DNA from: Chloroflexota bacterium
GTDB lineage: Bacteria > Chloroflexota > UBA6077 > FW602-bin22 > JAMCWG01
Assembly (NCBI GenBank): GCA_023475235.1
Contig: JAMCWG010000156.1
Span: forward strand, 1 to 47,669
Length of the DNA: 47,669 bases
Reading direction: 5' to 3'
Shown: positions 1-47,669 of the stretch, one piece after another
Layout: each line of letters begins with the position of its first letter
Position numbering within the stretch: position 1 is the first letter of the stretch
Program-made: the position numbers and the translations under genes
The notes under the pieces: model-generated
Databases searched by the model: none
The model's input: only the letters and a program-made list of their open reading frames with translations
What the model was told of the DNA's origin: nothing

Positions 1-117
1 GAGCTCAGCGCTTGGGAGCAGCGACGGAATGCGAAGGCAGGCAAGGTCGACTGGCGTTTCACGACTGCCGACGCTCGGATCAAACTCAAGCATCTCTACC
101 CATCAATCAAGGAGTGA
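1..117 (+). pseudogene. IS630-type transposase, C-terminal end (cut by window edge)
   Basis: Frame 1 from base 1 is open for 38 codons to TGA at 115-117. It reads ELSAWEQRRNAKAG, then KVDWRFTTADARIKL, then KHLYPSIKE. The W-F-T-T-x-D-A-R-I-K-L segment followed by LYPS is the usual extreme C-terminus of IS630-family DDE transposases, which insert at TA dinucleotides. Only the tail is present because the gene starts before the window. It runs head-on into the metallo-beta-lactamase-fold gene on the other strand and overlaps its last codons, so the IS end lies within a few bases after the stop (a TA occurs at 118-119). The family call rests on motif recognition only. Confidence 0.72.
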
Positions 118-119
118 TA
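1..119 (+). mobile_element. Right end of an IS630-type insertion sequence
   Basis: The transposase tail ends at 117 and the sequence next to it belongs to a chromosomal metallo-beta-lactamase-fold gene, so the element must end near 105-120. The terminal inverted repeat cannot be verified because the other end lies outside the window. The exact boundary is uncertain by about 15 bases. Confidence 0.5.
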
Positions 120-578
120 AGCTACTATGCCAATATTGTAAAGCAGATCGCCGCAAAACAGGTCGCCGCCGCTGGTGAGGATCCCTATGGAGCCCTTCGA
201 GTGCCCGGGTAGATGAAGGACCGTAGCATTGAGCCCGTATTCGGAGAGATCGAAGCCTTCGTCGATAGTCAAATCCGGTTTGAATGTGTCGAACCTGCCT
301 GGCCTGATGAAGATCGACATTATCCTGAAGATTACTGAGAACTTGTCCGGCTTGGCTTTTCTATTCCAGTTCATGTCTCCGCGTTCGACCATTCCTGCGT
401 CGTCCTTGTGAATGGCTATTCTTGCGCCGTACTTTTCGCGGAGATAGGCGCCGTTGTCGGCGTGGTCTGAGTCTCCATGGGTCAATACGATGAACTTGAG
501 GCTGCCGGGCCTGCAGCCCGCGCTTTCGAGCTCTCTTTCGAGGGCGGCGCGCTTGGACGAAACGCCCGTGTCAATCAT
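96..578 (-). CDS. MBL-fold metallohydrolase, 3' end truncated by IS630
   Basis: Metallo-beta-lactamase-fold hydrolase of unknown substrate. Seen: THGDSDHAD (metal motif HxxxDH, His of the first position replaced by G-D-S spacing), then LPGHSKGSIG and GDLFCGDLLYN, in the usual order. The usual C-terminal part with the last metal-binding His (PGHG) is missing: the frame stops at 96-98, inside the IS630 tail. Homology also extends upstream of the first ATG (576-578): in the same frame the sequence reads PQEIKAIRLGGVNCYLIRTDTG, typical of this fold's first strands. No ATG, GTG or TTG precedes it after the in-frame TGA. AAAGGAGGGG at about 658-667 points to a start near an ACG codon at 651-653. 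Probably a decaying gene. Confidence 0.7.
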   Translation of the reverse strand: MIDTGVSSKRAALERELESAGCRPGSLKFIVLTHGDSDHADNGAYLREKYGARIAIHKDDAGMVERGDMNWNRKAKPDKFSVIFRIMSIFIRPGRFDTFKPDLTIDEGFDLSEYGLNATVLHLPGHSKGSIGILTSGGDLFCGDLLYNIGIVAYHSLIDG

Positions 579-709
579 GACGAAACCGGTATCGGTCCTT
601 ATGAGGTAGCAATTGACGCCACCCAGTCTGATGGCCTTTATCTCTTGCGGCGTGTTCCCCTCCTTTCATAGCAAGCGGCGCACTTCTGCCGCCCCTGTCC
701 GTTCTGCTG

Positions 710-1189
710 TCATCGCGCGGCAAAACGAGGTTGGGACGCCTCGTACTTTTCGTGAAGCAGCCGCGCCCAGTTTGCCGCTCGCTCCACCTCTCCGGCGTGC
801 AGAGGGCCCTCCTTTCCCTTCACGGAGAACCCCTCTGGCGGCACGATCGGCTCGGTCCCCTTCTTCCGGAGCTGCCTGGCGATCTCGTCCGCAGCGGAGC
901 CGCGCAGCAGGCGGGGCCATCGGAGGCGCGTATCGAAGCAGGCCGTCTTCGTGCTGCTCAGCGATCCGGACGGGATGCGTTCGAGAAACGCCTGCATGGC
1001 TGGAGTTGGCTTCCATCCCTGGATAGGGGAGCCGAGGACGAGCAGGTCCACTTCTCGAAGCTCGGCCGGACGTGTTTGACCAAGGTGGACTGCTCGCGCC
1101 TGGCCGAATTCGCTCAAGGCGTCGGCAATGGCCTGAGCGATCCGCTCGGTATTCCCAAACTGGGAATCGTACACGACTAAGGTGTTCAT
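710..1189 (-). CDS. Flavodoxin-family protein
   Basis: A 159-residue single-domain flavodoxin-like protein. Residues 9-15 (SQFGNTE) form the FMN phosphate-binding loop after the first beta strand LVVYD. GSPIQGWKPT at about 54-63 matches the second loop of flavodoxins and NAD(P)H-quinone-reductase-type proteins. The ATG at 1187-1189 was chosen because AGGAGGAGAG sits just upstream and the strand-1 motif starts directly after it; a longer frame to 1252 has no such support. It likely binds FMN and carries electrons in the cytoplasm. The partner is unknown, and nothing next to it is an obvious redox partner. Confidence 0.82.
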   Translation of the reverse strand: MNTLVVYDSQFGNTERIAQAIADALSEFGQARAVHLGQTRPAELREVDLLVLGSPIQGWKPTPAMQAFLERIPSGSLSSTKTACFDTRLRWPRLLRGSAADEIARQLRKKGTEPIVPPEGFSVKGKEGPLHAGEVERAANWARLLHEKYEASQPRFAAR

Positions 1190-1494
1190 CTCTCCTCCTT
1201 CTTGTGTGGCCCTCCCACGCTGGAACAATCTTGCAGCGCAACCCGTGATCACCGCTCATTGTCAGTGTAGCGCCGGCCGCGGGTCCATCCATCCGCCAGG
1301 TGGACGTACTTGAGCCTGGCCATCTGGAGAGTTTTCCGGAGGGATAGGCGTGCTGGTTCCTGCGCTGGCCAGCACCCGACCCTTTTGGGCAGGCGCGGAA
1401 AAGCCGGGCAGCCCTCTCAAACAGGCTCAGTGATGGAGACCAAGGGGAAGGGGAAAAAGGTAGAAGAAGTGGAGCGCTTTCTGATCGTCTTTGG
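1190..1494. other. Intergenic stretch with no recognisable feature
   Basis: About 305 bases between the flavodoxin start and the Phd antitoxin stop. Open frames here have no recognisable motif, and no toxin gene is visible. A short inverted repeat (GCTGGnnCCTGCGCTGGCCAGC-like, about 1350-1372) is present but has no T-run. Confidence 0.4.
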
Positions 1495-1749
1495 TCAGTG
1501 TCCCAGTCGGCGACGCATCTCTTCGCCGGGGACGCCGCCTTCCGCCTTATGCCGCGCCCGCGAGCGCTCGATCAGGGCGAGAAATCGGGGATGCGTGCTC
1601 AGCGTGACGGTCTCGAGGTCCGCGTTGTCGATAGGCACCAGCGCAGCAACCGGCTTGCCGTCGACGGTCAGAATCACCGGCTCTTTCTTCACGTCCCGCG
1701 CGTACTCCGCAAGTGGGGCAGTTGCCGAATCCATTTCCATCGTCTTCAT
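1495..1749 (-). CDS. Phd/YefM-type antitoxin
   Basis: An 84-residue protein opening with MKTMEMDSATAPLAEYA, then KEPVILTVDGKPVAALVPID. This is the N-terminal DNA-binding fold of the Phd/YefM antitoxins, in which the protein binds its own operator and its flexible C-terminus neutralises a toxin. The start at 1747-1749 has a purine-rich GGAAGAGAG upstream. The C-terminal half (ERSRARHKAEGGVPGEEMRRRLGH) resembles the helical tail seen when the partner is a PIN or RelE-type toxin. No toxin frame is visible on either side, so it looks like an orphan. Confidence 0.8.
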   Translation of the reverse strand: MKTMEMDSATAPLAEYARDVKKEPVILTVDGKPVAALVPIDNADLETVTLSTHPRFLALIERSRARHKAEGGVPGEEMRRRLGH

Positions 1750-2063
1750 AGCTCAATGCTCTCTCTTCCGACACGCAGCCGGTTGCGCTGTTTGACTCCA
1801 ACGGCCAGGATCGTCACTACCGGTGGGCATGGCACTGGTGTGTGACTTTCACTGCGTTCAGAATGTAGGGAGGGATTACCCTCCGCGTCCGCCGGACCTG
1901 GCGGGCAGTGTCCGTACTGGGAAGGCCCGTGAGTGCGTGGCCTGCGGGAGGGCAACCTGCCAGTGCCGGAGCCGCGGTCCTTCGCGGAGTACGTGACGGT
2001 GCCGTGAGCGGAGAACAAACTCGATCCGACCTATCGTGCGGTTGGGCGATGTGGGCCGCTGCA
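1750..2063. other. Intergenic stretch, nothing identified
   Basis: About 314 bases between the TIR gene stop and the antitoxin start. Several overlapping open frames exist on both strands but none shows a domain, ribosome-binding site or plausible composition. It may hold the promoter of the antitoxin; no good consensus is visible. Confidence 0.35.
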
Positions 2064-2897
2064 CTAGGAAACGGGCAGGCTTTTCGCCAATCTCTCAAGA
2101 TCGTCTACGACTTCCTCTATGCCGAGAGGATTCGTGGGATGTTCGTAAAGGTGATCAACATCGTTGTCGCCATCTACGATTGGAAGGCGATGCAATAACT
2201 CGCGCCTTAAGAGCAGCGCCTCCACTTTGAACTCACTTGCATATGCCGACATGATCTCCCGCGACGCGTCTGCTGAGGCCTGGTTCCGTTCGTTCCAGGC
2301 TTTGTGCCTCTCTTCCTCGGTTGCACTGCTGCGATGGTAGGCGTAATCAAACATAAGGCCGTCCTGTCGCTTGTGGTAGCGATCAAGCAATGATCGGATC
2401 CCCGCGACGACACTAAGTGACTTCCGTTTGAGTTCGGTATTCGTCAGTTGGGAGTAGGTCGTCCCAACAGCTAGCTTTCCTAGACCCAGTTTTTCGATAA
2501 TCAGGTTTGCCAGTTCATCCGGAGACGTCTCCCTGAGGTCTATGTACCCAATGGTGGGTAGTAGGCCAGGAATCTCTGTGTCGTCAAACCGCGCTGGCAG
2601 GATGTACTCCTGGCTTTCGGAAAACGCTCTAGCCTGAGCGCTGCGCCGCTCGTGGTTGGTCCACACTTTTCTTGCGTAGTGCTCCGAGACGAACATCACG
2701 GTGAAATGGGATTGCTTCTGGTACACGTTCTGAAGGTGCGCGTACAAGTCCTTGCCCCACAGTGTAGCCTGCTCATAGTGGTCATAGAATAAGCGTATCC
2801 CTTGGCGTGTGAGAATACTGGCAACCGTCTCCACGTACTCGCGGTCTTCGCCTGCAAAAGACAGGGCCACGTCGTATTGGAAGCCTTCTTGTGCCAC
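2064..2897 (-). CDS. Stand-alone TIR-domain protein
   Basis: A 277-residue protein. Residues 7-122 form a TIR domain: YDVALSFAGEDREYVE (strand A and box 1), RQGIRLFYDHYE, and SEHYARKVWTNHERR, where Glu83 occupies the position of the catalytic glutamate of NAD-cleaving TIR domains. The C-terminal 150 residues are predicted helical, with a charged DRYHKRQDGLMFDYAYHRSS segment and no recognised domain. The start is GTG at 2895-2897 with GGAGG six bases upstream. Bacterial TIR proteins of this type often act in abortive anti-phage defence or as NADases; the partner sensor is usually adjacent, but none is seen here. The function is inferred from the fold only. Confidence 0.83.
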   Translation of the reverse strand: MAQEGFQYDVALSFAGEDREYVETVASILTRQGIRLFYDHYEQATLWGKDLYAHLQNVYQKQSHFTVMFVSEHYARKVWTNHERRSAQARAFSESQEYILPARFDDTEIPGLLPTIGYIDLRETSPDELANLIIEKLGLGKLAVGTTYSQLTNTELKRKSLSVVAGIRSLLDRYHKRQDGLMFDYAYHRSSATEEERHKAWNERNQASADASREIMSAYASEFKVEALLLRRELLHRLPIVDGDNDVDHLYEHPTNPLGIEEVVDDLERLAKSLPVS

Positions 2898-3025
2898 GCA
2901 GATCCTCCGAAGCTCTTGTAGCTATGGTGGTTAGGATCCGAGGCCGCAGGCGTCCCCGTCCGCCGCGAGGTCGGCCTACCATCCGGACTCGCCGTTGGTC
3001 GGGACGCCAAAACCCCATCCATATT

Positions 3026-4048
3026 CTAGCCGATATGGTGATAGTAGTGGAACTCGTTCGTGTTGGACAAACGCTGGCTCTGGGTACCTTGTGACGATCG
3101 TCGTGGCGTTGGGGACGCGCTCGTCTGCCGGTTCACCAGGTAGATGCCGGCGAGGATCAGGGCGACGCCCAGCAGCGCGAGCAGGCCGAGCCGCTCGCCA
3201 AGCACCAGCGCCCCCATCACTACCGCGAAGAAGGGCACCAGGAAGATGTACGACGACACCTCCGCCGCCGCCCGGTGCCGCAGCAGGTAGAACCAGATGA
3301 GGTACGCCAGGGCCATCGGCCCCAGGCCGTTGTATGCCGTGGTCCAGGCCAGCTCGAAGGACCAGTCGATGGCCGGCCGCTCCAGGAACAGTGCCGCCAG
3401 GGCCAGGGGGACCGCCCCGTAGAAGCCCTGCAGCGCCGTCACCCAGAGGATGTTCAGGCGGGCCTGGTACGCCCGGAAGTAGACGGTGCCCGTGGCCCAG
3501 GCGAGGGCCCCGCTCAGGGTGAGGGCGTAGCCCAGCCAGGCCGGGTGCCCCGACAGGCTCACCTCGCCGGCCATCACCACGACGACCCCGCCGAAGCCCG
3601 CCACCAGACCGAGGGCCTTCAGCGGGGAGAGGGACTCGCCCAGCCAGACCCAGGCCATCACGGAGATGACCAGCGGGGCCGTGTAGGTCAGGATGGACGA
3701 CTCCCCGGCGCTGATGCGCGTGAGGCCGAGGGCCATGAACCCGGCCAGCCCGGCCACGTTGCATAGTCCCAGGATCGCCGCGGACCGGTGGGTGAAGGCG
3801 TCGCGCGGGAACGGCCCGGTCGTGAACAGGGCGACGACGCTGAGGGCCAGGCCGCCTACCACTGCCCGGGCGATGGTGAAGGTCAGCGGCGGCGCGTGGC
3901 GCACGCCGAGCTTGATGGCCGTGTAGGCGAAGGCCCAGACTAGGCAAAGCAGGAGGAAGAGGCCGATCAGCCGGAGCCCTTCGGCGCCCCGTGTCCTCCC
4001 GCCTGCGACAAGCCCGTCGACGGTGCGTGTGCCGTTTACCTTCGGCAT
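3026..4048 (-). CDS. EamA/DMT-family membrane transporter
   Basis: A 340-residue inner-membrane protein with about ten hydrophobic segments in two repeats, each resembling EamA (first repeat LFLLLCLVWAFAYTAIKLGV; second repeat GYALTLSGALAWATGTVYF). The end of each repeat carries the family's WVWLGESLSPLKALG and LVLGERLGLLALLG signatures. Drug/metabolite transporters of this type export small metabolites; the substrate cannot be predicted. The C-terminal 35 residues are polar and end in an odd EFHYYHHIG. It starts 3 bases after the KTSC gene stop, so the two are probably co-transcribed. The start (ATG 4046-4048) lacks a strong ribosome-binding site. Confidence 0.88.
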   Translation of the reverse strand: MPKVNGTRTVDGLVAGGRTRGAEGLRLIGLFLLLCLVWAFAYTAIKLGVRHAPPLTFTIARAVVGGLALSVVALFTTGPFPRDAFTHRSAAILGLCNVAGLAGFMALGLTRISAGESSILTYTAPLVISVMAWVWLGESLSPLKALGLVAGFGGVVVVMAGEVSLSGHPAWLGYALTLSGALAWATGTVYFRAYQARLNILWVTALQGFYGAVPLALAALFLERPAIDWSFELAWTTAYNGLGPMALAYLIWFYLLRHRAAAEVSSYIFLVPFFAVVMGALVLGERLGLLALLGVALILAGIYLVNRQTSASPTPRRSSQGTQSQRLSNTNEFHYYHHIG

Positions 4049-4051
4049 AAG

Positions 4052-4267
4052 CTAACGGATTCTGCTATACGGATAACCCGCATCCTTTATGTGCTCGTTG
4101 AAGTAAGAGCCTTTCGACTCCGCCGCCATCAGACCCTCGTAGACGGCCTTCGGCACGTTGATGTACCGATATGTGCGGCCGCTGCGGAGCTCGATCTCCA
4201 GAGTACGTGTCGCCGGGTCGTAGCCGACCGAGGCCAGGTTGCTCGACTGGACGGGTGTTCTCTCCAT
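4052..4267 (-). CDS. KTSC-domain protein
   Basis: A 71-residue protein. The order SSNLASVGYDPATRTLEIELRSGRTYRYINVPKAVYEGLMAAESKGSYFNEHIK matches the KTSC domain (here K-G-S-Y-F-N in place of KTSC) from near residue 8 to residue 62. Members are small all-beta/alpha proteins often found beside nucleic-acid proteins; the role is unknown. The start ATG at 4265-4267 follows GGGAGGTGG. The gene lies 3 bases upstream of the EamA transporter. Confidence 0.85.
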   Translation of the reverse strand: MERTPVQSSNLASVGYDPATRTLEIELRSGRTYRYINVPKAVYEGLMAAESKGSYFNEHIKDAGYPYSRIR

Positions 4268-4301
4268 CTTCCACCACCTCCCACGTCCAGTCTACACCCT
4301 C

Positions 4302-5276
4302 TTAGCCCCGCACGAACTTGCGCACCGTATCCGCCACGCCCTCGTAGGTCAGCCCGTACTTCTTCATCAGGTCGTAGGTCGGGCCGATGCTAGCGAATAT
4401 GTCGTTGAGGCCAATCATGCGCATCGGCGTGGGCTGCTCCTGGGCCAGCACCTCGGCCACCGCGCCCCCCAGCCCACCGATCACATTGTGCTCTTCGGCG
4501 GTGACGATACGGCCCGTCTCCCGCGCCGCCTTCAGGACGGCCTCTCGGTCCAGGGGCTTGATGGTGTGCATGTCGATGACGCCGATGCGCAGCCCCTCCT
4601 GGGCCAGCAGGTCGGCGGCCAGCAGGGCGTGCAGCACCAGGTTGCCGCAGGCGATGATGGTGGCGTCCCGGCCTTCCCGCAGGACCACGGCCTTGCCGAT
4701 CTCGAAGTCGCGGCCGTCGGTGTAGACCACGAACTCGGGGTCGCGGCCGGTGCGCAGCCACACCGGGCCGGGCCACTCGGCGACCTTGAAGGTCAGCTTG
4801 TAGGTGGCGTGGGCGTCCGCCGGCACCACGACGGTCATATTGGCGATGGAGCGGAGGATGGCCAGGTCCTCGGTGGCGTGGTGGGTCGAGCCGGCGGTCC
4901 CCATCTGTATGCCGGCGGCGGTGGCCATGATCTTCACCGGCAGCTTGGTGTAGGCGCAGTCGTTGCGTATCTGCTCGATGGCCCGGCTCTGCAGGAAGGG
5001 CGCGTAGGAGCAGGCGAAGGGGATGAGCCCGCAGGAGGCCATGCCCGCCGCCATGCCGATGAGGTTCTGCTCGGCGATGCCGATGTTGAAGCCGCGGTCG
5101 GGGTGCTTCTCGTTGAAGTCCCAGGTGCAGCACAGCCGAGCCGAGTCGGCGGCGAGGGCCACGATCCGCAGGTCGCGCTCGGCCAGCTCCATCAGTGCCT
5201 CGCCGAAGGCGACGCGGGTGGAGCGCCGGGGGTGCGTGGCTGGATCGAAGGCCAGCCCGCTGATCTGCATACTCAT
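4302..5276 (-). CDS. Transketolase, C-terminal subunit
   Basis: A 324-residue protein covering the pyrimidine-binding and C-terminal domains of transketolase: TRVAFGEALMELAERD, then LAADSARL, GFNIGIAEQNLIGMAAGMA (pyrimidine-binding Glu in the A-E-Q-N motif), MGTAGSTHHATEDLAILRSI, VVVPADAHATY, and IGVIDMHTIKPLDREAV in the last domain. Together with the N-terminal subunit it transfers two-carbon ketol groups in the pentose phosphate pathway. The start ATG (5274-5276) overlaps the upstream stop as ATGA and has GGAGGAG upstream, so translation is coupled. A longer in-frame extension to 5525 lies inside the upstream gene and is an artefact. Confidence 0.93.
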   Translation of the reverse strand: MSMQISGLAFDPATHPRRSTRVAFGEALMELAERDLRIVALAADSARLCCTWDFNEKHPDRGFNIGIAEQNLIGMAAGMASCGLIPFACSYAPFLQSRAIEQIRNDCAYTKLPVKIMATAAGIQMGTAGSTHHATEDLAILRSIANMTVVVPADAHATYKLTFKVAEWPGPVWLRTGRDPEFVVYTDGRDFEIGKAVVLREGRDATIIACGNLVLHALLAADLLAQEGLRIGVIDMHTIKPLDREAVLKAARETGRIVTAEEHNVIGGLGGAVAEVLAQEQPTPMRMIGLNDIFASIGPTYDLMKKYGLTYEGVADTVRKFVRG

Positions 5277-6157
5277 CGCTGCTCCTCCTTCGCACTTTCC
5301 GCACCCCGCAGCGCGGCCAGCGAGCGGTCGACGACGTCTTGATCGACGACGTGATAATGCCAGTCGAAGCGGGCCTCGGCGAAGGGAACGCCCTTGCCCT
5401 TGACCGTGTTGGCGACGATCATCGACGGCCGGCCGGTCTCGAAGGGGGCTTCTGTCAGCGCGTCGACCACCTGGCCCATATCGTGGCCGTCGATCTCCCG
5501 CACGGACCAGCCGAAGGCCCGCCACTTCTCGGCGAGGGCGTTCGCGCTGGGCAGATCGGAGAGGGCGCAGTCGCTGCCGAACTGGTTGCGGTCGATGATG
5601 GCGATCAGGTTGTCCACCTTAAAGAACGCCGCCGCCATAGCCGACTCCCATACCGAGCCCTCGGATAGCTCACCGTCGCCCATCAGGACGAAGGCCCGGA
5701 ACAGCCTCTTCTGGACGCGGGCCGCCATCGCCATTCCCAGGCCGATGGCCAGGCCGTGGCCCAGGGAGCCGGTGCTCATATCGGCGCCTGGTATCTTCAG
5801 CATGTCGGGATGCATCGAGAACGGCGAGTCCAGTTGATTGAAGGTGTCGAGCAGCTCCCGCGGGAAGAACCCGCATTCCGCCAGCGCCGGACACAGCACC
5901 GCGCTGGCGTGGCCCTTGGAGAGGACGAAGCGGTCGCGGTCGGGCCACCTGGGGTCGCTGGGGTCCATCCGCAGGACCTGGAAGTAGAGGGCGGTGATAA
6001 TGTCGGCGCACGACATCGACCCGCCGACGTGGCCGCTGCCGGCGGCCTGCAGCGTGGTCATGATGCGCTGGCGGATGAGGCTGGCCTGGCTCTCCAGCCG
6101 CGCCAGCATCTCCGCCCGCGATTCCTTAGGACGGTCCTGGTTGAGGATAGGCGGCAA
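5273..6157 (-). CDS. Transketolase, N-terminal (ThDP-binding) subunit
   Basis: A protein of about 294 residues with the diphosphate-binding domain of transketolase: RQRIMTTLQAAGSGHVGGSMS, DRFVLSKGHASAVL, MSTGSLGHGLAIGLGMA, and GDGELSEGSVWESAMAAAFFKVDN with IDRN (the GDG...N thiamine-diphosphate/magnesium motif). It forms the active enzyme with the adjacent C-terminal subunit, which it overlaps by 4 bases. For the start, AGGAGG (6166-6171) overlaps a GTG at 6164-6166. The TTG at 6155-6157 lies 8 bases further on and fits the ribosome-binding site better, so it was chosen. The GTG would add three residues. Confidence 0.92.
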   Translation of the reverse strand: MPPILNQDRPKESRAEMLARLESQASLIRQRIMTTLQAAGSGHVGGSMSCADIITALYFQVLRMDPSDPRWPDRDRFVLSKGHASAVLCPALAECGFFPRELLDTFNQLDSPFSMHPDMLKIPGADMSTGSLGHGLAIGLGMAMAARVQKRLFRAFVLMGDGELSEGSVWESAMAAAFFKVDNLIAIIDRNQFGSDCALSDLPSANALAEKWRAFGWSVREIDGHDMGQVVDALTEAPFETGRPSMIVANTVKGKGVPFAEARFDWHYHVVDQDVVDRSLAALRGAESAKEEQR

Positions 6158-6316
6158 GTACGGCACCTCCTTATCGCGCTACGCGAGGTAAGGGGACGGC
6201 CCAGGCCGTCCCGCGCCTCAAGAATAAGGCGAACGGTGTGTCGTGTCAAATTGCAGGGCCGGCTGCATTTTGCTGGCGGAGCGATGGAATTGTGTCGTAT
6301 GGAGAGTGGTTTATGT

Positions 6317-6324
6317 GCTATAAT
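6317..6324 (+). promoter_or_regulatory. Extended -10 promoter element
   Basis: TG-C-TATAAT (TATAAT at 6319-6324) just upstream of the small membrane-protein cluster. It is a perfect -10 hexamer with an extended TGn motif; a TTGTGT at 6290-6295 is too far (23 bases) for a classic -35. The same TGCTATAAT string precedes ftsH. Confidence 0.5.
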
Positions 6325-6351
6325 TGTAGCGAAGGCCGTCGGCCAATCCGG

Positions 6352-6651
6352 GTGTGCGCGTTGGTTTCAGACCTGGCACTTGCCGTATCTCCTGTATGGT
6401 TACTGATTTTGGTCCTCGGTGGTGTTTACACGCTGGCCATCGTAGGGCTTTTTGGTATTGGCCCGTGCCGGTTCCATATGCTCCTGGGGGCTGGGATTGC
6501 CGGTGTCATAGTGGGCCAGGTAGCCAGCGATATGGCCGGTTGGCGGCTTCTTCTGCTGGGTGATCTTCACATACTGCAGGCGACCTTCGTGGCGATGGGA
6601 TTGCTGCTGCTGACCCGACTGACCACAAGGCGCCAGTCAGTCCGACGCTGA
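6352..6651 (+). CDS. Small membrane protein of unknown function
   Basis: About 99 residues with three hydrophobic segments: ALAVSPVWLLILVLGGVYTLAIVGLF, FHMLLGAGIAGVIVGQVA and ILQATFVAMGLLLLTRL. The last ends in a positively charged tail (TRRQSVRR), consistent with an inner-membrane protein. The start is uncertain: GTG at 6352 and TTG at 6361 both follow the -10 element at 6319-6324, while the upstream ATGs lie before the predicted transcription start. It is followed after 13 bases by the next small gene, so the three form one operon. No family was recognised. Confidence 0.55.
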   Translation: MCALVSDLALAVSPVWLLILVLGGVYTLAIVGLFGIGPCRFHMLLGAGIAGVIVGQVASDMAGWRLLLLGDLHILQATFVAMGLLLLTRLTTRRQSVRR

Positions 6652-6664
6652 GGAGGATCTGACA

Positions 6665-6973
6665 TTGGATAGCACGGCGTGGGCAATCGCGCGAGACATT
6701 GTCATTGTCGTCTACGGTATCTTGTGGGCAATCGCCGCCCTGGTCACCATCGTGGTAATGCTGATGGTGCTTGGTTTGGTACGGAGAATCGAAAAACGGT
6801 CGGAGCCGATACTGGATTCGGCGAGAGTTACTGCCACCACGGTCCAGGCAACGACTCGGTTCGTTGGTGAGCTGGTGGTACGGCCGGCGGCTTCCATCGT
6901 CGGCGCGGGAGTGGCGGTGGGCAGGCTGGTACAGGTGCTTGCGGGCGGGCAGCCAAGAGCAAGAAGGAGGTAG
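6665..6973 (+). CDS. DUF948-like small membrane protein
   Basis: A 102-residue protein with one N-terminal membrane span (IVIVVYGILWAIAALVTIVVMLMVLGLV, residues 12-39), then a helical stretch RRIEKRSEPILDSARVTATTVQATTRFVGELVVRP. Architecture and composition match DUF948-type proteins, which commonly sit directly before YtxH genes, as here. The start is TTG at 6665-6667 with GAGGAGG upstream. It probably acts at the envelope; the role is unknown. Confidence 0.62.
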   Translation: MDSTAWAIARDIVIVVYGILWAIAALVTIVVMLMVLGLVRRIEKRSEPILDSARVTATTVQATTRFVGELVVRPAASIVGAGVAVGRLVQVLAGGQPRARRR

Positions 6974-6978
6974 GATAA

Positions 6979-7293
6979 ATGGCGAATGAGAAGCAGAACG
7001 GAGGCGGCGGTTCATTCTGGTCCGGCCTTATGATTGGGGCCATCATCGGTGGAGCCGTGGCCATGTTCCTCACCCCCAAACGTGGCGAGGAGATGCGCCA
7101 GGAGCTAATACGGCGAGGAGAAGGGGTCAGGACCAGAGCCGAAGACCTTGCAGAGCAGGCGAGAGACGCCTACGAGGAACAGAAGTCAAAGATACAGCAG
7201 GCGGTGGAAGAAGCAAGGACGGCCTCTGCCGAGACCGCTGAGGAGATGCTTAGTCGCTACCGGCAAGAAGCGGAAGGCCGGACAGAGACTTAG
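6979..7293 (+). CDS. YtxH-domain protein
   Basis: A 104-residue protein. FWSGLMIGAIIGGAVAMFLTPKRGEEMRQEL (13-43) is the YtxH signature: one glycine-rich membrane span followed by the conserved TPK-G-E motif. The rest is a long amphipathic helix (EDLAEQARDAYEEQKSKIQQAVEEART) that may form a coiled coil. YtxH proteins are linked to general stress responses in Gram-positive bacteria. It starts 5 bases after the DUF948-like gene with AGGAGG just ahead and is the last gene of the operon before a strong terminator. Confidence 0.82.
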   Translation: MANEKQNGGGGSFWSGLMIGAIIGGAVAMFLTPKRGEEMRQELIRRGEGVRTRAEDLAEQARDAYEEQKSKIQQAVEEARTASAETAEEMLSRYRQEAEGRTET

Positions 7294-7485
7294 AGCGCCT
7301 GACGCAGCCCACGTTGTGGCGCGGGCTGCCTTCGAAGGCCCGTCGTCGCGAGTGGCCCGCCGGGGGCGGGGAACAAGTCTTGACGACGATAGGGACTTCA
7401 AGGTCGTCAGGACAAGCCGTCGCGCTACCGCTTTTGTCAGGGGTCAGGGGCTCTTGGCCATCTGGCCCGGTGCTGGAAGTGGAAG

Positions 7486-7528
7486 AAAAGGATGGGGCAG
7501 TTGCCTGACAACTGCCCCATCCTTTTTT
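7486..7528. terminator. Strong bidirectional terminator
   Basis: An 18-bp perfect stem (7486-7503 with 7509-7526), a CCTGA loop, an A-tract on the left arm and a T-tract on the right. It lies between the convergent YtxH gene and the glycosyl-hydrolase-like gene, so it can end transcripts from both sides. Confidence 0.9.
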
Positions 7529-7568
7529 CTGTTGAAGGGACTGCGTCGAAGTGCTCTGACCGCGGGCC

Positions 7569-9629
7569 TTACTCCAGCACGATGACCTCGAACAGGCCCA
7601 GTTCGGGCAGGGTGACCTGCGCCCGGCCGCCGACCGGCGTCAACGGCAGCCCGGCGCCCGAGACCAGTCCCCTGGCCGCGCCGAATGCCTTTGGCGCTTC
7701 TACCGACATGGTTATGTTTCGAATAGTCAGCGGCTCGTGATAGGAGCGGTCGCTGTGACCGGAGTAGTTGATCAGGTGCACCAGCAGCCGCTCCTGGCCC
7801 TCCAATTGGCCCACGGTTACCTCCACCATCGGCGGCGCATCCGTCTCCACCTGTGAGCCCCCGGCTACCCGGCGCACGGCCTCCGCCACCAGCCCCCGGT
7901 GCTCCGGCAGGCTGTGGTCGAAGAACAGCGCTCCGATGGGCCAGGTGAAGTAGGCCGTCTGACCCTTCCCGTATTGATGCCACACGAGGCCGGGCTCCCG
8001 GGTCTCGATCTCCCAGTAACATTTCTCCGGCGGTCCGTACGGTGCCGGTGGGATCATCAGCAGCGAGGGCACGGCGCCCGGCCGCCGCTCGACGTGAAGG
8101 AAGGCCCGGTCCAGGTGCACCAGCTCGGTGAGATCGAAGCCGGGCAGGTCCTCGCGGCGGTTGACGCGCAGGTAGGCGGCCCGCATCTCGCCGGGGGCCT
8201 GCCGGTGGGCGATGACCCGGCTAGCGCCCAGACACCGCAGACCCAGCTCCATCCGGGGACGTCCCTCGGCATCGTAGGCCGCCGTCTCGTAGGTGGCCAC
8301 CAGGCCGCCCCCGGCCTGCACGAAGCGGTCGAGGACCGCGCACTCCTCGTCACGCAGGGCTGCCGCATTGGGCAAGAGGAGGGCCCGGTAGCGGGCCAGA
8401 CGGCCGTCCTTCTCGGCGGCCGGCAGGTGCTCGTCGGGCAGGATGTCGAAGGGAATGTGGCTTTCCAGCAGGGCGCGGAAGAGGCCGCGCCGCTCCCGCT
8501 GGACCCTGGCCGGGCCATCCTCGCGGCCGCATAGCTCCTCGCTGCGGAGCGAGCTGATGATGGCCACCCTGGCGGCGGAGCGGAGGCCCGCGTAGTATGC
8601 CTCGTGCTCCTTGTGGAAGGTGAGCATCCGCTTCACCATCGCGTAGTTTTTGCGGTCGGGTTGGTCGGTGGTCCCCAGGACGTAGCTCCAGAGGTTGACC
8701 CCCTGCGACATATTCTGGCTCATATGCAGGCCGATGAGGCCGGGTTGCTCGGCGACGAAGCGGTAAGGGATGTCCAGGAACATCACGGCGTTGATGACCA
8801 TCGGCCGGTCGGGGTAGGCGGTGCGCGCCTCGCGGGCCGCCTCGCCCGCCCAGTAGGGCCACAGCGGCAGGGGCCGGTCCACCGCGTTGTTCACCTCGTG
8901 CATGATGACATCGGGATTGTGCCGCAGGAGCAGGCAGACCTCGGGGTTGCGGGCCTTGATGGACTGGCGGATGCGGCCGGCCAGCTCGCCCAGGTTGCGG
9001 CGGCAGAACTCCAGCCATTTGAGGAGATAGGCGGGGTTGGACCAGTCCTCCTCGGCGGGCAGGTCCATCTCGCAGAATTCCTGAAAGCGCCGCTGGCAGT
9101 GCACGCACTGGCAGATGCCGTGGTACACGCCGGCGTAGTCGGTCACGGTATAGCGGAACATATTGAAGAAGAAGCCGTCGACCGGGTAGCTGTCGAGGAC
9201 CTCGGCGATGGCCTCGAAGGATTTCTCCTGATAGTACGGCCCGCTGGGGCAGGTGGCGTAGGTGCCGTTGAAGACCTGCCGCTCGCCCTTCGGACTGACG
9301 TAGAACCAGTCGGGGTGATTCTCCAGTTGGTCGCGATGCAGCTTGGAGAAGTCCATCCGGGCCAGGAAGCGGACGCCGTGGGCGTGCGCCTCCCGGACGG
9401 CGTCGCCGATGAGGTCGCCGCCGGGCCGCCGGGCCAGCCATGGGCTGGGATGCTGGTGTGACAGCTTGGAGGGGTAGAAGGACACGATGCCGCCGGTGTT
9501 GAGCAGCCAGGTGTTAGCGCTGAAATCGAGGATGTCGGCCACGGTCTTCGGCACGTCCATAACGGCATCGATCTCGCGAATATTGGTCTGGAAGACGCGG
9601 AAGGGTTTCTCCCACCAGTGTTCGGGCAA
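7569..9629 (-). CDS. Glycosyl-hydrolase-like protein (GHL6 / beta-galactosidase trimerisation type)
   Basis: A 686-residue cytoplasmic protein without a signal peptide. Residues about 25-370 look like a TIM barrel of the hypothetical glycosyl hydrolase GHL6 type (NTGGIVSFYPS, GVRFLARMDFSKL, YPVDGFFFNMFRYTVTDY, ICQCVHCQRRFQEF). Residues about 375-570 resemble the glutamine-amidotransferase-like middle domain of GH42 enzymes (RVAIISSLRSEELCG, IPFDILPDEHL, RYRALLLPNAAALRDEECAVLDRFVQAGGGLVATYET). The four-Cys CQCVHC patch may bind metal. It probably acts on an oligosaccharide; the substrate is unknown. The start is ATG or GTG at 9627-9629 behind GGAGGTGCATC. It stands alone. Confidence 0.72.
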   Translation of the reverse strand: MPEHWWEKPFRVFQTNIREIDAVMDVPKTVADILDFSANTWLLNTGGIVSFYPSKLSHQHPSPWLARRPGGDLIGDAVREAHAHGVRFLARMDFSKLHRDQLENHPDWFYVSPKGERQVFNGTYATCPSGPYYQEKSFEAIAEVLDSYPVDGFFFNMFRYTVTDYAGVYHGICQCVHCQRRFQEFCEMDLPAEEDWSNPAYLLKWLEFCRRNLGELAGRIRQSIKARNPEVCLLLRHNPDVIMHEVNNAVDRPLPLWPYWAGEAAREARTAYPDRPMVINAVMFLDIPYRFVAEQPGLIGLHMSQNMSQGVNLWSYVLGTTDQPDRKNYAMVKRMLTFHKEHEAYYAGLRSAARVAIISSLRSEELCGREDGPARVQRERRGLFRALLESHIPFDILPDEHLPAAEKDGRLARYRALLLPNAAALRDEECAVLDRFVQAGGGLVATYETAAYDAEGRPRMELGLRCLGASRVIAHRQAPGEMRAAYLRVNRREDLPGFDLTELVHLDRAFLHVERRPGAVPSLLMIPPAPYGPPEKCYWEIETREPGLVWHQYGKGQTAYFTWPIGALFFDHSLPEHRGLVAEAVRRVAGGSQVETDAPPMVEVTVGQLEGQERLLVHLINYSGHSDRSYHEPLTIRNITMSVEAPKAFGAARGLVSGAGLPLTPVGGRAQVTLPELGLFEVIVLE

Positions 9630-10019
9630 GGATGCACCTCCTTCGGTTGCCTGGCATTAGCAGCACGGCGCACAGCGAGCTGCGCGCTGACATTCTTGCG
9701 CAGGCGAAGAAGGAATGCAAGGTGCACACCTTCGATTCGTGCGCATATGGCCCGGGGCTCGACGGCGAGCTCAGGGAAAAGGCGATCCGTTCAATGTCGA
9801 CCGGCTCCGACACGGCGGGACGCTTGTTGCTCGACTGGCGACGGTGGTATGATGTTTTCGTCAAGGCTCGTTGCTGTCGATTGTACCCCGTAGCATGTTC
9901 ATCCTCTTCGTCGCGCCATCAGTGCAGCACCTGCTTCCTGTATTGGGCGCGGACGGAGATTCCGCGTTTGGATGGGGCTGCAGATATAACAGTCACCCAG
10001 CTGCCGGATAGGAGGGGCT
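9630..10019. other. 390-base divergent intergenic region with a possible promoter
   Basis: It lies between two divergent genes. On the plus strand TTGTTG (9824-9829), an 18-base spacer and TATGAT (9848-9853) form a plausible promoter for the SnoaL gene at 10020. Overlapping open frames here show no domain and are taken as chance. Confidence 0.4.
9824..9853 (+). promoter_or_regulatory. Candidate promoter for the SnoaL-like gene
   Basis: TTGTTG, 18 bases, TATGAT. The implied leader is about 160 bases. Sequence match only. Confidence 0.35.
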
Positions 10020-10472
10020 ATGTCAGTAGAGGAAAACAAGGCCGTCGTTCGTCGCCTGATCGAGGAGGTCTGGAACAAGGGGAACCTGGCCGTAGCAGAC
10101 GAAATCATCGCTGAAGATAACATCGAGCAAATGCCCCTGCCTCCCCATCGGCTGGGCCCCCAAGAGTACAAAGAGTGGGTCGCTCGCACCCGCGCCGTGT
10201 TCCCCGATTTGCACCTCACAATCGACGATATGATCGGCGAAGGAGACAAGGTGATGGTGCGTGAGACGTGGCGTGGCACTCAGAAAGCAGCGTTTCGAAC
10301 GCTGCTGGGTGTCGACCTAACCGCAACCGGCAGGCAGGTGCGAGTGGCTCAGTTTAGCGTTTTCCGTTTGGTGAACGGAAGAATCGTAGAGTACTGGTAC
10401 CTGCAGGATGCGCTGGGGATGCTTGAGCAACTGGGCGCGCTGCCGGCTGCCAAGTTTGACATCCGGGCGTAA
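10020..10472 (+). CDS. SnoaL-like ester-cyclase-fold protein
   Basis: A 150-residue SnoaL/NTF2-like fold protein: ENKAVVRRLIEEVWNKGNLAVADEIIAEDNIEQ, then LGPQEYKEWVARTRAVFPDLHLTIDDMIGEGDKVMVRETWRGTQ, then VAQFSVFRLVNGRIVEYWYLQD. These three blocks are the standard signature. Members include polyketide cyclases and many uncharacterised small-ligand enzymes; the reaction cannot be predicted. The ATG follows GGAGGGGCT. It is followed by two more small alpha/beta proteins on the same strand, with 100 bases between, possibly one transcription unit. Confidence 0.85.
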   Translation: MSVEENKAVVRRLIEEVWNKGNLAVADEIIAEDNIEQMPLPPHRLGPQEYKEWVARTRAVFPDLHLTIDDMIGEGDKVMVRETWRGTQKAAFRTLLGVDLTATGRQVRVAQFSVFRLVNGRIVEYWYLQDALGMLEQLGALPAAKFDIRA

Positions 10473-10572
10473 AGGCTCACAGGCCTGATACCTTTGCTTT
10501 TCTCACCTCGGGCGTGAGCGCGGGCACCGCGTTTGTATAGTGCATCAGCGGTAGCAATGGAAGGAGGCAAGA

Positions 10573-10851
10573 GTGCTATTTGTCGCTTTGTGCAGAGTGA
10601 AGGCAGGAACTCGACGGGAGAGGGCCAGCCGCCGACTGCAGTGGCAGTATCCGGAGGGCGCAAAGCTGGTGGCCGAGTACTGGCTCCAGGCAGAAGACCC
10701 CAACGTAATCTCCGTTTTCGAGACGGACAGCAGCGCGGCGATTATGGCGGCACTTGGGGCGTGGGACGACGTGTTCGATATCAGCGTGTTGCCCGCTGTC
10801 ACAGCGGAGGAGGGGATGCAGATCGCCAAGCAGATGATGCAGGGTAGCTAA
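10573..10851 (+). CDS. DUF3303-like ferredoxin-fold protein
   Basis: A 92-residue protein. LFVALCRVKAGTRRERASRRLQWQYPEGAKLVAEYWLQAEDPNVISVFETDSSAAIMAALGAWDDVFDISVLPAV has the beta-alpha-beta-beta-alpha-beta order of small dimeric alpha-beta-barrel proteins and resembles DUF3303. The start is GTG at 10573 with AAGGAGG seven bases upstream. It is followed 13 bases later by the GYD-domain gene, which has the same fold type, so the pair is probably an operon. Role unknown. Confidence 0.68.
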   Translation: MLFVALCRVKAGTRRERASRRLQWQYPEGAKLVAEYWLQAEDPNVISVFETDSSAAIMAALGAWDDVFDISVLPAVTAEEGMQIAKQMMQGS

Positions 10852-10864
10852 GGAGAGCAAAGGA

Positions 10865-11158
10865 ATGCCGGGGTATATCGTTCTGTACAAGTACACGCAG
10901 CAGGGGATGGCCAACATCAAGGGCGCTCCGGAGCGGATTCCGCAGCTCAAGGCGGCTGCGGAGAAGGCCGGGATGCGCGTAGTTGGCCTCTGGATTACAC
11001 TGGGCGAGTACGATGCTGTTGGGATCTTCGACGCACCCAACGACCAGGTCATGGCCGGCGCGATGATGTCGCAGGCCAGTCAGGGGAACGTCACCACCCA
11101 GACTATGCGGGCATTCAGCGAAGACGAGTTCACACAGATCGTGAGCCGGCTGCCGTAG
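10865..11158 (+). CDS. GYD-domain protein
   Basis: A 97-residue protein: MPGYIVLYKYTQQGMANIKGAPERIPQLKAAAEKAGMRVVGLWITLGEYDAVGIFDAPND. The GEYD motif (residues 47-50) with the surrounding order is the GYD domain, a small ferredoxin-like dimeric fold common in actinobacteria, Chloroflexota and archaea. No enzymatic role is established. It is directly downstream of another protein with the same fold. Confidence 0.88.
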   Translation: MPGYIVLYKYTQQGMANIKGAPERIPQLKAAAEKAGMRVVGLWITLGEYDAVGIFDAPNDQVMAGAMMSQASQGNVTTQTMRAFSEDEFTQIVSRLP

Positions 11159-11361
11159 AAGGCGGCCAGGGCTCAACAGTTGCACATCGTTTGGCCGCGC
11201 TCACGCTGGCCCCTCAGGGCAGGAGGGGCTGCTCTTAAAATAGCGAAGCATTTTCATCCGCGGTGGTGTCCCAAAGGAACATGGGAACTTTTCATTTGAA
11301 CGGGAGGTGATGGGCTATAGTTGCAGTGACGTAACGGCAGCCGGACCAGCGGCTCGGTCAA

Positions 11362-12573
11362 TCACCGCTGACCGGGCGGCTGGTAGGCCCGCATATAGTC
11401 AAGGACCGTGGTCCCGGATAGTTGATAGGTGAACCACTGGCCCGGGTCGAGGAAGATGCCGAAGGCCGCGTAGCCGACGGCGTAGGGGTCTTTGTACATC
11501 TCGTCGGCCAGCCAGAAGTAATCCGCCGCCATTTGTTCGGCGCTGATGTTGCGCCGCTGCCAGCCCTCGACCAGCGCTGCCTCGGTGAGCACCATCTTGA
11601 CATCGTTTATGCCGGCGGCCTCCAGCGCATCGTGGACCCTGCGGTAGCGCAGCACATACCAATCGGCAGCCGGCTCACGGAAGGTGGTTGCCTTGGGGCT
11701 GGCGTAAGCGTGGATGCCGAAGTACTTGCTGGCCCGAATGGCGTCGGCGAAGTACTGCGGGTACTCCTGAATATCGATGGCGCCCGGCGCATCGTTGCCG
11801 GCCACGGCATCGATGCCATATTGATTCTTCAGCCGCTGGGCGAAGGCCACCTGGAACTCATCCCAGGCCTTGTAAGCGGCGAAATCCCCGCCGCGGACCG
11901 GCTCGTTGTAGCTCATCCACGCATCTACCAGGCCCTTGGTCGGCACAGCCAGTTGGGCGACGTAGTCGGCGAAAGCCTCGCCCCGCTGCCGGGGATTGTC
12001 CAGCGGCTGCTGATGGGCGGTCCGGCGTCCAATGATGACGGCCTTAGGGAAGAGACGCCGGACCTCGCGGATGAATTCCACGTCGGGCTCGGCGAGGAGG
12101 ATGACTCCCGGTTGGGCCCGGAACACCTCGGAGCGGATGTAGTTGCCACCTTTGTAATACACCCCCACACCCATCTTACTCTCCTTGATGATGGGCCGCT
12201 CCGGTCCCGCGGTCGGCAGGGGCGTGGGTGTAGGTGAGGGCCGCGCGGTAGGCGGGGGAGGAGGCGGCGGCTTCGGCGTGGGCGACGGCGGCACCGTCGG
12301 CGTAGCCGTTGGAGTTGGCGGAATCGAGGTGGCGGTGGACGTGGGCGGCGCTGTGCTAGTAGGAGAAGATGTGGTGGTAGGAGAAGAGGTGGCCGTGGCA
12401 AAGATTGCCGGGACGGCGGCCTCCAGGAACGTACGGCGAGCAACCCATCCCAAGCCGGCAAGCAGGAGAACGAGCATCAGTGCGAAGATGATGCGTAGTA
12501 TGATGCGTGGCTGCCAGTTTATGCCTTGCTTGAACACCGCTACATAGTAGCATCCTACTGCGCCGGTACTCAA
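11362..12573 (-). CDS. Membrane-anchored TIM-barrel (glycosidase-like) protein with Thr/Pro linker
   Basis: A 403-residue protein. Residues 23-47 (IILRIIFALMLVLLLAGLGWVA) form an N-terminal membrane anchor. Residues 60-125 are a Ser/Thr/Pro linker ending in a PKPPPPPPP run, a typical cell-surface spacer. Residues 130-400 look like a glycosidase-type barrel: MGVGVYYKGGNYIR, PGVILLAEPDVEFIREV, DAWMSYNEPVRGGD (N-E pair after strand 4, as in acid/base Glu of clan A hydrolases), VLTEAALVEGW (T-E-A at the nucleophile position) and FGIFLDPGQWF. The start is TTG at 12571-12573 or GTG at 12535; neither has a good ribosome-binding site. A mobile element begins 11 bases upstream and may have displaced its promoter. 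Confidence 0.62.
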   Translation of the reverse strand: MSTGAVGCYYVAVFKQGINWQPRIILRIIFALMLVLLLAGLGWVARRTFLEAAVPAIFATATSSPTTTSSPTSTAPPTSTATSIPPTPTATPTVPPSPTPKPPPPPPPTARPSPTPTPLPTAGPERPIIKESKMGVGVYYKGGNYIRSEVFRAQPGVILLAEPDVEFIREVRRLFPKAVIIGRRTAHQQPLDNPRQRGEAFADYVAQLAVPTKGLVDAWMSYNEPVRGGDFAAYKAWDEFQVAFAQRLKNQYGIDAVAGNDAPGAIDIQEYPQYFADAIRASKYFGIHAYASPKATTFREPAADWYVLRYRRVHDALEAAGINDVKMVLTEAALVEGWQRRNISAEQMAADYFWLADEMYKDPYAVGYAAFGIFLDPGQWFTYQLSGTTVLDYMRAYQPPGQR

Positions 12574-12578
12574 GCGCC

Positions 12579-12583
12579 GGCGT
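12579..12583. repeat. Target-site duplication, left copy (GGCGT)
   Basis: Identical to 13178-13182 on the far side of the MITE-like element. Confidence 0.75.
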
Positions 12584-13177
12584 GGTAGGGCCTTTTCAAA
12601 GTCGCCAGCCAGGAATCAGACGGCGCTTCGGTTGCCTTGCCAACGGCAGTTGACCTCACCTCCGGCCTTCGGCCACCCCTCGCCACGGCCCGCCAAAGGC
12701 GGGTCCGCCTCTGGCAGACGAGTCGTGCCCGAAGGGTATCTCGCCAAAGGCGAGTCGCCTGGGCGACCTGCGCCGGGCCGTGACGGCCCAGCGCTACGGA
12801 CCTTCGGAGACCTCTCCGCGCGCGGAGAGGTCGCCACGGCTCGCCATAGGACGAAGTCCTCGCCACGGCGAGTCGCTCGCCAGTCTCCGCAGGCGACTCG
12901 CCTCTGGCGAGAGTCGCCTCGGACACCAACTGGTCACAGAGGCGAGTCTGGCGACCTTCGGAGACCGCCTCCGGCGGGCAGGCCGCCTTCGGCAGACGAC
13001 TCGCCTCCCGCCAAGATGCCTGCGGCACTCTCGCCGTGGCGAGGGGTCGCCTTCTTTGACTGCTGGTGAGGATGGCGGGCCTGCCTATGGCAGGCGGGTC
13101 TGGCGACTGGCGAGGGGCCAGGGGGTGAGGTAAACCTCACGAGCAGCCGGATCAGCGGACTCTGAAAAGGCCCTACC
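12584..13177. mobile_element. MITE-like element packed with GC-rich mini-hairpins
   Basis: A 594-bp element bounded by 20-bp inverted repeats (12584-12603 and 13158-13177) that match at 19 of 20 positions; each end reads GGTAGGGCC then TTTTCA-A/G-AGTC inward. It is flanked by a perfect 5-bp direct repeat GGCGT (12579-12583 and 13178-13182), a target-site duplication. No plausible protein is encoded. The interior is a run of short perfect palindromes with 5-8-bp stems and 3-4-base loops, e.g. CCCGCC-aaa-GGCGGG, CTCGCC-aaa-GGCGAG, GGGCCG-tga-CGGCCC, CTCGCC-ac-GGCGAG and GCCTGCC-tat-GGCAGGC. It directly abuts the IS1182-type element. Confidence 0.82.
12697..12724 (-). repeat. Mini-hairpin core, copy 1 (inside the MITE-like element)
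   Basis: On the minus strand: GACTCGTCTGCC, AGAGGCGGAC, CCGCCT. It differs from the copies at 14033-14060 and 44874-44901 at no more than three positions. Confidence 0.8.
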
Positions 13178-13182
13178 GGCGT
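13178..13182. repeat. Target-site duplication, right copy (GGCGT)
   Basis: Identical to 12579-12583. Immediately followed by the left duplication of the neighbouring IS. Confidence 0.75.
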
Positions 13183-13188
13183 GGGCTG
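13183..13188. repeat. Target-site duplication of the IS1182-type element, left copy (GGGCTG)
   Basis: Identical to 14688-14693; it directly follows the MITE duplication. Confidence 0.7.
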
Positions 13189-14019
13189 GAGAGTGTTGAA
13201 TGGGTCCAAAGCTGAGTCTTAGTCTTCTCCGTTTGGAGACTGTTTCCGCAACCTGAACGAGTTTTCTTCACTAGGGGCGGCGCTAGTGGGTCTGTATCGC
13301 CCCTGGTGCCCCTGCTTAGCCTCGCTTAACCCATGTTTTTGCCTCTGTGTTGTTTTCGGGCACAGCTATGCCTTGGCGAGAGCCTTAACTGCCCCGTGGA
13401 AGCTCACTCTATCCAGCAGAAGGACCATCCGCTTCAAGTTCATCGCTATGGCTGTCATCAGGCTCTGCACCCTGTACTTCACTAGACCTAGATACCGGCA
13501 GCGGTCCAAACCGTGCCAACGCTTTGCCTCGGCGTTCTTCTGCTCTATCTTGTAGCGTTCCTTTAGTCCCGCTTTGTAGTCATCACTAGCCTTCAGATCT
13601 ACCCACAGCCCTTCCGGATATAGCTTGGTCCGGTAATCGTTCAGGCGTAGGGCCGAGCTTTTCCCCCGGCAGAAGAGCATCTCGTGGTTATCTCCATCGT
13701 CATAGCCCCTGTCTCCTGCGTAGACCCTCGCCTCTATGCCTGCCTGTTCGTCCTTCTGCACCAGCTCCGGAAACTGTTGCCCATCTGGCTTATTGCCGGG
13801 GGTTACCACCACCGAGGTGATGATCTCACTCTCGGCATTCACGCTCAGGTGCGCCTTATAGCCGTAGAAGTTCTTGCTCACCTTGACCGTGTTGCCATCG
13901 GTGGTGCGTACCTTTTTCCTCCCCTTGCTGCCCCAAGCAGCGTCCTCATCTCGAGGTCCCTCTCCTCGCTTCTTCCGTTCATCGTCCTTCTTCATATCCA
14001 CATCGGCGACTGTGTGCGT

Positions 14020-14077
14020 GGTCTCCAGAGGCGACTCGTCTGCCGCAGGCGGACTCGCCTCTGGCGAGCCTTTGGCG
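14020..14077. repeat. 58-bp palindromic insertion inside the transposase gene
   Basis: It lies exactly between the codons for VVDA and THTV of the transposase. Its outer arms CCAGAGGCGA and TCGCCTCTGG pair perfectly over 10 bp, and an inner GTCTGCC-GCA-GGCGGAC stem has one mismatch. At 14033-14060 it carries the 28-nt core also found at 12697-12724 and 44874-44901. Confidence 0.85.
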
Positions 14078-14311
14078 AGCATCTACCACCTGAATCTGCC
14101 CAAAGCTGATGCCCTTCTCTTTGGCTAACTGCACGATGCGCTGAAACCGAGCCTCGAAAGCTTCTGCGCCTTCTTTTTGGATAATCCGCTGTTTGAACAC
14201 AGTCAAGGTAGAATGATCAGGGGCTGACTGATTTCCGGCCAGTCCGAGGAAGTACCTTGCTGGCATGTTCTCGTTAGCAAACTCCTCCGTCTGGCGCTCG
14301 GACAGGTTGTA

Positions 14312-14368
14312 TGGTTGCTCGATGCAACCATGGTCATGCCCGTTCGTATCCAATGGGCGTGACCATGG
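14312..14368. repeat. 57-bp double-hairpin insertion inside the transposase gene
   Basis: Two adjacent palindromes: TGGTTGC-tcgat-GCAACCA (14312-14330) and 14-bp arms CCATGGTCATGCCC / GGGCGTGACCATGG (14328-14341 and 14355-14368, 13 of 14 pairing). It adds 19 in-frame residues where related transposases run directly from LLLSY into YNLSERQ. Confidence 0.72.
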
Positions 14369-14602
14369 GTAGGAGAGGAGCAGCATCTTGAAAGGTATGG
14401 CCGGATGATAGGGTACAGGGCCGTACTCTGCACCACCTTTGTAGCAATCGGTCAGGTCTTTGGTCAGTTCCTCCCAGTCGAGAAGGTCTCGCAGGCGGCG
14501 CAGGAAGTGGCCAGGCGCCACAGCCATCTCCAGATAGCCATCTCCCCAGTAGGAATTGCGACCAGACGGGCGGAAGCGGGCGGGCATAGGGCTGACCCCC
14601 AT

Positions 14603-14964
14603 AATCCAGATGCCGCTATTCTGCCCCTTTCTACACGGTCTGTCACTGCCCTCATCCCAGATTCCTGGCCTGTTGTTCAACGCTCTCGGGCTGCGGGCTT
14701 CCATTCCACGGGCAAAGCGATGTACAATAGGTGGCAAGGCGGTCGATGCTGGCATGCTAAATCTGCCATCGAGCCTTTCTGGCGGGTGGGAGGTCGAACA
14801 AAACAGGTGGTTTCGCTATGGACAGCGCGTGTGGGGCAGCATTCCCTTCAAGCATTACATCGCGAGTCACTTTCACAAGGTCCATGGAAGGTTCTCGGTC
14901 AAACCTGCCTCTCAATGGCATATGCTCCATCGAGATGAGCTGGTAAGTAAGGAAAGGAACACTG
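14603..14964. other. IS end plus intergenic leader upstream of the binding-protein gene
   Basis: 14603-14687 is the non-coding end of the IS1182-type element, and 14688-14693 is its target duplication. The remainder up to 14964 holds no convincing gene. GGAAAGGAAC at about 14950 is the ribosome-binding region of the next gene. Confidence 0.5.
14688..14693. repeat. Target-site duplication of the IS1182-type element, right copy (GGGCTG)
   Basis: Identical to 13183-13188. Confidence 0.7.
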
Positions 14965-16656
14965 ATGAAACGGATGTCTCGACTGGTCGGGAAGCTTTTC
15001 GTAGTAGCGATGGTTAGCAGCCTCCTTCTGTCTTGCGCCCCGGCCGCGCCGACGGCTGCTCCCCCAAAGCCGGCTGCTGCCGCTCCAACTCCCACGTCCG
15101 CACCCGCTGCCCCAACCTCCAAGCCCGGCCCCACTGGCGCACCTGCGGCCGCGGCCACGCCGACCGCCGCGGCGAAGATCAAGCGCGGCGGCACCCTGAC
15201 CGAGGCCAACAGTGCCACCTATCCCACGCTGGATCCCCAACTTAGCAGCGCCTTCACCCTGCCGGGCCATCGGATGATGTTCGATGCGCTCTTCCGCTAC
15301 GAGCTGGTGGACGAGAAGACGGCAAAGCAAGAAGCCGTGGGCGAGCTGGTCGATACCTGGCAGATGGTCGACCCCAAGACATTCCTCTTCAAGCTGCGGC
15401 AAGGGGTGAAATTCCACGACGGCAGCGCCTGGAATGCCGATGTGGCGAAGTGGAACCTCGACCGTATGATGACCAACAAGAAGAGTACCGCCAAGACCTA
15501 CGTGGAAGCCATCAACTCCGTGGATGTAGTGGATCCTTCCACCATCCGTGTCAACCTGAAGACACCGTCAGCAGCCTTGTTGGTGAACCTGTCCGGCGTG
15601 GTCGGACCGGTCAGCATCGTGTCCAAGGAGGCCGTGGACAAACTGGGAGAGGACGGCTTCAACGCGCATCCGGTCGGCAGCGGACCGATGCAGTTCGTAG
15701 AGTGGCTGCCGGACAACCGCCTGACGCTGAAGAAATTCGACGGCTACTGGCGGATGGGCGCCGACGGCAAGCCGTTGCCATACATCGATGGGTCTGTCCA
15801 CCGAGTGATCAACGATCCGGCGGTGACGCTGGTGGAGATGAAGGCGGGGACGGTGGATGTGACGGCAGAGCCAGAAGCGAAGGACGTGGCCAGCATCCAG
15901 GCCAACCCCAGCCTGGTTTACTGGCAGCACCCATCCGCCATTAACGGCCGGACACTGGGGGTCAACCCGAAGAATGGGCCATTCGCCAACAACCTGAAGC
16001 TCCGCCAGTCTCTGCTTTATGCAATCGACCGGGGTTCGATGGCGAAGACTCTGAGCTTCGGCATTGGCGAAGCCTATAACTATGTGTACTGGTCGCTCGG
16101 CTACTTGGGCTATGACGCATCCCTGCCGTACTACAACTTCGATCCCGCCAAGAGCAAGCAACTCCTGGCCGAGGCAGGCTACCCGAATGGGACCGACATT
16201 ACTGTTTCCGTCATCGCCCGGCCCCTCGACCAGCGCATCGGCGAGATCTTGAAGCAGATGTGGGACCAGGTCGGCATACGCACCCGAATCGACTCCCTCG
16301 AGCGACTGGCGTGGATCGACAAGCTGCGCAACTACAACTTCGACGTAGGATTCTGGGGCGGAATCGTCGGTGCTGACCCGGACCAGAACACCCGCAACCT
16401 GGCCACCGGCGCCACAGGTAACTGGTCGGGCTGGAGCGATCCTCGTATGGACAAGTGCCTGGAGGATGGCCGCAGCACCTACGACCCTAAGCAGCGCGAT
16501 GAAATCTACAAACGCTGCCAACGGCTGATCTACGACGAAGCATATGTCAGCGGGCTATACCTCTGGCACTGGGGCGTGGCGTACAACAAGGCGGTCAAGA
16601 ACGTGAAGAGCCAGTGGACCGATCTCGACCTCCGGGAGGCCTGGCTCGACCGCTAG
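14965..16656 (+). CDS. ABC-transporter solute-binding lipoprotein (SBP_bac_5, peptide/nickel type)
   Basis: A 563-residue protein. A lipoprotein signal peptide ends in LLLSC with Cys24 as the lipidated residue, followed by an Ala/Pro/Thr-rich spacer (25-70). The mature part has the family-5 layout: RGGTLTEANSATYPTLDPQLSS, LVDTWQMVDPKTFLFKLRQGVKFHDGSAWNADVAKWNLDRM (the family's KFHDG-x-x-xxADD-like signature), YWQHPSAINGRTLGVNPKNGPFANNLKLRQSLLYAIDR and WDQVGIRTRIDSLERLAWIDKL. Members bind oligopeptides, nickel chelates or sugars and deliver them to a permease. No permease or ATPase gene is adjacent, so it is an orphan. The ATG follows AAGGAAAGG. Confidence 0.92.
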   Translation: MKRMSRLVGKLFVVAMVSSLLLSCAPAAPTAAPPKPAAAAPTPTSAPAAPTSKPGPTGAPAAAATPTAAAKIKRGGTLTEANSATYPTLDPQLSSAFTLPGHRMMFDALFRYELVDEKTAKQEAVGELVDTWQMVDPKTFLFKLRQGVKFHDGSAWNADVAKWNLDRMMTNKKSTAKTYVEAINSVDVVDPSTIRVNLKTPSAALLVNLSGVVGPVSIVSKEAVDKLGEDGFNAHPVGSGPMQFVEWLPDNRLTLKKFDGYWRMGADGKPLPYIDGSVHRVINDPAVTLVEMKAGTVDVTAEPEAKDVASIQANPSLVYWQHPSAINGRTLGVNPKNGPFANNLKLRQSLLYAIDRGSMAKTLSFGIGEAYNYVYWSLGYLGYDASLPYYNFDPAKSKQLLAEAGYPNGTDITVSVIARPLDQRIGEILKQMWDQVGIRTRIDSLERLAWIDKLRNYNFDVGFWGGIVGADPDQNTRNLATGATGNWSGWSDPRMDKCLEDGRSTYDPKQRDEIYKRCQRLIYDEAYVSGLYLWHWGVAYNKAVKNVKSQWTDLDLREAWLDR

Positions 16657-16674
16657 CTTCCACCGCCTAACTCG

Positions 16675-16700
16675 TCAGGGGCGCGGCCTCGCGCCCCTGA
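16675..16700 (+). terminator. GC-rich hairpin after the binding-protein gene
   Basis: A perfect 11-bp stem TCAGGGGCGCG-gcct-CGCGCCCCTGA. There is no following T-run, so termination may be weak or factor-assisted. Confidence 0.5.
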
Positions 16701-16762
16701 CATACATGCCTGCTACCGCGGGGAAGTTGCCCTGCCTTGTTTGCCTTGGGTTGACAATATTT

Positions 16763-16770
16763 GCTATAAT
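16763..16770 (+). promoter_or_regulatory. ftsH promoter, extended -10
   Basis: GC-TATAAT preceded by T gives TGCTATAAT, with TATAAT at 16765-16770. TTGCCT at 16741-16746, 18 bases away, is the best -35. A perfect TTGACA at 16751-16756 is only 8 bases away and cannot pair with this -10. The leader to the ftsH ATG would be about 26 bases. Confidence 0.6.
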
Positions 16771-16802
16771 TCGAGTGAACTTGATTCGCGGTATGGGCAT
16801 GT

Positions 16803-18689
16803 ATGGACAATAATAGGCTGTTAAAGAATAGTTTTGTGATCCTGTTGATCGTCGTGGCCGCAATGGCCCTTCTTTTTTCTTTCTTCTCGGCCAGCGGAAA
16901 CAAAGAGCAGGATCAGATGACCATTGGGCAGGTGGTCCAGCAGGTGCGGGACGGCAACATCCGGCGCATTACGGTCGAGGGTGATAGCCTCACTGTCGAG
17001 CGTAACGACGGGCGAAAGGCTGTCTCTCACAAGGAACCAAACGCCAGCGTCTACGAGATTCTGCATGACGGTGGCCTGACCCCGGAGCAGATAGCGAAGG
17101 TCGATATCGATGCCAAGAAGCCGGCAGAATTCGGAAACGTCTTGGGTATCTTGATCCAGTTCCTCCCATTCGTCCTCCTCTTCGGGTTCTTGCTCTTTAT
17201 GATGCGCCAGGCGCAGGGTGGGAACAATCAGGCGCTTTCCTTCGGCAAGAGCCGGGCACGGATGTTTGTGGGCAACCGGCCGACGGTCACCTTCACGGAC
17301 GTGGCAGGGGCGGATGAAGCTAAACAGGAGCTGCAAGAAGTTGTCGAGTTCCTCAAGTACCCGGAGAAATTTGTGGCGCTGGGGGCGCGCATCCCGCGTG
17401 GCGTGCTGCTGATCGGGCCGCCGGGCACCGGCAAAACGCTTCTCGGCAGGGCGGTGGCCGGCGAAGCGGGGGTGCCCTTCTTCAGCATAAGCGGCTCCGA
17501 GTTTGTGGAGATGTTCGTCGGTGTCGGCGCCTCACGGGTGCGAGACCTGTTCGACCAGGCCAAGCGCAATGCCCCATGTATCGTGTTCGTCGACGAGATC
17601 GACGCCGTGGGACGCCAGCGCGGCGCCGGGCTGGGCGGCAGCCACGACGAGCGAGAGCAGACCCTGAACCAGATCCTGGTGGAGATGGACGGCTTCGATA
17701 CCAACACCAACGTCATCGTCCTCGCCGCTACCAACCGGCCGGACATACTCGATCCTGCCTTGCTGCGGCCCGGCCGCTTCGACCGGCAGGTGGTCCTCGA
17801 CCGGCCCGATATCAATGGCCGCAAAGCGGTGCTGCAGGTACATGCCAAAGGCAAGCCACTGGACCCGGAGGTCGGGCTGGACACGTTGGCCAAGCAGACG
17901 CCCGGGTTCTCCGGCGCCGACCTGGCGAACTTGGTGAACGAAGCGGCTATTCTGGCGGCCCGCCGGAACAAGAAGTCCATCGGTATGAAGGAGTTCGAGG
18001 AAGCCGTGGACCGCGTCATCGCCGGACCGGAGCGGAAGAGCCGAATCATCAGCGAGCGCGAGAAGGCCCTCACGGCCTATCACGAGGCCGGGCACGCCGT
18101 GGTTGCCCGGATGCTGAAGAACGTCGATCCCGTGCATAAGGTGTCCATCATCGCCCGCGGGATGATGGGGGGCTATACGCGGCTGCTGCCCACCGAGGAC
18201 CGCTACCTGCAGACCAAGGCCCATTTCGTCGATGACCTGACAGTGGCCATGGGCGGCAGGGTTGCCGAGGAGCTCGTCTTCGACGAGACCACCACCGGGG
18301 CTTCCAGCGACATCGAGCAAGCCACGAGGCTGGCCCGCAAGATGGTAACCGAATACGGCATGAGCAGCGAGCTAGGGCCTATCGCCCTCGGCCACAAAGA
18401 GGAGCTGATCTTCCTCGGCAGGGAGATAGGTGAGCAGCGCAATTACAGCGACAAGATAGCCGAAGCCATCGATACGGAAATTCACAAGCTCGTGACTAAT
18501 GCCTACGAGACGGCGAAGACCATCCTGACCGAACACCGGATGGTGCTGGTCCGCTTGGCAGAGCGCCTTATCAAAGACGAGACGCTGGAGGGTGCCGAGC
18601 TGGATGCGATATTCGCGGAGCCGGCCGCCGAGGGGCAGCCCGCCGACGGCCAGGAAAGCAAAGAGCCGGAGATGTCCCCGGCGGGATGA
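16803..18689 (+). CDS. ftsH: ATP-dependent zinc metalloprotease FtsH
   Basis: A 628-residue membrane-bound AAA+ protease that degrades misassembled membrane proteins and unstable regulators as a hexamer. There are two membrane spans (about 9-29 and 114-134) around a small extracytoplasmic domain. The AAA module has Walker A GPPGTGKT (205-212), Walker [10 protein letters not shown] (259-267) and the second region of homology [19 protein letters not shown]. The peptidase has HEAGH (427-431, zinc ligands and catalytic Glu) and the distal Asp in [12 protein letters not shown]. The C-terminal tail is acidic and disordered. The length is normal. The ATG at 16803 has a weak ribosome-binding site, but the leader fits the -10 at 16765. 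It is a single-gene unit ended by a hairpin. Confidence 0.97.
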
Positions 18690-18737
18690 GCGCCCGGCGA
18701 AGATAGCTCTACAGCCATATCAAGAGCCGAACACAGA

Positions 18738-18777
18738 GCAAAGATGGGCATCCCCAAGGGGGAATGCCCATCTTTGT
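18738..18777. terminator. ftsH terminator hairpin
   Basis: CAAAGATGGGCAT-CCCC and GG-ATGCCCATCTTTG pair (18739-18755 with 18761-18776) around an AAGGG-type loop. It ends in a short T-rich stretch and lies between convergent genes. Confidence 0.8.
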
Positions 18778-18789
18778 CGTACTACATCG

Positions 18790-18841
18790 GCGACTGAAGT
18801 CGCCACTACGAGGTCACGACCGTAGTGGCGACTTCAGTCGC
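18790..18841. repeat. 21-bp perfect inverted repeat, family B
   Basis: The left arm 18790-18810 (GCGACTGAAGTCGCC then ACTACG) is the exact complement of the right arm 18821-18841, with a 10-base loop. Related copies lie at 38988-39150. It sits between convergent genes. Confidence 0.9.
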
Positions 18842-18889
18842 TCTGGCGTCCCTGGCTGGAACCCTCATCGCCCAGGCGGGCGCCTCGTC

Positions 18890-19303
18890 TTACCTGAGCC
18901 AGAACAGGCTGATCAGCAGCAACGCGAGGACCGCGAGAGTGACAATCGTGTAAATGGCGTCCTTCTCAAGGAAGAACAGGACCACGGAGGCCGCGACCCG
19001 AAACACTGGCGTGGCTACGAGCAACAGCGCCCCCAGCTCGATCACGGCAAAAGGCTTGAGGGTTATTACTCCTTGCCAGACACCGCCAAATGTCGTCGGG
19101 AAGGCCACGGTGCCCTGCCGGGCCAGTATCAGCGCGGGCGTGATGTCTTCGTGGTAGCCCGTCTGCCCGGTCACTGCTACCAGCACCAAGCCGATGAAGA
19201 GCACCAGGGCACTGATGCCGACGCCGGCCACCAGCAGCGCCGCGAGCAGCCCGTCCGCCGGGTGACTCGCTTTTCGAGGGGGTATGGTTGTAGGCGCTTC
19301 CAT
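18890..19303 (-). CDS. DUF1634 membrane protein
   Basis: A 137-residue protein with three hydrophobic segments: LLAALLVAGVGISALVLFIGLVLVAVTG, IELGALLLVATPVFRVAASVVLFF and IYTIVTLAVLALLLISLFW. Order and length match DUF1634, which is typically encoded next to TauE/SafE permeases, as here. The start ATG (19301-19303) shares one base with the upstream stop (TGATG), so the two are translated together. A longer in-frame extension to 19645 lies in the upstream gene and is spurious. It probably assists the permease. Confidence 0.8.
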   Translation of the reverse strand: MEAPTTIPPRKASHPADGLLAALLVAGVGISALVLFIGLVLVAVTGQTGYHEDITPALILARQGTVAFPTTFGGVWQGVITLKPFAVIELGALLLVATPVFRVAASVVLFFLEKDAIYTIVTLAVLALLLISLFWLR

Positions 19304-20142
19304 CACGTCCGGACCCCCATCCCGCGCAGGACCATCTCCGCGGCGACGATTAGAAGCACCGGCACGAACACTTTCCGCAGCGTTGTGTTGCGCAGCCGCA
19401 CCAGGAGGCGGGTGCCCAGGGCCGCCCCGAGCAGTACCCCCAGGGCAATTGGCGCCACGATGAGCGGATGAATGTCCCCCCGGCTGAAGTATATCCCGGC
19501 GCTGGCGGCCGCCGTCACGCCGATCATGAAGTTGCTGGTGGTCGTCGACACCTTCATCGGCAGCCGCATCCCCATATCCATCGCCAGTACCTTGAAGGCT
19601 CCGCTGCCGATGCCCAGCAACCCGGAGAGGACGCCGGCGACCCACATCAACCCCAGCCCTAACGGCACGCGGGTGGCTTCGTAGTCCACCTGCCGGCCGA
19701 GCACGGCATCGTAGTAAGACGAGCCGAGGTTCAGGCGGCGGGACCAGCTATCGGCCACTACGCCCTCTGGAAGCTCCTGGCCTATTTTCACGATGAGGGG
19801 TATGGCCGAGGAAGCCAGGGCCAGCCCGAACACTATGTACAGGGCCTCCGTGTTCACCAGGCCGGCGATGAGCGCCCCGACGATGGCGCCGGAGGTAGTC
19901 GCCAGTTGGAGGAACGTGCCCACCCGCAGGTTGGTGATCTGGTCACGAATGTAGGCCGCGGCCGCGCCGCTGGAAGTGGCGATCACCGATACGATGCTGG
20001 CGCCGATGGCGTAGCGAATGTCCACGCCAAATCCGACCGTCAGGAGCGGCACGATGAGTATGCCTCCGCCCAGGCCCGCCAGCGCCCCCACCACACCTGC
20101 GGCAACGGCACCAACAAAGATGACTAAGAAGAACTCGAGCAC
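19303..20142 (-). CDS. TauE/SafE-family permease
   Basis: About 279 residues and eight hydrophobic segments in two halves. Each half starts with the family's glycine-rich motif: VVGALAGLGGGILIVPLL near the N-terminus and VLSGLLGIGSGAFKVLAMDM in the middle. The family moves anions such as sulfite, sulfoacetate or taurine across the inner membrane; the substrate is not predictable. GTG at 20140-20142, preceded by GAAAGG eight bases upstream, starts right before the first span. The frame is open to an ATG at 20202, giving a polar 20-residue extension that looks non-native. Confidence 0.87.
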   Translation of the reverse strand: MLEFFLVIFVGAVAAGVVGALAGLGGGILIVPLLTVGFGVDIRYAIGASIVSVIATSSGAAAAYIRDQITNLRVGTFLQLATTSGAIVGALIAGLVNTEALYIVFGLALASSAIPLIVKIGQELPEGVVADSWSRRLNLGSSYYDAVLGRQVDYEATRVPLGLGLMWVAGVLSGLLGIGSGAFKVLAMDMGMRLPMKVSTTTSNFMIGVTAAASAGIYFSRGDIHPLIVAPIALGVLLGAALGTRLLVRLRNTTLRKVFVPVLLIVAAEMVLRGMGVRT

Positions 20143-20369
20143 TGTCTTTGCCTTTCGCCACGCATAGTCGCTTGCTTGCCCGCCGAAGCGCGCAACGCCC
20201 ATTATACCGCCGCTGGGCTAGAGATGACAAGGAGACGAGGCAACCTAAAATCAGTATGCAGTTGGCAGCCAGCGGCCGCAGTCTCGCCCGAGAGAGCTGG
20301 TCGCCGGGCGGAGGAGCTGGCAGCCGCTGGCGGGCGCGTGTGCCGGCCGGGCGTACCTTTGAGCCCTCA

Positions 20370-20388
20370 TGGTCGCCTCCGGCGACCA
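20370..20388. repeat. Mini-hairpin with 3-base loop
   Basis: TGGTCGCC-tcc-GGCGACCA, perfect 8-bp stem. Same design as the hairpins of the MITE-like element. Confidence 0.7.
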
Positions 20389-20416
20389 CCAAGGATGAGA
20401 GCAAAGCGAGGCCAGG

Positions 20417-20452
20417 CCAGTTCCCTCTCCCCATTGGGGGAGAGGGAACTGG
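20417..20452. repeat. 16-bp perfect inverted repeat, CCCTCTCCC family
   Basis: CCAGTTCCCTCTCCCC (20417-20432) pairs with 20437-20452 over all 16 bp with a 4-base loop. The CCCTCTCCC core recurs at 29768-29788. It may act as a terminator for htrA, but there is no T-run. Confidence 0.75.
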
Positions 20453-20511
20453 CAGTCGCTCATCCGTGCCATCTGCTCGCAAGTTTTCAGGGCAGCCCGG
20501 GTCCCCAGGGT

Positions 20512-21702
20512 CTAAGACGAGGGCATCTCTCCCAGCGTCACTTTAACGCTCAGCGTCTGGCTCCCCCGGAGCACGGTGAGCGTGATGGTATCGCCGGGCT
20601 TGTGGCTGTTCACGATCTGCGCCAACGCTGACTCGCTGTCCAGGGACTTGCCGTCAATCTGGGTGATGACGTCACGCTGCCGCAGGCCGGCCGTGGCTGC
20701 CGGCGACCCCTGCACGACCCGAACGGTGACCACGCCTTTCTGATTAGAGGAGATGCCAAGCTGAGCCGCGATGGATGGCGTGAGGGGCGCGTAGCCTATT
20801 CCCAGATAGGGATGGATTGCCCGTCCGGTGGCAACGAGCTGATCGGCGATCGGCTTGGCCGTCGAGATGGCGATGGCGAAGCCGATGCCCTGCGCTGGTA
20901 CGCCCGGCTCGGCCTGGCCCGCCACCAGTGTATTGATGCCGACGACCTGGTTGTTCAGGTTCACCAGCGGGCCCCCGGAATTGCCCGGGTTGATCGGCGC
21001 GCTGGTCTGGATGACATCGAACAGGAACGGGCCCTGCGAGCCAGGTGTGCTGCCCGGTTCCTGGATGGTCCTGCCTAGCGCGCTTACCACGCCGGCGGTC
21101 ACCGTCGGCCCGCCCGGAAGGGCCAGGGCATTTCCGATGGCCACCACCCAGTCGCCGACCTGCAACTGCCCCGAGTCGCCGAGGGTGGCCGTCGGCAGAT
21201 TGCTCCCGCTGATCTGCACCACGGCCAGGTCGGACTGCGGATCGCCTCCGATCAGCTTGCCGTCAAACGACCTCCCGTCGGGCAACGACACCGTCAGCTT
21301 CTGCGCACCTTCGACGACGTGGTTGTTGGTCAGGATATGTCCCTGGTTGTCGTATATGACACCGGAGCCGACCCCGCTCGGCACAGTGAACGGCTGGTTG
21401 AACTGGCCCACCTGGACCTGCTCGTTCGTGATCTGGACTACCGCCGGCCTGACCTGCTGGGTCACCTGGCGCACGGCGACGCTCAACTCGGGCAGCGATC
21501 CACTTGCCGCGGTGGAGCCGCCGGCCGCCGGAGATGTAGGCCGGGCGGACGATGAAGAAGCGACCGGGGTTGCCGCTACTGGGGACGAAGTCGCTCCGGT
21601 GGGCGGTGCGCTCGGCATAAGCGCGCACGCGCTTCCCGCCACGATGAGAAGCACGGCCAGCAGCGTCAAAGCTACCTTATGGTAAGAGCTGTACGATTTC
21701 AT
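20512..21702 (-). CDS. HtrA/DegP-type serine protease (lipoprotein)
   Basis: A 396-residue trypsin-like protease for protein quality control outside the membrane. The lipoprotein-type signal LLAVLLIVAGSAC has Cys26 as the lipidation site, followed by a Ser/Thr/Ala-rich linker (30-68). The catalytic triad is His128 (TNNHVV), Asp158 (SDLAVV) and Ser242 (NPGNSGGP). One PDZ domain spans about 295-390 (GIGYAPLT, GVVTVRVVQGSPAATAGLRQRDVITQIDGKSL, TLTVLRGSQTLSVKVTLGE). The ATG at 21700-21702 with AGGAGGAA was chosen over an upstream in-frame start at 21792, which would add a non-signal leader. TATAAT on the minus strand at 21858-21863 may be its -10. Confidence 0.95.
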   Translation of the reverse strand: MKSYSSYHKVALTLLAVLLIVAGSACALMPSAPPTGATSSPVAATPVASSSSARPTSPAAGGSTAASGSLPELSVAVRQVTQQVRPAVVQITNEQVQVGQFNQPFTVPSGVGSGVIYDNQGHILTNNHVVEGAQKLTVSLPDGRSFDGKLIGGDPQSDLAVVQISGSNLPTATLGDSGQLQVGDWVVAIGNALALPGGPTVTAGVVSALGRTIQEPGSTPGSQGPFLFDVIQTSAPINPGNSGGPLVNLNNQVVGINTLVAGQAEPGVPAQGIGFAIAISTAKPIADQLVATGRAIHPYLGIGYAPLTPSIAAQLGISSNQKGVVTVRVVQGSPAATAGLRQRDVITQIDGKSLDSESALAQIVNSHKPGDTITLTVLRGSQTLSVKVTLGEMPSS

Positions 21703-21857
21703 TCCTTCCTCCTGATTGTAGAGTGTACACTCGGTGGATCGCCGGGTGTGGTGGGCGTGTTTCGTGGTGAGCGACGGGGCTGGCGCTTGCACGCCATGCG
21801 ACTGGTTCCATCGGATGCCTGGACAGGCCGGCGCGTCGCTTCGCCCCTCCCTACCTA

Positions 21858-21863
21858 ATTATA
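21858..21863 (-). promoter_or_regulatory. Possible -10 for the HtrA gene
   Basis: A perfect TATAAT on the minus strand about 155 bases upstream of the start. No convincing -35 is visible. Confidence 0.35.
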
Positions 21864-22042
21864 AGACGAGTCGGTACCCCGCGCAGTACCGTCCTGTGCT
21901 TCCCGTTTCTCTCTTCCACTATGCACTTGACACTTATCCCTATTAATACTGCTCGGGCCGGGCGAAAGTCGCGTCGAGATATACCGGAATGGTCTGGTTG
22001 TGTGTACTGTGAGAGAGTTGGGCGAGTCTATCTGCAAATGAC

Positions 22043-22088
22043 TTGCATTCACTAAAGGGTTGCAACTTCTAATCTGTTGCAGTAGAAT
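22043..22088 (+). promoter_or_regulatory. Promoter with 17-bp-phased TTGCA repeats (fur-family operator)
   Basis: The -35 TTGCAA (22060-22065), a 17-base spacer and the -10 TAGAAT (22083-22088) form a good promoter for the Fur-family gene at 22133. TTGCA occurs three times, at 22043-22047, 22060-22064 and 22077-22081, with exact 17-base spacing. The middle copy is the -35 and the last sits in the spacer against the -10. A protein bound to these repeats would block RNA polymerase, which suggests autorepression. Confidence 0.6.
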
Positions 22089-22132
22089 TGGGTAGGCTAA
22101 GCTGATGGGTAAGGAACAGTCGAGGGAGTAAG

Positions 22133-22552
22133 ATGGTTATTCCGGGCGAGCAGGCTCTCGCAGAGCGGGGCCTGCGGCTCACGCCTCAGCGGATGATGAT
22201 CCTGGAGGCGATCGAGGCGCGTGACGACCACTTCAGCGCCGAGGAAATCTATGCCCAGGTGCGGCAACGCTATTCGCACATGAACCTGTCCACGGTGTAC
22301 CGGACCCTGGAGATCCTGGAGCAGGCCGGGCTGGTGACGCAGACGGACCTGGGCGATGGGAGGGTGCGTTATCACTGGACGGAGAAAAGCCGTCACCATC
22401 ACCTTATCTGCCAGGGATGTGGGCAGGTCATCGATCTGGAGGAATGCCTGCTGGCGCCCCTCAAGGAGACCCTCCGGCGGGACTACGGCTTCTCTGCCAA
22501 CATCGCCCACGTTACCATCTTCGGGCGATGCGCCAAGTGTCACGAAGTGTAA
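22133..22552 (+). CDS. Fur-family metal-responsive repressor
   Basis: A 139-residue protein. The N-terminal winged helix is GLRLTPQRMMILEAIEARDDHFSAEEIYAQV then NLSTVYRTLEILEQAGLV (recognition helix near 53-62). The C-terminal metal-binding and dimer domain has HHHLICQGCGQVIDLEE and two CxxC pairs (Cys93/Cys96 and Cys133/Cys136) for structural zinc. Fur, Zur, PerR and Nur cannot be told apart by motif alone. Its position directly before the CbiMQO transporter argues for nickel, cobalt or zinc control. The ATG at 22133 follows GAGGGAG. The promoter is at 22060-22088. Confidence 0.93.
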   Translation: MVIPGEQALAERGLRLTPQRMMILEAIEARDDHFSAEEIYAQVRQRYSHMNLSTVYRTLEILEQAGLVTQTDLGDGRVRYHWTEKSRHHHLICQGCGQVIDLEECLLAPLKETLRRDYGFSANIAHVTIFGRCAKCHEV

Positions 22553-22714
22553 TCAATGTTGAAGCGGGCCTCCGGGTAGACGACGCGTGAGTGGGGCAGC
22601 GCCTGGGGGCGACTGTCCGCGCCGGCGTCGTCGTGGGCCAGCGCCAGCACCCGAAGCGGGGCATAGCCGCTGCTCACTAACCAACAGGCCCGGGGCATCA
22701 AAGGAGGATTCCGA
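22553..22714. other. GC-rich leader before cbiM, possibly structured
   Basis: 162 bases. ACGACGC near 22579 is complementary to GCGTCGT near 22625, and GTGAG near 22588 to CTCAC near 22672, so a folded leader is possible. No cobalamin-box consensus is present. GGAGG precedes the cbiM start. Confidence 0.35.
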
Positions 22715-23698
22715 GTGCATATACCTGATGGTTACCTCAGTCCGGCGACCTGCGTAGCGTTTTACGCCGCCAGCGCGCCGTTTTGGTACGTGGCAGCGCA
22801 GCGGACCAAGCGTTTCCTGACCGGCCGTATGGTGCCGCTGCTCTCGCTGTTGTCGGCGTTCACCTTCGTCATAATGCTGTTCAACATTCCGCTGCCTGGC
22901 GGCACGACGGGCCACGCCGTGGGTGGTACTCTGCTGGCGGTGGTGCTTGGCCCCTGGCCAGCCCTGCTCGGCGTGACCGTCGCCCTGGTCATCCAGGCTC
23001 TCCTGTTCGGCGATGGGGGGATAACTGCCCTCGGCGCCAATTCGTTCAATATGGCGATCGTGCTTCCCATGGTCGGCTACTACACCTACCGCCTGATCAG
23101 CCGCAATGCCCCCGTGACGTCCAGTCGCCACGTGGTGGGAGCGGCCATCGGTGCCTATCTTGGGCTGAACGCCGCTGCTCTGCTGACCGCTCTGGAGTTG
23201 GGGATGCAGCCGCTGCTTTTCCACAGCGCCGATGGCACCCCCCTTTACGCGCCTTATGGGCTCGGGGTCGCGCTGCCGGTGATGATGGGAAGCCACCTGC
23301 TGGTGGCAGGAGTATTGGAGGCCCTGATCACCGGGCTGGTGATAGCCTACCTCCAGCGGGCTCACCAGCCGCTGTTGTCGCTGCGGGAAAAATGGGAAGG
23401 GACGCACAGCATCAGGGCGTTATGGATCGCGTTGGGCGCCCTGATCCTCATGGCGCCGCTGGGGCTGCTGGCCTCGGGCGTCGCCTGGGGCGAATGGAGC
23501 GCCGATGAGCTGGAGCAGCAACTGGGCTTTGTCCCGGCGGGACTCGCCGCGCTGAGCAACCTCTGGTCGGCGCCGTTGCCTGACTACAGCATTGCTGGGA
23601 TCGATGCCAGCCTGGGCTATGTGCTGTTGGCCGTCGTCGGCGTGGGATTCGCGGCCCTGATTACCTGGGGCCTGGGAAGGATGCTGGCCAGACCGTGA
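22715..23698 (+). CDS. cbiM: ECF-type cobalt/nickel transporter, CbiM with fused C-terminal CbiN-like part
   Basis: A 327-residue membrane protein. The N-terminal MHIPDGYLSP is the diagnostic CbiM/NikM start, in which the free N-terminus and His2 bind the metal ion. About seven spans follow, with the conserved GGTTGHAVGGTLLAVVLGPWPA and FGDGGITALGANSFNMA segments. Residues about 235-325 (WIALGALILMAPLGLLASGVAWGEW ... GYVLLAVVGVGFAALITWGLG) add two more spans around an extracytoplasmic loop and resemble the separate CbiN/NikN or PDGLE subunit. The start is GTG at 22715 with AAAGGAGG. The stop overlaps cbiQ by four bases (GTGA). It imports Co2+ or Ni2+. Confidence 0.93.
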   Translation: MHIPDGYLSPATCVAFYAASAPFWYVAAQRTKRFLTGRMVPLLSLLSAFTFVIMLFNIPLPGGTTGHAVGGTLLAVVLGPWPALLGVTVALVIQALLFGDGGITALGANSFNMAIVLPMVGYYTYRLISRNAPVTSSRHVVGAAIGAYLGLNAAALLTALELGMQPLLFHSADGTPLYAPYGLGVALPVMMGSHLLVAGVLEALITGLVIAYLQRAHQPLLSLREKWEGTHSIRALWIALGALILMAPLGLLASGVAWGEWSADELEQQLGFVPAGLAALSNLWSAPLPDYSIAGIDASLGYVLLAVVGVGFAALITWGLGRMLARP

Positions 23699-24630
23699 GC
23701 GCCCAGGGTATAGCACCATTGCCGCCCGTCTTCCTATCGCGGCTTGAAGCCAGGCCCGGCTCCCCCAGACGTCGAAGGGACTTCCTGGCTAAGACCATCG
23801 CCGGTTTCTCTCAGGCGATGGAGAACGCGCTCCTGGCCGAGGGCTTTAGCCGGAGAGGGGGGCTGCTGCAGGGACTGGACCCGCGCCTGAAAGTCGCGGC
23901 GGGGGCCGTGCTGCTTGTGTCAGCGGCGCTGGTCCGGCATCCGGCGACCCTTGCCGGCCTGTACGTGGTCGTCCTGCTCCTGGCCGCGGCCTCGCACCTG
24001 CCGCTCGGCTGGCTGCTGAAGCGGGTCGGCGTGGCCGTGCTGCTCTTCACCGGCGCACTTGCCCTCCCAGCGCTCTTTCTGACCCCCGGTCGGGATCTGC
24101 TATCTTTTGGCCCGGTGCAGCCTGCGGGCTTCGGCCCGCTGACGCTGGCCATCACCGAGCAGGGCCTGCGCACAGCCGCGCTGTTGATACTGCGGGCCAG
24201 CGTGTCGGTATTGCTAGTGACGCTGCTGGTATTCACCACACCGTGGGCCACGCTGCTGAAGTCGCTCCGTGTTCTTCGCGTGCCCCAGTTCTTCGTCCTC
24301 GTCCTGTCCACGACCCATCGCTACATCTTTCTGCTGCTGCGCACGGCTAACGATATGTTCCTGGCGCGAGAGAGCCGCCGGGTGGGGCGGCTGAGCGGCA
24401 CCGACAACCGGCGCTGGGCGGCGCGGGCAATGGGCCATCTACTGGTCCATTCCTACGGTCTGAGCGAAGAGGTGTACCTGGCGATGCTTTCCCGCGGCTT
24501 CCGCGGCGAAGTTACGGCGCAGGGGCGGGAGGCCTTTCAATGGCAGTCCAGGGATAGCTGGGCAGCCGTTGCCGCGTTGGCCTTCGCTGTCGCTGCCGTG
24601 TCGATAGATGCTATGCTGGGATGGCGATGA
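23695..24630 (+). CDS. cbiQ: ECF-type cobalt/nickel transporter, transmembrane subunit CbiQ
   Basis: A 311-residue T-component linking CbiM to the ATPase. It has several spans (VAAGAVLLVSAALV, LAGLYVVVLLLAAASHLPL, VAVLLFTGALALPALFL) and then the conserved coupling region FFVLVLSTTHRYIFLLLRTANDMFLARESRR and EEVYLAMLSRGFRGE (the R-G-F coupling-helix motif). The N-terminal 45 residues are longer and more polar than usual. The start is GTG at 23695, overlapping the cbiM stop; its own stop overlaps the cbiO start by four bases. Confidence 0.93.
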   Translation: MSAQGIAPLPPVFLSRLEARPGSPRRRRDFLAKTIAGFSQAMENALLAEGFSRRGGLLQGLDPRLKVAAGAVLLVSAALVRHPATLAGLYVVVLLLAAASHLPLGWLLKRVGVAVLLFTGALALPALFLTPGRDLLSFGPVQPAGFGPLTLAITEQGLRTAALLILRASVSVLLVTLLVFTTPWATLLKSLRVLRVPQFFVLVLSTTHRYIFLLLRTANDMFLARESRRVGRLSGTDNRRWAARAMGHLLVHSYGLSEEVYLAMLSRGFRGEVTAQGREAFQWQSRDSWAAVAALAFAVAAVSIDAMLGWR

Positions 24631-25391
24631 GCCACTGGGCGTTTCAGGGACGCGGGCTCGCCTTTTCCTACCCCGGCGGGACCCCTGCGCTGGAGGAGGT
24701 CGACCTGGATATCGCCGTGGGGGAGCGCGTGGCGCTGTTGGGAGCCAACGGCTCCGGCAAGTCCACGCTCCTCAAGATGCTGGATGCTCTCTATTTTGCG
24801 ACGGGCGGCGAGCTGCTGGCGTTCGGCCATCCGCTCACCGAAGAAGCGATGGCCGACGATGCCTGGGCATTCTCGTTTCGCCGGCGGGTAGGGCTGGTTT
24901 TCCAGAACTCGGATGTACAATTGTTTTCGCCCACCGTATGGGATGAGATAGCTTTCGGCCCGCTGCAACTGGGTCTGTCTCACGAGGTCATCGCCGAGCG
25001 GGTGCAGGCGATGCTCGCTCGGCTCGGCATCGAGAAGCTGGCCGACCGACCTCCCCACCGGTTGAGCGGCGGGGAGCAGAAGAAGGTCGCTCTCGCCTCG
25101 GTCCTGGTGCTCGAGCCGGGGGTGTTGCTGCTTGACGAGCCCACCGCAAGTCTTGACCCGCGTACCCAGGACGCTTTGCTGGATATCCTGCGAGAGATGC
25201 ACGGCGCCGGCGGCACGATAATCACGGCTACCCATGATCTGGATGTCGTGTCGGAGCTGGCGGACCGGGCGTACTTCCTGGACGAGACGCATCGGATAGT
25301 GCACGAAGGGCCCATCGATGACACGCTCGCCGACGATGGCCTTCTTCTGCGGTGTAACCTGGCGCGGGCGAGGGCCGTGGGCGTCCGCTGA
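24627..25391 (+). CDS. cbiO: ECF-type cobalt/nickel transporter, ATP-binding subunit CbiO
   Basis: An ABC ATPase of 254 residues energising CbiMQ. Walker A GANGSGKST (about 39-47), Q-loop LVFQNSDVQLFSPTVWDEIAFGP (the SPTV-DE pattern typical of ECF ATPases), signature LSGGEQKKVALAS, Walker B LLLDEPTASLDP and switch ATHDLD are all intact. The ATG at 24627 overlaps the cbiQ stop as ATGA and was preferred over an ATG six bases upstream. It is the last gene of the cbiMQO operon. Confidence 0.95.
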   Translation: MSHWAFQGRGLAFSYPGGTPALEEVDLDIAVGERVALLGANGSGKSTLLKMLDALYFATGGELLAFGHPLTEEAMADDAWAFSFRRRVGLVFQNSDVQLFSPTVWDEIAFGPLQLGLSHEVIAERVQAMLARLGIEKLADRPPHRLSGGEQKKVALASVLVLEPGVLLLDEPTASLDPRTQDALLDILREMHGAGGTIITATHDLDVVSELADRAYFLDETHRIVHEGPIDDTLADDGLLLRCNLARARAVGVR

Positions 25392-25445
25392 CCGAGGTCT
25401 TTTTCAAAGTGCGCTCGCACAGTATCCCTTGGAGGCGAGGCGTCG

Positions 25446-25544
25446 GCACCACCGAGGCACAGAGGCACAGAGGAAATTATGATGTGCCCAGGCCGAGTCT
25501 GACATGAAGCCTCTCGTCTCTGCGTCTCGGTGCCTCTGCGGTGC
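25446..25544. repeat. Interspersed repeat, family C (inverted pair)
   Basis: GCACCACCGAGGCACAGAGG (25446-25465, extending to 25473) is the imperfect inverse of the CTCTGCGTCTCGGTGCCTC stretch at 25518-25544. A third copy lies at 26305-26333. The two loci flank a single methyltransferase gene. Confidence 0.7.
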
Positions 25545-25624
25545 GTTGTGCTCTAAAACATTGTTCGCGGACGGAGCGACAATCTAAATGTCCTGCCTAT
25601 GACCATAGGAGAGGGGAGGTGAGC

Positions 25625-26227
25625 GTGCCTACTACGCATCGGGAATTCTTCGACGAGCTGGCGCCGTCCTGGGAGGACTATATCTCGCCTCTGGACAGGG
25701 CGGCAGTCGGCACGATCGTCGCGTCTATGGGGATACTGCCGGGAGACCGCGTCCTCGACCTGGGCTCCGGCACCGGCGTCGCCATCCCTGCTTTGCAGCA
25801 ATGGGTGAAACACGATGGTCGTGTCGTGGCCCTGGATATATCCGGACAGATGCTGGAGGAAGCTCGCGTCCTCCACGGGCAGGTCGGGACGTCGTACGTG
25901 CAAGCCGATGGGAGTGCGTTGCCCTTCAGGGACGAGACGTTCGATGCCCTCCTCTGCAATGCCACCTTCCCTCATCTTCGTGACAAAGACGCGGCCCTGC
26001 GGGAGATAGGCCGGGTCCTGCGGCCCGGCGGGCGAGTGTACATAGCACATCTGGTGGGGCGCGAAAGGACCAACGCCATTCATCGGAATGCAGGAGGGGT
26101 CATTGGGCAGGACCTGGTGCCCGATGCAGATGAGATGAAGCTGATGCTTGAAGCGGCAGGCTTCTCAGACGTAACGGTGGCAGACGAGCCGGCGCGCTAC
26201 GTCGCCGTCGGCCGGCGCCCCGTCTGA
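25625..26227 (+). CDS. Class I SAM-dependent methyltransferase
   Basis: A 200-residue Methyltransf_11-type protein. Motif I VLDLGSGTGVAIPAL, motif II GRVVALDISGQMLEEAR, the SAM-adenine Asp in YVQADGSALPF, motif IV FDALLCNATFPHL and motif VI RVLRPGGRVYIAHL are all present. The acceptor is unknown. The start is GTG at 25625 with GAGGGGAGGTGAGC; an ATG at 25541 in frame would read through the repeat and has no ribosome-binding site. It lies between two copies of repeat family C, suggesting it came in or is maintained as a cassette. Confidence 0.88.
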   Translation: MPTTHREFFDELAPSWEDYISPLDRAAVGTIVASMGILPGDRVLDLGSGTGVAIPALQQWVKHDGRVVALDISGQMLEEARVLHGQVGTSYVQADGSALPFRDETFDALLCNATFPHLRDKDAALREIGRVLRPGGRVYIAHLVGRERTNAIHRNAGGVIGQDLVPDADEMKLMLEAAGFSDVTVADEPARYVAVGRRPV

Positions 26228-26527
26228 ACTCGTGCTGGCCGGCGGCCCTAGGGCCTACGGGGCCCTGAGGAAGGTAGACCAGCCCGAGTGTTATCTCGTT
26301 TGATTCCTCGGTGCCTCTGTGTCTCGGTGGTGTCGGCCCCTGCAAACCATGGTACGCAAACGGACTTTGAAAAGGCGTTGGCGCGGCGGCGCTGCCCATC
26401 TCACATTGCACCTTGCCGGAATGGAGAGGAGCCGGGCAGGCACAAGGTGCCTCTCCTCAAGTGCGAGCGGGGACGGCCTGGCACTTCGGGTTACAGTGGC
26501 AGGAGTATACGCTTCAGCGGCAGACCG
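26228..26527. other. Intergenic region with repeats
   Basis: 300 bases between convergent genes. It contains the third family-C repeat (26305-26333), the ACTTTGAAAAGG motif (26362-26373) and a GCACCTTG / CAAGGTGC inverted pair near 26406-26453. No gene was recognised. Confidence 0.55.
26305..26333. repeat. Interspersed repeat, family C, third copy
   Basis: TTCCTCGGTGCCTCTGTG then TCTCGGTGGTG, matching the right arm at 25511-25544. Confidence 0.65.
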
Positions 26528-27382
26528 CTACTGGCTGCCGGCCGCCAGGGTCCCGGACGTGCCGTCGAGGGCCAGCATCAGGCGGTCGCGGATGCTACGC
26601 GCCTCGGCCACCGATCGCGGCGCGAGGTCGAAGGGCGAGACGCCGCGACGGTCGGCCTCGGCAATCTCGGGGTTGAGCGACACGAAGCCCAGCACCTCCG
26701 TGTCGGGAAGGCCCTCCCGCACAAAGGCCTCGTCCTCCGCTCCCTGTACCTTGCTTCCCACCACGAAGACGCGAGGGATGTGGATGTCGGCCGCCAGCGT
26801 GCGGATCTGCTCCGCCGTCTGAAGGCTGCGGCGGCCCGGCTCGACCACGACGATCAGCGCGTCCACCGCCTGGGCCGTCGCTCGCCCCAGGTGCTCGATG
26901 CCCGCCTCCATGTCGAGGATTACCACCTCCTGGCGACCAAGCAGGAGGTGGCTCACCAGTTGGCGTAGCAGCACGTTTTCCGGGCAGACGCAGCCGGAGC
27001 CGCCCTTCTTCACCGTGCCCATCACCAGCAGTTTCACCCCTTCGTGGACGGCCGAGAAGCGGTCGGGGATATCGTCTACCCGGGGGTTGAGGCGAAATAT
27101 CGGGGCCTGGCTGCCCGGCCGGGCCCCCGTCCGCTCCTCGATGAGGTCGGCCATGCCGGAGATGGGCGCAATGCGGGCGGCCTCGGCCGGCGCGAAGCCC
27201 ACAGCCGAGGCCAGATTGGCGTCGGGATCGGCGTCGATGGCCAGCACCCGGTAGCCCTCCTGGGCATAGAGCCGGGCCAGGAGGCCGGCCAGGGTGGTCT
27301 TGCCCACTCCGCCCTTGCCGGTGATGGCCAGCTTCAGGCCGCTGGCGCGCTTGTCTGCGTGCTCAGACGATGATTCGGTCAT
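26528..27382 (-). CDS. cooC: CooC-type nickel-insertion ATPase
   Basis: A 284-residue MinD/ParA-class P-loop ATPase. The deviant Walker A GKGGVGKTT lies at 22-30, followed by LAIDADPDANLASAVG and VVILDMEAGIEHLGRATAQAVD. GSGCVCPENVLLR contains Cys131 and Cys133, the CxC pair that binds nickel or zinc at the dimer interface of CooC proteins. CooC helps load nickel into the C-cluster of CO dehydrogenase. No CO dehydrogenase gene lies in the window. Its neighbour is a Ni/Co importer, so a shared nickel supply role is likely. The start ATG at 27380-27382 follows GGAAAG. Confidence 0.88.
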   Translation of the reverse strand: MTESSSEHADKRASGLKLAITGKGGVGKTTLAGLLARLYAQEGYRVLAIDADPDANLASAVGFAPAEAARIAPISGMADLIEERTGARPGSQAPIFRLNPRVDDIPDRFSAVHEGVKLLVMGTVKKGGSGCVCPENVLLRQLVSHLLLGRQEVVILDMEAGIEHLGRATAQAVDALIVVVEPGRRSLQTAEQIRTLAADIHIPRVFVVGSKVQGAEDEAFVREGLPDTEVLGFVSLNPEIAEADRRGVSPFDLAPRSVAEARSIRDRLMLALDGTSGTLAAGSQ

Positions 27383-27416
27383 AGTCTCGCTTTCCAGAAT
27401 CCGGGCGCGGCCTGCC

Positions 27417-28217
27417 TCAGCCCTTGTCCTGGGTCACGACCTGCTCTTTCTCCCTGCCATTCGCGCCAATCAGGCCCTTCAGTATGTCCACGGGGACGGG
27501 GAAGACGATGGTCGTATTCTTCTCCACGCCCAGCTCGGTGAGGGTCTGAAGGTACCGCAACTGAATGGTGACCGGCTCGGAGGCGATGATTTTGGCGGCC
27601 TCGGCCAGCGTCTGAGACGCCTGGAACTCACCCTCTGCATGAATGATCTTGGCCCGCTTCTCTCGCTCAGCCTCGGCCTGGCGGGCGATGGCCCGCTGCA
27701 TGGTCTGCGGCAGCTCCACGTCCTTCACCTCCACGGTGGTTACCTTCACGCCCCAGGGCTCGGTCTGCTCGTCGATGATCTGCTGCAGTCGCTGGTTGAT
27801 CTGCTCGCGCTCGGCGAGTAACTCGTCGAGCTCCGATTGGCCGAGGACGCTCCGCAGCGTGGTCTGGGCGATCTGGAGGGTGGCCCGCATGAAGTCGAAC
27901 ACCTTGACCACCGAGTCTGATGGGTTCACCACGCGGAAATAGAGGACGGCGTTCACTTTCAGGGTGACGTTGTCGCGGGTAATCACCTCCTGCGCCGGGA
28001 CCTCCAGGGTCACCACGCGCAGGTCCACTTTCACCATCCGGTCGATGATCGGGATGATGAGGAAGATGCCGGGACCGCGGGGCCCGACCAGCCGGCCCAA
28101 CCGAAAGATGACACCGCGCTCGTACTCCTGCACCACCTTGACGGCCGCGCTGAACAGGGGAATGAGTACCACTACCACTACGACGACGATGATCCCTAGT
28201 GACGTTAGGATTTCCAC
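27417..28217 (-). CDS. SPFH/band-7 protein (stomatin-like)
   Basis: A 266-residue protein with one N-terminal membrane anchor ([21 protein letters not shown]). The SPFH domain begins [29 protein letters not shown] and continues [33 protein letters not shown]. The C-terminal helix [27 protein letters not shown] forms the oligomerisation coiled coil of the slipin type. It works with the NfeD-family protein encoded 12 bases upstream; such pairs are conserved in bacteria and archaea and shape membrane microdomains. It belongs to the same operon as that gene. Confidence 0.94.
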
Positions 28218-28229
28218 ATCTACCTCCTG

Positions 28230-29588
28230 CTATCCATTCTCTTTATTCTGCCGCACATACAATGTCAATCCCTTCTCGCTCAAAACTTTCACCGAAGTGC
28301 CCTTGGGGATATTACCATCTTCCGAGACTGCTTTCCATAGCTCGCCCTGCAAGAATACGTATCCCTGTGGACTCAGGTCGGTGCGGGCCACTCCGGTGGC
28401 CTGGAGCAGCTCTTCGCGGCCCGTCATCGCCGGCTGGAGGCGGGCTCGGATGACCTTGGCTATCACGAAGAAGAAGAAGCCGCCGGTGGCCAGGACCACC
28501 CCGGCGATCACCGGCCAGGCGACCGACACGCCGGAGGACGGGCTGTTGAACAGCATCAGCGAGCCGAGCGTGAGTGCGATCAGCCCGCCTCCGGTGAGCA
28601 CGCCGTGGCTCGTCACCAGCACGTCGGCGATGAACATCACGATGGCGAAGAAGATCAGGCCGAGCCCCACATAGTTGACGGGCAGCGTCCCCAGAGCGTA
28701 GAAGGCCAGCAACAGCGATATCACGCCGATCACGCCCGGCAGGATGGCGCCAGGGCTGGCCAGCTCGTAGATGAGCCCGTAGATGCCCAGGATCAACAGG
28801 ATGTAGGCGATATTGGGATTGCTGATGGTATGGAGAAAGTCCTCCAGAAGGCTCATATCCACCCTGCGCACAGTAGCATCCGCTGTCCGCAGCGTCGTCT
28901 TCCCGCCGGCCAGCGTCACCTCCCGGCCGTCGAGCTGCCGGAGCAGGCCCGGCATGTCGTCGGCCAGAAGGTCCACCACGTGGTCGTTCAGGGCTTGCTG
29001 CTCGGTGTGCGAGATGCTCTCCCGGACGGACCGCTCCGCCCAGTCGGCGTTGCGGCCCCGTCGCTGGGCCATGCTCCGGATGCTGGCCACGGCGTCGTTG
29101 GTGATCTTTTCCAGCAAGGTATTGTCCGGCGACTGCCCGCCGGGCACGCCCGGACCGCCCAGTTCCACTGGATGGGCCGCGCCGATGTTGGTATTCGGGG
29201 CCATCGCCGCCACGTGGGCAGCCATCGTGATGAAGACGCCGGCCGACGCGGCCCGCGCTCCCTGGGGGGACACGTACACCACCACCGGCACCCGGGCGCT
29301 GATGATGCGCTGGGTGATCTCTCGCATCGAGTCCATCAGACCGCCGGGGGTGTCCATTTCGATGATGACGGCTTGTGCGCCGTCCCCTTCGGCCTGAGCT
29401 ATGCCCCGGTCGATATAGTCGGCCATCGCCGGATCGATGGTGCCGCGTATCTGCAGCAGGTCGACGTGATTATCCTGGGCCTGGACGGTGGCAGCCAGCA
29501 GGCCCAGGAGTACTAACAACCCGAGGAGCAACGGCAGCCGCGCCATCCAGGCGAGCCTCGATCGAAGGCCAGCCAATTCTCTCCCCAC
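28230..29588 (-). CDS. NfeD-family membrane serine protease (ClpP-class)
   Basis: A 452-residue protein. A signal peptide (LPLLLGLLVLLGLLAATVQAQ) precedes a ClpP/SDH-like protease domain (about 40-235): VIIEMDTPGGLMDSMREI, VVVYVSPQGARAASAGVFITMAAHVAAMAPNTNIGAAHPV (Ser in the AASAG motif as nucleophile) and KITNDAVASIRSMA with the candidate catalytic Lys. Four to five membrane spans follow (about 240-370), and the C-terminal OB-fold NfeD domain is LLQATGVARTDLSPQGYVFLQGELWKAVSE. Long-form NfeD proteases cleave stomatin partners. The start is GTG at 29586-29588 or TTG at 29576, which is better spaced from GGGGAG. Confidence 0.93.
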   Translation of the reverse strand: MGRELAGLRSRLAWMARLPLLLGLLVLLGLLAATVQAQDNHVDLLQIRGTIDPAMADYIDRGIAQAEGDGAQAVIIEMDTPGGLMDSMREITQRIISARVPVVVYVSPQGARAASAGVFITMAAHVAAMAPNTNIGAAHPVELGGPGVPGGQSPDNTLLEKITNDAVASIRSMAQRRGRNADWAERSVRESISHTEQQALNDHVVDLLADDMPGLLRQLDGREVTLAGGKTTLRTADATVRRVDMSLLEDFLHTISNPNIAYILLILGIYGLIYELASPGAILPGVIGVISLLLAFYALGTLPVNYVGLGLIFFAIVMFIADVLVTSHGVLTGGGLIALTLGSLMLFNSPSSGVSVAWPVIAGVVLATGGFFFFVIAKVIRARLQPAMTGREELLQATGVARTDLSPQGYVFLQGELWKAVSEDGNIPKGTSVKVLSEKGLTLYVRQNKENG

Positions 29589-29625
29589 TTTCTAGGACTA
29601 ATGAGATGGAATATGCTTACGGTGA

Positions 29626-29633
29626 ATTATACC
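29626..29633 (-). promoter_or_regulatory. Extended -10 promoter of the nfeD-SPFH pair
   Basis: TGG-TATAAT on the minus strand (TATAAT at 29626-29631), about 38 bases upstream of the start. There is no clear -35, but the extended -10 is a good match. Confidence 0.5.
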
Positions 29634-29767
29634 ACGGAAGCTGACATAACACCGAAAACAGCCCCCAATGCTGCCTTAAGAAGGGTGGAACGTACGTGTC
29701 GCGTTAACTTGCTTACTCCGATTCGGGGCAGAAACAGGCGGGTTCGGCTGTTCCGCCCTCACCCTGG

Positions 29768-29788
29768 CCCTCTCCCATAGGGAGAGGG
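29768..29788. repeat. CCCTCTCCC-ATA-GGGAGAGGG hairpin
   Basis: A perfect 9-bp stem with a 3-base loop, sharing the core of the hairpin at 20417-20452. It lies just downstream of the MFS exporter stop. Confidence 0.7.
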
Positions 29789-29843
29789 AGAAGGGGCCGG
29801 AAAGCTAGCTCATCCGCTCCAAAAACTCTCTCTGAATGGGTCC

Positions 29844-31208
29844 TCATTCCTCCGATTCCGGATCGGACGACCCATGACTGGGGCCATGCTCTCTTTCGAT
29901 GCGGTGCAGGTATCTGATGGTGAAGGCCGCCGCCGCCAGGACCATTGCAGCCACGATAGCCATGACCACCTCCACGGTCACCAGGTCGGCCAGCTCTCCC
30001 AGGAACACCAGGGGAAGGATGGCGGCGAGATTGCCGAGCAGCAACTGCACGGAGAATATGCGGCCCCGGTTCTCCGGCAAGGTGCGTTCCATAATCACGG
30101 TCTGGGCAGGGATCATCACCATAGCCACCGAAAGCCCCAGCACCGCCGTGAGCGCCATTACGGTTGGCACAAGCCCCACGGCCCGGGGCAGCATCATTAT
30201 GCCCAGGGCAGTGGGCACTGAGGCAGGGATGACCTGACCAAGCCAGTGCAGGAGGCTCAGCAGCAGCAGGCCGGCGCCCAGAACCACCAGCCCGATGCTG
30301 ATTACGGTCTCCTTGCCCAGCCGGTTGACCAGCCTGGACATCGTGAGGGTCCCGACGAGGATGCCGATGACGGCCGGCGCCAGCACGTAGACTGCGTCGT
30401 CGGCTCGGATGCCCAGGACTGCCACCGTGAAGCGCGGCCCCAGCATAGCCACCAGCAGGACCAGGGTGGCCACCAGGGTCAGATGCACCATGGCGAGGCT
30501 GATGTAAGGGTCGCCCCGTGTGTAGCTCCAGCCTTCCTGGATCTCCTGCCAGACCTGCCGGGCCACGCGCCCGCCCTTGAGGGACGAGAGGGGCTTGCGG
30601 GGCGCTTCCCCTGCCGGCAGCAGTGCCACCAGTATGCCGGCTATGACGTAGATGACGGCCTCGCCGATGAACAGCGAGGGCGCCCCGAAAAGCTTGAGGA
30701 ACACCGGAGCGACGACTACGATCCCCAATAGCTGGGAGCCGTTGAAAGTGAAATTGTACAGCGCGTTGGCGGCCACCAACTGTTTCTTCGGCACGACTGC
30801 GGGGATAGTGGCGTATTCGGCCGGCCCGAAGAACTGTCCGATGCTCACGAACAGAACGTTGACCAGGTAAATGAACCCCAGCGCCTGGCCGTACAGCAGG
30901 TACCCCAGCACCACGATCGCCCGCAGGAGATTGGTGGCCACCAGAACGTTCCGCTTGTTCATGCGGTCCACCAGGGCACCCGCCACCAGGCTCAGCAAGA
31001 CCGATGGCGTTATCGAGGTAAGGATGACGAAGCTGAGCTGGACGCTGGAATGGGTGGCCTCCTCCACGATGATGGCCAGGGCAAACCAAGTCGCATTCTG
31101 CGCGGTCATGGAGATTGCCTGTGCCATCCACAGCAGCAGGAAATTGCGATTATGTAGAACGTGATAGACCGAGGAGGCTTCGTCAATGCGTGGCTTCGGA
31201 TTGATCAC
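29844..31208 (-). CDS. MFS transporter (exporter type)
   Basis: A 454-residue protein with about 12 membrane spans. FLLLWMAQAISMTAQNATWFALAIIV is span 1. SITPSVLLSLVAGALVDRMNKRNVLVATNLLRA holds the MFS loop-2 signature (GALVDRMNKR). IGQFFGPAEYATIPAVVPKKQLVAANALYNFT is the MFS_3/EntS-like signature. The family exports siderophores, drugs or macrolides; the substrate is unknown. The start is GTG at 31206-31208 and overlaps the DUF951 gene stop by 26 bases, so pyrF, DUF951 and this gene form one overlapping unit. Confidence 0.92.
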   Translation of the reverse strand: MINPKPRIDEASSVYHVLHNRNFLLLWMAQAISMTAQNATWFALAIIVEEATHSSVQLSFVILTSITPSVLLSLVAGALVDRMNKRNVLVATNLLRAIVVLGYLLYGQALGFIYLVNVLFVSIGQFFGPAEYATIPAVVPKKQLVAANALYNFTFNGSQLLGIVVVAPVFLKLFGAPSLFIGEAVIYVIAGILVALLPAGEAPRKPLSSLKGGRVARQVWQEIQEGWSYTRGDPYISLAMVHLTLVATLVLLVAMLGPRFTVAVLGIRADDAVYVLAPAVIGILVGTLTMSRLVNRLGKETVISIGLVVLGAGLLLLSLLHWLGQVIPASVPTALGIMMLPRAVGLVPTVMALTAVLGLSVAMVMIPAQTVIMERTLPENRGRIFSVQLLLGNLAAILPLVFLGELADLVTVEVVMAIVAAMVLAAAAFTIRYLHRIEREHGPSHGSSDPESEE

Positions 31209-31422
31209 TCGGTGTCCCTTCTCTCCCTTGAGTATTGCTTGCCCGTCCGATAATGGCCTTCAACCGGCGCTCGAAGACGCTGCGAGCCAACAACACGCGG
31301 CGGTTGCACTTCTGGCAGCGGAGCCCTATGTCTGCCCCCAGTCGCACCACGCGCCAGTCGTAGCTGCCGCACGGGTGCGGCTTCCGCATACGCACCAGGT
31401 CGTCCAGCTCGATCTCTACCAC
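31183..31422 (-). CDS. DUF951 protein
   Basis: A 79-residue protein. IELDDLVRMRKPHPCGSYDWRVVRLGADIGLRCQKCNRRVLLARSVFERRLK matches DUF951 from start to residue 57. Cys18 and the CxxC pair (36 and 39) suggest zinc or nucleic-acid binding. The C-terminal 20 residues are polar. The start GTG (31420-31422) shares a base with the pyrF stop (TAGTG), and the end overlaps the MFS gene. Its function is not established. Confidence 0.9.
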   Translation of the reverse strand: MVEIELDDLVRMRKPHPCGSYDWRVVRLGADIGLRCQKCNRRVLLARSVFERRLKAIIGRASNTQGREGTPSDQSEATH

Positions 31423-32294
31423 TAAGGCTCATCCTCCGGCTCGCCGGCCTGGGTCGCCTCTTCGCGGGCGAAGCGGACCCGGTTGATGGCCTCTCGCAGT
31501 TCCTTCGCTGCCTGGCGGGCGGCGTAGGCGAAGTCGCGCCCCGTCGAGGCATAGATGATGCCCCGCGCCGAGTTTATGATGGCCCGTTGGCCATGCTCGT
31601 CGACGCCATAGCGCACCGTGGCCTCCAGATCGCCGGCCTGAGCGCCGACGCCCGGAATGAGGATGGGAAGCTCCGGCGCCATCTGGCGGATGCGCTGGAG
31701 CTGGGTGGGGTAGGTGGCGCCGACCACCAGCCCGCAGTTGCCGTGGCGGTTCCAGTGTAGCACCCGACTCGCCACGACTTCGTACAGCGGCCGCGGCTCG
31801 GCGCCGGGCGCGGCCACCAGCAGGTCCTGGAACTCGGCCGAGCCTGGGTTCGACGTCTTGCAGAGCACGAAAATGCCTTTGTCCTTCCATTCGAGGAAGG
31901 GCAGCAGGGCGTCCTCGCCCAGGTAAGGGCTCACCGTCACCGCGTCGAACCCGAGGTCCTCGAACACCGCGTGGGCGTAGGCAGTGGCGGTGTTCCCTAC
32001 ATCCCCTCGCTTGGCATCGGCAATCACCGGTGTATCCTGGGGAATAACGGCCAGGGTGGCGCGCAGCAACGCCCAGCCTTCCAGCCCCAGGGCTTCGTAG
32101 AAGGCGAGATTGGGCTTGTAGGCGCAGACCAAATCGGCCGTAGCCTCTATGATGCTCCGGTTAAAGGCAAGCAGCGCCTTCGGTCCCGTGCCCAGATGCG
32201 GCGGCACCCGGTGGGGGTCGATGTCCAGGCCCACACACACCAGGCTCGACCGGCGCCGGCTGACGTCAAGCAATTTCTCTTCAAAGAGCGACAC
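31422..32294 (-). CDS. pyrF: Orotidine 5'-phosphate decarboxylase
   Basis: A 290-residue protein of the longer OMP decarboxylase type; it makes UMP in pyrimidine synthesis. Seen: SSLVCVGLDIDPHRVP, YKPNLAFYEALG, and DAKRGDVGNTATAYA (93-107, catalytic Asp-Lys-Asp cluster), then FLCKTSN-type and VVGATYP motifs, and ILIPGVGAQAGDLEA near the C-terminus for phosphate binding. The GTG at 32292-32294 follows GAGGGACGCGC. The frame extends 49 codons further without homology. The promoter is at 32374-32403. The gene overlaps the DUF951 gene by one base. Confidence 0.94.
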   Translation of the reverse strand: MSLFEEKLLDVSRRRSSLVCVGLDIDPHRVPPHLGTGPKALLAFNRSIIEATADLVCAYKPNLAFYEALGLEGWALLRATLAVIPQDTPVIADAKRGDVGNTATAYAHAVFEDLGFDAVTVSPYLGEDALLPFLEWKDKGIFVLCKTSNPGSAEFQDLLVAAPGAEPRPLYEVVASRVLHWNRHGNCGLVVGATYPTQLQRIRQMAPELPILIPGVGAQAGDLEATVRYGVDEHGQRAIINSARGIIYASTGRDFAYAARQAAKELREAINRVRFAREEATQAGEPEDEP

Positions 32295-32373
32295 GCGCGT
32301 CCCTCGGTTGTGGCTATGGGTGGCATATTGGCACCGCGCCGGCCTGCACGACGGCCAGGGCGGTGCAGGTGTA

Positions 32374-32403
32374 AGCATAGCATTCTGAGGGTTGTTTAGA
32401 CAA
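32374..32403 (-). promoter_or_regulatory. pyrF promoter
   Basis: On the minus strand TTGTCT (32398-32403), 18 bases, TATGCT (32374-32379) preceded by TGC (extended -10). The leader is about 70-75 bases. Confidence 0.5.
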
Positions 32404-32523
32404 ATCGCAGATGGAGGTTGAGGGGCCGGGCATAGCGGCAACGATCTCGTAGCGGTCGGGTCATCCGGTCGCTGGAGTCGTTGTGATGGGCGATGGAACG
32501 GCCGAGTGTCGCGCTTTTTTCGC

Positions 32524-34938
32524 TCAACCTACGGTCACGGCGAAGTTCGTCCCGGCCCATTCGCCGGCATCCGGCCAGTAAAAGGTGAACACTACCTGCT
32601 CTCCCTGCCGAAGCCCCTTGGTGGGCAGATCGGCCACATGCATTCCCACCTTGGTGTCACGGGTCTCGGTATCATGTGCGGTCTGGAAGCCGTCGGTGCT
32701 CCAATGGACGACGGCCGGCTTCTGCAATTCCAGGCGCAGGAGCTTCCCGTGGAGCGTGGTGCGGCTCTTCTGGTTGAAGCGCCAGGTGGAATACGGGGAT
32801 TCCTTGTGCTCTATCAGGTAACGCTGCACCGGCTGAGGTGGGGTATCGAACACGCGCCCCTCTCGCAGCGAGCGGCGCAGCTTGATGTACTCGGCGTGCG
32901 CCCAGACCAGCGGCATTCCCGACCCCGATGCCCGTCCAAAGAAAAGGTCCTTTTCGGGGATGTCCGGCGAATCCCAGACTTGCTCCGGTAGCATACCGCC
33001 CTCATTGGCGAACGCCTCAATCGTGCGCATCAGCCGCTCTGCCTCCTGGCGCCGGCCGGCCGCCATCTCGTAGTGGGCACGCTCGCCGGTGAGCAAGGGC
33101 CACGCCCGCCCGATCCCTGTGCCATCGTAGGCCGATCCGTCGGCATGCTCGCCGTAGCCGTCGTCGTTGTAGCGGTGCCAGGCCGGGCCGTATGGCGTCT
33201 CCACCTTCAACAGGGCATCGATAGCCTTGACCGTGTTCACTATGCGCGGGTCGTGGGCGGAGCGCAGGCCGAACCGGACGAGCGCCAGGGCATCAGGACT
33301 GACGAAATGCACGGCGGGAGCGCTGCTCTGGCCGGGTGGCCGGTTCTTGATGGGGACGAAGCCGTCGTTCAAGGATGTTCCGTCGGCCACTTCGGGCGGG
33401 GCGATGCGGACGTAATAGCCTTCGATGCCCAGCTTGTGTGCCAGCTCGGTGCCGGTGGCATAGGTCCACTTCTCTATGCTGGAGTTCCAGTTGTCGGCCA
33501 CCTCCCGCAGATAGGTGGCGATGTCCGGCTCGTGGCGCACCTCGGCCAGATCGGCGGCGGCCAGCAGTGCGGCGATTTCGACGGCAAGCGTGAATGGGGA
33601 GTAGCCGGGCTCTTCCTCCCAACGGTCTTCCTCGGTGACCGGGCCGTTGCAGACCACGAAGCTGGCGGCCTGGCGTATCATCGGCCACAGCCGCATCAAG
33701 TCGCCTTCGTCCAGAAGGCCGTTCTGCCATCCGTTGTCGGTCAGGAGAATGGGGAACGAAGCTTCATCCATCTGCACAGCGGTCCAAAAGGGAGTCCCAT
33801 CCAGCCACATGTTCTGCGCCCAGTGGCCGTCGGGCTCCTGGGTTGTCTCCAGGTACTGAATGACGCGGTAGGCCTGGTCCAGCGCCCCGGCCGCCAGGAG
33901 CCCGGTGACCGTCTCCACCAGGTCCCTGGTCCATACCAGATGGTAGCCGCCGAGATCGTGGTCGCCTTTGTCGGCTCCCCACGGTATGGAAAGGCTGGCG
34001 ATGATCCCGCCGCGGAAGTCCTTCGCCTCGTGGGTCCGTAGAACGGCCGCGCTGACGCGATAGTAGTCGAGCTTGCCGTCGCCCTGCCTTTCGGCCCTTT
34101 CGCCGAGGTGAAGCAGCCGGTTCTGCCACTGCTGCCATTCCTCGATGTACTCGTTCAAGCTGGCATCGAAGCCGTCCTGCAGGGCGGCGCGAGCGAGGTG
34201 CCCGGCCTCCTGGATGCGTGTGCCGAAGCCCAGGGCCAGCAGGAAGGTGCCGCCGGCGGCGCGCAAATCGATCTCGCCGGTCAGGGCCACATTGCCGTCC
34301 TCGGCCCTGGCGTAGGTCCACGCCATCTGCTTGTGGGCTCTCAAGTCCTGCCAGCCATCCGAGGTCCCGACGAAGCCGGCCGAGCGCTTGAGCCAGGACG
34401 CGGACGACGCCAGGGCCAGCGCGAAGCCTTCCCGCTCGGCGAACAGCATCGGCGTTCCCTTCGTGTCACCGACTAGCCCGGTGTTGCCCGCGCCCTGGTT
34501 GCCCAGGTGGGGGGCCAGCAGCACGTAAAGATTGTAGTCCTCCAGCGACCCTTTGAGGGGGATGAATTGGGTCCGCTGGAGGACCACGTGCCGCTTCGGG
34601 TCGGCGATTACGTCTTTCTCGATGCGGTAGCGCCCCTCTTCACAGGTGTTCACCAGGTGATAGGCAGGCACGCCATCGACAATGTAGCTCACCTCGTGTT
34701 CGGCCTGGCGCTTTTCCTCGGAGAAGAAGTCGCGGCCATCGGTGACGATCAGGCCCATATCCCTGGTGCAGGCAGTGTCCATGCGAGGATAGTAGATCTC
34801 GTTAAGGATGCCGTGACTCAGGGTGAACCAGACGCGGCTGGCGGAGCTGAGCGAAGCGCCTACGCCAACCTTGGCACTGGAAGTCCAGCGCGCAGGTATG
34901 CCTGGCCCGCCGGGTGCATTGTCGCCTTGTTGAGCCAT
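32524..34938 (-). CDS. GH15 glucoamylase-like (glucan 1,4-alpha-glucosidase) enzyme
   Basis: An 804-residue cytoplasmic protein. The N-terminal beta-sandwich (about 1-270) has SRVWFTLSHGILNEIYYPRMDTACTRDMGLIVTDG. An (alpha/alpha)6 barrel (about 290-680) has GDHDLGGYHLVWTRDLVETV, DGHWAQNMWLDGTPFWTAVQMDEASFPILL, EEDRWEEEPGYSPFTLAVEIAAL (catalytic acid Glu of the DRWEE motif) and SGSGMPLVWAHAEYIKLRRSL (catalytic base Glu). A C-terminal domain (about 690-804) resembles the carbohydrate-binding part of glucodextranase-like enzymes. It removes glucose from the non-reducing ends of alpha-glucans. There is no signal peptide, so it probably acts on internal glycogen. The ATG follows AAGGAGGCAAGG. Confidence 0.93.
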   Translation of the reverse strand: MAQQGDNAPGGPGIPARWTSSAKVGVGASLSSASRVWFTLSHGILNEIYYPRMDTACTRDMGLIVTDGRDFFSEEKRQAEHEVSYIVDGVPAYHLVNTCEEGRYRIEKDVIADPKRHVVLQRTQFIPLKGSLEDYNLYVLLAPHLGNQGAGNTGLVGDTKGTPMLFAEREGFALALASSASWLKRSAGFVGTSDGWQDLRAHKQMAWTYARAEDGNVALTGEIDLRAAGGTFLLALGFGTRIQEAGHLARAALQDGFDASLNEYIEEWQQWQNRLLHLGERAERQGDGKLDYYRVSAAVLRTHEAKDFRGGIIASLSIPWGADKGDHDLGGYHLVWTRDLVETVTGLLAAGALDQAYRVIQYLETTQEPDGHWAQNMWLDGTPFWTAVQMDEASFPILLTDNGWQNGLLDEGDLMRLWPMIRQAASFVVCNGPVTEEDRWEEEPGYSPFTLAVEIAALLAAADLAEVRHEPDIATYLREVADNWNSSIEKWTYATGTELAHKLGIEGYYVRIAPPEVADGTSLNDGFVPIKNRPPGQSSAPAVHFVSPDALALVRFGLRSAHDPRIVNTVKAIDALLKVETPYGPAWHRYNDDGYGEHADGSAYDGTGIGRAWPLLTGERAHYEMAAGRRQEAERLMRTIEAFANEGGMLPEQVWDSPDIPEKDLFFGRASGSGMPLVWAHAEYIKLRRSLREGRVFDTPPQPVQRYLIEHKESPYSTWRFNQKSRTTLHGKLLRLELQKPAVVHWSTDGFQTAHDTETRDTKVGMHVADLPTKGLRQGEQVVFTFYWPDAGEWAGTNFAVTVG

Positions 34939-34971
34939 TCCTTGCCTCCTTGATGATGTGGGATGATGTGG

Positions 34972-35967
34972 TCACACCTGGCGCTGCTCGAAGCACCGGT
35001 CGGCGGCGTCGCTCGGAAAGCCCCCCACCTGGCCGTGCCTGCGCTCGCGGACGATACCCTCGTCGTGACCGAACGGGTGCCCGCCGAAGCCGTGGCGCAT
35101 CATTGCGATGGCCCGCGCCCAGGACTTCTGCTCGTCGCGGGAAGCGAACAGCTCCATCACCGACTGCGAGATCACCGGGATCGGTATCTCCATCTTGATG
35201 GCATCAGCCACCAGCCAGTTCACCTCGCCGGTATCCTCAATGTACGGTGGTACCGCCTCCAGCCCCCCTTCGGCCCGGTACTGCTCTTCCATCAGGTCGA
35301 TGAGCCACGAGCGGATGACCGACCCGTTGCGCCAGCAGTGCAAAATATTGGCGATGTCGAGCCTCTCGCGGTAGCATTCCAGTAGGTCTATGCCTTCGCC
35401 GATGGCCTGGAGCATGCCGAACTCGATCCCGTTGTGGACGAGCTTGACGAAGTGACCGGCTCCTGGCCCGCCGGCGTGCACATAACCGCCCGGGGTCGCC
35501 AGATCGAGGAGGATCGGCTCGATCCGGCTGATCGGTCCGTCCTCGCCGCCGGCCATGAAGCAGGCCCCCTGGCGCGCTCCCTCGACCCCGCCGCTCGTGC
35601 CCAGGTCGACGAAGTGCAAGCCCTTTTCTTTCAGCTTCGCATGCCGGCGGATGGAATCGCCCCAGTAGGAATTGCCGCCGTCGACGATGATGTCATCACT
35701 GTCGAGGTGGGCGGACAGCTCGTCGAGAACGGAATCCACTATGGGTCCTGCGGGAATGTAGAGGAATACTGCCCGGGGCGGTGACAGCGCCTCCTGGAAG
35801 CCGTGGAGCCCGCTTACATCGACCAAGCCGGCCTGCTTGAGGTCCGGCGGGGTGCCCTGGGTATCGTAGCCGGCAACACGTATTCCCTTCTCCAGAGCGT
35901 CGAGGGAGAGGTTCTTCCCCATCTTGCCCAGGCCGACCACGCCGAACTCTTTTCTCACTTCCATCAT
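34972..35967 (-). CDS. gnd: 6-phosphogluconate dehydrogenase, decarboxylating (short NAD type)
   Basis: A 331-residue protein. Rossmann motif GVVGLGKMGKNLS (residues 9-21), VFLYIPAGPIVDSVL, IIVDGGNSYWGDSIRRHAKLKEKGLHFVDLGTSGGVEGARQGACFMAGG (substrate loop), HFVKLVHNGIEFGMLQAIGEG (catalytic Lys in K-x-x-H-N) and a C-terminal GFGGHPFGHD tail. The short form of about 300 residues, with GndA/YqeC-type C-terminus, makes ribulose 5-phosphate and NADH. The ATG at 35965-35967, or the second ATG three bases on, follows GGAGGAAGG; the frame extends to 36036 without support. Confidence 0.93.
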   Translation of the reverse strand: MMEVRKEFGVVGLGKMGKNLSLDALEKGIRVAGYDTQGTPPDLKQAGLVDVSGLHGFQEALSPPRAVFLYIPAGPIVDSVLDELSAHLDSDDIIVDGGNSYWGDSIRRHAKLKEKGLHFVDLGTSGGVEGARQGACFMAGGEDGPISRIEPILLDLATPGGYVHAGGPGAGHFVKLVHNGIEFGMLQAIGEGIDLLECYRERLDIANILHCWRNGSVIRSWLIDLMEEQYRAEGGLEAVPPYIEDTGEVNWLVADAIKMEIPIPVISQSVMELFASRDEQKSWARAIAMMRHGFGGHPFGHDEGIVRERRHGQVGGFPSDAADRCFEQRQV

Positions 35968-36185
35968 AGCTACCTTCCTCCCCTCTTCTATCCTCTGCTC
36001 GCCGAGTGTGGCCCCTGGCAATTGGAATGCGTTCATCAGGTCGAGCGCGTGAGAAACGGGGCAAGGTCCAGATCGGTTGCGTTCACAAGCGCGTTAGCAT
36101 CGAGCGACCGGGTATTCAGGCAGGCTCGCAGGGGATACTTCTAGAATAATTGTAATATATTTTTGCGGGCGCGGTGCAGGCCCGG

Positions 36186-37478
36186 CTAGCGGCCGATGCC
36201 CCGGTACATGAATCCTAGCTTCTCCAGCTCTTTGGGGTCGTAGATGTTGCGGCCGTCGAAGAGGACGGGGGAGCGCAGCAGCGACTTGATGCGGGCCATG
36301 TTCAGATGCTTGAACTCGTTCCACTCGGTGAGCACGGCCAGCGCGTCGCTGTCCTTCGCCACTTCGTAGGGATTCTCGCAGAGCTCGACGTCGGGCAGCA
36401 ACTGCGCTGCGGCCCGCATCGCCGCCGGGTCGTATGCCTTGACCCGCGCGTGCTCCACCTGCAGGAAATGGATGATCTCCCGCGCCGGCGCGTCCCGCAT
36501 GTCGTCAGTGCCAGGCTTGAAGGAGAGCCCCAGGACGCCGACCGTCTTTCCATCCAACCCTCCCAGGGCCTCGCGCATCTTCTGCACCGCCAGGCGCCGC
36601 TGGTCTTTGTTGATCTCGGCGACCGCCCGCAGCAGGCGGGGGTAGCATCCGTATCGTGAGCCCATATCGATGAGGGCGCTAACATCTTTCGGAAAACAAC
36701 TGCCGCCCCAGCCGATGCCCGCGTCGAGGTAGTGGTGGCCGATACGCTTGTCGTAGCCCATCCCCCGCGCCACCGCCTTGACGTCGGCACCCAGAGCCTC
36801 GCACATCGCCGCAATCTCGTTGATGAAGGATATGCGGGTTGCCAGGAAGGCGTTCGACGCATACTTGATCATCTCGGCTGTGCGCAGGTCGGTGATCAAC
36901 ACGGGCGCATCCAGGGGTGCGTATAGCTCGGCCAGCCGCTCCGCGGCCTCGCGGTCGGTGGCGCCCAGGACCACGCGGTCCGGCCGCATGAAATCGCTGA
37001 CTGCCGTTCCTTCCCGCAGAAACTCGGGGTTGGAGACCACCGAGCACTTGGTGATGTTCGCGCCGCACTGCTTGATGATGCTAGCCACGCGATCGCCGGA
37101 GCCGATGGGCACGGTGCTCTTGTTCACGACTACGATGTCGCCTCTGGCGTGTTCGGCGATGCCCTGGGCGGCGGCTTCCACATAGCTCAGGTTGGCCTCT
37201 CCCTCCATTCCGGAGGGCGTGCCCACCGCAATGAAGATGAACTCTGCCGCTTCCATTGCCTGCGAGTAAGAGCTGGTGAAGTCGAGCCGGCCGGCACGGT
37301 AGTTGCGGTTGACCATCTCCTCCAGCCCGGGCTCGAAGATGGGGATGATTCCTTTCTTGAGGTTCTGGCACTTCTCACGGTCGATGTCCAGGCAGAACAC
37401 CTGGTTGCCCAGGTCGGCCAGGCAAGCACCAGTCACCAGGCCCACATACCCAACTCCGATGACGCAGATGTTGCTCAT
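36186..37478 (-). CDS. UDP-glucose 6-dehydrogenase
   Basis: A 430-residue enzyme that oxidises UDP-glucose to UDP-glucuronate using two NAD. N-terminal Rossmann VIGVGYVGLVTGACLADLGN (GxGYVGL, residues 8-14), FIAVGTPSG, VNKSTVPIGSGD, NPEFLREGTAV, and the active site GWGGSCFPKD with the nucleophilic Cys261. The C-terminal domain has VGVLGLSFKPGTDDMRDAPA and ends DGRNIYDP-type. The ATG at 37476-37478 is used; the frame extends to 37610 without homology. The product feeds polysaccharide or pentose-sugar synthesis. Confidence 0.96.
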   Translation of the reverse strand: MSNICVIGVGYVGLVTGACLADLGNQVFCLDIDREKCQNLKKGIIPIFEPGLEEMVNRNYRAGRLDFTSSYSQAMEAAEFIFIAVGTPSGMEGEANLSYVEAAAQGIAEHARGDIVVVNKSTVPIGSGDRVASIIKQCGANITKCSVVSNPEFLREGTAVSDFMRPDRVVLGATDREAAERLAELYAPLDAPVLITDLRTAEMIKYASNAFLATRISFINEIAAMCEALGADVKAVARGMGYDKRIGHHYLDAGIGWGGSCFPKDVSALIDMGSRYGCYPRLLRAVAEINKDQRRLAVQKMREALGGLDGKTVGVLGLSFKPGTDDMRDAPAREIIHFLQVEHARVKAYDPAAMRAAAQLLPDVELCENPYEVAKDSDALAVLTEWNEFKHLNMARIKSLLRSPVLFDGRNIYDPKELEKLGFMYRGIGR

Positions 37479-37605
37479 TATCGTATTCTCACGACTCCTC
37501 GATGGTGTTGCGAACGGGCTTGCGAATGCCCCCGGGTGCTTCCGGAACTTTTCGAGTCCATCGCCCAACGCCCCGGAGCTGGGAGACTCCATTTGCTGCT
37601 CGTAT

Positions 37606-37635
37606 AGCATAGCGTAGAAGGATGCAAAGAAGCAA
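37606..37635 (-). promoter_or_regulatory. Promoter of the UDP-glucose dehydrogenase gene
   Basis: On the minus strand TTGCTT (37630-37635), 18 bases, TATGCT (37606-37611). It gives a leader of about 120 bases. Confidence 0.45.
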
Positions 37636-37766
37636 GTGCGAAACGCTCACGGAAGAGCATTCCATAGTTGACGCCACTGCCGGCATCGGCTATCTTGGCC
37701 CAAGGTCTCGCCCGGCGCTTGATGACAAGGCTCTATGCGAAGCATGTGGGCATTGAGGTAGTGTAA

Positions 37767-38957
37767 ATGCCGAAAGTACTCGATGGTATCCGTGTCGTCG
37801 ACCTAACCCGTGTCATCTCAGGCCCGTTCTGCACGATGCTGCTGGCCGATATGGGGGCCGAGGTCCTCAAGATCGAGGGCCCTGAAGGGGAAGACGCACG
37901 CAACGGCGCCCCGCGGGGCCGCGGCGGCAGCCTCTACTGGATCTCCCATAACCGCAACAAGAAGTCCATCACCCTCAATCTCCGCGCCGAAAAAGGCAAG
38001 GAAATCCTGCGCGAGCTGGTGAAGCGGGCCGACATCGTCGCCGAGAACTTCCGGCCCGGCGTGATGGCCAGTATCGGCTTCGACTACCCCCGGCTGAAAG
38101 CCATCAAGGATGATATCATTCTGGTGTCGCTGTGCGGCTTCGGACAGACCGGCCCCTATGCCCAGCGTCCGGCCTACGACCAGGTCATACAGTCGATGAG
38201 CGGGCTGGTCTGGGTCACCGGCCATCCCGATGGCCCGCCGGCCCGGCCGGGGGTCTATATCGGCGATTATCTGCCAGCCGTCTATGCGGCTTTTGGCACG
38301 ATGCTCGCTCTGTACCACCGGGACCACACCGGCCAGGGCCAGCACGTGGACGTCGCGATGCTCGATGCCATCGTATCGATGATGTGTATGCCCATTGCCA
38401 ACTACATAGTGAACGGCATCGCTTCCGAGCGGCGGGGCAACCGCAGCGTGCTGAACCCGGCCGCTCCCAACAACACCTATCGCCTCGCCGACGGCTACGT
38501 CCACCTTATTGTCATCATCGACGACCACTTCCGGCGGCTATGCGAGGCGCTCGGCCGGCAGGACTGGCTGGAGGACCCTCGCTTCAAGGACCAATTCAGT
38601 CGTGAGAAGTACGGTGCCGAGCTGGACGCCCTGGTAGCGGCGGAGTTGGCACCGAGGTCGGTGGGCGAGGTACTGGCCATGATGGAGCGGGCCGGCGTCG
38701 CCTGCGGGCCGGTGCAGGATATCCCGCAGGTGGTGGCGGACCCGCAGGTGCAGTCCCGGCAGATGATCGTTGAGGTCGACCACCCCGTGATGGGCCGGAT
38801 TCCCGTGCCGGGGGTGACCGTCAAGCTATCGGCGACGCCGGGCGAGGTGCGGACCGCGCCGCCGCTGCTGGGCGCCCATGACGAGGAGGTATACCAGGGC
38901 CTCCTCGGCTACAGCCACGCCGACATCGAGGCCCTGAGGGCGGATGGAATAATCTAA
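37767..38957 (+). CDS. Family III CoA-transferase (CaiB/BaiF)
   Basis: A 396-residue protein. LDGIRVVDLTRVISGPFCTMLLADMGAEVLKIEGPEGEDARNGAP is the family's N-terminal signature. ENFRPGVMASIGFDYPRLK and SLCGFGQTGPYAQRPAYDQVIQSMSGL follow. The GVYIGDYLPAVYAAFG block holds Asp167, matching the catalytic Asp of formyl-CoA transferase. GQGQHVDVAMLDAI then ends the first half. It moves CoA between an acyl-CoA and a free acid; the substrates are unknown (oxalate, carnitine, succinate and bile-acid types all exist). The ATG starts 40-plus bases after a purine-rich stretch. It is not linked to an obvious pathway partner. Confidence 0.93.
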   Translation: MPKVLDGIRVVDLTRVISGPFCTMLLADMGAEVLKIEGPEGEDARNGAPRGRGGSLYWISHNRNKKSITLNLRAEKGKEILRELVKRADIVAENFRPGVMASIGFDYPRLKAIKDDIILVSLCGFGQTGPYAQRPAYDQVIQSMSGLVWVTGHPDGPPARPGVYIGDYLPAVYAAFGTMLALYHRDHTGQGQHVDVAMLDAIVSMMCMPIANYIVNGIASERRGNRSVLNPAAPNNTYRLADGYVHLIVIIDDHFRRLCEALGRQDWLEDPRFKDQFSREKYGAELDALVAAELAPRSVGEVLAMMERAGVACGPVQDIPQVVADPQVQSRQMIVEVDHPVMGRIPVPGVTVKLSATPGEVRTAPPLLGAHDEEVYQGLLGYSHADIEALRADGII

Positions 38958-38987
38958 GCCCGGCAGACGAAGGGCGGCCAAAGGGCA

Positions 38988-39047
38988 GCGACTGAAGTCG
39001 CAACTACGTGAGGGAATAGCGAGAGACGTAGTGACGAATTTAGTCGT
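38988..39047. repeat. Family B hairpin, copy 2
   Basis: GCGACTGAAGTCGCAACTACG-type arm (38988-39008) pairs imperfectly with 39027-39047. It lies between convergent genes. Confidence 0.8.
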
Positions 39048-39091
39048 CACAGGCGTCACCTCGCAGGAAAAGCAAAAGCCTGTAGCGGCAA

Positions 39092-39156
39092 GCGACTGAA
39101 GTCGCCACTACGTGAGGGATAACGAAGGACGTAGTGACGACTGCAGTCGTCACTAC
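39092..39156. repeat. Family B hairpin, copy 3, with a perfect palindrome
   Basis: The left arm 39092-39112 is identical to 18790-18810. The right arm 39130-39150 overlaps a perfect 26-bp palindrome at 39131-39156 (GTAGTGACGACTG and its reverse complement). It may serve as a shared terminator. Confidence 0.85.
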
Positions 39157-39178
39157 GCAATCCAGCGTTGGCTGCTCC

Positions 39179-39859
39179 CTAGATCTTACCGGCTTTCTCC
39201 AGCACTTCCCTCACCCGCAGCGCGCCGCCGCGCGGACTGGAGAGCACGCAGGCGGCAACATCGGCGTCCAGTTGGGGCACCAGCCGGGCCATCGATCCCT
39301 GCGCCAACACGACGACGTTGGACTCCTTCGCCAGGTTGATTATCCCCTCGAGCACCATCTCGTCGTGCCGTCTGGCGTCGCCGGCCATAAGCACGTCGAA
39401 GGCGCCCTCACATACCTGCTGCCGGATGGTCAGGGTCTTGCCGCCGGCGGACGCCATCCGCTCTACCAGACGGCAGGTGGGGGCCAGCGTGGTGGGAACG
39501 GTGGCCAGCACGCCAATGCGACCGCCGCGGCGGGTGGCCTCCTCGGCCATCGGCTCGTCAATCTTCACGATGGGCGTGCTCACCACCTGGCGGGCAACGT
39601 CCATCGTCTCTGACACCGAAGAGCAGCAGTTCAGGATAATATCGGCGCCCGCGGCCTCGGCGCCCATCACGTACAGCACCATCCGGCGGGTCACTCCCTG
39701 GGTGACGTGGCCGGCCATCCGCACGTCCTTCAGGAGCGCATCGTCCATGATGTGGACCAGCTCTGCCTGGGGCAATATGTCCTGGAACACTTCGGTGAGA
39801 GGCACAATAAGAGCGTTGCTGGTATGAATAAGGCAAACGCGTGGTGTCCTGGCAGACAT
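39179..39859 (-). CDS. Aspartate/glutamate racemase family protein
   Basis: A 226-residue Asp/Glu racemase-fold protein: RVCLIHTSNALIVPL, GADIILNCCSSVSETMDVAR (Cys78/Cys79 at the first catalytic-Cys position), TPIVKIDEPMAEEATRRGGRIGVLATVPTTLAPT and SNVVVLAQGSMARLVPQL. Where amino-acid racemases have the second catalytic cysteine (about residue 190, usually GCT), this protein has QGS. It may therefore be a decarboxylase- or hydantoin-racemase-like relative instead of a true racemase. The ATG is at 39857-39859, with AAGGAGAAGA upstream. A minus-strand TATAAT at 39889-39894 may be its -10. Confidence 0.85.
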   Translation of the reverse strand: MSARTPRVCLIHTSNALIVPLTEVFQDILPQAELVHIMDDALLKDVRMAGHVTQGVTRRMVLYVMGAEAAGADIILNCCSSVSETMDVARQVVSTPIVKIDEPMAEEATRRGGRIGVLATVPTTLAPTCRLVERMASAGGKTLTIRQQVCEGAFDVLMAGDARRHDEMVLEGIINLAKESNVVVLAQGSMARLVPQLDADVAACVLSSPRGGALRVREVLEKAGKI

Positions 39860-39888
39860 CTTCTTCTCCTTGCTTGCTGATAGATGAG

Positions 39889-39894
39889 ATTATA
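39889..39894 (-). promoter_or_regulatory. Possible -10 of the racemase-family gene
   Basis: A perfect minus-strand TATAAT 30 bases upstream of the start. The -35 is not clear. Confidence 0.4.
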
Positions 39895-40001
39895 CAACAT
39901 CAACGACAAAGGTCTCGCACTTCACCCATCAATTCTGATAGAATTAGGCCATCGCCACGGTAATAGGCTATCTGCCACCACATTGTGCAAGGAGGGCACC
40001 G

Positions 40002-40367
40002 TTGATTACGAGCATCGATCACATCGAGCTGGTCGTCCGAGATGTCGAGGAGGAGGTCGGCTTCCTGGAGAAGCTGGGCTTCCGGGTGGTAAGGCGGACG
40101 CCCCATCGTGGGGGCTCCGTGGAGCTGCAGTTGCCCGGTCCGCACCAGCCGATCGTCGAGATACATAAGGTGCGCGAGGGCGAGGCCATCGGGATGAACC
40201 ACCTGGGACTGGGCGTCGACGACATAAGCAAGACGCAAGCGGAGCTGGAGGCCAAGGGCCTGCCCTTCAACGGAGAGCCCCGTCTCATCGTGGACACACA
40301 GCGGATGCTCTCCAACACTGTTGACCCCAACGGCTGGGATGTGCAACTGGTGGGCAAACCATCCTAG
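40002..40367 (+). CDS. VOC-family (glyoxalase/bleomycin-resistance-fold) protein
   Basis: A 121-residue vicinal-oxygen-chelate fold protein. The first half is SIDHIELVVRDVEEEVGFLEKLGFRVVRR ... VELQLPG. The second half is GMNHLGLGVDDISKTQAELEAKGLPF ... TVDPNGWDVQLV. The His residues of both halves are present, but the C-terminal metal Glu (usually in I-E-L-V) appears replaced by Gln in VQLV. The substrate is unknown; methylmalonyl-CoA epimerase is one relative. The start is TTG at 40002 with AAGGAGGG seven bases upstream; no ATG fits. Confidence 0.8.
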   Translation: MITSIDHIELVVRDVEEEVGFLEKLGFRVVRRTPHRGGSVELQLPGPHQPIVEIHKVREGEAIGMNHLGLGVDDISKTQAELEAKGLPFNGEPRLIVDTQRMLSNTVDPNGWDVQLVGKPS

Positions 40368-40429
40368 CGGGCGTTGCCTGAACGAAATGGCCAGACGAGC
40401 TCTACATCAGCCTGGCGGGAGGTGACGGC

Positions 40430-40957
40430 ATGGAGCAGAGCGGAAGAGGCCACTGGATAGACTTCACTGCGTATACGGCCAGCCAGGTTATCAGCGGGCG
40501 CCTGAACAGCGTGCACCTGCGTTTCACTGATGCCTTCAGCTTCCCGCTAACCGATTACCTCAGCGTCGACGAATGTTGGATTGCGCCAGTGGGGCTCGGT
40601 CGTTCGCCTCTGGCGCAGCGGGGCCAGGTGCAGCTATATCGGCCCAGCCTGGTATTCGTTATCCCCGGTGTCGAGCCCGAGGTGAGCCCCGCGGAGCGGG
40701 AGGACCTGCGCGTCGCCAAGACCGCTCATCCAGTGGCCTTGCTCGCGTCGAGCTGGCTTATCTCGGGTCGACTACATGTGCCTGCCGGCACGGCGCCGGA
40801 AGAGGCAATGAACAGGGAGGGGGAGCAATTCCTACCCGTCACCGATGCGACTATCACCCACACTACGAGTCCGGAGCTGCGCATAAACGCCGAGGTAGTC
40901 CTGGTGAACCGTGCATTCATCACCGTCTGCTGGCCTCGGGGCCTGCCCAGACTGTGA
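40430..40957 (+). CDS. Protein of unknown function with two similar halves
   Basis: A 175-residue protein with no recognised family. Two halves show similar order: WIDFTAYTASQVISGRLNSVHLRFTDAFSFPLTDYLSVDE near the N-terminus, and VALLASSWLISGRLHVPAGTAPEEAMNREGEQFLPVTDATI at about 102-145. Both contain an ISGRL strand followed by a turn and a LTD/VTD-A/Y segment. It therefore looks like a beta-rich tandem duplication. The ATG follows GGGAGGTGACGGC. It follows the VOC gene by 62 bases. Confidence 0.6.
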   Translation: MEQSGRGHWIDFTAYTASQVISGRLNSVHLRFTDAFSFPLTDYLSVDECWIAPVGLGRSPLAQRGQVQLYRPSLVFVIPGVEPEVSPAEREDLRVAKTAHPVALLASSWLISGRLHVPAGTAPEEAMNREGEQFLPVTDATITHTTSPELRINAEVVLVNRAFITVCWPRGLPRL

Positions 40958-41278
40958 TGGGCCTGCGCACGTAGTTACTCGAAGTTGACCCGGATGTCAG
41001 CCGTTCGCTCCCGAGCAGGCGACTTGCACTCAGGGATTGAACAGTTCCCGACATAGTGCTAGACTACGCGTAACGAGCCCGCGATGGCGATCCGCCGCTG
41101 GAGACGCCAACCGGACTGGCACCACATAGGCAGAGATCCTGCCGGCGAGGTCGCGCGTGACCGGCCGTGCCAAACGGGGGTGCGATATCTGTTGGCATCG
41201 GCCGTACGGTCGTGCCGAGTTCGCCAGCCAGGATCTGCTACCACAAAATCTGTTGGAGGTGGAGGGGGATCCACGACA
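40958..41278. other. Intergenic region with the promoter of the transketolase-like gene
   Basis: 321 bases. It holds the promoter at 41037-41065 and a leader of about 207 bases. No other feature is recognisable. Confidence 0.6.
41037..41065 (+). promoter_or_regulatory. Promoter of the transketolase-like gene
   Basis: TTGAAC (41037-41042), 17 bases, TAGACT (41060-41065) preceded by TGC (extended -10). Confidence 0.55.
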
Positions 41279-43642
41279 ATGGCTGTCACGGAAACGGAAC
41301 TTGCCCGACGGTATCAGGAGCTGGCACCTCATTTTCCTCGTTGGGAAAAGATGAAGGACATCATCGACCAGCTGATGGACCTCATGTTCAACTACCGGCA
41401 GAGCGGTCACCCTGGAGGCAGTCGCTCTAAGGTGCACGCCCTGCTAGTGGCGATGTTCTCGGGCATCAGCCGGTGGGACATCCGTCATCCTGAGAAGCGC
41501 TTCGGCGATCGGTTCATTCTGGTAGGTGGCCACACCGTACCTCTGGCGTACGCGACGCTGGCAGTCTGCAATGAGGCGCTGCGAGTGAAGTACGAGCAAA
41601 CCGGCGATCCGCGCTATCTGGTGCCCAAGCCCGAGGAGCGGATGCTAACCTGGGAAGACCTGATGGGCTTCCGGCGGAACAAGGGCCTCTCCGGCCACGC
41701 CGAGATGGAAGGTAAGACGTTGTTCCTGAAGTTCAACACCGGACCTTCCGCCCACGGCCTGCCAGCAGCGGCAGGTGAGGCGGTGGCCCTCAAGCGGGCC
41801 GGGGCCAGCGGAGTAAAGGTTATCGCGTTCGAAGGAGACGGCGGGCTCACGCCGGGAGGCGTGCACGAGACGCAGAACTCGGCCTGGGGGCTCGGACTGG
41901 ATAACCTGCTCCTCATCGTGGACTGGAACAACTACGGCATCGACGATCAGCCCATCAGTTCTGTCGTGAACGGCGGTCCCGATGAATGGTTCGGGGCACA
42001 CGGCTGGCGGGTCTTCGGCACGCCGGAGGGCAGCGACTGGGCGAGCGTCTCGCAGTTGATCCTCGAGGCGACGATGACCGAGAACCCCAACCACGTTCCA
42101 ACCGCTGCCTGGGTCAAGACCCGTAAAGGCCGTGGCTACGGTGTCTTCGACAACAAGTCTCACGGCGCTCCCCACCCCATGAACTGCGACCTGTTCTGGA
42201 ACAACGCCCGCATCTTCGGCGAAAAGTACGACGTGGAGTTCGACGGGTTCTGCGAGCTCGCCCCATCCGATCCCCAGGCCCTGCGCCAGCAGTACTTCAA
42301 CAACCTGAAGGCCACCATCAGCGCCCTGCGCAAGGACCAGGACCTGGTCGACTACCTGGCGGACCGGCTGGTCGAGCTCGGCGAGAGCGTGCCGGAGCAC
42401 ATCCCCACCTTCTGCCTGAACACCAGGACCAATCCCTGGAAGGACCCGCGTGTCTACGACTTCGAGCATTACCCGGCGGAGATGTTCGTCAAGCCGGGCT
42501 CGATGGCGCCCAACCGGGCAGCGCTGGCCAAGTGGGGCGCCTGGGTGAACGCCTTCGGCAAGAAGGAGTACGACCGCCCGATGTTCATCGCCTGCGCCGC
42601 CGACCTGGCCGCTTCCACCCAGATCAACGGCTTCGGCCTCGACTTCTCCAAGGATATGCCCGGCTGGGGCACGTACAATCGGGATACCAATCCCGAAGGC
42701 TCGCTCCTTCCCCAGGAGATCACGGAGTTCGCCAATGCCGGGATCATGGTGGGAATGGCCTCGGTGAACTTCGCCGAGAATCCCTTCGAGGAGTTCCAGG
42801 GCTTCTACGGGGCCACCTCGACGTACGGCTCGTTCGTATATCTGCACTACGGCCTGATGCGGCTGTACAGCCAGATGGCCCAGGACTGCCAGTTCAAGCT
42901 GGGCAAGGTTCTGTGGGTGGCGGGGCACTCCGGACCGGAGACGGCCGAGGATTCCCGGACGCACTTCGGCATCTTCGCTCCCGGCGTCTGCCAGTTGTTC
43001 CCGCAGGGACACGTGGTCGACGTCCATCCCTGGGAGCATAACGAGGTGCCGGTAGTGATCGCGGCGGCGCTGAAGCAGCCGGCGCCCATCGTGGCCCTGC
43101 ATCTTACCCGCCCGCCCATCCAGATTCCCGATAGAGAGGCGCTGGGCATCCCCTCCCACTTCGCGGCTGCCAAAGGCGCGTATATTATGCGGGACTACAA
43201 GCCGGGACAGAAGCCGATGGGAGTGGTGCTGGTGCGCGGTACTTCCACCACCTCAAATATGGTGAAGGTCCTTCCGGAGCTGGACAAGGCCGGCCTCAAC
43301 GTGAAGGTCGTTGCAGCCATTAGCTCGGACCTGTTCCGGGTGCAGCCCGCCGAATACCTGGAGAAGACGCTGTCGGAGACCGACCTGGTGGACGCGATGG
43401 TGGTCACCAACTGCGCCCGCCGTCTGATGCGCGACTGGGGCGTCCCGCCGGCCAACGAGGAGTACGCCCTCTCGTCCGACTGGGACAACCGCTGGCGCAC
43501 GGGCGGCAGCGTCGACGAGCTGACCGAAGAGGCGCATATCTCGCCGAACTGGATCCTGGCCGGCATCGAGCGCTTCGCCAGGGACCGCGAGAAGCGGCTT
43601 AAGGCGATGGCCAGCCTGGTGGAGGCGGCACAGAAACGGTAG
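41279..43642 (+). CDS. Large single-chain transketolase-like thiamine-diphosphate enzyme
   Basis: A 787-residue protein with a full transketolase layout: QSGHPGGSRSKVHALL, DRFILVGGHTVPLAYATLAV, FNTGPSAHGLPAAAGEAVALK, and FEGDGGLTPGGVHETQNSAWGLGLDNLLLIVDWNN (GDG-NN thiamine-diphosphate motif). The pyrimidine domain has FANAGIMVGMASVNFAENPFEEFQGFYGATSTYGSFVYL. The C-terminal domain has VVLVRGTSTTSNMVKVLPELDKAGLNVKVVAAIS. Conventional transketolase motifs are modified (TGP-SAHG for TGP-LGQG), so the substrate may differ. It is longer than typical transketolases (about 660 residues). The ATG at 41279 follows GGAGGTGGAGGGGG; the frame is open to 41084 without homology. A separate two-subunit transketolase lies at 4.3-6.2 kb. 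Confidence 0.88.
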   Translation: MAVTETELARRYQELAPHFPRWEKMKDIIDQLMDLMFNYRQSGHPGGSRSKVHALLVAMFSGISRWDIRHPEKRFGDRFILVGGHTVPLAYATLAVCNEALRVKYEQTGDPRYLVPKPEERMLTWEDLMGFRRNKGLSGHAEMEGKTLFLKFNTGPSAHGLPAAAGEAVALKRAGASGVKVIAFEGDGGLTPGGVHETQNSAWGLGLDNLLLIVDWNNYGIDDQPISSVVNGGPDEWFGAHGWRVFGTPEGSDWASVSQLILEATMTENPNHVPTAAWVKTRKGRGYGVFDNKSHGAPHPMNCDLFWNNARIFGEKYDVEFDGFCELAPSDPQALRQQYFNNLKATISALRKDQDLVDYLADRLVELGESVPEHIPTFCLNTRTNPWKDPRVYDFEHYPAEMFVKPGSMAPNRAALAKWGAWVNAFGKKEYDRPMFIACAADLAASTQINGFGLDFSKDMPGWGTYNRDTNPEGSLLPQEITEFANAGIMVGMASVNFAENPFEEFQGFYGATSTYGSFVYLHYGLMRLYSQMAQDCQFKLGKVLWVAGHSGPETAEDSRTHFGIFAPGVCQLFPQGHVVDVHPWEHNEVPVVIAAALKQPAPIVALHLTRPPIQIPDREALGIPSHFAAAKGAYIMRDYKPGQKPMGVVLVRGTSTTSNMVKVLPELDKAGLNVKVVAAISSDLFRVQPAEYLEKTLSETDLVDAMVVTNCARRLMRDWGVPPANEEYALSSDWDNRWRTGGSVDELTEEAHISPNWILAGIERFARDREKRLKAMASLVEAAQKR

Positions 43643-43866
43643 TCACTGTCACTCTGAGCGGAGCGAAGAGTCTTGTCTCGGCAGGGGCGAGGCAAGCCCC
43701 GTCCCCGTGTCTGACGAGGCACTTCGCTGTTGCTTGGCGTGACATCCGGGGGCCAACCGGAGACCAAATGACGGCTTCTAATCGCTAGTGTCCTGGTCTC
43801 CTGCAGTCTGGTATGCTGCGGGAGACCTTGTTGTTAAGCCGAACAGTACGAAAGGAGGACCCTTCA

Positions 43867-44814
43867 ATGGAAGTGCTACCCGGAGTGCATCAGGTCCGCT
43901 ATCCACTGACCGAGCCGGGCGTGTGGGTGGCGCTGGACCTGATCGTGGACACCGAAGCGACGCTCATCGACACCGGCCTGCCCGCGACGCCGCAGGACCT
44001 GCTGGTCCCCTACTTTGCCAAGATCGCTCTGCCGGCCAATCGGATCACGACCATCGTCAACACCCACTTCCACGGCGACCACGCCGGCGGGAACGCCGAG
44101 CTGAGGGCGCTGACCGGGGCGCGGCTGATGGCCCATCGACTGGAGGTGCCCTTCATCGAGAACCCCCAGGCCGGGATGCAGCACTATCTTACGGAATACC
44201 CCGGCTACTATGCATACGAGGGCCGGACCGAGGCCGAGCTTCTGTCCCGCCTGCCCAAGCCGGCCAAGGTGGACAGGGTTCTGGATGATGGGGAGGAGCT
44301 CAAGCTCTCCGGCCGGACGTTTCAGGTCGTGCACACCCCTGGCCATACGGCCGGCTCCATCAGCCTCTTCGACCGCCAGCGCGGCGAGCTCTACTGCGGC
44401 GACGCGTTGCAGGCGGAGGGGACGCTCAACTCCCTGGCCTACTATCACGACGTCGACGCCTACCTGAGCAGCCTGGCGAAGGTGGAGGCGCTGGAAGTGC
44501 GCGCCATGATGCCTGCCCACGGCTACCGTCCCTTCACCGAGGCCCTGCTGCGGGGGAGCCAGGTGAAGGACTACCTGCGCGTCTGCCGGGAGGCCACCGC
44601 CCGCTACGACGAGCAGATAATGGAGGTGCTGCACAAGGCGGCCGGGCCGCTTACCCTGGGGCAGGTGACCGCGGGAGTGCGTGCCTTCTACAACATGGAG
44701 GGATGGAACTTCACCTCCATCGCGCCGGTGCGGGCCCATCTGGACCGGCTGAAGGCGAGTGGGGCAGTGGTACGCAGCGAGGGGTACAACGAAGCCCTCT
44801 GGTCCGCGGCATAA
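43867..44814 (+). CDS. MBL-fold hydrolase with C-terminal winged helix (LACTB2-like)
   Basis: A 315-residue protein. The metallo-beta-lactamase core has VDTEATLIDTGLP, the NTHFHGDHAGG metal motif (His67, His69, Asp71, His72), VVHTPGHTAGSISLFDRQRGELYCGDAL and MMPAHGYRPF. The region after residue 235 (EVLHKAAGPLTLGQVTAGVRAFYNMEGWNFTSIAPVRAHLDRLKASGAVV) is a winged helix like the BLACT_WH extension. It is probably a hydrolase or RNase-like enzyme; the substrate is unknown. The ATG at 43867 follows AAAGGAGGACCC. It is intact, unlike the MBL gene at the left edge. Confidence 0.9.
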   Translation: MEVLPGVHQVRYPLTEPGVWVALDLIVDTEATLIDTGLPATPQDLLVPYFAKIALPANRITTIVNTHFHGDHAGGNAELRALTGARLMAHRLEVPFIENPQAGMQHYLTEYPGYYAYEGRTEAELLSRLPKPAKVDRVLDDGEELKLSGRTFQVVHTPGHTAGSISLFDRQRGELYCGDALQAEGTLNSLAYYHDVDAYLSSLAKVEALEVRAMMPAHGYRPFTEALLRGSQVKDYLRVCREATARYDEQIMEVLHKAAGPLTLGQVTAGVRAFYNMEGWNFTSIAPVRAHLDRLKASGAVVRSEGYNEALWSAA

Positions 44815-45000
44815 GGCGACAAGCGGCGTAGCCCGCCCAAGGCGGACGTAGCCCGCCCAAGGCGGACGTCGAAGACTCGTCTGCCGGAGGCGGACCCGCC
44901 TCGCCACGGCCCGCCATAGGCGGCCCGTCCGCCGTAGGCGGAGCTTCGCCCTTCGGAGAGTGAGTCGCCGCAGGCGACTTTGGCGGGCCGCAGGAGAGTA
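44815..45000. repeat. Mini-hairpin cluster, family A
   Basis: A dense run of short palindromes with 3-base loops directly after the MBL-fold gene stop (GCCCGCC-ata-GGCGGC, GTCCGCC-gta-GGCGGA, AGTCGCC-gca-GGCGACT). The 28-nt core shared with 12697-12724 and 14033-14060 is at 44874-44901. No terminal inverted repeat was found. Confidence 0.75.
44828..44867. repeat. 20-bp tandem repeat, two copies
   Basis: GTAGCCCGCCCAAGGCGGAC is repeated perfectly at 44828-44847 and 44848-44867. Each copy contains a GCCCGCC-caa-GGCGGAC type hairpin. Confidence 0.85.
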
Positions 45001-45090
45001 GCCCAATGGCAGTTCCTATAGTAAACTTGATATAGACATTGCTGCAGCTTCGCGCTTCGTGCGGGACCAGACAGGGGAGGTTGATTGACG

Positions 45091-45261
45091 ATGGCGAGAG
45101 ATCCGGTATGCGAGATGGATGTGGATGAGCAGCAGGCGACTTCCAAGCGGTTGACCAGCCGGTATCGCGGGCAAACGTATTATTTCTGCTGCCCCAGTTG
45201 CAAAGAGCACTTCGACCAGGACCCCGACCGCTATGTCGGCCGGCAGTACGAACAGCACTGA
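45091..45261 (+). CDS. YHS-domain protein
   Basis: A short protein of 56 residues: MARDPVCEMDVDEQQATSKRL, then RGQTYYFCCPSCKEHFDQDPDRYV. DPVCEM at residues 4-9 and the FCCPSCKE motif with F-D-P-x-x-Y are the YHS (TRASH-like) domain, which binds metals such as copper or nickel. The ATG at 45091 is preceded by GGGGAGG; a TTG at 45085 in frame would add two residues. It lies between the MBL-fold gene and the UroD-type gene. Confidence 0.86.
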   Translation: MARDPVCEMDVDEQQATSKRLTSRYRGQTYYFCCPSCKEHFDQDPDRYVGRQYEQH

Positions 45262-45398
45262 TCGGGGTCAATCGAAGCAGCGTCATCATTGAGCGTCCGC
45301 ATCTCTGTCCCTTCGAAGCGGATGGGGATGCGGATTTCCTTGTCCAGATGAGAGCTGTACAAAGCTGAGTGTGGAATTATCGCGAAAGAGGTGGCGTT

Positions 45399-46436
45399 GT
45401 GACGGGCCGGCGAGCCGTGCTGGCGGCCATGGATGGGCAGATTCCCCAGCGAACGCCGGTAGCCGTTTTCAGTGGGGGAGCCTGGTCGGTCGCCGCGGCC
45501 GGGGAGACCTTCCCCCATCTGGCCGGCGACGCCCGGCGCATCGCCGACGTCTTCGCAGCCGGCCAGCGCCTGACCGAGTCGGATATGGTCTTCACCGGCT
45601 CGAGCTTCAATAACTACATGGTGAGCGCCTTCGGCGCCGAGCTACTGGCGGAGGGCGCTGGCGCTCCGAGCGTGCGCCAGCCCATCGTCGCCGGCCCCTC
45701 GGGCCTTGAGCGGCTGTCACTGGCGGTTATCGGGCGCGACCCCGTGCTGCAATCGCTCCGCCAGGCTACCCTTTTCTTGCTGGACGAAATCGGCGATGCG
45801 ACGGCCGTAACCCTCAACTCCTGGGCGCCGTTCACCCTGGCCGGGCAGTTCTGCGGCCTCGAGCGGCTGATGACGGCCTCCGTCGAGGAAGAGGATTTCG
45901 CCGGGGCACTGGTGGACGCCTGTGCCGGCTTGATCATCGCCCACGCCGATCCCGTCCTGGCCGCAGGCCGGCTGGAGGTGGTGAGCTTGAGCGATCCCAC
46001 GGCTTCCGGCAATCTGATTCCGCGCCGCACGTACGAGCGCATGGCCCTGCCCGCCACACGGCGGATAGTGGACCTGGCGAGCAGCTATGGGGCACGCACG
46101 TTCCTCCACGTCTGTGGCCGGACGCTGGACCGGCTGGACCTAATGGTGGCGACGGGGGCCGCCTGTCTCAGCCTGGATGCCGTGGTCGATCTGGCCGACG
46201 CGCGCCGGCGGGTCGGGCCGCGGGTCTGCCTGGCGGGCAACGTCGATCCCCTGGGGGTGATGGCCGAGGGGACGCCCGAGGACGTTCGCATTGCGGCCCG
46301 GGCGGCGATCGCCGCGGGCGCGGGTGGGCCCTTCATCCTGGCGCCGGGCTGCGACCTGCCGCCGGCCGTCCCCCTGGCGAACATCAGGGCCCTGGTGGAG
46401 ACAGCACGCTCGACCTTTCATCATTCATTGCCTTGA
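45399..46436 (+). CDS. UroD/MtaA-type protein with zinc-binding motif
   Basis: A 345-residue protein of the uroporphyrinogen decarboxylase superfamily, methyltransferase branch. The order GRRAVLAAMDGQIPQRTPV, VTLNSWAPFTLAGQF, SLSDPTASGNLIPRRTYERMALPATRRIVDL, FLHVCGRTLDRLD and PFILAPGCDLPPAVPLANI fits it. His237, Cys239 and Cys318 form the HxC...C zinc site of corrinoid-dependent methyltransferases such as MtaA and CmuA. True UroD lacks this site. It may transfer a methyl group from a corrinoid protein to a thiol; no corrinoid protein gene is adjacent. The start is GTG at 45399 after AAAGAGGTGGCG; the frame is open to 45369 with no support. Confidence 0.85.
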   Translation: MTGRRAVLAAMDGQIPQRTPVAVFSGGAWSVAAAGETFPHLAGDARRIADVFAAGQRLTESDMVFTGSSFNNYMVSAFGAELLAEGAGAPSVRQPIVAGPSGLERLSLAVIGRDPVLQSLRQATLFLLDEIGDATAVTLNSWAPFTLAGQFCGLERLMTASVEEEDFAGALVDACAGLIIAHADPVLAAGRLEVVSLSDPTASGNLIPRRTYERMALPATRRIVDLASSYGARTFLHVCGRTLDRLDLMVATGAACLSLDAVVDLADARRRVGPRVCLAGNVDPLGVMAEGTPEDVRIAARAAIAAGAGGPFILAPGCDLPPAVPLANIRALVETARSTFHHSLP

Positions 46437-46557
46437 CTCCATCCCCGCGCCGGGCTATCCTAGGCGAGTGCGCACCCGTGGGCGACAGGGGACGGCCTGC
46501 GGGCCTTTTGATTGCCATCCTTGCGCCGGCAACGAGCCGGGAGGCTGAGGGCAGCGG

Positions 46558-47508
46558 GTGCACTACGACGAGGAAGGGTGGGAGACACGAGTGACGCCGG
46601 TGACACAGGTGAAAAGGGTCGGCTTCGTTTTCAACCCCCACATACCAGAAGCTGAGGACCTGGCCCGCCAGTTGGCCGCCGACATAGCGGCCCGCGGCGG
46701 GCATGCCTGGACGCTCGCCGCGTACAACGAGCGGAGCATCCAGGCCGAGTGGGACCACCTGGACCTGGTGGTGACGCTGGGGGGCGACGGCACCATCGTT
46801 CGAATCGCGCGGCTGGCGGCACCCGTGGGTGTGCCCATCCTGGGGGTGAACCTCGGTCGCCTGGGCTTCCTGACCGAGCTATCACCCGAGCAGGCGCGGG
46901 AGCGGCTGCCCCTTTATCTGAACGGCGACTGCTGGGTGGAGGAGCGCACCATGCTCTCGGTGAAGCTGGAGCCGGAGGCAGCGGTCGGCTACGCGCTCAC
47001 GGCGACAGGCAAGGAGCAAGCCCGGCCGGAGTACATTGCCCTCAACGACGTGCTGATGGGCCGGGGATTGCGCGTCCGGCTGGTGCATTTCCTGGTGCGG
47101 GTGGATGGCGTAACCCTCGCCGAGTACCACGGCGATGGGGTCCTGGTGTCCACGGCTACCGGCTCGACCGCCTACTCCCTCAGCGCCGGAGGCCCGGTGT
47201 TGCAGCCGGAGCTTCGCAATCTGCTGGTGACGCCGGTCCTGCCCCACCTGATGCTGGCGCGCTCGGTGGTGCTGCCTCCCGAGGCCAGGCTGGAGTTGAG
47301 GGCGAAGACGGAACAGGAAGCCATCCTCAGCGTGGATGGACAGATCGACCTGCCGCTACGAGACGAAGCGGGCGTCCAGGTGTCGGCATCGCCCTATCGG
47401 TGCCGTTTTCTGCGGGCCCGCCCCCGGGCCTACTTCTACAAAGACCTCATCCGCCGGATGCAGTTAGAGCGCCTAACAAAACCGTTGTACGAAGCCCCAG
47501 CAGATTAG
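46558..47508 (+). CDS. nadK: NAD kinase, C-terminus replaced by IS5 sequence
   Basis: A 316-residue protein. KRVGFVFNPHIPEAEDLARQLAADI opens it, the diacylglycerol-kinase-like GGDGT motif is at 75-79, GVNLGRLGFLTEL follows, and YHGDGVLVSTATGSTAYSLSAGGPV is the conserved second motif. It phosphorylates NAD to NADP. The last 14 residues (LERLTKPLYEAPAD) lie inside the IS5-type element that begins near 47464, so the original tail has been exchanged. The domain itself appears complete, so it may remain active. The start is GTG at 46558, or GTG at 46591 which has a better ribosome-binding site. Confidence 0.93.
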   Translation: MHYDEEGWETRVTPVTQVKRVGFVFNPHIPEAEDLARQLAADIAARGGHAWTLAAYNERSIQAEWDHLDLVVTLGGDGTIVRIARLAAPVGVPILGVNLGRLGFLTELSPEQARERLPLYLNGDCWVEERTMLSVKLEPEAAVGYALTATGKEQARPEYIALNDVLMGRGLRVRLVHFLVRVDGVTLAEYHGDGVLVSTATGSTAYSLSAGGPVLQPELRNLLVTPVLPHLMLARSVVLPPEARLELRAKTEQEAILSVDGQIDLPLRDEAGVQVSASPYRCRFLRARPRAYFYKDLIRRMQLERLTKPLYEAPAD

Positions 47509-47669
47509 GGCACAGCCGAGATCAAGGAAGGACTGATGGATGTCATCCCGCCGTTCATAGCGAACCCTCAAACGTCGGTAGCGATTGAGCCAGGAGAGTG
47601 TGCGCTCTACCACCCAACGGTGTCGGCCCAACCTTTCCTTGGACTCGATACCCCGTCTGGCAATCCTGC
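47464..47669 (-). mobile_element. IS5-type insertion sequence, one end (cut by window edge)
   Basis: The minus-strand frame 47473-47669 ends in an IS5-family transposase tail. The element end is placed near 47464 by the GAGCGCCTAACAAAACC string just past the nadK codons, next to a TTA/TA site. The other end is outside the window. It overlaps the nadK 3' end. Confidence 0.7.
47473..47669 (-). pseudogene. IS5-family transposase, C-terminal fragment (cut by window edge)
   Basis: In the minus strand the frame reads RIARRGIESKERLGRHRWVV, then ERTLSWLNRYRRLRVRYERR, then DDIHQSFLDLGCALICWGFVQRFC and stops at 47473-47475. RHRWVVERTLSWLNRYRRL is the C-terminal signature of IS5/IS427-group transposases. 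The fragment is open up to the window edge, so the complete gene may be intact outside. Confidence 0.85.

Follow-up and report, generated by a model that had tools for sequence, protein, structure and literature searches.

A non-autonomous ISAs1-type MITE with an interior of short hairpins, and a 27-nt double hairpin as its candidate mobile unit, in a Chloroflexota genome

The Element and Its Surroundings

The window, that is, the whole stretch of 47,669 nucleotides analysed here, is contig 66 of a 2.85 Mb Chloroflexota MAG, which consists of 196 contigs and is 75% complete, and it contains a 590-bp element at 12586-13175, within which no transposase or IS open reading frame is present. The inverted ends at 12584-12603 and 13158-13177, described in the initial annotation as matching at 19 of 20 positions, were confirmed and are unique within the window, with the true limits lying two bases further in. 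The first two bases of the 20-bp repeat vary among the copies of the element and the rest is constant, and the ends were therefore placed, by comparison with the other copies, at 12586 and 13175. The terminal ends are 18 bp long; the left one (TAGGGCCTTTTCAAAGTC, 12586-12603, plus strand) is an ISAs1-type end that also flanks the ISAs1 transposases at two loci in other genomes (L186 and L203), and the right one (GACTCTGAAAAGGCCCTA, 13158-13175, minus strand) is replaced in five other copies by the exact ISAs1 end GACTTTGACATGACCCTA. The flanking duplication GGCGT is indeed found on both sides, but the repeat is 9 bp long (CCGGCGTGG) and not 5 bp, with identical sequences at 12577-12585 and 13176-13184. 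Between the duplications, a conserved left end of 68 bp (12586-12653, plus strand), found in 29 aligned copies, and a conserved right end of 44 bp (13132-13175, plus strand), delimited by the alignment of copies, enclose a variable interior of 478 bp (12654-13131), in which short GC-rich hairpins form a mosaic array and which measures 43-350 bp in other copies.

The hairpin-rich nature of the interior holds under a stringent count, with nine non-overlapping perfect hairpins having stems of at least 6 bp, whereas 20 Markov shuffles of the element gave 0-3. Its folding as a whole is 8.9 standard deviations better than that of dinucleotide shuffles (z-score -8.9), which would suit a selected structured RNA or DNA, such as a terminator, an sRNA or a protein-binding array; however, palindromes alone give strong folding, the scan of the window retrieved no Rfam family at threshold, and the interiors of the copies range from 43 to 478 bp, may be inverted and share no common architecture, so that a selected structure is a very improbable explanation.

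The gene start that had been placed 11 bases beyond the element did not hold up, as only unsupported frames of 32-91 aa are found there. The element in fact adjoins a broken IS1182-like transposase at 13366-14755 on the minus strand, which carries, between its N-terminal and DDE parts, a 59-bp array of the same kind of mini-hairpins (14021-14079) that is plainly an insertion into the gene; arrays near-identical to it occur on two other contigs of the genome (C8:15745 and C78:622). Two minor features of the window belong here as well: a solo relic of an alternative extended ISAs1-type end (GGCTGCTCTTAAAATAGCGAAGCATTTTCATCCGCGG...) at 11222-11300, with about 20 other sites in the genome, and a short mini-hairpin array without ISAs1 ends at 44874-44979.

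The Copy Family

The suggestion that the element is one of a multicopy family with conserved ends and variable interiors was borne out within the same genome, where 99 matches to the element were obtained and its ends, with no more than two mismatches, occur at 50 sites against 10 for the reversed control. At least 31 copies of 155-590 bp were recovered, a lower bound among which the window copy is the longest, with the 68-bp and 44-bp ends around interiors of 43-478 bp; the ends are, therefore, not confined to the window. A perfect 9-bp duplication flanks 11 of the 30 copies tested, and in 2000 shuffles of the partners none reached eight or more matches. About one-third of the copies have no clear target duplication when simple ends are assumed. 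The ends are often mixed, with an ISAs1-type end on one side or with an end split, after YAGGGCC, by a 58-bp two-hairpin block (the extended end). The duplication then lies outside this block, and six further copies show 8-9 of 9 matching positions once the extended end is allowed for.

A search for the empty site was negative: the joined flanks of 12 copies have no match in 0.92 Mb of DNA of the same genome. No orthologous empty site was found for the window copy, and the 61 genomes examined include no close relative with the ends. Separately, a hairpin-only element of 46 bp, AAGGGCCTGCTCTTAAAATAGCGAAGCATTTTAAGAGCAGGCCCTG, flanked by GTTTGGATG as a perfect 9-bp duplication, was observed on another contig of the genome (C32:12981-13026; L296), and it is possibly among the smallest transposed elements known.

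The ISAs1 Ends and the Candidate Driver

The duplications produced by ISAs1 elements range from 8 to 10 bp (ISfinder). One intact transposase of the ISAs1 family (405 aa, above the NCBIfam cut-off) is encoded in the genome, within an IS of 1273 bp with the ends TAGGGTCATGTCAAAGTC, the exact right end of which is found on five of the MITE copies. A MITE copy and this IS stand in tandem on contig C11 (L106 1056-2540); both junctions carry the 9-bp target GCGGCCGGT, and the far side matches it in 7 of 9 bases. The ends of this autonomous IS differ at several positions from the commonest MITE end, and as a second ISAs1 of the genome only a fragment without matching ends was detected, on contig C54. 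The same 18-bp end was found around ISAs1 elements of other genomes, namely with a 9/9 target duplication around one of 1287 bp in Arthrobacter (L203) and with an 8/9 duplication around one of 1197 bp in a Dehalococcoidia MAG (L186), the transposase genes of both of which look frameshifted. Scanning of public genomes for YAGGGCCTTTTCAAAGTCS also returned such ends, with 9-bp duplications, around MITEs of 123-193 bp in several Dehalococcoidia/Chloroflexota MAGs.

The shared terminal inverted repeats (YAGGGCCTTTTCAAAGTC), the 9-bp duplication, the small size, the lack of genes and the multiple copies identify the ends, as far as sequence comparison goes, as ISAs1-type and the element as a non-autonomous ISAs1-type MITE, which the ISAs1 transposase of the same genome presumably moves in trans. 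Another transposase family might be considered, in particular the IS1182-like one, as its gene adjoins the window copy; yet this gene is broken and otherwise single-copy in the genome, and the 18-bp end together with the 9-bp duplication matches ISAs1 elements in three genomes, which makes a driver of this kind extremely improbable. The element thus agrees with ISAs1 IS and with IS-derived (type I) MITEs in its ends, 9-bp duplication, absence of genes, high copy number and the intact ISAs1 transposase in the genome, and it differs from the IS-derived MITEs in that its interior is a growing hairpin array and not a deleted IS. No ISAs1-derived MITE was found in a literature search of limited scope.

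Growth and Exchange of the Interiors

The basal copies have a length of 168 bp and a palindromic core, CCCCTCGCCACGGCGAGGGG. Copies whose ends agree to only 62-85% share interior blocks of 97-100% identity; in the pair C104/C78, 174 bp of the interior are identical with the ends at 83%, and in the pair C77/C165b, 103 bp with the ends at 68%. Since the blocks are identical or nearly so despite the diverged ends, the interiors grow and exchange separately and have a history of their own. The same blocks are found at places without ISAs1 ends, and the proposal that the interior is a platform accumulating modules is supported by these blocks, common to other copies and to arrays outside the element. 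Some blocks are reversed in the copies C67b and C122a, which is in line with interiors that can be inverted.

Clean length steps between the arrays are mostly of 24-30 nt, often of exactly 27 nt, with sums of such steps (51, 78, 105) occurring as well, and they usually show one base of flanking identity. In the window copy, an exact 27-nt double hairpin, C-TCGCCAAAGGCGA-G-TCGCCTGGGCGA-C (12740-12767, plus strand), is missing from the otherwise matching arrays of the copies C105 and C99; a second one with one mismatch, G-TCTCCGCAGGCGA-C-TCGCCTCTGGCGA-G (12883-12911, plus strand), is missing from the array of C175; and a perfect 17-bp palindrome, GCCTGCCTATGGCAGGC (13079-13095), is present or absent between the copies as a 19-bp step. 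Many of the interior steps are of other sizes (19, 24, 30, 53 nt and others), so that the double hairpin accounts for only part of the array.

The 27-nt Double Hairpin

The main interior unit has the form C|TCGCC(N2-3)GGCGA|G|TCGCC(N2-3)GGCGA|C, the 27-nt step being read as N-hairpin-N'-hairpin-N with N' complementary to N. Among the 37 distinct units in the stretches read, the C..G..C flanks were found in 35 and the combination of one 2-nt and one 3-nt loop in 33, with the loop letters varying widely. The flanking base is repeated at the units, a single base of this kind being indistinguishable from no duplication. The unit occurs 36-38 times in the genome of the window. The strict pattern TCGCC(N2-3)GGCGA[GC]TCGCC(N2-3)GGCGA was counted 38 times there and four times in a second genome, of the same order, with no occurrence in 27 other genomes of the class and none of the reversed control anywhere; the C-flanked double hairpin was likewise absent, beyond these two genomes, from 400 genomes of the phylum. 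The single hairpin TCGCCNNNGGCGA was discarded as a marker because it is abundant in other genomes of the class (14-211 against 4-54 for the control) as well as in this one (191 against 12), the doublet alone being specific. Five GC-rich IMG/VR contigs with a viral classification (L379, L380, L381, L382 and L384) also contain the double hairpin, which keeps the reading frame there in lipoprotein-like and other open frames, and it may thus reach beyond this order.

Among the insertion sites are loops in hairpin repeats that are ubiquitous, CCCTCTCC^CTTTGGGAGAGGG, as well as protein-coding genes. In an IS110 transposase, nine extra residues, VARGDSPRR, stand between LE and GANIKL (codon 154/155) as an exact in-frame insert of nine codons, the DNA reading CTGGAAG[27 nt]GGGCCAAC, and ten homologues encoded elsewhere in the class read LEGANIKL or similar without interruption at this place; homologues from relatives were used here, the alignment to the IS621 structure stopping at the insert. 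An IS4 transposase has, at KLP^IRLW, the nine extra residues SPRRVASGD, which are absent in three cyanobacterial homologues. Comparison with these homologues shows both cases to be insertion, not loss, and the addition of 27 nt leaves the coding frame unshifted. Furthermore, seven genes of solute-binding lipoproteins (L241 8849, L251 13666, L316, L317, L319, L322 and L323) contain an in-frame unit within the linker that follows the lipobox, where it encodes PRPGESPVAT or close variants, mostly directly before K(V/I)KRGG. The shared position of these inserts is probably due to gene duplication, so that insertion events in genes would be fewer than the sites. The insert in an HGD-D gene (L318) was left out of the proof because the stretch is poorly alignable.

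Such arrays could also have arisen without any mobile units, by replication slippage or template switching at palindromes that reshuffled local hairpins, which were then spread by gene conversion. Microhomology is seen at many steps, blocks are re-used in inverted orientation, and perfect palindromes are typical of template switching. However, the same 27-nt unit stands at unrelated unique sites, including two transposase genes with homologues that are free of it, and the stems and the flanking base are constant while the loops differ, a pattern that local slippage would not produce; this explanation is, therefore, regarded as unlikely, though as a real contender.

The mini-hairpins might, as another alternative, be of the REP/REPIN type and moved by a Y1 (RAYT) transposase, in agreement with the short palindromes, the dimers and the intergenic and intragenic sites known for REPs (PMC3733652). 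Against this, PF01797 gave no match in the genome, taken at its 75% completeness, with five of 14 control genomes being positive, and the unit ends carry no GTAG/CGTC tag, the flanks being C..C and the sequence beyond them unrelated; movement of the REP type is thus considered improbable.

A Two-Layer Model

The element is very probably to be understood in two layers, an ISAs1-type MITE and a core that serves as a platform for short palindromic units. In the first layer, an ISAs1-family transposase would recognise the YAGGGCCTTTTCAAAGTC ends in trans and insert the MITE with the 9-bp duplication, its basal form of about 168 bp offering the palindromic core as a landing platform. In the second, the interior would be built up by repeated and nested insertion of units and subsequently by recombination or gene conversion among the copies, with the best-defined unit consisting of two hairpins, one joining base and the same base flanking both sides, and the same unit would enter other hairpin repeats and coding genes. 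The presence, exchange and precise insertion of the units are established at the level of sequence; as to the route, the double hairpin would most likely spread, by analogy with the mitochondrial GC clusters, in the form of single-stranded hairpins, of DNA or RNA, that become joined into the lagging strand or at the tips of hairpins. On balance, we lean towards the view that this bacterial chromosome hosts a self-spreading 27-nt double hairpin without a dedicated Y1 transposase, a counterpart of the mitochondrial GC clusters, which may enter genes in nine-codon steps, pile up and be exchanged in the cores of ISAs1-type MITEs, and ride in them as cargo.

Relation to Known Systems

The question of hairpin mobility dates from the description of the GC clusters of yeast mitochondria, which are very short GC-rich hairpins with variable loops, an AG flanking repeat being present in GC42, and which merge and shuffle into bigger clusters, with no transposase known for them (PMC4478555). 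Fungal mitochondria have also been described to contain double-hairpin elements, as cited in PMC7218506. The present unit resembles such double-hairpin elements in that two short hairpins, side by side and variable in their loops, form one unit (C..G..C in 35/37), and it differs from the mitochondrial elements in its location in a bacterial chromosome, its 27-nt size, a flanking duplication of at most one base, its occurrence inside a presumably transposase-driven MITE and its in-frame position in genes. Palindromes in frame in protein genes are known as the Rickettsia palindromic elements (RPE) (PMC10969869, PMC3733652), to which the exact nine-codon inserts in the IS110 and IS4 transposases are comparable; unlike the RPE of about 100-150 bp, for which a length of about 150 bp is given in the review literature, the unit has 27 nt, another sequence and a two-hairpin build. 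The GTAG/CGTC REPs are palindromes of 20-40 bp that form dimers, some being nested in palindromes, and have been reported, among others, from the Chloroflexota species Thermomicrobium roseum (PMC3733652); the 27-nt unit differs in lacking their tag, and the Y1 transposase was not found in its genome. The combination of size, build and MITE platform occurs in none of the systems compared.

With the before-and-after sequence available at several sites, a bacterial system is offered for the mobility of enzyme-less hairpins of tens of bases. The interior of a MITE can thus be a product of gradual build-up and not the remnant of an IS deletion, and nine-residue peptides can enter proteins without a frameshift. 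The ISAs1 ends are, moreover, a candidate carrier for repeats that are said to be without a transposase, since ISAs1-ended MITEs of other Chloroflexota enclose repeats of the CGTC-REP type. Those MITEs, in other Chloroflexota/Dehalococcoidia (loci L143, L164, L167, L172, L174, L181, L183, L191, L200 and L208, and further L144, L145, L156, L177 and L179), contain two inverted repeats that are either CGTC-REP-like (CGTCATTCCCGC..) or of the form GTCATTGCGAG, and both kinds of repeats are also found outside ISAs1 ends.

Follow-up and report, generated by a model that had tools for sequence, protein, structure and literature searches.

A transposase gene of a Chloroflexota bacterium is interrupted by a short GC-rich palindrome, which raises the question of whether so small a piece of gene-less DNA is a mobile element and, if so, by what kind of activity it is moved. 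The gene lies in the window, i.e., the whole stretch of 47,669 nucleotides that was analysed (contig C66 of a 2.85-Mb MAG, G000, in 196 contigs and 75% complete). The original prediction held that a 58-bp module parts VVDA from THTV in this gene, shifts the frame, and was inserted precisely, which was taken as direct evidence for mobility. The features of the locus are collected in Table 1.

Table 1. Coordinates of the split transposase, its inserts and related hairpin units in the window.
Feature	Position	Strand	Basis or remark
Transposase, C-terminal part (from THTVADV)	13366..14019	-	PF01609/PF13751; 51% identity to L051
Transposase, N-terminal part (to VVDA)	14079..14587	-	PF05598 DUF772; alignment to L033/L051; start codon inferred from relatives
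58-bp composite double-hairpin element, frameshift	14021..14078	+	Borders as C8:15746, C78:623, C63:28971; absent from relatives
Inner 30-bp unit, GTCTGCC-GCA-GGCGGAC-TCGCC-TCT-GGCGA	14038..14067	+	Nested in outer unit
Second palindromic insert, double hairpin GGTTGC..GCAACC + CCATGGTCATGCCC..GGGCGTGACCATGG	about 14313..14368	+	Inverted repeat
30-bp unit, inner type	12690..12719	-	
27-bp unit, same family as 58-bp element, intergenic mosaic	12741..12767	-	
28-bp unit, same family as 58-bp element	12883..12910	+	
Intergenic mosaic of nested hairpin units, inverted GGGCCTTTTCAAAGTC / GACTCTGAAAAGGCCC ends	12573..13187	.	
Second array, related GC-rich hairpin units	44833..44977	.	

The split transposase and the build of its insert

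The interrupted gene (13366–14587, minus strand) encodes a DDE-type transposase with an N-terminal PF05598 and a C-terminal PF01609 domain which, judged from the NCBIfam ranking (NF033551 IS1182 best, IS5 next, all below the cut-off), is IS1182/IS5-like. Its frame is interrupted between VVDA and THTV, as predicted: upstream of the insert one frame reads ...GQIQVVDA, and downstream another frame reads THTVADVD.... In an alignment, three intact relatives from three other genomes (51% and 42–44% identity in the C-terminal part) are continuous at this site, with VVDAVHTVANV in L032 and L033 and LIDSVHTIADV in L051, so that the net insert in the window transposase is 58 bp. Relatives had been expected to lack exactly these 58 bp, and the three do; none carries the segment as part of the gene. 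A scan of genome contigs for transposase relatives gave distant partial matches only. The 58-bp segment that splits the transposase is confirmed as real, albeit with borders that had been placed one base off, at 14020–14077; comparison with other copies of the family moves them to the positions in Table 1, both placements giving the same protein because a G is repeated at the junction.

The segment is a small inserted palindrome, as claimed, but it is not the basic unit: it consists of a 28-bp unit in which a 30-bp unit of the same build is nested. When the inner unit is taken out, an exact 28-bp unit, GTCTCCAGAGGCGACTCGCCTTTGGCGA, remains, i.e., the outer double hairpin GTCTCC-AGA-GGCGAC-TC^GCC-TTT-GGCGA, with the inner unit sitting at the caret. 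Inspection of copies together with pattern search gives the basic unit as GTCGCC-NN(N)-GGCGAC-TCGCC-NN(N)-GGCGA, 27 or 28 bp in two adjoining hairpins, around a core of 26/27 bp, TCGCC-NN(N)-GGCGA-C-TCGCC-NN(N)-GGCGA, that nearly always has a G on both sides. The ends of the unit are complementary over 5 bp, and the core can be read either as two tandem hairpins or as one cruciform closed by these ends. In single-stranded DNA folding, none of 200 shuffles folds as well as the 58-mer (z -3.55); the 27-mer reaches z -2.26, and its ends, TCGCC and GGCGA, can pair too. The loops vary freely in sequence and length and the stems are nearly fixed, an invariance that is partly imposed by the pattern search; allowing up to three stem mismatches added few decayed copies, and nearly all of the single-mismatch copies are the GTCTCC variant. 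The combination of fixed stems with variable loops suggests that the stems are the part that is recognised.

The same transposase contains a second palindromic insert, missed in the original prediction and unrelated to the 27/28-bp family. It adds a net 54 bp in frame (fold z -5.7), corresponding to 18 extra residues (the PWSRPLDTNGHDHGCIEQ region) that are absent from the three relatives. A first genome-wide search for a family of this palindrome matched the query alone, and a small number of diverged relatives came to light afterwards. Those at L128 (C145:26049) and C82:5298-5326 (GGTNNCTCGATGNNACCAT^GG) each contain a 27-bp unit, located identically in both, i.e., one small element lies within another.

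Copies, nesting and target site

When the DNA of the window transposase was compared with its own genome, only the 58-bp segment matched elsewhere, about 30 times. The strict pattern of the unit yields 36 copies in G000 (22 forward, 14 reverse) and 4 in G004, a genome of the same order and another family; the relaxed pattern, in which GTCTCC/GGAGAC is allowed, yields 54 and 5, respectively, all being counts of exact patterns that miss older decayed copies. By the same exact patterns the 27/28-bp unit is absent from the other 398 genomes sampled across the phylum, and a control pattern, read backwards, has 0 matches anywhere. A count of the module's copies in its genome had been proposed as a check; these numbers show that the copies are many and that the unit family is dispersed. 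A further seven exact 27/28-bp units come from six IMG/VR contigs (L184-L189). Several of these lie in frame within regions that are lipoprotein-like or linkers, and related contigs have them at one and the same position. A blastn search of plasmids and phages with the 27-bp unit gave weak matches only, mostly at chance level, and neither an Rfam scan of window positions 12000-16000 nor a literal literature search for GGCGACTCGCC gave a match.

Among all 1024 hairpins with a five-base stem, TCGCC-N2-3-GGCGA ranks first, with 266 hits on both strands of 783 kb of sampled genome; the survey consists of these 783 kb together with the flanks of listed copies, and part of it was chosen for holding copies. 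The next stem has 104 hits, stems of the same composition have at most 28, and Markov sequence gives 10–20. This excess, together with the 57/58-bp build at five other loci, excludes chance.

Nesting goes beyond the window insert. Removal in silico of all 28 exact units in the sample created 8 new exact units at the joins, and their removal 2 more; at C134 and C11, the nesting has three levels. Since the units enter their own copies, they grow by nesting. The 57/58-bp composite has the same outer borders at six loci, the window included, and the composites of the window and C8 have both inner loop sequences in common, which makes it probable that a composite can move as a whole, too. The units sit most often in the triplex motif BoxC/TM, where 22 of 51 copies lie at the base of its hairpin or within the loop, and a 56-bp variant recurs in three such motifs.

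The target rule is simple. The base after the unit is G in all 51 own copies with flanks, including 29/29 outside triplex-motif sites, against an overall G frequency of 0.32; the base before the unit is G in 29, T in 11, A in 9 and C in 2 of the 51. With neither flank imposed, G stands on both sides, in the same orientation, in 51 of 53 cores. The rule is kept by nested copies, 58-bp copies, the G004 copies and the seven IMG/VR copies. Insertion is precise at N^G: the site gains 27, 28 or 58 bp, and at most one G is duplicated. Given the G on both sides, either the unit starts with G and enters before a G, or a 26-bp core is inserted with a 1-bp duplication of G, and the sequence fits both equally.

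Insertions in other genes

A look for insertion sites inside other genes had also been proposed, and exact empty sites are found for two other transposases. One is an IS110 transposase (C169:17897), where the unit is exactly VARGDSPRR, nine additional residues in frame between LE and GANIKL that are missing from two Alicyclobacillus homologues (58% identity). The other is an IS4 transposase (C97:750); here the unit is exactly SPRRVASGD, again nine residues in frame, between LP and IRLW, and homologues from Calothrix and Nostoc are without this insert. A nine-residue insert is also present in the linkers of six paralogous ABC substrate-binding lipoproteins (SBPs; C43, L159, L160, L161, L164, L166), reading RPGESP(V/P/L)AT in five and RQGESPVAT in the sixth (L164). 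In L166 it lies elsewhere in the linker, giving two positions among the SBPs, and more than 12 SBP-type linkers from the sample, including that at window position 14965, do not have it. The gene for a MidA-like methyltransferase (PF02636; L126, C27:1526; ORF 804-2441, minus) stays open through a palindromic mosaic of ~420 bp; compared with PDB 4f3n, this insert adds about 140 residues in frame and is a composite of the triplex motif and the unit. Additional gene copies, assigned from reading frames only, lie in a C58 transposase (twice), a C22 integrase-type transposase, a C87 2-hydroxyacyl-CoA-dehydratase-like protein and the tail of a C72 NuoA-like protein.

The 27-bp form preserves the frame and occurs in cellular genes too; the 28- and 58-bp forms shift it, and all three for which a gene could be assigned (window, C58, C22) interrupt a transposase. 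Insertions of the 27-bp form within genes would be tolerated because it amounts to nine codons and none of the fixed stem codons is a stop. The 27- to 30-bp double hairpin is among the smallest DNA elements that have been seen as clean insertions in genes. A protein insert of nine residues, such as VARGDSPRR or RPGESPVAT, can be a trace left by mobile DNA. For some of the copies in triplex-motif sites and SBP linkers, the spread may reflect duplication of the sequence that holds them, not independent jumps.

Proposed mode of movement and resemblance to known elements

The reading that we favor, with a probability of about 85%, is that the module represents a non-autonomous, very small transposable element that is recognised by its fold and moved in trans. 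The precise insertion and mobility that had been claimed gain support from the absence of the 58 bp from relatives, the many copies, and the exact empty sites elsewhere, mobility being deduced from empty sites between species. The mobilising activity would recognise the stems and ends but not the loops; a trans-acting enzyme, neither a RAYT nor encoded by the element, would take the folded single strand as its substrate, probably at the time of replication, and the folded copy would be joined 5' of a G. A narrower proposal, which we put forward tentatively and consider possible at best, is that this 26-bp self-nesting hairpin is moved, via its double-hairpin fold and 5' of any G, by an enzyme class that is neither a Y1/HUH RAYT nor a reverse transcriptase; if true, it would be among the smallest substrates of genuine transposition.

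The strongest competitor, albeit an unlikely one, is RNA-mediated insertion, in which a small structured transcript would be reverse-transcribed into the target. It agrees with the precise ends, the copy-and-paste behaviour, the insertion in either orientation and the conservation of the fold, but a search of G000 and G004 (75% and 88% complete) turned up no RVT_1 reverse transcriptase. The corresponding search for a Y1 (RAYT/TnpA) transposase was likewise negative in these two carriers (E<=0.001, with a working control), although Y1 genes exist in 9 of the 29 genomes searched. Because both carrier genomes are incomplete, the two absences are suggestive only.

The Y1 result bears on mobilisation by a RAYT (Y1 tyrosine transposase), to which we assign a low probability. 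REP/REPIN elements are small hairpins dispersed in bacterial genomes, also in arrays (PMC3116915, PMC3733652), and the units resemble them in size, hairpin shape, dispersed copies and arrays. The units have, however, no conserved 5' tag, positions -1 to -4 being variable and the -1 base G, T, A or C; the GTAG/CGTC tags, the 4-5-nt loops and the CCA tail of CGTC REPs (PMC3733652) are absent, and placement is not restricted to extragenic DNA. Of the RPE-like and REP-like elements that the original prediction named for comparison, the module is not strictly REP-like, having no tag and no Y1 gene found in carriers, and the in-frame insertions of its family are RPE-like.

A comparably low probability is given to replication fold-back or template switching at inverted repeats, which would build the arrays without true transposition. 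The frequent position of units at the triplex-motif hairpin and within each other is what such a process would produce, but slippage would leave ragged ends, whereas the units are exact 27-bp pieces with identical ends, and the exact empty sites in the IS110 and IS4 genes show no evident prior hairpin. Fold-back alone is contradicted by the dispersed in-gene copies; changes in the loops may still come from it. Finally, an assembly artefact or a native part of the transposase is highly implausible. Palindromes are difficult to assemble, and the MAG is fragmented, but three relatives lack the insert, and G004 and the IMG/VR contigs carry the element with the same borders.

Several known systems behave similarly to the element favored here. 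The cyanobacterial SDRs, described by Elhai et al. in 2008, are reportedly very small mobile repeats of 21-27 nt, folded and dispersed, said to be nested in their own copies and in other small repeats and confined to a group of relatives; RNA-mediated insertion has reportedly been suggested for them. Unit size, fold, nesting in own copies and in other small repeats, dispersal, confinement to relatives and empty sites match this description; the host group differs, and in-frame gene insertions and a single-G target rule are found for the unit here.

The Rickettsia palindromic elements (RPEs) are palindromes of about 150 bp that occur in frame in protein genes, metabolic genes included (PMC10969869). 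The unit shares their in-frame insertion into unrelated protein genes (nine residues in IS110 and IS4 transposases; SBP linkers) and differs from them in its size of 27-58 bp, well off ~150 bp, its GC-rich double hairpin, the N^G rule and another phylum. Mitochondrial double-hairpin elements and GC clusters (PMC4478555) are also tiny GC-rich palindromes in which loops change more than stems, which merge into larger units and have a short putative target duplication. The GC42 element, for which RNA-mediated insertion has been suggested in yeast (PMC4478555), is organellar, has 42 nt and an AG target, whereas the unit described here is bacterial and uses a single G. The unit resembles SDRs, RPEs and GC clusters in behaviour, a likeness that does not amount to membership in a named family.

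The family bears on how gene-less palindromes of ~26 bp move. Its sequences reveal clean empty sites, a target rule of one base, the signature of fixed stems and variable loops, in-frame insertions and multi-level nesting, and a comparison of carriers with non-carriers of the same order offers a way to test candidate machineries.

Two larger kinds of repeat touch on the units. The favourite host site of the units matches the BoxC / PIT / TM intrastrand triplex motif (PMC4666352), CCCTCNCCC..GGGNGAGGG..GGGNGAGGG, which is a repeat separate from them. A MITE of a DDE transposon would have a target duplication of 2-10 bp, and the unit has at most 1 bp (G). A larger MITE-like repeat with GGGCCTTTTCAAAGTC ends was observed in the window (12573-13187) and at C63:17950-18040, C126:13490-13650 and C136:17040-17140; its core is the triplex motif, often filled with units, i.e., a third layer of nesting.
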